Source of the DNA: a virus
DNA: 26,332 nucleotides
Strand: one strand, 5' to 3'
Virus record (IMG/VR): IMGVR_UViG_3300033143_004261
Location: 1 to 26,332 of that record
The notes beneath the pieces were generated by a model. The model was not told where the DNA came from. It did no database searches and saw only the letters and a program-made list of their open reading frames with translations. The translations under genes were made by a program, and so were the position numbers. Each line of letters starts with the position of its first letter. Position 1 is the first letter of the stretch. Of the stretch, positions 1 to 26,332 are shown in pieces.

Positions 1-1
1 G

Positions 2-910
2 CATGCCATGGTTAAGGGTGATGCCTACGAAACACCATGGAGCGAAGAAGACATAGAGATTAAAAAGAAGACATGGGGCGAAGATAGTATAAAGTTCAAG
101 ACTGAATATCTATGCGAATTCATTGAAGAGTCCGGTCAGTTCTTTATATCTAATGATTTTACATTCTACAAACTCAAGCACTTTGTACGCAATCCAAAAG
201 AACTCAAAGGTGACACATTTATCACAGTTGATTTGGCTAGGCGACACAATTCTGTGGTTATCGCACTTTGGGAAGCCGCCAAGAAGGGCGATATGGATGT
301 GCTATTACTCAGAGATCTCAAAGAAATAAGACCTCCGAAGGGTGGGATTGACCCGAGAAAGCTCAGAGGTGAGTTGATAAACTATGGAATGTTTTACAAA
401 GCGCGTGGCATAGTTCTTGATGCAACTGGTTCTGGGACCGATTTTGTTTCGGATCTCAAGCATGATGCACGTACTGCTGAATATTCGGTTAAAATAATCC
501 CATTCATATTTGATATTAATAAAGCAGCCCAGTATTCGATGTATAAAATGAAACTCATTAGTGGTGAAATTCTAATACCGAAGCCTTCATCAATGACGAG
601 GGCACACGAACGTAGAATTATGGATCGATGCATGGAGCAACACTTTAATATATCCTATTCCTTTGCCAAGGATTTAAAACACGTTCTCATTAGGAGCGAG
701 AAGCACAGACACGACGATTTTCCAGACTGCATGTGCATGGCCCCCCTTCTCATGGGTAAGGTGAAGCACACGACAACTGTTCTTGGTGCAAAGAGGGATA
801 AATCTTTTATTCCAGATAAGAATGAGGCTTTTCATTCGCATTATGCTCAAGACTACTCAAATGATTTCGACAAAGAGAAATATGGAGGTGGCATAGGTGG
901 TCAGTACTGA
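2..910 (+). CDS. terL: Terminase large subunit, C-terminal nuclease part (5' truncated by window)
   Basis: The frame is open to the left edge, so this is the end of a longer gene; the ATG at 8 is probably internal. Counting from that ATG, the protein shows the RNase H-like nuclease core of phage large terminases: a first acidic strand FITVDLAR (Asp75), a second acidic strand GIVLDATGSG (Asp138), and a late HRHDDFPD motif (Asp236, Asp237, Asp240). These acidic groups bind the metal ions that cut concatemeric DNA during packaging. The ATPase domain with its Walker motifs must lie upstream of the window. Its position just before a portal gene fits the packaging module. The stop overlaps the next gene by 14 bases, suggesting translational coupling. 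The family call is firm; the packaging type (cos or pac) cannot be told from this part. Confidence 0.92.
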   Translation, partial: HAMVKGDAYETPWSEEDIEIKKKTWGEDSIKFKTEYLCEFIEESGQFFISNDFTFYKLKHFVRNPKELKGDTFITVDLARRHNSVVIALWEAAKKGDMDVLLLRDLKEIRPPKGGIDPRKLRGELINYGMFYKARGIVLDATGSGTDFVSDLKHDARTAEYSVKIIPFIFDINKAAQYSMYKMKLISGEILIPKPSSMTRAHERRIMDRCMEQHFNISYSFAKDLKHVLIRSEKHRHDDFPDCMCMAPLLMGKVKHTTTVLGAKRDKSFIPDKNEAFHSHYAQDYSNDFDKEKYGGGIGGQY

Positions 911-1205
911 GGCACAAATAAAACTTGCAATTGTCTCATCGTACATGATAGATAAAAAGGTGCCACTTGATTCACTGGCCGAGAGGCTTAGAGATAACTT
1001 CGGTGTCGATCTCTCTGATAGACAGATAGCAGCTATCTTCGCTTACTGGAGGAAGCTAGGTGCTAACATTAAGAAGGAGAGATATAACTATCGCGAGTCT
1101 GGATACACTAGAGCAAGGGCAATATACACAATTGATGCGAAAAGTATAAAAAGGTTGTTGGACACTTTATATGAGGTGCTATTGACTTCTGAGCCCTCAA
1201 GGTAG
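897..1205 (+). CDS. Small basic protein between terminase and portal, unknown function
   Basis: A 102-residue protein starting at GTG 897 inside the end of the terminase gene. A textbook ribosome site, GGAGGTG at 884-890 with a six-base spacer, decides this start. The middle (about residues 25-55, LAERLRDNFG then DRQIAAIFAYW) is predicted by eye to be two or three amphipathic helices and could be a helix-turn-helix, and the following stretch is rich in Lys, Arg and Tyr. This would suit a DNA-binding packaging or regulatory helper, but I do not recognise a family. It could also be a small structural protein. A 28-base gap separates it from the portal gene. Confidence 0.72.
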   Translation: MVSTEAQIKLAIVSSYMIDKKVPLDSLAERLRDNFGVDLSDRQIAAIFAYWRKLGANIKKERYNYRESGYTRARAIYTIDAKSIKRLLDTLYEVLLTSEPSR

Positions 1206-1233
1206 TTGCTCTTTATATAACTTTCGAGGAGAA

Positions 1234-2532
1234 ATGGCCATGGCAGTACAAGCGCAAAGTAAAAGAACAATGGGGCCCGGTGTCCCTAAGGGTGAATTAA
1301 CTGGTTTCGAGTTAATTTACGAGTTTGAAAAAGGAGCCCCACATATAGGTGATTATAAATTTTATCGAAAGACCTATCTATCTGATCCTGTTGTGCAGAC
1401 CAACATTAATATACCTTGCCGTTACGCATTCAAAAATGGTTGGTATGTCGAAGGCCTTGATCAAGATGCCAAAGATATTGTTGTCAAATATCTTGAAAAG
1501 GTTGGTTTCAACCAAAAAGGCTACATATGGCTTAAAGACGCAAAGATTTTTGGTATGGGCTATTTTGAATATACAAAGGAGCAACTGTATATCAGGAACC
1601 CTGACACAATGTTCGTAAAACTAGATATGAAAGGACGCATCGTGGGCTGGGAACAGAGAAGTGCATATCAACTGGAACCAATTATGTTTGAAGCACATGA
1701 AATTATATACTTTGCGAACAACCCATTTTCGGATTCTATCTATGGTATTTCTGATATTGAATCTGTTCGTTATGTGATTAGATTTTTAAAAGACCAAGCT
1801 GAGAGAGATGTCGGTGCTATGCTCAACAAGTATGTCGGTGAGCGTTATCTTGTAAGAGGAGGCACAGAAACGGATCCCTTTGATACCCCAGAATTAAATG
1901 ACTTACGTACATATTTTACTCATCTCAAATTCGGTGAAGATGTAATAACAGCGGGCAACGTTAAGGTTGATTCATCACGAAGTACCAACCATGCATTTGA
2001 TTTCAGAGCATATCTCGACTATATTTTGATGATTCTTGCTATTGGTATGAATGTGCCAATTATTTTCTGGGAAGGAAGAAATTCTACCAACGCTACCGCT
2101 GAGGTTCAGCTTAAGGTATTTGAGTCATACATTAAGTTCATACAAACACAGGTAGAAGATGCATTGAACACGCAATTGATTCCGAATCTGATGCGCGATT
2201 TTGCGAATACGGGATTAAAGCTGGAACACTTTCCACAAATCAAATTCCACGAAGTTAGCTTAGATGATGTATTCATGCAAGCAAAGACTGACTTGATATA
2301 CTTGCAATCAAAAGTTTTGGGTGCAGAAGAAGTAAGAGCAAGACAGGGTCTTGACCTTCGCTATGGTCCTGAGAAAGCACCCAATGAAAAAGGTACGAAT
2401 ATCGTTGGGCAGACTGGAAAGCCAGATGCTGAGAAAGAGATTAATAAATCTACACAGGCTAAGCTCGGTCAAGAGATGACAGAAGCAATAGCTGGTGTGC
2501 ACGTCGTGGATATGATTAAGGAGTCTGAGTAA
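1234..2532 (+). CDS. Portal protein
   Basis: A protein of about 430 residues in the place and size range of phage portal proteins, the dodecameric ring at one capsid vertex through which DNA enters and to which the tail is joined. An early segment, DPVVQTNINIPCRYAFKNGW (about 51-70), resembles the portal clip/wing start. The stretch HEIIYFANNPFSDSIYGISD (about 155-174) matches the typical portal motif in which an 'H-hydrophobic' strand is followed by 'YG-S-'. A long acidic helix and a polar C-terminal tail follow. Two ATGs are possible: 1234 and 1240. GAGGAG at 1226-1231 is only two bases from the first but eight from the second, so 1240 is the likelier start. The stop abuts the next gene's ATG. 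Confidence 0.9.
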   Translation: MAMAVQAQSKRTMGPGVPKGELTGFELIYEFEKGAPHIGDYKFYRKTYLSDPVVQTNINIPCRYAFKNGWYVEGLDQDAKDIVVKYLEKVGFNQKGYIWLKDAKIFGMGYFEYTKEQLYIRNPDTMFVKLDMKGRIVGWEQRSAYQLEPIMFEAHEIIYFANNPFSDSIYGISDIESVRYVIRFLKDQAERDVGAMLNKYVGERYLVRGGTETDPFDTPELNDLRTYFTHLKFGEDVITAGNVKVDSSRSTNHAFDFRAYLDYILMILAIGMNVPIIFWEGRNSTNATAEVQLKVFESYIKFIQTQVEDALNTQLIPNLMRDFANTGLKLEHFPQIKFHEVSLDDVFMQAKTDLIYLQSKVLGAEEVRARQGLDLRYGPEKAPNEKGTNIVGQTGKPDAEKEINKSTQAKLGQEMTEAIAGVHVVDMIKESE

Positions 2533-4377
2533 ATGAAGCGTGTAGAACTTAGTACAATAAACGAGTGGCTGAATTGGGATAGTAATAAACCACATGCTAT
2601 AGTTACTGTATTGCACTCAGGGAGATTCCCTCCATATGGGCGCGTACCCAAAGAAGAGATAGAGCAACTTATATCAAAGCTCGTCGGGCTCCCGGTCTAT
2701 CTTGGTCATCAGGTTACGCCTGAAGATCGTATTGGTACTGTAGAAAAAGCGTGGCAGGAAACCGACAACCTTCTTGAGATTGCTAAAGCAAAGATTGACA
2801 TAGATCCAGAATCACAGAGATATAAAAAACTCAAAGAACTCTGGGAAGCTGGAACATGTGACTCTGTTAGTTTGCAATTTAATTATACCGAACTTGGCTC
2901 AGGTGAATTGGCAGATATGACTGAAATAAAGCCGCTCGAACTAAGTGTTGTCGAGAAGGCAGTGTGCAAGGATTGCAAAATAGATACTGCCAAGTTTGGT
3001 GACAATGAAGATGAGGTGAAAGAAGTGTCTGAAGAAAAAGTTGATTATGATTTTAGTGATAAGGAGATTCGCTTACAACATATATCGTCTCTTGCCGACC
3101 AGAGATGGGAGGGAAAAGATGAGCACAGGCGCTTACAGATAAAGGGCATTGCTCTTAAACCTGGCATCTTCAATGACGTGGAATATGATTGGGATGCGCT
3201 AAAGAATTCCGCACCATCATTAATTGGTCAGACGATAAGCGTTGATCATAGTAAGTCTGTTCATGATGTGGTTGGTAAAGTTACAAATGCTTGGCCATCC
3301 GACAAGGAACAAACAATTTATTTTGAAGGATATATTGATCATGCGGGTGTTGCGGAAAAAATAAATCGTGGGTTGCTTGATGCAATTAGTCCCGAGGTAA
3401 AAAGCACACCTATCGAACGAAAATTCCCGCTTAAAGTCACCGATGTTTTATTCACAGGGATAAGCATCGTTGCTAGACCGGCCTGTAAAGGCTGCCGTCT
3501 TACAACAAAATCGGCTAATTATCTGAAGAAACTGCAAAATTATTATGAAGCCGGTGAACTAGAAACAAAAAACGCGCAACAAAACGAAAAGTATATAAAG
3601 GATAACCGTACTAATAGTTCAAGTACGGTAAGCACCGAGAATAATGAAGGAGGAAATACCGTGACCGATGAGAAAATTTTGAAAGAAGTTCAAAGCGAAT
3701 TGGTAGAAGAGCCAGGCGCCGAGAATGCAGTTAAGACCGCTTCTGATCTTCCTAAAAAGGATACAGAAACCGTTCCTGTTAAGGATGAGGCAAAACCAGA
3801 AAAGAAGACCGAACTCTCCGAGGAAACAGAGGACGATGTGGAGATAGTAGAAGCCGAAGAGACAGAAGATGAGATGGACGAGACTTTTAAGCCGTTGCCA
3901 CCGGGGCAGAATCGAAGAACTCTCTATAAGAAGTTACCAAATGGAAAACTTCTAAAGATTAGCTTCCCACGAAAGGCTGCAACGATACTTGTGAATGTTG
4001 ATGGTTGGACAACGCGCCCACCGATAATAATCAAACCACCAAAGAATGGCTTAGTAGTTAAAAAACTGGAAGAAGAAGCAACAGGAGCCAACACAAAGTA
4101 TTCTGAACTCGAAGCTGCACATACCGGCTTGCTCGCAGAAAATATCAATGTAAAAGAGCAGGAGCTTGGATATCAAGTGTCTGAGAATAGACTGGAAGAT
4201 CTGAAGGGAAAGAGCCCAGAAGTTCTAACTGAGCTGTGGGCGTCCATAAAGGATGTAAAAGCACCCGCAAAGTTCGGTGAGGGACCAAAAGGCGAAACCA
4301 CAGTGATTCCACATGGAGATGAATCCGGAGAGCAGAAAGATGAGAATCCTATGCTCGACGCTTACAACGATTTATAA
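2533..4377 (+). CDS. Tandem double prohead protease fused to scaffold
   Basis: A 614-residue protein with three parts. Residues about 1-150 and 195-325 look like two copies of one prohead-protease-like fold. Copy 1 has GLPVYLGHQ (His59), DRIGTVEKAW, DSVSLQF (Ser111/113) and an ending VEKAVCKDCKI. Copy 2 has GQTISVDHS (His239), DVVGKVTNAW, DAISPEV (Ser286) and GISIVARPACKGCRL, an ending like the 'SLVDRPAN' region of HK97/Mu-type prohead proteases. Both keep the His and Ser expected of the catalytic pair. Residues about 377-614 are acidic and then partly coiled coil, as in scaffold proteins, and have their own internal start (separate entry). Known relatives such as lambda C/Nu3 pair a protease with a nested scaffold and use it in capsid maturation. 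Which copy is catalytic cannot be decided by eye. Confidence 0.82.
   Translation: MKRVELSTINEWLNWDSNKPHAIVTVLHSGRFPPYGRVPKEEIEQLISKLVGLPVYLGHQVTPEDRIGTVEKAWQETDNLLEIAKAKIDIDPESQRYKKLKELWEAGTCDSVSLQFNYTELGSGELADMTEIKPLELSVVEKAVCKDCKIDTAKFGDNEDEVKEVSEEKVDYDFSDKEIRLQHISSLADQRWEGKDEHRRLQIKGIALKPGIFNDVEYDWDALKNSAPSLIGQTISVDHSKSVHDVVGKVTNAWPSDKEQTIYFEGYIDHAGVAEKINRGLLDAISPEVKSTPIERKFPLKVTDVLFTGISIVARPACKGCRLTTKSANYLKKLQNYYEAGELETKNAQQNEKYIKDNRTNSSSTVSTENNEGGNTVTDEKILKEVQSELVEEPGAENAVKTASDLPKKDTETVPVKDEAKPEKKTELSEETEDDVEIVEAEETEDEMDETFKPLPPGQNRRTLYKKLPNGKLLKISFPRKAATILVNVDGWTTRPPIIIKPPKNGLVVKKLEEEATGANTKYSELEAAHTGLLAENINVKEQELGYQVSENRLEDLKGKSPEVLTELWASIKDVKAPAKFGEGPKGETTVIPHGDESGEQKDENPMLDAYNDL
3646..3653 (+). 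promoter_or_regulatory. Internal Shine-Dalgarno site for nested scaffold start
   Basis: GAAGGAGG lies inside the protease reading frame, seven bases before an in-frame GTG at 3661. It falls in a low-complexity linker (Asn, Ser, Thr, Glu rich) exactly between the second protease-like domain and the acidic scaffold part. Strength, spacing and position together argue for real internal initiation. Confidence 0.8.
3661..4377 (+). CDS. Scaffold protein, nested in-frame product of the protease gene
   Basis: A 238-residue product starting at GTG 3661 (residue 377 of the long protein) and sharing its stop. The start is supported by the strong internal ribosome site at 3646-3653. The first 80 residues are very acidic, with runs such as EETEDDVEIVEAEETEDE. 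Next comes a short Pro/Gly/Lys block (PPGQNRRTLYKKLPNGKLLK), then a segment with coiled-coil character (KKLEEEATGANTKYSELEAA and on), and a polar tail. This is the make-up of phage scaffolds, which fill the procapsid and are cut by the protease. Lambda Nu3, nested in C, is the known precedent. That it is made as a separate protein is inference from the ribosome site. Confidence 0.7.
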   Translation: MTDEKILKEVQSELVEEPGAENAVKTASDLPKKDTETVPVKDEAKPEKKTELSEETEDDVEIVEAEETEDEMDETFKPLPPGQNRRTLYKKLPNGKLLKISFPRKAATILVNVDGWTTRPPIIIKPPKNGLVVKKLEEEATGANTKYSELEAAHTGLLAENINVKEQELGYQVSENRLEDLKGKSPEVLTELWASIKDVKAPAKFGEGPKGETTVIPHGDESGEQKDENPMLDAYNDL

Positions 4378-4390
4378 AGGAGGATAAACA

Positions 4391-4786
4391 ATGACTGAAT
4401 TGCTATATGATACAGGACTTGTGAACGAAGATCACAAGTATGCTGCATATTGGGCTGCCATTGCCACACTCTACGACGGCGCAGGCGCTGTCAAGGATAA
4501 GGGCGACGGTACATGGACCTATTTACAAGGAACCCCAATCGAAATCGCAGCTCTAGCAAAGAATGAGCAAAGTGAGCCTTGCATCCAAATCCTCGGGTTT
4601 AACCCCGTAGGAACACCGAATGCTTGCTTGCTGAGTGAAGTACACGTTACAGTCCTTGGTGGGGTAATCACTGCGATTGCCGATATCAATGGGCGCGTAA
4701 TGACCGAGGGAACAGCATTTTCAAGCCTAGTTATTGCGGCAGATGATCTGACGCCAACGGGCGGGGGATTTTACTACCTAGTGTAG
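4391..4786 (+). CDS. Putative capsid decoration or head-stabilising protein
   Basis: A 131-residue protein directly between scaffold and major capsid genes, where many siphoviruses encode a capsid decoration protein (as lambda gpD). It starts at ATG 4391 with a near-perfect site AAAGGAGG at 4376-4383. By eye it is beta-rich with many Gly and Thr (PIEIAALAKNEQSEPCIQIL, then VTVLGGVITAIADINGRV) and no membrane segment. No specific family motif is recognised, so the role rests on place and size. It ends 14 bases before the capsid gene. Confidence 0.6.
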   Translation: MTELLYDTGLVNEDHKYAAYWAAIATLYDGAGAVKDKGDGTWTYLQGTPIEIAALAKNEQSEPCIQILGFNPVGTPNACLLSEVHVTVLGGVITAIADINGRVMTEGTAFSSLVIAADDLTPTGGGFYYLV

Positions 4787-4800
4787 TTGAGGTGATTTAA

Positions 4801-5712
4801 ATGGCTACGGTAAAAGGTATGAAAACAGTATCGGATCTCGATCAAGAGAGACTCTGGACTGAAATGAAGAGAATGACGCTGCAAATCGGCGTCGCAGAGC
4901 CTAAGTACACTTTCAAAAAGTTGTTCACAAGGCCAGTTAGCTCGCAGAAAATTAGAGTGCCAAAAGAGTCGCACGTTAGACCACAGAAGCTTGAGGATGG
5001 CGCAACGCCTGACTACAAGAAGCTGATTGGCGAGTATATGTACTTCAACATCGATCTGGGCGAGTATGCTCTGGCAACAGGCATCACTCGAAACACCATT
5101 GAGGACTCAGACGAGGAAGAGGTTCGTTATCTAGCTGCAAGAACATTGAAAGGCATGAAGGACTTCCAAGAAGAGATGGTTGTTACCGAACTCGGGAATA
5201 ACTATCTTGACGGGGCAGTTCCTGCTGACATGGTCCCACCGGACTATGGCTCAAATGGCTTCAATATAACGCACGACCACTTTGCAGCGGGACCAATAAG
5301 TCTTGCTACAATTGACACTGCCATCGCTAATATCGATGAGCATGGGCACGGTGCGAACACAATGCTTTGCAACCCAATGAATAAGCAAGATCTTCTGGAT
5401 CTGCTTATCTCTGTTGACCTGACTGGTACGGCAAACAACTCGAATGCAGGTTTCTTCGATGAGAAGGGTACAATTGAGGGCAAGGATGCAGTAACAAGAC
5501 TGAAAGGTCTGGCTGTTATCACAAACGCCTATGTTCCACAAGGGACATACTATGTATTCGACTCGAAAATCAGGCCAATCGCCTGGTACGAGAAGAGACC
5601 AATCACTGTCGAGAAAGACCCACGTGCTGGGTACGGAATCGCAGGGACATGGTATTCGAACAGATTTGGCGTGAAGCTGGTCTTCGGAACTGGTCTTGTA
5701 CAAATATCTTAG
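4801..5712 (+). CDS. Major capsid protein, HK97 fold
   Basis: A 303-residue protein following protease, scaffold and decoration genes. Features of HK97-type capsid proteins include an E-loop-like region rich in charge (about residues 50-90), the spine-helix stretch EEEVRYLAARTLKGMKDFQE (about 101-120) with two later helices (LATIDTAIANIDEHG, NKQDLLDLLISVD), and the closing beta region RAGYGIAGTWYSNRFG ending GTGLVQIS. There is no long N-terminal delta-like arm, as expected when the scaffold is a separate product. The ribosome site GAGGTGATTTAA directly precedes ATG 4801. A strong terminator follows at once, consistent with the high amounts of capsid protein needed. Confidence 0.88.
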   Translation: MATVKGMKTVSDLDQERLWTEMKRMTLQIGVAEPKYTFKKLFTRPVSSQKIRVPKESHVRPQKLEDGATPDYKKLIGEYMYFNIDLGEYALATGITRNTIEDSDEEEVRYLAARTLKGMKDFQEEMVVTELGNNYLDGAVPADMVPPDYGSNGFNITHDHFAAGPISLATIDTAIANIDEHGHGANTMLCNPMNKQDLLDLLISVDLTGTANNSNAGFFDEKGTIEGKDAVTRLKGLAVITNAYVPQGTYYVFDSKIRPIAWYEKRPITVEKDPRAGYGIAGTWYSNRFGVKLVFGTGLVQIS

Positions 5713-5734
5713 ATAACTAACTGAGATCAAATCG

Positions 5735-5765
5735 GGGGGCAACCCCCAACTTTTATTTTTTTTTT
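5735..5765 (+). terminator. Intrinsic terminator after major capsid gene
   Basis: Five G (5735-5739), loop CAA, five C (5743-5747), then AAC and a run TTTT-A-T(10) reaching 5765. It sits 22 bases after the capsid stop. No clear promoter follows, so partial read-through into the next genes is likely, reducing their level relative to capsid protein. Confidence 0.85.
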
Positions 5766-5767
5766 CG

Positions 5768-5811
5768 CAATCCTGAGAGATCATGGATTGAGGATATCAA
5801 TCCTAAGAGAT
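5768..5811 (+). promoter_or_regulatory. Leader with direct repeat and two competing hairpins
   Basis: CAATCCTGAGAGAT (5768-5781) recurs as CAATCCTAAGAGAT (5798-5811), 13 of 14 bases the same and 30 bases apart. Between them GGATTGA (5785-5791) can pair with the upstream CAATCC (5768-5773) or with the downstream TCAATCC (5797-5803), but not both at once. This lies between a terminator and the ribosome site of the next gene. It could be a protein-binding site, an RNA switch affecting translation, or simply leftover repeats. Confidence 0.45.
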
Positions 5812-5834
5812 GACGAAGTAAGGAGGTAAGAATA

Positions 5835-6389
5835 ATGTTACATGGAGAAGGACCAGATAAGAGGCCACGCCCAATTGCGGTTGTGGAGACAACGCCTGGT
5901 TCAAATATTTGGCTTTTGAGAACAGATGCTCAATTTACTGGGACTCTGGAAGTGAATTTGGATCCGGAAAATGATGGTGTTTATATTGGTGTTGGCTCAG
6001 ATGTCGTTGGATTAACTGATGTCGGCGGCGAAAAGGGACTGAATATACACATTATTGACACACCAGTGGGTTTTGACGGCACTAATTATAAATTTTCATT
6101 GCAAGAGGATGCAACATTGCCCGGAGAAGGATTCAATGGTGCTGATACGATTGCAGCAGCAGAAACACAGCTTAACGGTGGCACACCACAAGCAATCAAA
6201 CGAGGTGCGACGCTACAAGCCGACGATGATAATGATGAAACAGTATATATTGGCGTGTCGGGTGTTCTTGCAGGCAATGGTATAAGACTAGAGCCGGGAA
6301 CTTCAGTGCCAGTCGATATTGATGACATCTCTAAGATATATGCAATCTGTGCAACTGGTGGGCAACTACTCAGATGGTTCGGGAGCTGA
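5835..6389 (+). CDS. Beta-rich accessory virion protein, possible head fibre or decoration base
   Basis: A 184-residue protein with a strong ribosome site AAGGAGGT just upstream. Residues about 35-60 contain DGVYIGVGSDV and residues about 125-183 contain ETVYIGVSGVLAGNGIRLEP, then DISKIYAICATGGQLLRWF. The latter pattern (VYIG, NGI-L-PG, D-I-KIYAI, G--LRW) is one I recognise from small beta-sandwich domains in phage head-fibre and decoration proteins. The first copy looks shorter or degenerate. Its place right after the capsid gene and terminator agrees with a capsid-surface role. The following gene starts in overlap with its end. Exact function is unknown. Confidence 0.6.
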   Translation: MLHGEGPDKRPRPIAVVETTPGSNIWLLRTDAQFTGTLEVNLDPENDGVYIGVGSDVVGLTDVGGEKGLNIHIIDTPVGFDGTNYKFSLQEDATLPGEGFNGADTIAAAETQLNGGTPQAIKRGATLQADDDNDETVYIGVSGVLAGNGIRLEPGTSVPVDIDDISKIYAICATGGQLLRWFGS

Positions 6390-7447
6390 TGACCGTGCCA
6401 GGAGAAGTTTTTCATGGCTACTATCATAAATGGCCACAACTCCCAGCTGATGTCGTATCCGAAGCACAACTAGCTGCGGCGATTCCTGAACCATCACCAG
6501 ATCCACCGACCGAACCGGAGCAAGATGACACTTATTTTGACACCGAAGTTGGGACTCAATATTATTATGATGCGAACGAAAATAAATGGATAACAATTGC
6601 CCATATGTTTATGGAGATGTCTGGTAATTCTAACAATCTTTCAGCGGGCTCGTACTTCCATATCGGCACCGCGCCCGTTCAGCCAAACAATGGCTATCGC
6701 ATGCCAAGAGATGCAATTGTTCTATCTATAGCTCTTAACCAAGCATCAATTCCAGCGACGGGCGTCGATGTGGATATAGAACACAGGGTTGCGGGTGAGA
6801 GTGCAATAAGCCTAACAGGTATATCAGTACATCCACCCTTTCCAATCACCGCAGTCACCACATCACCTCCATACACCTTTACTATTGTAGGAGATCAAAC
6901 AACTCATTTCCCAAATGATGCTCATGTCATTAACTCCACTGGCAACGATGGTGATTATACTGTTATTTCCGCGGTATTTGGTGGTGTAAATACAGTAATT
7001 ACTGTCAATGAAGTAATCCCAAGTGGAGTGGCAAATGGAGATATTTTTGGTCGTCATAATCCATATGGCACAGAGAGGCTCAGTCCCACCGATTTCCATG
7101 GGCTTACTATACCTCAAGGAAATCTATTGCAGGGACTTGTCGCACCTGGAAGTCCGAATTCCGCCAACTACCCAATTCTTCTGTTGGAAATTGCTTGGTA
7201 TAAGGATGCATATCCAGATTACGCAGTCGTTGGTGGAACCCAAACGCCAGATGTGTTCTATATTGCTGGCGACCATACATCTGACTTTCCAGCAACTTCG
7301 AATGCGCGTACTATTCGATCTACTAGCAATGACGGCGATTACACAGTTGTATCGTCTGTTTACAATGCACCGAATACTGAAGTAACTGTGAACGAAGATA
7401 TTCCAACCGCAACGTGGGATGGCGCACTTGTTGCACTGGGGGTGTAA
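6374..7447 (+). CDS. Fibre-like virion protein with two internal repeats
   Basis: About 352-357 residues. Starts at 6374 (inside the preceding gene) or at ATG 6389, which shares bases with the preceding TGA; the latter is slightly preferred because GGGAG lies just before it. The N-terminal 50 residues end in a Pro-rich linker (IPEPSPDPPTEPEQ). DTYFDTEVGTQYYYDANENKW resembles the 'tytDTdtg--Y-yd---W' motif seen in many phage fibre proteins. Two repeats of about 60 residues, 167-226 and 292-356, share the core STGNDGDYTV / STSNDGDYTV followed by NT-(I/V)TVNE-IP. Such repeats are common in phage structural beta domains. I infer a surface or fibre protein; its partner is not known. Confidence 0.65.
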   Translation: MVRELMTVPGEVFHGYYHKWPQLPADVVSEAQLAAAIPEPSPDPPTEPEQDDTYFDTEVGTQYYYDANENKWITIAHMFMEMSGNSNNLSAGSYFHIGTAPVQPNNGYRMPRDAIVLSIALNQASIPATGVDVDIEHRVAGESAISLTGISVHPPFPITAVTTSPPYTFTIVGDQTTHFPNDAHVINSTGNDGDYTVISAVFGGVNTVITVNEVIPSGVANGDIFGRHNPYGTERLSPTDFHGLTIPQGNLLQGLVAPGSPNSANYPILLLEIAWYKDAYPDYAVVGGTQTPDVFYIAGDHTSDFPATSNARTIRSTSNDGDYTVVSSVYNAPNTEVTVNEDIPTATWDGALVALGV

Positions 7448-7450
7448 TAG

Positions 7451-7975
7451 ATGGCTGAAGAAGTATTCAAGGTAAAAAATCCATCAACAACAAAGGATGT
7501 TTTGTTATCAAATTGGGGCTGGCTTGTTGGTGCCGAAAAAACTATAGAATTGGGCGACTACGACAAAGCAATTTTGGACACTGAGCTACAAGGTTATATC
7601 GCAGATGGGACACTCGTCCGTATTATAGAGGCTCTGGAAGTGCCAGTCAATAGGGCAAATCAGATGGCTTACAAGGACAATCGGACCATAACGGGAGAAT
7701 ATGTCGGTACTGGTGTCGCATTTGATATCGTAACCGGGTTTTCGCCGAGAAAGATGGAAATCGTCGATGAAGAGACGGGCGAGGTCGTTTTTAAAAATAA
7801 ACGCCATGCTGCTTGGAAATGTCTTCTTCGCAAGAATTACGGCACGGATCAAGTTATGAAAGTCTACAAACTCACAGCCGATGGCGTTCAATTTGATACT
7901 GACAGGGCGATTATCGGATCGTCTAACTACGTGAACGAAAGTGGGAAGACGTATACGTATGTCATCTTGGGGTGA
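7451..7975 (+). CDS. Accessory virion protein, fibre-like C-terminal domain
   Basis: A 174-residue protein starting three bases after the preceding stop, with GGGGTG overlapping the end of that gene as ribosome site. The N-terminus (KVKNPSTTKDVLLSNWGW, then LGDYDKAILDTELQGYIADG) is a compact alpha/beta head. The C-terminal part runs GFSPRKMEIVDEETGEVVFK ... LTADGVQFDTDRAI ... NESGKTYTYVILG. Its order of a 'GF-P' strand, a 'GV-F' strand and a final 'N-SG-TY-Y' strand recalls a domain common at the ends of phage tail fibres. The resemblance is by eye only. It belongs to the accessory block and is probably co-translated with its neighbours. Confidence 0.6.
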   Translation: MAEEVFKVKNPSTTKDVLLSNWGWLVGAEKTIELGDYDKAILDTELQGYIADGTLVRIIEALEVPVNRANQMAYKDNRTITGEYVGTGVAFDIVTGFSPRKMEIVDEETGEVVFKNKRHAAWKCLLRKNYGTDQVMKVYKLTADGVQFDTDRAIIGSSNYVNESGKTYTYVILG

Positions 7976-7980
7976 TTTAA

Positions 7981-8097
7981 ATGACACTTTATAAAGTAGA
8001 TTGTGGCGATTGCCACGTAGAATATCGTACAGAAAACGATGAAACAGATTGCGAGCTATGCAATTCGACGAATATAACGAAGACAGTAGTAGGGTGA
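7981..8097 (+). CDS. Zinc-ribbon microprotein (38 residues)
   Basis: A short gene with an extended ribosome site GGGGTGATTTAA directly before ATG 7981, the same arrangement as at the major capsid gene (GAGGTGATTTAA). The product has two CxxC knuckles, CGDC (residues 8-11) and CELC (24-27), 12 residues apart. This is the pattern of a minimal zinc ribbon or rubredoxin-like knuckle. Such tiny proteins act as folding units, DNA or RNA binders or small virion parts; the sequence does not decide between these. It sits between two structural accessory genes, with the upstream stop five bases away. Its strong start signal argues that it is real despite its size. Confidence 0.7.
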   Translation: MTLYKVDCGDCHVEYRTENDETDCELCNSTNITKTVVG

Positions 8098-8105
8098 ACT
8101 TAGAA

Positions 8106-8192
8106 ATGTCAGAAGTAGTTCGGGATTCCTTTGATTCTTATACTGGTACTCCAGACGAGAGCAAGTGGGGTGATGTATATGCCCTTAGGTGA
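8106..8192 (+). CDS. 28-residue remnant of a LamG-like domain
   Basis: A reading frame from ATG 8106 to TGA 8192 with GGGTGA eight bases upstream. Its product includes DSFDSYTGTPDESKW, which matches the opening strand of the lectin-like domains downstream (DQFNYVGIPDPSKW, DQFNYTGPPDPSKW). It stops after only about 25 residues of what should be a domain of about 185. It overlaps the likely start of the next gene (8179). It looks like the stump left when a domain copy was deleted or replaced. It may still be translated and couple ribosomes to the next start. Confidence 0.5.
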   Translation: MSEVVRDSFDSYTGTPDESKWGDVYALR

Positions 8193-9381
8193 TTTTTATT
8201 ATGCCAATCTTATAGGAGTCGCGGGTATAGTTCCTCCGGCGTGTTCATTCGAAGACCAGTTTAATTATGTGGGGCCCGCCAACCCGACAAAATGGATAGT
8301 AGTCCAGGGGAATCCGACTGCGGATGGAACACAATTAACGCTTCATAAAGCCACTGGATATCCGTATGATGAGGATGTGATGTGGGCGCGTGACCCCATA
8401 TCAGGAACTGAAATTAAGTTCGATTGTGATAAAGTTATTCTTGAAAGTAGGACGAGGTTCAGGGTAGACTCGGCCCAGGGACATATACAAGCTGTAGATA
8501 TGTCAACCCTAGGACGATTTATAATAAACTCCAACTATGGTTCTGGAATACGCTTTCATACAAGTGATGGTACGTTATGGTCTTGTACCTATTGGGCGTG
8601 GCCTGATGATGATTATCACGATTTCAGAGTTGAATGGGATAGACTTTTACGGGTGTATAAGTGTTTCATGGATGACGTTTTGGTGGCCACTCATTCGCAC
8701 GTCTTGGGAGACAAAGTTCCTGATTCAACTTTCAATCCACAACTTCAGTTACTTGGGAATTATATGGGTATAGAGAAGGATATGTATTTCGATTGGATTA
8801 AAGTTTGTCCAGTCGAATATCTATTTGAGGATCAGTTCAATTATGTTGGTATTCCTGACCCATCGAAATGGATAATAAATTCTGGTTCACCAACAGTGGA
8901 TGGAACCCAACTAATACTTTATAAACCACCAACATCAGCCTCAGTGATAGCTGGTGATGCATCAACCGGAATCCAAAAACTATTCGATTATGACAAATAC
9001 AACACGGAATTTAGAGCGCGGTTCAGGGTGGGCGCGGCAGAGGGAAGAGTATATTTGCCCGATTATGTCACAGGCCAATATATTCAAATGAAATCTAATT
9101 ATGGCTCTGGAATTGCGTGCCAATCGTCGGATGGGTCGGGATATACGCGCACAGTGATTCCTTGGCCAGACGACAACTATCATGATTTCATTATTGAATG
9201 GAACCGAATCACGCGTGTTATCAAGTTTTACATGGACGACGTATTGAAAGCTACTCATTCAAATCCAAGTGAAAGTGTCCCAGACAGTACTTTTAATCCA
9301 GTCCTTTATGTAGGTGCCCCCTATATGGGAAGCCCGGAGGACCAATATGTAGATTGGATTATTGTTAAGGAGGTTCTATAA
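8179..9381 (+). CDS. Tandem LamG/concanavalin A-like lectin protein (two domains)
   Basis: About 400 residues from ATG 8179, chosen because GGGGTGA lies five bases upstream; the frame is open further up to ATG 8131 but without a ribosome site. Two copies of one jelly-roll domain follow each other, about residues 22-210 and 212-400. Each opens FEDQFNYVG--(N/D)P-KW, continues with 'VDGTQL-L', a 'RARFRV' strand, SNYGSGI, then YHDF-(V/I)EW-R with an F-MDDVL-ATHS strand, and closes 'DWI-V'. This is the concanavalin A-like fold used by phages to bind sugars. The ExDxE catalytic motif of family 16 glycosidases is not seen, so binding is more likely than cleavage. Its last base is the first base of the next gene's ATG. 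Confidence 0.8.
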   Translation: MPLGDFYYANLIGVAGIVPPACSFEDQFNYVGPANPTKWIVVQGNPTADGTQLTLHKATGYPYDEDVMWARDPISGTEIKFDCDKVILESRTRFRVDSAQGHIQAVDMSTLGRFIINSNYGSGIRFHTSDGTLWSCTYWAWPDDDYHDFRVEWDRLLRVYKCFMDDVLVATHSHVLGDKVPDSTFNPQLQLLGNYMGIEKDMYFDWIKVCPVEYLFEDQFNYVGIPDPSKWIINSGSPTVDGTQLILYKPPTSASVIAGDASTGIQKLFDYDKYNTEFRARFRVGAAEGRVYLPDYVTGQYIQMKSNYGSGIACQSSDGSGYTRTVIPWPDDNYHDFIIEWNRITRVIKFYMDDVLKATHSNPSESVPDSTFNPVLYVGAPYMGSPEDQYVDWIIVKEVL

Positions 9382-9632
9382 TGCCACAACCTGGTTTTCA
9401 TTGGTATGAAATTCCGAGCAAGGATGACCCCGTAGATGAACAGGTGCCTGATTTCTCGGGGGGAAGCGAACCCACAAAAGAATACCTTGTGAGCTTCGTT
9501 GGGTCCTGGCCAGAGAGCGTGGTTTGGTATCTGTTAGTCGAAGAAGTATTGACGGGGTTTACCGAGCTAACCGACGGTCAAGTGAGTGCGGCCGGAATGG
9601 AACCCAATCGAACAGTAACAGGAGGAGAATAA
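9381..9632 (+). CDS. Small acidic WYE-family protein, copy 1
   Basis: An 83-residue protein with AAGGAGG seven bases before ATG 9381. It is the first of four related small proteins in this array. Shared features are an opening M-QPG--WYE, an acidic middle with 'PDF', a central strand with aromatic residues (VVWYLLVEEVL), and the tail LTDGQVSAAGMEPNRTVTGG. I do not recognise a known family. Because each member is followed by or sits beside a lectin-like gene with tight coupling, I infer that they act together, for example as an anchor or chaperone for the lectin domain on the virion. Confidence 0.65.
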   Translation: MPQPGFHWYEIPSKDDPVDEQVPDFSGGSEPTKEYLVSFVGSWPESVVWYLLVEEVLTGFTELTDGQVSAAGMEPNRTVTGGE

Positions 9633-9872
9633 ATGGCGCAACCCGGATTAACATGGTATGAGGTTCAAGCAATCGAAGGAGAGTTGGGGCCCAAACCAGA
9701 CTTTGGCGATAATGCACCGACACAACCTGCTGTTGCGACTCAATGGGGGGCGGGCTCCTCTTCTACATTTGTGGTTCTCGCACAAGAGACACTACCCTTC
9801 CTGATTTTGACAGATGAAGAAGTGGAAGCCAAGGGAGTGGACCCCAATAGAACAATATCAGGGGTGACATAA
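9633..9872 (+). CDS. Small acidic WYE-family protein, copy 2
   Basis: A 79-residue paralogue of the preceding gene, starting directly after its stop with GGAGGAG as ribosome site. It keeps M-QPG-TWYEV, KPDFGDNAP, a central strand (TFVVLAQETL) and the full tail LTDEEVEAKGVDPNRTISG. The ending 'DPNRT-(S/T)G' is nearly the same as copy 1, which marks a duplication. The next gene starts at GTG immediately after the stop. Function unknown. Confidence 0.65.
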   Translation: MAQPGLTWYEVQAIEGELGPKPDFGDNAPTQPAVATQWGAGSSSTFVVLAQETLPFLILTDEEVEAKGVDPNRTISGVT

Positions 9873-10436
9873 GTGGGCGGAAGACCGTTCTGGGCCAATA
9901 GTGAACCAATAATCACGTACTTATTTGAGGACCAGTTTAATTATACAGGGCCGCCGGATCCAAGTAAATGGACAATATATATGGGTCTGGCGTCAGTCGA
10001 TGGTTTGGAACTTGTTTTGCCGACAGTTCCATATCATAATCGTGTTATATCAATTCCAACATTTCTACACAAAGAAGTAGAATTTAGGAGTAATATTGCT
10101 CTTATTTCGTCGCCTATAACATGGGGCTATTGTGGATTTTTTACTATAGCACCAGTTCCTAACGGGGCTTGGCTTCGTAGAAACACCGATGGAAATATCT
10201 ATCTCGCAACTGCTGGCCCCCATGGCAATGAACTCGTTGCGCTAGTACCACAACCGTCCGCGGCTTACCACACATATAAAGTTGCGTGTGAAGCATCACA
10301 AGCAGTTGCTTATGTCGATGATGTCCCCGCTGCTGTGGCCAACATTCACGTTCCAGATCAAGCTTGTCCTGTGTCTATCTTATTATTGAACGGTGTGTCA
10401 GTGCCATTAAAAGTAGATTGGGTGAGGGTGAAATAA
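9873..10436 (+). CDS. Single LamG-like lectin protein, MGGRPFW start
   Basis: A 187-residue protein starting at GTG 9873, with GGGGTGA five bases upstream inside the preceding gene. After a short MGGRPFW leader comes one lectin-like domain: LFEDQFNYTGPPDPSKW, 'SVDGLELVLP', EVEFRSN, 'AYHTYKVACE', 'VAYVDDVPAAV' and a final 'VDWVRVK' strand. It is more divergent from the tandem protein than the two domains there are from each other. The fold call is good; the ligand is not known. The ATG of the next gene follows the stop directly. Confidence 0.72.
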   Translation: MGGRPFWANSEPIITYLFEDQFNYTGPPDPSKWTIYMGLASVDGLELVLPTVPYHNRVISIPTFLHKEVEFRSNIALISSPITWGYCGFFTIAPVPNGAWLRRNTDGNIYLATAGPHGNELVALVPQPSAAYHTYKVACEASQAVAYVDDVPAAVANIHVPDQACPVSILLLNGVSVPLKVDWVRVK

Positions 10437-10622
10437 ATGTCTCAGCCGGGATTAAATTGGTATAAGTGCAATACGACGCTCGAAGAAGATGAAACCAAAT
10501 TTAAGTATCCAGATTTTATACACTCTGAAATTTATTATGCCTTTATGTTTATCGACGGAATAAATTGGGGCATTCTGACTACAGAAGTGCTCGCCCTGCC
10601 AACATTGACAGATGTAGAGTGA
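10437..10622 (+). CDS. Small WYE-family protein, copy 3, C-terminally truncated
   Basis: A 61-residue paralogue (M-QPGLNWYK, YPDF, INWGILTTEVL) with GAGGGTGA as ribosome site. It ends LTDVE at a TGA, where copies 1 and 2 continue for about 17 residues to 'DPNRT-(S/T)G'. The TGA shares its last base with the ATG of the next lectin gene. The loss therefore coincides with the junction to the following gene, which suggests that a recombination placed the MGRPFW lectin cassette on top of this gene's end. Confidence 0.6.
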   Translation: MSQPGLNWYKCNTTLEEDETKFKYPDFIHSEIYYAFMFIDGINWGILTTEVLALPTLTDVE

Positions 10623-11224
10623 TGGGGAGACCGTTCTGGGCGACAGGAGGGGGCACTGCACCATCCCCATACCTCTTCGATGAAGAATTCGACTACGTGG
10701 GTGGCCCAGATCCAACTAAGTGGACTACTATAATTCATTCTACAGATTGTGGCAATTGCACAGTAGATGGTAACTATCTTCATATGCCAGGTGCAAAAAC
10801 TGGTGGACCAACTTATGGAAGTATCTGGACGGACCACTTCTTTAGCCAAAAGACAGTTGAAATAAGGGCGGACTTTCTGATGCCGACGAATTCTTATGGT
10901 CACCAAATACTTATCTACACGGATGTAGGTAGTTTCATCCAACTCGGAAAGCCGAGTGCACCATCGACTCAACTATTATTCAGAACTTTTGATGGAAGCA
11001 CCTTGTCTCAAAGTGCTATAAATGTGTCCTCTGGATTTCATGTATTCAAGGTAGTTTGGACACCAACATCCATACAGCTTTATCTCGATGGCGTGCCCGG
11101 TCCAATACATGCGGAGGCTATTACTGGAAATGCACGAATAATTATATATGGAATAACTACTCCAATACCATCCGGGGCGTGCCAGGGTCCAGTCTTATAT
11201 GATTTTATGAGGGTGTATCTATGA
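10622..11224 (+). CDS. Single LamG-like lectin protein, MGRPFW start
   Basis: A 200-residue protein. ATG 10622 is preferred over upstream ATG 10565 because the product then begins MGRPFW like its paralogue at 9873, and because the DNA from AGACCGTTCTGGGC onward is shared by both. The domain runs SPYLFDEEFDYVGGPDPTKW, a DCGNCTVDGNYLHMPG loop with a CxxC, EIRADFLMP, 'FHVFKVVWT', 'IQLYLDGVPGPIHAEAITG' and the end 'LYDFMRVYL'. It is closest to the C-terminal lectin domain at 13033-13599, with DNA stretches of 16-22 identical bases. It overlaps the next gene by four bases (ATGA). Confidence 0.72.
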   Translation: MGRPFWATGGGTAPSPYLFDEEFDYVGGPDPTKWTTIIHSTDCGNCTVDGNYLHMPGAKTGGPTYGSIWTDHFFSQKTVEIRADFLMPTNSYGHQILIYTDVGSFIQLGKPSAPSTQLLFRTFDGSTLSQSAINVSSGFHVFKVVWTPTSIQLYLDGVPGPIHAEAITGNARIIIYGITTPIPSGACQGPVLYDFMRVYL

Positions 11225-11448
11225 CATGGTACAAAATTCCCACTCAGTTACATGAGTATGATATAATAGGCGAAATAAACGTTACAGACTACGGTGAGTT
11301 CGTACCAACGACGGAGAGTTTTGCACGAGAAGTTAATCTGGGGGGAACGTTCTGGTATTACATGCTCACCAACGAAGCAATGCCCTTCGACGAACTTACA
11401 GACGAAGAAGTTGCAGCACAGGGGCTAGACCCAAATATGACATTATAA
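11221..11448 (+). CDS. Small WYE-family protein, copy 4
   Basis: A 75-residue protein starting at the ATGA overlap with the lectin gene before it. It begins MTWYKIP (the QPG part is missing), keeps the acidic middle, the aromatic strand (GTFWYYMLTNEAM) and LTDEEVAAQGLDPNMTL. It stops three to four residues before the 'SG' end of copies 1 and 2. Its start depends on translational coupling to the upstream gene, since no separate strong ribosome site is seen. Function unknown. Confidence 0.62.
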   Translation: MTWYKIPTQLHEYDIIGEINVTDYGEFVPTTESFAREVNLGGTFWYYMLTNEAMPFDELTDEEVAAQGLDPNMTL

Positions 11449-11461
11449 GGAAAGATCGAAA

Positions 11462-11647
11462 ATGAACGAACAGGAGTTTCAGAACTTATATCAGCAGGGT
11501 AAGGCAGCCCTCGGATTGACATGGGGTGAGATAGCTGTGCGACTCGAAGAAGTCGAGGGCCAAGGATGGCGTCTCTATTTCTATGAAGAGATAGACGGCG
11601 AGCCGCAGCTTGAAACAGAGGAGGTATGGGAATCATGGCCGACGTGA
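11462..11647 (+). CDS. Small MNEQEF-family protein, short form
   Basis: A 61-residue acidic protein: MNEQEFQNLYQQGKAALGLT, 'W--IAVRLEEV', then WRLYFYEEIDGEPQLETEEV and 'WESWPT'. The end of the gene holds the ribosome site (GGAGGT, 11620-11625) and start (ATG 11635) of the next gene, giving a 13-base overlap. The same arrangement recurs at 14249, so the pair is a unit. The relative at 13596 has the same two ends separated by an inserted module of about 160 residues. No known family recognised. Confidence 0.65.
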   Translation: MNEQEFQNLYQQGKAALGLTWGEIAVRLEEVEGQGWRLYFYEEIDGEPQLETEEVWESWPT

Positions 11648-13599
11648 TAACGACCAAAGCTGATTTTGACGAGGGAATCTATATTGATACTATGTCCGAG
11701 GAAATCCCTGGCATCATCCCACCCGATTGTTTAACTCTTGGGGAGATTGGGCCCCTCTCTATGGGGACTCCCGCCAACATGATTCCAGGTGTTGGCCACT
11801 CTTGGAAAATCTATAAGGTAGCACAATCAATTACGTTGGACTCAAATTTAACAATTGATAGTGTGAATGTACGTTTTGCTAACGGTGGAACTGGTGATCC
11901 AATCCTTTATATGACTGTGGTCCCAGATATTGCTGGTGACCCAGACACATCGACTATTCTTGCGGAGAGTGATCATAGATCAGTTCTGCCCTGGGCTGAA
12001 GCCTTTCGCATATTTAATTTCCCTCCTGTTAGTTTAACACCAAATATATATTGGCTCGTACTTCAGGCCGAAGATGGAACGCCCCCAAACAATTTTAGGA
12101 TTCTGAGGTCTGGCAAGCCATCATCGTATCCATTCGGGCACATGGCAGGATGGTCTAGCACGACACCATGGTGGTATCATCAAGCGACTACTGATATGAG
12201 GATTGTAGTAACATTCAGTGAAAATATATTTCATGCTTCTGGTAGTTGGAAAAGCGACGAGAGGGTGACGCCCCCCATATCAAGAGTTGCTAATTATGTC
12301 TTTGATATTGTGGCAGGGTCTGGTGATGTGGATAACTATATTAGTAAAGTTGATATAGTTCGTACCTCTGACATGACTGTGGTCGGGACTTATTTAACAC
12401 CAATTCGTGATGATATCACACTCACACCTGCGGATTTTGGAATAACTGAAAGGCCAACTTTTGATTGGCTTTTTGATGTGTACCTAATTGGTGACACTAC
12501 TACAAGCATTCAACTTAATTCCATAACAACAGATTTTGTTGCAACAAGTCTTTATAATGCGGTGTTGCTCGATTTCAAACGAGCAATAGTAGCCGAATAT
12601 CCGGAATTTAACGTTGAGATTGCCGGAACCGATGTCCCAAAACGCGATGCGCTTCAACCTTATATTTATATTATACCAATTAACATTAATACAGAATTCA
12701 ATCCTATTGGACACAAGACAAATGCAGGTCATGGCGAAGGTCAAATATGGGGATTTAAAGTTTCAGTCATTGCACGACGTAATGTTTTCGTGCGTGGAAG
12801 AAGCGAATCGGAAATGTTACGCAATATTGGTGAATTGATGTATAAATTCTTTCGAAATACGGAAGAAAATCTGCGCACCGTATTCCTGGAAACTTATGAA
12901 TACATTCGATATTTCCATGTTGGTAATTTGAGTAGTATTGTCTATGCCCCAAAAACAGAGGAATCTAGGATTGATCTCGATGTGCGTATAGAATTTAACA
13001 AGACACGACCTGTAGCTCCAACACCTCCACCATCACCATACCTCTTTTATGAACCGTTCGATTATGAAGGACCACCAGATCCAACTAAGTGGCCAATGGT
13101 AAATAATTCATCGGACTGTGGAGATTGCGAAGTCGATGGCGACCACCTTCGTATGCCAGGCATAGAAACTCAAAGTCATGGGACATTTGGAAACATCTGG
13201 ACAGACTTCTTCTTTAGCCAAAAAGAAGTCGAAGTAAGGGCGGACTTTCTGATGCCAACGGATTCTTCTGGAATATTCATCGACATCTTTATAAACGATG
13301 ATAATTGGATTCGAATTATCAAGCCCGTTTTAGTATCGACTGTCGTATCATTTCAAACGAGACAAGGTGGTGGCCTAATACAATCTAGTTTTGTGACTGT
13401 CTCTGCTGGATTCCATGTATTCAAGATAAGTTGGACGTCTGAACATGTGGGGTGTTTTGTTGATGGCGGCGCAGGTCCAATACATACGACGGCCATTACT
13501 GGAAATGCACAAATAGGTCTATATGGGATAGAGGGCCCGAAACCGTCTGGGACATGTGCGGGCCCGATATTATACGACTATGTGAAGGTGTATCGATGA
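11635..13599 (+). CDS. Multidomain virion protein: beta domains + tail-terminator-like domain + LamG
   Basis: 654 residues from ATG 11635, nine bases after GGAGGT; ATG 11626 is too close to that site. Domains in order: a short N-terminal motif (KADFDEGIYIDTMSEEIPG); a beta domain of about 130 residues of a type common in secreted and virion proteins (NVRFANGGTGDP ... VPDIAGDPDTS ... NIYWLVLQAEDGTP); a second beta domain, about 200-300 (NYISKVDIVR, TYLTPI, 'LTPADFG'); an alpha/beta domain, about 303-458 (YNAVLLDFKRAIVAEYPEFN, LQPYIYIIPI, ESEMLRNIGELMYKFF). The last recalls tail terminator proteins, which cap the tail tube. A Pro-rich linker then leads to a lectin domain (about 467-654). The four-base ATGA overlap couples it to the next gene. 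The terminator-like call is tentative; the modular structure is clear. Confidence 0.68.
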   Translation: MADVITTKADFDEGIYIDTMSEEIPGIIPPDCLTLGEIGPLSMGTPANMIPGVGHSWKIYKVAQSITLDSNLTIDSVNVRFANGGTGDPILYMTVVPDIAGDPDTSTILAESDHRSVLPWAEAFRIFNFPPVSLTPNIYWLVLQAEDGTPPNNFRILRSGKPSSYPFGHMAGWSSTTPWWYHQATTDMRIVVTFSENIFHASGSWKSDERVTPPISRVANYVFDIVAGSGDVDNYISKVDIVRTSDMTVVGTYLTPIRDDITLTPADFGITERPTFDWLFDVYLIGDTTTSIQLNSITTDFVATSLYNAVLLDFKRAIVAEYPEFNVEIAGTDVPKRDALQPYIYIIPININTEFNPIGHKTNAGHGEGQIWGFKVSVIARRNVFVRGRSESEMLRNIGELMYKFFRNTEENLRTVFLETYEYIRYFHVGNLSSIVYAPKTEESRIDLDVRIEFNKTRPVAPTPPPSPYLFYEPFDYEGPPDPTKWPMVNNSSDCGDCEVDGDHLRMPGIETQSHGTFGNIWTDFFFSQKEVEVRADFLMPTDSSGIFIDIFINDDNWIRIIKPVLVSTVVSFQTRQGGGLIQSSFVTVSAGFHVFKISWTSEHVGCFVDGGAGPIHTTAITGNAQIGLYGIEGPKPSGTCAGPILYDYVKVYR

Positions 13600-14261
13600 A
13601 TGAGCAGGAGTTCCAAAATTTGGTTGAAGAGGGCAAGACCGCCCTCGGATTAACGTGGGACGATTTAGCCGTGCGTATCGAAGAAGTCACTCAAGGGACA
13701 ATAGGATGGTTAGGCCCGGCAATATCACCATATGACTACTTCACACCAGGTAAGTTTTACCTTCTAGTAGATGACAGGGCGACAGCCTCGGGGTCGATTG
13801 ATTCGGTGCAAATCCATCTAGGGAATCCTAGTTGGTTCCCTGAAACGATTGCTTATATCGCAACCTATCGCGACTCAGGAACACCAGGAGTTGTTACAAG
13901 GGTCAATCCAGCATCGGTGCCACCATATATTACAATACCCTTTAGAAGCTCGGTAGGAGATTTGTTATCACTTCCATTATCAAAAACACTAGACGTTGAA
14001 CTTGGCGATTATATCGGAATAGTCTCTCATCACTGGGGTCTGAGCGGAAATAGTCCACCATCTGATCATCCTTCAAAGGATGCTGGCAACATGTTCACCC
14101 CCCCACCAGCAGTTGATATTAGTTTATACTCAAGTTCGGGACCAGTCGTGGGTATGACCATTGCAGTACCGCCTGATCAATGGCGCCTTTATTTCTATGA
14201 AGTTATAGATGGTGTGATACAATACGGGACTGAGGAGGTGTGGGAATCATGGCTGACATAA
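13596..14261 (+). CDS. MNEQEF-family protein with inserted module, long form
   Basis: 221 residues from ATG 13596, which overlaps the upstream TGA; the frame is open upstream but the match to the 61-residue relative begins here. Residues 1-31 (MNEQEFQNLVEEGKTALGLT, 'LAVRIEEV') and 195-221 (QWRLYFYEVIDGV ... EEVWESWLT) correspond to the two halves of the short form. Residues about 32-194 are an in-frame insertion beginning TIGWLGPA and ending SSSGPVVGMTI. It is predicted to be a beta sandwich, and a related copy occurs in the next gene. The end of the gene again carries the next gene's ribosome site (GAGGAGG) and start. Confidence 0.66.
   Translation: MNEQEFQNLVEEGKTALGLTWDDLAVRIEEVTQGTIGWLGPAISPYDYFTPGKFYLLVDDRATASGSIDSVQIHLGNPSWFPETIAYIATYRDSGTPGVVTRVNPASVPPYITIPFRSSVGDLLSLPLSKTLDVELGDYIGIVSHHWGLSGNSPPSDHPSKDAGNMFTPPPAVDISLYSSSGPVVGMTIAVPPDQWRLYFYEVIDGVIQYGTEEVWESWLT
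13689..14177 (+). repeat. Inserted protein module, copy A (in the 13596 gene)
   Basis: In-frame segment of about 163 codons that interrupts an otherwise colinear 61-residue family. It begins near TIGWLGPA, contains 'SIDSVQIHLGN', 'IAYIATYRD-GTP', LSLPLSKTLDVELGDYIGI and SSSGPVVGMTI. It matches copy B at 14624-15061 at the protein level in the same order. Confidence 0.7.
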
Positions 14262-16063
14262 TCTCGAAAAAAGCCGATTACGATGCGGGAACATATGACG
14301 ATACAATGTCAGAAGAGGTGCCCGGAATCATACCACCTGATTGCTTAAGTTTGGCAGTGACTAGCGAAGCATCCTTCTCCACAGATGACCCACCTTTAGT
14401 TGGTGCACCATTGGTAGAAGTACCAAGTATCGACAATCTTGAAGCTGGACAATCATTCCTTGTAACTACTCCACTATCAGTTTTTGCAATTGAAGCTTAT
14501 TTTACTACTTTGGGTGAAGTGTCTGGCGATCCAGTTATGTATGTAACGATAGTCGCAGATGATGCTGGCAATCCTGATACTACTATTATTGCAGAGAGCG
14601 TTCACCGAACGATTCCCATAGAGGAGGGAACAATAGGTTGGAAGGGGCCAGCGCCTAGTGGGTCCGCTGCATTCTTCTCAAATCAAACTATTATCAACAT
14701 TCAAGACTTTGCAACGCACGACGGGACGATTGATGAAGTCACTTTCGAAATGCACAGCGAACCCGCCGGGGCGGGAATCGTTGCCATATATCGAAATATT
14801 GGCGGAACCCAATATCAGAAAATAGACGAGGCGGCCATCGATGTGCCACCAGGATCTGGTATTCACACCGTATCTTTATCAAAAACGCTTTCGGTGTTAG
14901 TTGGCGATGCAATTGCCTTCTACACGCCAACTCTAGGTCTTATGTCACAACATACTGGACACCCGGGCGCTGTCCATGCAGGAAGTCCTCCGGCCATCTT
15001 TGACGCTTCAAGCTCCGGAAACGGGCCTGTTGTTGGGGCAGACATTACTACAGTCGTCCCCGAAACATTTAGTTTCACGACCCCTGCTTCATTGGCTCCT
15101 GGCACATATTGGGCCGTGTTTCAGTCCGAATCCGGAACTCCTGGGGGCAATTTAAGAAGTATAAGAACAAGAACACCCTCAGCATATACAGGTGGTCATC
15201 TTGCTTTTAGAACAAATACGGACCCTTCGTGGTTTCATTACCCCAATCACGATTTAACTATTATCGTACATGTGACTGCTTTCTACGACTTTGGTAGCTG
15301 GAGGAGCAATCTGCGCGACACACCAGCTGCGGTAGAAGTTATTAACTATGATTTTGATATAAACATAGGAAGTGGCGACGCCAATAATTATATAAACAAA
15401 ATCGATATAATTCGCGCTGAAGATATGGTTGTAGTTGGCAGTTATACAATACCAATCGAAGTGAGCACACTTCTTACTCCTACCGACTTTGGAATGACAG
15501 AAATTCCAAATTTCAACTGGTATTTCGATGTGAGTATCATCGGTGATATGACGAAAAGTATTCAGCTTAACTCGATAACAACTAATTATGAACCGATGGG
15601 TCTCTATAATGCAGTGTTGCTTGATCTCAAACGTGCAGTTGAAGCTGAATTTCCGGGGTTCAATATTGAAGTTGCAGGAAATACCGTGCCAAAACGTGAC
15701 GAGGATCAACCATATATCTATATTGTACCACTCAATATCGTAACTACTTTCAACCCAATTGGGCACGAAGTTGCAATAGGACACGGTGAAGGCCAGTCAT
15801 GGAATTTTATTATTGCAATAATAGCCAGACGTGATATCTTTATGAATGGGGAGAGCGGAGCAGAAATGATTCGTACAATCAGTGAGCATGTCTACGAATT
15901 TCTCAGAAATGCCGAAGAAGATTTAGACAAGATTTTTCTCGAAGTAGAACACAATATACGTTATCTTTCTGTAGGTAACTTGACAGGGACGCTCTACGAT
16001 TCAGATACGGAAGAATATAGAATAGATGTTGATTTCAGTGTGGAATTTAATATTACGAGATAA
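14249..16063 (+). CDS. Multidomain virion protein with inserted module and tail-terminator-like end
   Basis: 604 residues from ATG 14249, placed after GAGGAGG as in the first copy. It is a paralogue of the protein at 11635: same N-terminal motif (KADYDAGTYDDTMSEEVPG), first beta domain (VMYVTIVADDAGNPDTT ... GTYWAVFQSESGTP), second beta domain (NYINKIDIIR, SYTIPI, LTPTDFG) and terminator-like domain (LYNAVLLDLKRAVEAEFPGF, DQPYIYIVPL, AEMIRTISEHVYEFL). Two differences stand out. A module of about 146 residues (TIGWKGPA ... SSSGNGPVVGADI, 14624-15061) splits the first beta domain. The protein also ends at FNITR, where the first copy runs on into a lectin domain. Probably a virion component near the head-tail joint or tail surface. 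Confidence 0.68.
   Translation: MADIISKKADYDAGTYDDTMSEEVPGIIPPDCLSLAVTSEASFSTDDPPLVGAPLVEVPSIDNLEAGQSFLVTTPLSVFAIEAYFTTLGEVSGDPVMYVTIVADDAGNPDTTIIAESVHRTIPIEEGTIGWKGPAPSGSAAFFSNQTIINIQDFATHDGTIDEVTFEMHSEPAGAGIVAIYRNIGGTQYQKIDEAAIDVPPGSGIHTVSLSKTLSVLVGDAIAFYTPTLGLMSQHTGHPGAVHAGSPPAIFDASSSGNGPVVGADITTVVPETFSFTTPASLAPGTYWAVFQSESGTPGGNLRSIRTRTPSAYTGGHLAFRTNTDPSWFHYPNHDLTIIVHVTAFYDFGSWRSNLRDTPAAVEVINYDFDINIGSGDANNYINKIDIIRAEDMVVVGSYTIPIEVSTLLTPTDFGMTEIPNFNWYFDVSIIGDMTKSIQLNSITTNYEPMGLYNAVLLDLKRAVEAEFPGFNIEVAGNTVPKRDEDQPYIYIVPLNIVTTFNPIGHEVAIGHGEGQSWNFIIAIIARRDIFMNGESGAEMIRTISEHVYEFLRNAEEDLDKIFLEVEHNIRYLSVGNLTGTLYDSDTEEYRIDVDFSVEFNITR
14624..15061 (+). repeat. Inserted protein module, copy B (in the 14249 gene)
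   Basis: In-frame segment of about 146 codons splitting the first beta domain of the multidomain protein. It begins TIGWKGPA, then 'TIDEVTFEMHS', 'IVAIYRNIGGT', VSLSKTLSVLVGDAIAFYTP and SSSGNGPVVGADI. The host protein resumes at ETFSFTTPASLAPGTYW, which aligns with the uninterrupted paralogue (AFRIFNFPPVSLTPNIYW). Confidence 0.7.
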
Positions 16064-16080
16064 TCAGAGGAGGTTAAATA

Positions 16081-16428
16081 ATGAATGGTGATGATCAAAA
16101 GTTCTTTACGAAGCTCTTTGTAGACCAAGCTAAGATTCTTGGTCGCTTGGAAATAGGACAAGAAGCCCTTAAAGAAGATGTTGTCGAAGTAAAGGACAAT
16201 GTTAAGAAAATGAAGAAGAAGATTGAAGACGAATGCATGCCAAAAACCCAAGTTGAAGAATTTGTTGGTTCTGCTTTGTCCAATCATTATATCAAGGAGC
16301 ACGATCCAGAAAAACGTCTCGGTCATGCACTATTAACCAATAAGGAAAAGATTTGGAGAGTTGGACTTATTGTACTTTCTATTTTCCTTACTTTATTGGG
16401 TGTTAGTGCAGCCGCAGGGGGTTTTTGA
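16081..16428 (+). CDS. Coiled-coil protein with C-terminal membrane segment, holin-associated type
   Basis: 115 residues with AGAGGAGG upstream of ATG 16081. Residues about 25-60 are a charged helix (EALKEDVVEVKDNVKKMKKK) with coiled-coil character. Residues about 90-110 (VGLIVLSIFLTLLGVSAAAG) form one membrane segment close to the C-terminus. This layout, an N-terminal cytoplasmic coiled coil followed by a single anchor, is that of XhlA-type hemolysin/holin helpers of bacterial phages. The next gene is also a membrane protein, which supports a lysis pair. A membrane-anchored virion or entry protein is an alternative. The position among structural genes, away from any visible lysin, is unusual. 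Confidence 0.6.
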   Translation: MNGDDQKFFTKLFVDQAKILGRLEIGQEALKEDVVEVKDNVKKMKKKIEDECMPKTQVEEFVGSALSNHYIKEHDPEKRLGHALLTNKEKIWRVGLIVLSIFLTLLGVSAAAGGF

Positions 16429-16440
16429 GGAGGTTTAAAA

Positions 16441-16800
16441 ATGTATGAATCTTTAATAGTAGCAATAATCATCGCAATTATTGGCGGTGTTCTGAACATA
16501 TTATACGAGAAAATGTATGCAGACAAAAACTTTGCATTAACAAAACAACTATTGCTAAATAGACTTGGGACAGCGGCTGTAGCTGGTGCTCTCGTATTCT
16601 ATGGACTTGCGGATGCAGCCACCACAAACTTTGATGTTGTTGCATTGGCTCAGAATTTTGGACTAACCAAAGTAGCAGATTTCATTGCTTATGGCGTGCC
16701 ATTTGTTGCCAGTGGTTACTTTGCTGATGACGTAATCGATGTCGCAGTAAAGAAAATCAAAAGTAATATAAAGGAGAAACTCCATGGTGATAAGATATAG
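16441..16800 (+). CDS. Membrane protein, putative holin
   Basis: 119 residues with GAGGAGG before ATG 16441. Three hydrophobic stretches are visible: about 4-18 (SLIVAIIIAIIGGVL), 43-61 (GTAAVAGALVFYGLADAAT) and a weaker one at about 84-103 (YGVPFVASGYFADDVIDVAV). A basic tail (KKIKSNIKEKLHGDK) follows. Size, number of segments and the charged C-terminus fit small phage holins, and it follows a holin-helper-like gene by 12 bases. No specific holin family is recognised, and no endolysin lies in the window, so the call stays tentative. Confidence 0.55.
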   Translation: MYESLIVAIIIAIIGGVLNILYEKMYADKNFALTKQLLLNRLGTAAVAGALVFYGLADAATTNFDVVALAQNFGLTKVADFIAYGVPFVASGYFADDVIDVAVKKIKSNIKEKLHGDKI

Positions 16801-17841
16801 GTGATAAAAATGGAAGCAGAAATTCAAATAGATGATGTGTATAGCTTCTTTTCGTGGCAATTTCATGCCGACAGCTTACAGACTCTCGATGTAAATGCCG
16901 TGCCTCAGTTCGCAGTTGGTTCAGGAACGTGGACGCTAATAAATGCACAGAGTGAACTAGCAACCGAAAATGATGGCAATTTTGTTGGTGCTTCGGGTGA
17001 TTCGCCTGGGTTCTATGGCTTTGTTGGAACTCTATTTGAACTCGCCTATCCAACGGGGTTATATCAAAAGATGCAGCTCGATTATCAGATCGAATACTAT
17101 ACTGAAGATGGAACTGGTGGTTATGCACGGCTCTATATATACAATGCGACAACTGGTTTATGGGAAGAACTGGGCACACAAACATATCCAAATTCACCAG
17201 GCTTCTTAATCAATCAAATTATATTCAGTCCAAGTGAAGACCTGAGAATTAATTATACATTCGGTGGAAAGCTTTATATACTTGCATTTAACCCAGAAGC
17301 TTCAACACCAGGTGCGACACCGGATACAAACCATTTGAACTTTGAATATTTCAAGGCAACATTTGATAGCGTTGATGTAGACTCAACACAGGCTTTTATT
17401 GCTGCGACGGCCAACAAAGTTCGCGTGATCACAGGTTTCAAAGATGAAGATGTGCTTCCAGAAAGTGACATTCTTACAATCATCGACGTTGCAATGGATG
17501 ATATTATAACAAGAATAGATGACGATCTTTCGCTTCTTAATGCATATCATATCAAAGCAGTATTATACTTTGCCTGCTATCTTGTAATGGTTGCGGTTTA
17601 TGGGCCTGGAATCAAATCGTATAGGCAAGACAAGAACTATGTAACGTTTGGTGATCCGTATGCGCAGAAGAGAGGTTCATGGTTCTTACAACAGTATGAA
17701 GATGCTATAAGAAAATCAGGGCTAATCATCACAAAAAGCGAGTACGACTTACGCAATTATTTCCCACCTGAGGATTACCCGATAGAAGACATGAAACAGG
17801 AGCCAGATACATATGACAGTCCCGCTTTCTCAAATAGTTAG
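16801..17841 (+). CDS. Head-tail adaptor with extra N-terminal beta-sandwich domain
   Basis: About 343-346 residues. GTG 16801 and ATG 16810 are both possible; the site TAGGTGAT fits ATG 16810 better. The N-terminal part (about 1-185) is beta-rich (TGLYQKMQLDYQIEYYTEDG, ARLYIYNATTGLWEELG, KLYILAFNPEAS) and resembles a carbohydrate-binding or virion-surface jelly roll. The C-terminal part (about 195-320) is helical, with KVRVITGFKDEDVLPESDIL, IIDVAMDDIITRIDDDL and 'AVLYFACYLVMVAVYG'. That is the pattern of gp6/gp15-type connectors that bind under the portal. The fusion is unusual because such adaptors are normally only about 100-150 residues. It overlaps the next gene by 29 bases. Confidence 0.62.
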   Translation: MIKMEAEIQIDDVYSFFSWQFHADSLQTLDVNAVPQFAVGSGTWTLINAQSELATENDGNFVGASGDSPGFYGFVGTLFELAYPTGLYQKMQLDYQIEYYTEDGTGGYARLYIYNATTGLWEELGTQTYPNSPGFLINQIIFSPSEDLRINYTFGGKLYILAFNPEASTPGATPDTNHLNFEYFKATFDSVDVDSTQAFIAATANKVRVITGFKDEDVLPESDILTIIDVAMDDIITRIDDDLSLLNAYHIKAVLYFACYLVMVAVYGPGIKSYRQDKNYVTFGDPYAQKRGSWFLQQYEDAIRKSGLIITKSEYDLRNYFPPEDYPIEDMKQEPDTYDSPAFSNS

Positions 17842-18391
17842 GTCATTTCTGACCATGGATTGTGCCGATTGGTTCATTTGGAGAATTGTAGGTGAACCAG
17901 TGAGGAGTGAGTTAGATAGTCCTATCGCACCACCTATAACCGCTGATGTTAAGTTCGCTGCTAATCTTGTCATTGATAATGTCGATGACAAATATGAGAT
18001 AGATGCACGAAGATCACGAAGTTCGCCGGGAACAATAACTTTACACGCAGACCCGAGAATACCAAAGCGGAATTCTGAGAGAGCATTCACGGCTGGCGAT
18101 GAAGTGTTTCGCTACGGGAGCACAACATTTAAATACGATGACACCATATATATACCAGCAGCCGCACAAAACATTGAAATAATCGTTAGTTATAACAATG
18201 TCCGCGACATATTGCTAGGCAGTGACTTTACCTATGATACAATATCTGGTCTAGTAACTATTACTAAAGTTATACCAGACAACTCAGTTATTGCGTGCAG
18301 TTATTGGTATGATAAGTACTATATAGAGGATATTAATAACTATGGTCGTGCTTACGTTGAGTTGATTCTTAATAAAGTCTCAAAGACATAG
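17813..18391 (+). CDS. Neck-region virion protein, unknown
   Basis: 192 residues starting inside the previous gene; AGGAG at 17798-17802 is ten bases upstream, a somewhat long spacing. The N-terminal 35 residues are helical (QIVRSFLTMDCADWFIWRIV). The rest is beta-rich, with LLGSDFTYDTISGLVTITKV followed by ACSYWYDKYY, a 'GtDYt-d---G-itlt' motif frequent in phage structural beta domains. Its place between adaptor and the next neck gene suggests a head-tail stopper or related connector. No family is recognised with confidence. Confidence 0.55.
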   Translation: MTVPLSQIVRSFLTMDCADWFIWRIVGEPVRSELDSPIAPPITADVKFAANLVIDNVDDKYEIDARRSRSSPGTITLHADPRIPKRNSERAFTAGDEVFRYGSTTFKYDDTIYIPAAAQNIEIIVSYNNVRDILLGSDFTYDTISGLVTITKVIPDNSVIACSYWYDKYYIEDINNYGRAYVELILNKVSKT

Positions 18392-18402
18392 AGGTATAGA
18401 TA

Positions 18403-19560
18403 ATGGCAGCGCCACCACATTATGGAAGTTATGGGTATTGGAACCAGACCGCAAAGCACAAAAAATATTTTTCAATATTAACAGTGCATAGAGCACCCCA
18501 AACACAAATTCGTGTCGTGGCTAATCCAAGAGATCTTCGATCGATGGGTCAACTATTTAATAAAATGTCGCAAAGATACGTTGATATTGTATGGAAAATC
18601 TGGGCGAATGCTGTCCCCGAATTATACAAAGAAGCTGGTAGACTAGCATATGCATCTGGTGTTCCATGGGAAGTTGTGGGACCATTTGCCAAACCTACAG
18701 TTGTTCCAGCTTCAGCAATGAAAGTGGGCCCTGATGTCATGGGGGGTGCGAGTGCTTTTGGTGGTCCTACTCGAATAGGGCTCCCAGTTACAGGCTCACA
18801 AGCTCAAATGGTAGGGCAGAAATGGCCTTATCAAACGAAACCCGGAAAAGCTCCAATAGGATTTGGATTTAAAACGCCTGGTATAATGGGTGATATATTT
18901 ACGACTGTTAAATATAATTACATGAGTGGTAAATATCAAACTGCTGGGAAACCAAATGCCCCAACATGGGCTATACCACAAGCACCTGCCCCAGGACATC
19001 CATGGGGGGCTTCACCTTGGATGAATGAAAGAACATGGGCGGTGCATGGTGGTGCTCAATACCCACCCGAGAGATGGCTATGGCGTGAAGAACTTGGACT
19101 GGCAGGAAAGCAAACGGCAGGTGCAGTTGTGAGAGCAATGGAAAACATCCCACCAACAGCAATTTGGCCAGCACCACCATATACAGCATATCGTAGAAGT
19201 GGTTATGTGATAGCTCAAGGCAAGAAGATTGGGATTCATTGGATTCCTCCATCAAATCTTGGCATGACTAGAGAAATTAAAGACAATCTTGAAAACAGTG
19301 CTTGGGATGAAGACACGCAATTCCTACCAGGGCCTGGTATCATGCCTAAGTTCTTCTTGAAAGCCGCAACTGTTTTGACAGGTCAAAGAGTTGCACATAG
19401 ATGCGTCTTGACACTCGCTAAATTATACCAACAAATGGGCGATCACGATCGACGCATGTTCAGCGGGGCACTGAAACAAATGCCAATGACTTCATTGGTT
19501 AAATTCGAGAAACTTCCACCTCAAGATACAGGTTGGATAGCAGAACTATCCAATAAATAA
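18403..19560 (+). CDS. Neck or minor virion protein, possibly HK97 gp10-like
   Basis: 385 residues with AGAGGTA before ATG 18403. The N-terminal 90 residues are helical (MGQLFNKMSQRYVDIVWKIW), and a helical block near the end reads FLKAATVLTGQRVAHRCVLT. Between them lies a long stretch rich in Pro, Gly, Trp and Ala (for example APAPGHPWGASPWMNERTW). A segment 'PPYTAYRRSGYVIAQGKKIG' recalls the 'TG-LR-SI' turn of gp10-type neck proteins, which normally precede the tail terminator and tube genes. Length is well above that family's usual 130-170 residues, because of the Pro/Gly-rich middle. The assignment is weak; the gene itself is secure. Confidence 0.5.
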   Translation: MAAPPHYGSYGYWNQTAKHKKYFSILTVHRAPQTQIRVVANPRDLRSMGQLFNKMSQRYVDIVWKIWANAVPELYKEAGRLAYASGVPWEVVGPFAKPTVVPASAMKVGPDVMGGASAFGGPTRIGLPVTGSQAQMVGQKWPYQTKPGKAPIGFGFKTPGIMGDIFTTVKYNYMSGKYQTAGKPNAPTWAIPQAPAPGHPWGASPWMNERTWAVHGGAQYPPERWLWREELGLAGKQTAGAVVRAMENIPPTAIWPAPPYTAYRRSGYVIAQGKKIGIHWIPPSNLGMTREIKDNLENSAWDEDTQFLPGPGIMPKFFLKAATVLTGQRVAHRCVLTLAKLYQQMGDHDRRMFSGALKQMPMTSLVKFEKLPPQDTGWIAELSNK

Positions 19561-19586
19561 TAAATACATTTAAAGGAGTGATTAAA

Positions 19587-19889
19587 ATGGCAGATTATTT
19601 AAGTGGTACAACAACAAAACTATTTTTCGCTGGCCTCGAAGTCGGTGAAGTAACTGGTTTCACCAAGGAGCCAACAATAACATGGTCTGAAAATGATTTC
19701 ATGGGCACACCAGTTGGCAAATGTTTGCTCTGGCTCTTGGTTATACATACTATAATACAACCGATGATATCGAGAGTTTTCAGAGTGGGGACGCGAATCC
19801 AGATATTCTTTGGAGAAAAATTGAATATTTTGATTTGCCCTATAACGATACCAGCCCTATGTCTATTGATACAGGAGCATTGCCTGTAG
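19587..19889 (+). CDS. Tail-tube-like protein, N-terminal part before frameshift
   Basis: Starts at ATG 19587 after AAAGGAGTGATTAAA, the same leader type as the two following genes. Residues 1-46 (MADYLSGTTTKLFFAGLEVG ... MGTPVGK) read like the start of a tail-tube protein. After the triplet AAA at 19719-19721 the frame becomes low quality (LLWLLVIHTIIQPMISRV) and runs to a stop at 19889. The good protein sequence continues in the -1 frame (next entry). One extra A at that run would give GK then MFALALGYTYYN without a break. This is therefore one gene split by a single missing base, real or from sequencing. Confidence 0.6.
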   Translation: MADYLSGTTTKLFFAGLEVGEVTGFTKEPTITWSENDFMGTPVGKCLLWLLVIHTIIQPMISRVFRVGTRIQIFFGEKLNILICPITIPALCLLIQEHCL

Positions 19890-20401
19890 AGGTAGCACGA
19901 TTCATTGGGAGAATGCCTGAGCTTGAGCATGTTAAGCTTCGTATGAGAGATGGCGGGGGCATTACGGGTATATTGACATTTCAAATTATTGGCAGTGTAT
20001 CGGGCGTAATAGCTTCCGTGAATTATGATACAGCTGGTCTTACTGGGAGTTTCGCATGGATAACTCTTGCACCGACGACTTCCGACGTTGTTCTCGAAGA
20101 GGAATGCACAATAAGTTTGGTTGGTACGACGGGCTCGGGAACACTAGATGTATCCAAAAGCCTTAAATACAGTGCCACACCTAATATAAGGGGAGCATTC
20201 GTAGCAGGATTCAAATCAAATGCTTTCGATGAAGGATTTGAAATAAGAGTCTATCATGCTGGACTCGAAGGAGAACTTAAGTATATCGAGAAGTTCACTG
20301 GTGTAATATTCCATAGAAGTGGGATAGAAATAGCACCAAATGAACTGACATCGAGTTCGCTCGAATGGTACGCTTCAGGATATCTAATATATAAAACTTA
20401 A
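19721..20401 (+). CDS. Tail-tube-like protein with extra beta domain, main part after frameshift
   Basis: The frame is open from 19697; ATG 19721 has no ribosome site, so this is best read as the continuation of the gene starting at 19587 (about 271 residues joined). The part to about residue 135 (YFDLPYNDTSPMSIDTGALP, 'RFIGRMPELEHVKLRMRDGG', then 'VVLEEECTISLVGT') looks like an inserted beta domain. The end, FTGVIFHRSGIEIAPNELTS then 'LEWYASGYLIY', matches the end of the next gene (SCGMEIAPAAITNRTIEFMG then 'HGYLY'). The two are therefore paralogous tube proteins. If the frameshift is real, the virus may rely on the second gene; if it is an error, the tail may use two tube proteins. Confidence 0.65.
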   Translation: MFALALGYTYYNTTDDIESFQSGDANPDILWRKIEYFDLPYNDTSPMSIDTGALPVEVARFIGRMPELEHVKLRMRDGGGITGILTFQIIGSVSGVIASVNYDTAGLTGSFAWITLAPTTSDVVLEEECTISLVGTTGSGTLDVSKSLKYSATPNIRGAFVAGFKSNAFDEGFEIRVYHAGLEGELKYIEKFTGVIFHRSGIEIAPNELTSSSLEWYASGYLIYKT

Positions 20402-20418
20402 CTAAGGAGTGATGAAAA

Positions 20419-21159
20419 ATGGGCAAATATTTGAAAGGCACAGAAACGTGGGCCTATATAAGGCTTATGAACGACGAATATGGGATTCTAGTTAAAGATG
20501 ATCTCAGTGTACGCTCCGTTTTTGATGATACAGGAACATGGAAAATGTACGACAAGGATGGCAACGAGGACACATCTGGTGTTCCAATACAAGGAGATAT
20601 ACCAGGTCTCATCTTTATTAACCCAGCAGTCAATGGGCTAACAGGTTGGGCCTCGAACCCATCACTGGAACCTATTCTCGAGGTTAGTGATCTAGGACCA
20701 GATCTCGGAATACAGTGGGATGAATTTGATGCTATCGGCACAGTTTCCAAACAGTATATCCCGATACGGAAAGAACTGACTCTGAGTTTTACTCAGAAAG
20801 CAGCCGACGCAAAATGGGAAGTTATGCTTTTTGGTGATTACCAAGGGAACTTTGGTCATCATGGTGTGCATCTTGATGGAACAACACCCAAACTATACTG
20901 CTTCGAGGGCAAGAACGCAATTGGCAGTGATATTGGATTCCAAGCGAACATTGTTCTGGGGCAGCAAAGTTCTGGAAACTGGGTTGTTCTCAGAGTGATG
21001 AATATGATTCTGCACTCATGTGGTATGGAAATTGCTCCTGCTGCAATAACAAACAGAACCATTGAATTCATGGGCAATCATGGCTATCTTTATGCTGTTG
21101 CTGATCCATTTGATCCTGCAAACCTAGAGTGGACACCATCCGTTGGTGCGATAGCATAA
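20419..21159 (+). CDS. Major tail tube protein (second tube gene)
   Basis: 246 residues with AAGGAGTGATGAA before ATG 20419. The position (after neck genes, before the tail chaperones and tape measure) and the size fit a major tail protein, which polymerises as hexameric rings into the tube. The sequence is beta-rich with few helices: MGKYLKGTETWAYIRLMNDE at the start, a central 'KELTLSFTQKAADAKWEVML' region typical of tube strands flanking a helix, and an end MEIAPAAITNRTIEFMG. The C-terminus matches the gene before it. A strong terminator begins 20 bases after its stop, as after the capsid gene. Confidence 0.75.
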   Translation: MGKYLKGTETWAYIRLMNDEYGILVKDDLSVRSVFDDTGTWKMYDKDGNEDTSGVPIQGDIPGLIFINPAVNGLTGWASNPSLEPILEVSDLGPDLGIQWDEFDAIGTVSKQYIPIRKELTLSFTQKAADAKWEVMLFGDYQGNFGHHGVHLDGTTPKLYCFEGKNAIGSDIGFQANIVLGQQSSGNWVVLRVMNMILHSCGMEIAPAAITNRTIEFMGNHGYLYAVADPFDPANLEWTPSVGAIA

Positions 21160-21179
21160 ACTGCTTAAAACAAACTAAT

Positions 21180-21210
21180 GCGAGGCTTTTGCCTCGCCCT
21201 TTATTTTTTT
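21180..21210 (+). terminator. Intrinsic terminator after second tube gene
   Basis: GCGAGGC (21180-21186), loop TTTT, GCCTCGC (21191-21197), then CCTTTATTTTTTT. A perfect seven-base-pair stem with a T tail is the bacterial intrinsic type. No obvious promoter lies between it and the next ribosome site (21235), so read-through to the tail chaperone and tape measure genes is likely. Confidence 0.9.
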
Positions 21211-21246
21211 CATTTGTGACCTCGATTCTACTAAAGGAGTGATAAA

Positions 21247-21669
21247 ATGTCAGAACCGAATATTGAAACCGTGGATAAGATGAATTCTAACGAGAATAAT
21301 GTCGAGAATGTCGAAGCCGATTGGGATAGTATTATTGAAGATGCCAAAATAGTAAAGAGTATTACTCTCACATGGGATGGCAAACCTTTAACAGTCTTCT
21401 TCAAAGAACTGATTGGTGCCGAAGACATGGAAATAGATAAGAGAATTGGTAACGATGAAGGTCGTATAATTCTTGAGAAAACATACATGATGATTTTGAA
21501 AGCTAACAAGGGCGACGATTCACCAAGTGATATGACCCGTCCTAAATGGGATAATCTCCCTGCTAGACTGAGAAATCTAATTTGTTTCAAAGTCATTGCT
21601 GAAAATCTTGCGGGGATGAAGCCCGAGGATTTTCAGAATTTGCCCGTAGTCCCAGAGCGAAGTTCTTAA
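21247..21669 (+). CDS. Tail assembly chaperone, first frame (gpG-like)
   Basis: 140 residues from ATG 21247 with AAAGGAGTGATAA upstream. Acidic start (NENNVENVEADWDSIIEDAK), a beta segment (SITLTWDGKPLTVFFKELIG), then helices and a basic stretch; no membrane segment. Place directly between tube and tape measure genes, with a second small frame at its end, is the hallmark of the G/GT-type chaperones that coat the tape measure during tail assembly. The -1 frame is open from 21603 and would join the following frame before the stop at 21669. Confidence 0.75.
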   Translation: MSEPNIETVDKMNSNENNVENVEADWDSIIEDAKIVKSITLTWDGKPLTVFFKELIGAEDMEIDKRIGNDEGRIILEKTYMMILKANKGDDSPSDMTRPKWDNLPARLRNLICFKVIAENLAGMKPEDFQNLPVVPERSS

Positions 21670-21677
21670 GCAAACTC

Positions 21678-21860
21678 ATGGAAGATCACGGGCTTACGTT
21701 CGAAGATCTGTCAAAAATGACACGCTCACAAAAGCGTTTTCTTTATGTGACAAAAGCCGAACGTATATCCGACGAACACGAAGAACTCAAAAAAATTGAA
21801 CAAGAACGAAAAAAGAGTTCCCCCAAAAGGTCAAGAAAACCACTTAGAAGGCCAAGATAA
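21678..21860 (+). CDS. Tail assembly chaperone, second frame (T-like extension)
   Basis: 60 residues counted from ATG 21678, very basic at the end (KKSSPKRSRKPLRRPR). No ribosome site precedes that ATG. The frame is open without stop from 21603 and lies in the -1 frame relative to the gene before it. The expected product is therefore a fusion made by -1 ribosomal frameshifting between 21603 and 21669, as in lambda GT. I see no perfect X-XXY-YYZ heptamer in that interval, so the exact slip site is open; reinitiation after the upstream stop is the alternative. The stop TAA overlaps a possible ATG of the tape measure. Confidence 0.65.
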   Translation: MEDHGLTFEDLSKMTRSQKRFLYVTKAERISDEHEELKKIEQERKKSSPKRSRKPLRRPR

Positions 21861-24040
21861 TGCCAGCAGGAGGATTGATGATGGGTAGGGCCGCAGGAGG
21901 CGGCCGTGGTGCGCATATTTATTTTTTAGCAGCGCTCATCGATGGTGTTACACCAAGTCTGGCTGCAATGGGCAAGAATTTTCAAGCATTCGAAAGAACT
22001 ATGATTGGTCGTTCTGCTTATATACACGCAGCACTGACTGGTGTAAGTAAAGCATTGCAGGCTGGCGAAGCTCTTGCTATGGCAACAGTTGCTGCTGTTG
22101 CTATACTTGGTGCGGGTTATGCAATGGCAGCATCACAAACAGCTTCTTTTGAGAAACAACTTATAAATATGCATTCGATTATGGTTGGTTCTGGTGGAAC
22201 CATTGATCAAATGTGGAATATGGGTGAGGTTGCCGTTGGACTCTCTATGAAGTTCAATAAAAGTGCCGACGAGATAGCAGGTGGTCTTTATCACTTGGCG
22301 TCTGCTGGTTTAACTTATGAACAAATTCTTCAAGTTATTCAACCTACTCTTGAACTCGCTGTTGCTACTCAGGGTGATTATGTTAAGATTGCTAAGGACG
22401 TTGTTCAAGTTATCAAAGGTTTCAACATGGAGATGACCGATGCTAATCACGTTGCTGACGTAATGGCATGGACCATTCAGCATTCGCTTGTTACTTGGGA
22501 TAAGCTTGGTGAGGGTATCAAGTTTGCTATGCCTTGGTTCACAGCTGCTGGGTTAACATTTGAAGAACTTTCTGCTGCTGTGGGTTTACTCACCGACCGC
22601 GCTCTCGAAGCAGGGATTGGGGGCAGAGGTTTAAGACAGTCTTTGGCTATGTTAATTCGTTCTGTAGTCGAAGACAAGAAGAAGTTCGATGAACTTGGGA
22701 TTTCTGTTGTTGATGCCACTGGGAATATCAAACCACTCCTTGATATTCTTAAACAATTCAAGGCGGCATTTCCGGAGATGAATGTTGAAGCTATATCCGT
22801 ACTTATGGATACATTGGGCATTCGTGGTGCTACTGCTTTCTCGCACATGGTTTCAGGCATCGATGAGTATGAGAGAAAATTGCAAGGCGTACAGACTGCT
22901 GTTGGTACTACAACTGAAATTGCTACCGAACAGATGAAGTCGGCCGCTGCACAGATGACAATTCTCAAGAATGAACTTCTCGCACCATTTAAAACCCAAA
23001 AATTTGCTGATCAGATTGGTATACTTATAGAACGAATCGCGCCACTTATAAGAGAAATAACACCAATGGTTGCAGCCTTCATTTTTCAGGCAGGAAAAAT
23101 GCTCGACGTTTTTCTTGGCGGTGCTGCTCCTTGGATGAACACTTTTAAAGTCATGCTTACAATGGTGCGCTCATTCGTTTCGATCTTGATGGCTGGCAAT
23201 GGTGCAATGTTTAAATTTGCACACTTGATGCTTCTTGTAACAAAAGTTGGTCGTCTTAACAATGCTGTGATGGGTCTTTCAGCATTTTATATGAATGCTG
23301 AAACATTAGCACTCTTAGATCAAGAAAAAGTGCGACTCAAGAATCTAGCACTCAAATACAAAGACAATGTAACATCACAGGCTGCCGTTGGTATTCGTCA
23401 GGAAGCAATAACTTCTGAAATAATGCTGGCCCAGGCACAAAGAACACGGGCAATCGCACAAGCTGGCTTGAATATGGCAATGTCTCTCGGCGTAGCAGCA
23501 TTGTGGGCATATGCCGAAGGCGAAAGAGTAATCGGGACTGCGATTGCATTTGTAACCGCAGCAGTAGCCGCATATACAGTTGTGATGGCTATTAACAATG
23601 CAATGAAGACGGGTCTGCATCCACTTGCTGCTGTAGCTATAGGGGGTGTTGTGGCTGCCTCAATATTCGGCCTCCTTTCATACGTAGGTGCTGGAATGGC
23701 ACGTGAGCGCGAAAAAATGGATGTGGAAATGGCCGAAATGGAAGCATCGATGGCTCAGTCAAAAGCTGCTGCCGCGTCAACACAAGTTGGTGGTGGATTA
23801 GGTGGTGGCGGCTCTCTTGCATCGTCGCAGATGGCACAAGATGGTGGTTATGTTGAGCGTGAAGGGTTTGCTTACATACACAAGGGTGAGACTGTTATTC
23901 CCGAAGATGGCGGAGCTGGGATTTATGTTAGTATCGATCTCAGAAATAGCGTTGTCACAAACGATGCCGCCAAAACATTGGCGAAAGAAGTCAAGAGGCA
24001 ATTCACAAATGAACTGCGAAGTATTAGGAGATTGAGGTGA
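21860..24040 (+). CDS. Tail tape measure protein, TP901 family
   Basis: 726 residues if started at ATG 21860. ATG 21881 is well placed seven bases after AGGAGG (21868-21873) and may be the real start. Residues about 95-345 match the TP901-type core: SFEKQLINMHSIMVGSGGT, SADEIAGGLYHLASAGLTYE, ADVMAWTIQHSLVTWDKLGE, GLTDRALEAG-like 'VGLLTDRALEAGIGGRGLRQ', then VLMDTLGIRGATAFSHMVSG. Residues about 535-615 hold hydrophobic, Ala-rich segments that could insert in the host membrane during DNA entry. The end, GGYVEREGFAYIHKGETVIP, is a common tape-measure terminus. By the usual 0.15 nm per residue rule the tail would be about 110 nm long, which is an estimate from length only. It is rather short and has no visible peptidase domain. 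Confidence 0.9.
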   Translation: MPAGGLMMGRAAGGGRGAHIYFLAALIDGVTPSLAAMGKNFQAFERTMIGRSAYIHAALTGVSKALQAGEALAMATVAAVAILGAGYAMAASQTASFEKQLINMHSIMVGSGGTIDQMWNMGEVAVGLSMKFNKSADEIAGGLYHLASAGLTYEQILQVIQPTLELAVATQGDYVKIAKDVVQVIKGFNMEMTDANHVADVMAWTIQHSLVTWDKLGEGIKFAMPWFTAAGLTFEELSAAVGLLTDRALEAGIGGRGLRQSLAMLIRSVVEDKKKFDELGISVVDATGNIKPLLDILKQFKAAFPEMNVEAISVLMDTLGIRGATAFSHMVSGIDEYERKLQGVQTAVGTTTEIATEQMKSAAAQMTILKNELLAPFKTQKFADQIGILIERIAPLIREITPMVAAFIFQAGKMLDVFLGGAAPWMNTFKVMLTMVRSFVSILMAGNGAMFKFAHLMLLVTKVGRLNNAVMGLSAFYMNAETLALLDQEKVRLKNLALKYKDNVTSQAAVGIRQEAITSEIMLAQAQRTRAIAQAGLNMAMSLGVAALWAYAEGERVIGTAIAFVTAAVAAYTVVMAINNAMKTGLHPLAAVAIGGVVAASIFGLLSYVGAGMAREREKMDVEMAEMEASMAQSKAAAASTQVGGGLGGGGSLASSQMAQDGGYVEREGFAYIHKGETVIPEDGGAGIYVSIDLRNSVVTNDAAKTLAKEVKRQFTNELRSIRRLR

Positions 24041-24044
24041 GCAT

Positions 24045-26332
24045 ATGGCTGTTGATTTTGAATTTAAGACAGTAAGCGATTTTAATAGTGGCGTATATAA
24101 TAATATGATAACCGCTGGCGAGTATCTCAAGGCACCCTATGCAGATATTTTGGCAAATGAACTCGATGGAACGCCCACTCTTAGACACTGGTTCACAAGT
24201 GCTGTCTATTACGATTATTGGTGGTTAGAAGTTTTTCAGGATGTTGGCAAAAATGCTGTTGTTGCCCAAACATTCACAAACAATGCATTGACACCATGGA
24301 GTTCGATAAATTATATAAGAAAAGTACGCGTTTGGCCATCTTACATTTCATATGGAGGCGGCATTCCCAAAATGCGATGTCACTTATACACAACTCTCAA
24401 TTATTACGGTCAAATTGTACCGGATCAAAAAATAATGTCGAGCGATCCAGTTTCCGTTCCTATTGGGACAACTGTCTTGGAATTTGACTTCAATGAGCGA
24501 TTATTTCTTCAAAATATTCCCACTAATATCTATGCTCTTGTATTTGAATGGTATGAAGCTGGTTGGGCCCGTTGTCGATTCAATTCATATCTTAGTGGCA
24601 CCTCGTATCCTTATGGTGGTTCATTGCATACATCTATTGGTGATTTCTGGCAAGAAGGGGATCCACACAGTGTGTGGACATCAACACCTTGGGATGACTT
24701 TAAATTTGAGATTCTTGGCGAAGATATGATAGAATACAGCGAATGGACGAGCCCCGAAATTCATAAATTTGCTTCTGGCGTGGATGAAATTGAACTCGAT
24801 GTATATCATGAAAATGTTGCAACGCCGAACTATATTTCCTATGTTCAGCTTCTCGACCCTACGACCCTTGCAGTATTGGCAACTTATACAACTCCAATTA
24901 CTACAGAATCCAAAGTTCTGGTTCCATCTGATTTTTCGCCGAGTTTGACTTTAATCAATCAACGCTTCAAACTTAAGATTCAACAGCGTGCTCAAAATCC
25001 AATTAGATTCTTTGGAACTGATGAAATAATTATTCGTGGTGCTGATTGGGACCAACGTATAACAACCACAGACGAATTTGGCATTTTCAATGGTGCTCTC
25101 TGGACAGATAATAGTGTCATTGATTATGATAGCAATCCTTTAAGGCTGGACTCAGGTTATGGCGGTTTCGATAGTTTTGCTCCATACTGGGGTTCGTGGA
25201 GTGATTTGCAAACACACACACCAATTACGATGAATAGTGCTTTTGTGGGAGAGACACCTTTTGTTGCTGTGAATCAATATCAAGCTCAGGTAATTGATGT
25301 ATTTACTTTGGATATCCCCGAGGATTATACATGGTATTATATCTATGGTATACAGATTTATATTCGAGATTTTGTAAATATTGCTCCTCCTGTACCATTA
25401 AAAGTTGGTCTTTATCGAGTCCTTCCTACTATTTTGCCATTGGATACCGGATTGGATCCCACCCACTTGATTGCTGAAGGTACCACTTTTTGCTATAATC
25501 AGTTTACACCAGAGGGATTTATACTTAATAAGATGGTTTATCTTCAAAAAGGAGAGCAGCTTGTAATAGTTGTCAGTCCTGTACAACCAATCAACTTTAG
25601 TCAAGGTGTTAATATAGGAGTGAGTACAGGAGATACTTTTCCAGGACAGCGTTACGATGGCAGGGATTTTACTGGTTGGGATCCTCAAGTTGGTGATATG
25701 TGGTTCAAATTATGTGGTGAGAGAATTCACAGTTCACTTCAGCAGCTTCTCCCAGAATTGGAACTTCCAGGTGGTTACGTAATCGATCATGTTGAATATG
25801 ATGTAGCAAGAGCGGGTTCATTTACCGATGGCGGTGGGAATACGATTGTTAGAAGTATTAGGGACAATCAAGTTTCAGACAAAGATAAGGGCGTCCTTGT
25901 TGCTCGCTATTTCCCTAGCAGTACCGCTCCTGAAATATTAACGAATGGAACCCATAGTTTCACACTTGAGACATTCCCCGAACACATTGATACATTCCAA
26001 AGAGATACAAATTGGCAATACTGGGTTAGAACAGCAAATCATGTAACTGTATGGGGTAGTGGCGACACAAATAATGAGTTCGGCCCAGCCGTTGATGAAT
26101 TCAGAGCGTATTGGAGATTCGAAGCGCCACAAGTTTCATCCGTAACGATTTCGGAAGGAGAGATTGATGTAAAAAAGAATACAGTCCCGCATTTCCTTTT
26201 CACAAAAGCTATGAATCAAGCAAGTGTGGAGGCCGAATTTAGTATCACCCCACCGATTGCAGGGACTTTCCAATGGGATGACGATTTTAATTTAAAGTAC
26301 ATATTAACGCCGGGAACGTATTTTCTACCAAC
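24045..26332 (+). CDS. Large multidomain tail-tip or fibre protein (3' end beyond window)
   Basis: An open frame from ATG 24045 to the window end, about 762 codons without a stop; GAGGTGAG lies just upstream. The N-terminus (FEFKTVSDFNSGVYNNMITA) resembles the start motif of the proteins at 11635 and 14249 (KADFDEGIYIDTMSEEIPG). A domain at about 24735-25035 (YISYVQLLDPTTLAVLATYT, TPITTESKVLVPSDFS) is related to their second beta domain. Further beta domains follow (WYYIYGIQIYIRDF ... 'DMWFKLCGERIH'). The visible end, PHFLFTKAMNQASVEAEF, with 'G-F-W' and 'ILTPGTYFL', is a bacterial Ig-like (Big_5/SbsA type) domain. Directly after the tape measure one expects the distal tail or baseplate, so this is probably a tail-tip or adhesion protein. 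No catalytic motif is seen. Confidence 0.72.
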   Translation, partial: MAVDFEFKTVSDFNSGVYNNMITAGEYLKAPYADILANELDGTPTLRHWFTSAVYYDYWWLEVFQDVGKNAVVAQTFTNNALTPWSSINYIRKVRVWPSYISYGGGIPKMRCHLYTTLNYYGQIVPDQKIMSSDPVSVPIGTTVLEFDFNERLFLQNIPTNIYALVFEWYEAGWARCRFNSYLSGTSYPYGGSLHTSIGDFWQEGDPHSVWTSTPWDDFKFEILGEDMIEYSEWTSPEIHKFASGVDEIELDVYHENVATPNYISYVQLLDPTTLAVLATYTTPITTESKVLVPSDFSPSLTLINQRFKLKIQQRAQNPIRFFGTDEIIIRGADWDQRITTTDEFGIFNGALWTDNSVIDYDSNPLRLDSGYGGFDSFAPYWGSWSDLQTHTPITMNSAFVGETPFVAVNQYQAQVIDVFTLDIPEDYTWYYIYGIQIYIRDFVNIAPPVPLKVGLYRVLPTILPLDTGLDPTHLIAEGTTFCYNQFTPEGFILNKMVYLQKGEQLVIVVSPVQPINFSQGVNIGVSTGDTFPGQRYDGRDFTGWDPQVGDMWFKLCGERIHSSLQQLLPELELPGGYVIDHVEYDVARAGSFTDGGGNTIVRSIRDNQVSDKDKGVLVARYFPSSTAPEILTNGTHSFTLETFPEHIDTFQRDTNWQYWVRTANHVTVWGSGDTNNEFGPAVDEFRAYWRFEAPQVSSVTISEGEIDVKKNTVPHFLFTKAMNQASVEAEFSITPPIAGTFQWDDDFNLKYILTPGTYFLP

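Follow-up and report, generated by a model that had tools for sequence, protein, structure and literature searches.

The window, i.e. the whole stretch of 26,332 nucleotides analysed here, carries two adjacent copies of a two-gene unit, each consisting of a small gene (S1, S2) and a large one (L1, L2), and the two copies carry different additional β-sandwich domains. With moderate confidence, this arrangement can be explained by the duplication of a coupled pair of neck genes followed by their stepwise decoration with adhesin-like domains. According to this explanation, S and L would be virion genes linked by translational coupling, S encoding the small partner, the terminator-like C-terminal domain of L would build a ring at the head–tail junction, behind outward-facing β domains, and the pair would then have been duplicated. 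The decorations would have been added later to exposed loops and ends—homologous C1q/TNF-like jelly-rolls inside both members of the second unit and, at the end of L1, a GH16-like lectin whose relative is the neighbouring gene 10619. The host cores would thus keep their role in assembly, the decorations would bind glycans or surfaces at the neck, or stabilise the neck itself, and the particle would display several adhesin-like surfaces.

Paralogy of the two units

The genes and the inserted modules are the following:

11462–11647, plus strand: S1, small protein of 61 aa without module, with the predicted hairpin turn EEV-EGQG-WRLY that is interrupted in S2
11635–13599, plus strand: L1, with N-terminal β domains, a tail-terminator-like domain and a C-terminal GH16-like lectin
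13596–14261, plus strand: S2, 221-aa paralogue of S1 with a module in the predicted β-hairpin turn
13695–14180, plus strand: module carried by S2, 162 aa (GTIGWLGPA...GPVVG...PPDQ), for which a jelly-roll is predicted from weak matches of the C1q/TNF-like type
14249–16063, plus strand: L2, paralogue of L1 with a module in the N-terminal jelly-roll and without the C-terminal lectin
14627–15067, plus strand: homologous counterpart of this module in L2, 147 aa

The pairs S1–L1 and S2–L2 are colinear paralogues, as had been claimed in an earlier note made from the sequence of the window. The flanks of S1 and S2 share 23 identical residues out of 31 on the N-terminal side and about 20 out of 26 on the C-terminal one (74–77% identity), while the segments of L1 and L2 are 43% identical over 130 aa ahead of the insert and 54% over 328 aa past it. 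In both units, S and L overlap by 13 nt and a GAGGAGG Shine-Dalgarno sequence is located within S, 5' of the start codon of L, which suggests that the two genes are translationally coupled. Concerning the divergence of the two units, synonymous substitutions have reached or almost reached saturation, and the dN values are 0.13–0.16 for the flanks of S and 0.30–0.45 for the segments of L. The same note had treated L1 as the copy free of the module; this is correct, but L1 has a modification of its own, a C-terminal GH16-like lectin domain of 196 aa that is absent from L2.

Homology and fold of the module pair

The modules of S2 and L2 are related to each other, with 33–35% sequence identity and a BLASTP E-value of 7e-14. 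Their Smith-Waterman score of 140 is well past chance—1000 shuffles gave a mean of 33, a standard deviation of 6 and a maximum of 77—and this rules out the non-homology of the two modules. No signal of kinship was seen between the module and the N-terminal jelly-roll of the host protein or any other protein of the window.

The structure model of S2 has a pLDDT of 71 and a pTM of 0.63. A Foldseek search with it against the PDB retrieved TNF-family proteins as the best, albeit weak, matches (E 4e-3, TM 0.3–0.4), and among predicted viral proteins there were 12 matches with E at or below 1e-3, including collagen-repeat and minor tail proteins, those with a C1q domain scoring slightly lower. The module is thus probably a C1q/TNF-like jelly-roll, this being the best guess from the model. 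Domains of the C1q/TNF-like type are common receptor-binding or trimerising knobs, and jelly-rolls of this kind usually form trimers. The knobs of phage fibres and needles have the same fold class as the best structural matches of the module; they differ from it, however, in showing no sequence similarity and in being placed at the fibre tip, whereas the module is internal, situated in loops.

Insertion sites and polarity

In both S2 and L2 the module is inserted in frame with both flanks retained, so that S1 and S2, as well as L1 and L2, align on either side of it. In S2, the insertion separates EEVTQ from WRLYFYE. The order of elements in the S2 model is the host helix 3–17, the host strand 24–31, the module at 34–190 and the host strands 195–204 and 207–217; this strand order, together with the tight turn EGQG as the counterpart in S1, indicates that the module probably interrupts a small β-hairpin of the host protein at its turn. 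The host sites had been described as unrelated, which holds for their sequences; in terms of structure it should be specified that the site of S2 is a predicted β-hairpin turn and that of L2 a putative loop between jelly-roll strands.

The window itself offers an outgroup for the L genes:

24045–26330, plus strand: distal tail gene, the N-terminal two-domain region of which is paralogous to L1 and L2 and has no module at the site of L2

The region of gene 24045 matches L1/L2 with a profile E-value of 5.9e-7 (best of 1000 shuffles 0.11), and the alignment passes through the insertion site of L2 without any module there. Since both gene 24045 and L1 read through this site, the module of L2 is a gain and not an ancestral module lost from the first unit. 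As a side observation, the two-domain region common to the distal tail gene and L1/L2 (window 24045–24980) means that one N-terminal decoration has been employed twice.

With regard to S2, the scans yielded no sister virus by which its insertion could be polarised. The ~75-aa small proteins encoded at 9381, 9633, 10437 and 11221 were considered as a possible S outgroup and rejected, S1 matching them with only 7.1 bits, a score beaten by 5 of 2000 shuffles, and with an hhalign probability of 5%. The case for S2 is therefore argued from structure, since a domain that interrupts a hairpin turn is a derived state, and from parsimony, which both suggest that its module would also be a gain.

Origin and possible mobility of the modules

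It is unlikely that the ancestral unit had both modules and that the first unit lost them cleanly twice. The dN of 0.77 between the modules, compared with 0.13–0.45 for the hosts, is what would be expected if the modules had split before the duplication of the unit, but a faster evolution of exposed domains gives the same pattern; moreover, two exact deletions in the first unit would be required, gene 24045 runs without a module through the L site, and the compact EGQG turn has been kept at the S1 site. Less probable still is the proposal of the earlier note that the module behaves as a mobile domain cassette moving between genes. It draws on the two homologous copies found in adjacent genes, at unrelated sites, in frame and with intact flanks. 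At the DNA level, however, the modules are only 43% identical, their divergence exceeding that of every host segment, and this value, together with their dN, makes a recent hop between S2 and L2 unlikely. The alternatives are the acquisition of two modules that already differed and a faster evolution of the modules. The shared edge sequence that might have accompanied the insertions was not seen, since no direct or inverted repeats of at least 7 bases span the module edges at S2 or L2, although an old insertion could have lost them. More recent copying is documented by the lectin and not by the module.

Nor was the module encountered inside other host proteins: a third copy was found neither in the window nor in 2.9 million viral contigs of IMG/VR (searched by peptide and DNA patterns), 50,697 INPHARED phage records and the scanned genomes, these searches being based on two sequences and short patterns, which distant relatives may escape. 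A scan of the phylum to which an Anaerolineales MAG belongs, covering 400 genomes, likewise yielded no module, and the DNA-pattern matches to TIGWxGPA and GTIGWxGPA elsewhere were chance matches. The module is thus known from two copies in one virus population.

The earlier note also suggested that matching modules might point to direct contact between the partners. As a rival reading, the modules of S2 and L2 would be matched partners whose mutual binding directs S2 to L2 instead of L1. The presence of the module in both members of one unit only, the translational coupling of S and L with their 13-nt overlap and the tendency of C1q/TNF-like jelly-rolls to trimerise, which is general knowledge, are in line with such pairing. 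This support is, however, circumstantial; at 35% identity a common interface is not required and each module could bind the host surface independently; the pairing is considered unlikely. An extension of the same idea, to be taken as very unlikely, would be two orthogonal neck pairs, S1–L1 and S2–L2, with the modules of the latter recognising each other, with each small protein joining its own terminator exclusively, and with virions, or a single neck, carrying two differently decorated terminators. If the modules do match, they would offer an uncomplicated natural case in which to test how duplicated parts of the virion are kept from assembling wrongly.

Lectin domains of L1 and its neighbourhood

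The lectin of L1 and its nearest relative are defined as follows:

13009–13599, plus strand: C-terminal GH16-like lectin domain of L1, 196 aa, 55% identical to gene 10619–11224 (dS 0.89), without E-x-D-x(x)-E
10619–11224, plus strand: stand-alone GH16-like lectin gene, the nearest relative of the C-terminal domain of L1

The domain is joined to L1 by a proline-rich linker. It belongs to one family of five lectin domains found at 8131–13599, i.e. two in gene 8131, one each in genes 9873 and 10619, and the C-terminus of L1. The lectin domains of L1 and of genes 8131, 9873 and 10619 match the GH16 profile with E-values up to 6e-12, and the GH16 catalytic motif E-x-D-x(x)-E is absent from all of them; judging from the sequence, the L1 domain is GH16-like and catalytically empty. 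The virus domains thus resemble the GH16 glycoside hydrolases and concanavalin-like lectins in profile similarity, but differ from them in being shorter and in lacking the catalytic motif.

The dS of 0.89, set against the saturated segments of L1 and L2, makes the relationship between the L1 lectin and gene 10619 younger than the duplication of the units, and points to the L1 domain having been copied from, or to, this neighbouring gene more recently than that event. Together, the lectin family genes and the L1 lectin mark the stretch of 8.1–16 kb as a region where β-sandwich domains have been duplicated and attached to virion proteins.

Two further features of this stretch may be mentioned. 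At window positions 8131–11448, genes for small proteins (~75 aa, ...LTDEEV..G.DPN.T), which are homologous to one another, alternate with those for GH16-like lectins, forming a tandem expansion. At 8106–8192, a short open stretch, MSEVVRDSFDSYTGTPDESKW, resembles the start of another lectin domain and is followed by a stop; the reading frame of gene 8131 overlaps it out of frame, so that a frameshift or a decayed lectin start is possible there.

The C-terminal domain of L1 and L2

The domain in question is the following:

15566–16060, plus strand: C-terminal domain of L2, tail-terminator-like, with the order α-β-β-β-α-β-β (counterpart in L1 at 12514–13008)

The AlphaFold2 model of L2, built from two sequences, has a mean pLDDT of 39, with values mostly of 50–62 in the C-terminal domain, and is too poor to place the module; the C-terminal domain is modelled as a helix, three strands, a long helix and two strands. 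When this model (pLDDT 39) was compared with the PDB by Foldseek, the best 15 matches were all terminator, neck or tail-cap proteins of tailed viruses (probability 0.99–1.00), the best E-value being 1.4e-3 and none going past 1e-3. They include proteins of lambda (gpU) and of the Haloferax virus HFTV1, as well as 2gjv, which was deposited as a protein of unknown function and is listed as a terminator in a paper on T5 (PMC11784142). No terminator match was obtained in Pfam or PHROG for L1, L2 or the isolated C-terminal domain, and the PDB gave no sequence match. Based on the model, the C-terminal domain of L1 and L2 looks tail-terminator-like.

Terminator genes usually adjoin the gene of the tail tube. 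L1 and L2 are not beside that gene and precede other putative connector genes; it would, moreover, be unusual for a single virus to have two paralogous terminators. This gene order, the low confidence of the L2 model and the lack of a Pfam or PHROG match would all suit the alternative that L1 and L2 are other ring-forming or decoration proteins of the head or tail and not tail terminators; with all 15 top fold matches being terminator, neck or tail-cap proteins, this alternative is regarded as doubtful, albeit somewhat less so than the double loss or the pairing of modules discussed above.

Assuming that L1 and L2 are terminators, their C-terminal α/β domain would share its fold with the phage tail terminators lambda gpU, T5 p142 and phage 812 gp99, the last of which likewise has an extra β-sandwich domain (PMC12886913). 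They differ from these in possessing N-terminal β domains of ~300–450 residues plus a lectin or an inserted module, and in being two paralogues located upstream of other connector candidates.

Comparison with other virion decorations

Domains of the β-sandwich type are known as additions to virion proteins. Besides its terminator with the extra domain, phage 812 has separate decoration proteins (PMC12886913), and the tail tube protein of YSD1 contains an inserted β-sandwich, domain2 (PMC8718954), comparable with the present case as an insertion in a structural protein. As far as can be taken from the citation of Fraser et al. 2006 in PMC8718954, Ig-like and other β-sandwich decorations are similarly added to or inserted in virion proteins and shuffled between genes. 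In contrast to them, the homologous modules described here occupy both of the adjacent partner genes in one copy of a duplicated unit, and their fold looks C1q/TNF-like, not Ig-like. The S/L units are a clear case of domain shuffling in genes for the virus particle, known in kind and unusual or new in arrangement. They present several outcomes side by side—a bare S1, a lectin-tipped L1, and the jelly-roll-inserted S2 and L2—and indicate that a tailed virus can rebuild the surface of its particle via β-sandwich domains in loops of structural proteins, probably at the neck and not in the usual tail fibres.

The virus and its population

The IMG/VR record is linear, and its 26,332 bases represent the structural block of a tailed virus, PHROGs recognising the terminase large subunit, portal, major capsid protein and tape measure. 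The closest known capsid proteins are those of the haloarchaeal Hafunaviridae, with ~24% identity, and an overlapping record of the same population encodes, 5' of the terminase, a PF10107 protein (endonuclease related to archaeal Holliday junction resolvase, 8e-35); these two features make an archaeal host plausible. Beyond two records of the same population, the viral and genome scans revealed no close relatives, and the scans for diverged ones led back to this population or else to haloarchaeal viruses at a very great distance and terminases (21–24% identity), or to chance pattern matches, and to nothing more.

A second IMG/VR record of this population, 99.4% identical, has the identical arrangement of S, L and the modules. 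Some differences were seen with regard to record 3300033153_009056. At 10613 the window is 48 bp shorter than this record, an in-frame difference of 16 codons that leaves the small protein 10437 with 61 instead of 77 aa. Conversely, that record lacks 85 bp corresponding to 15600–15684 of the window (L005 11914), by which L2 is broken within the terminator-like domain; the gap is ~365 bp from the end of the contig and reflects either faulty assembly or a genuine disruption of L2 within the population. Finally, window positions 16441–16800, between L2 and the other candidates for neck genes, encode a protein of 119 aa that weakly resembles a holin (PF16083, E 0.009).
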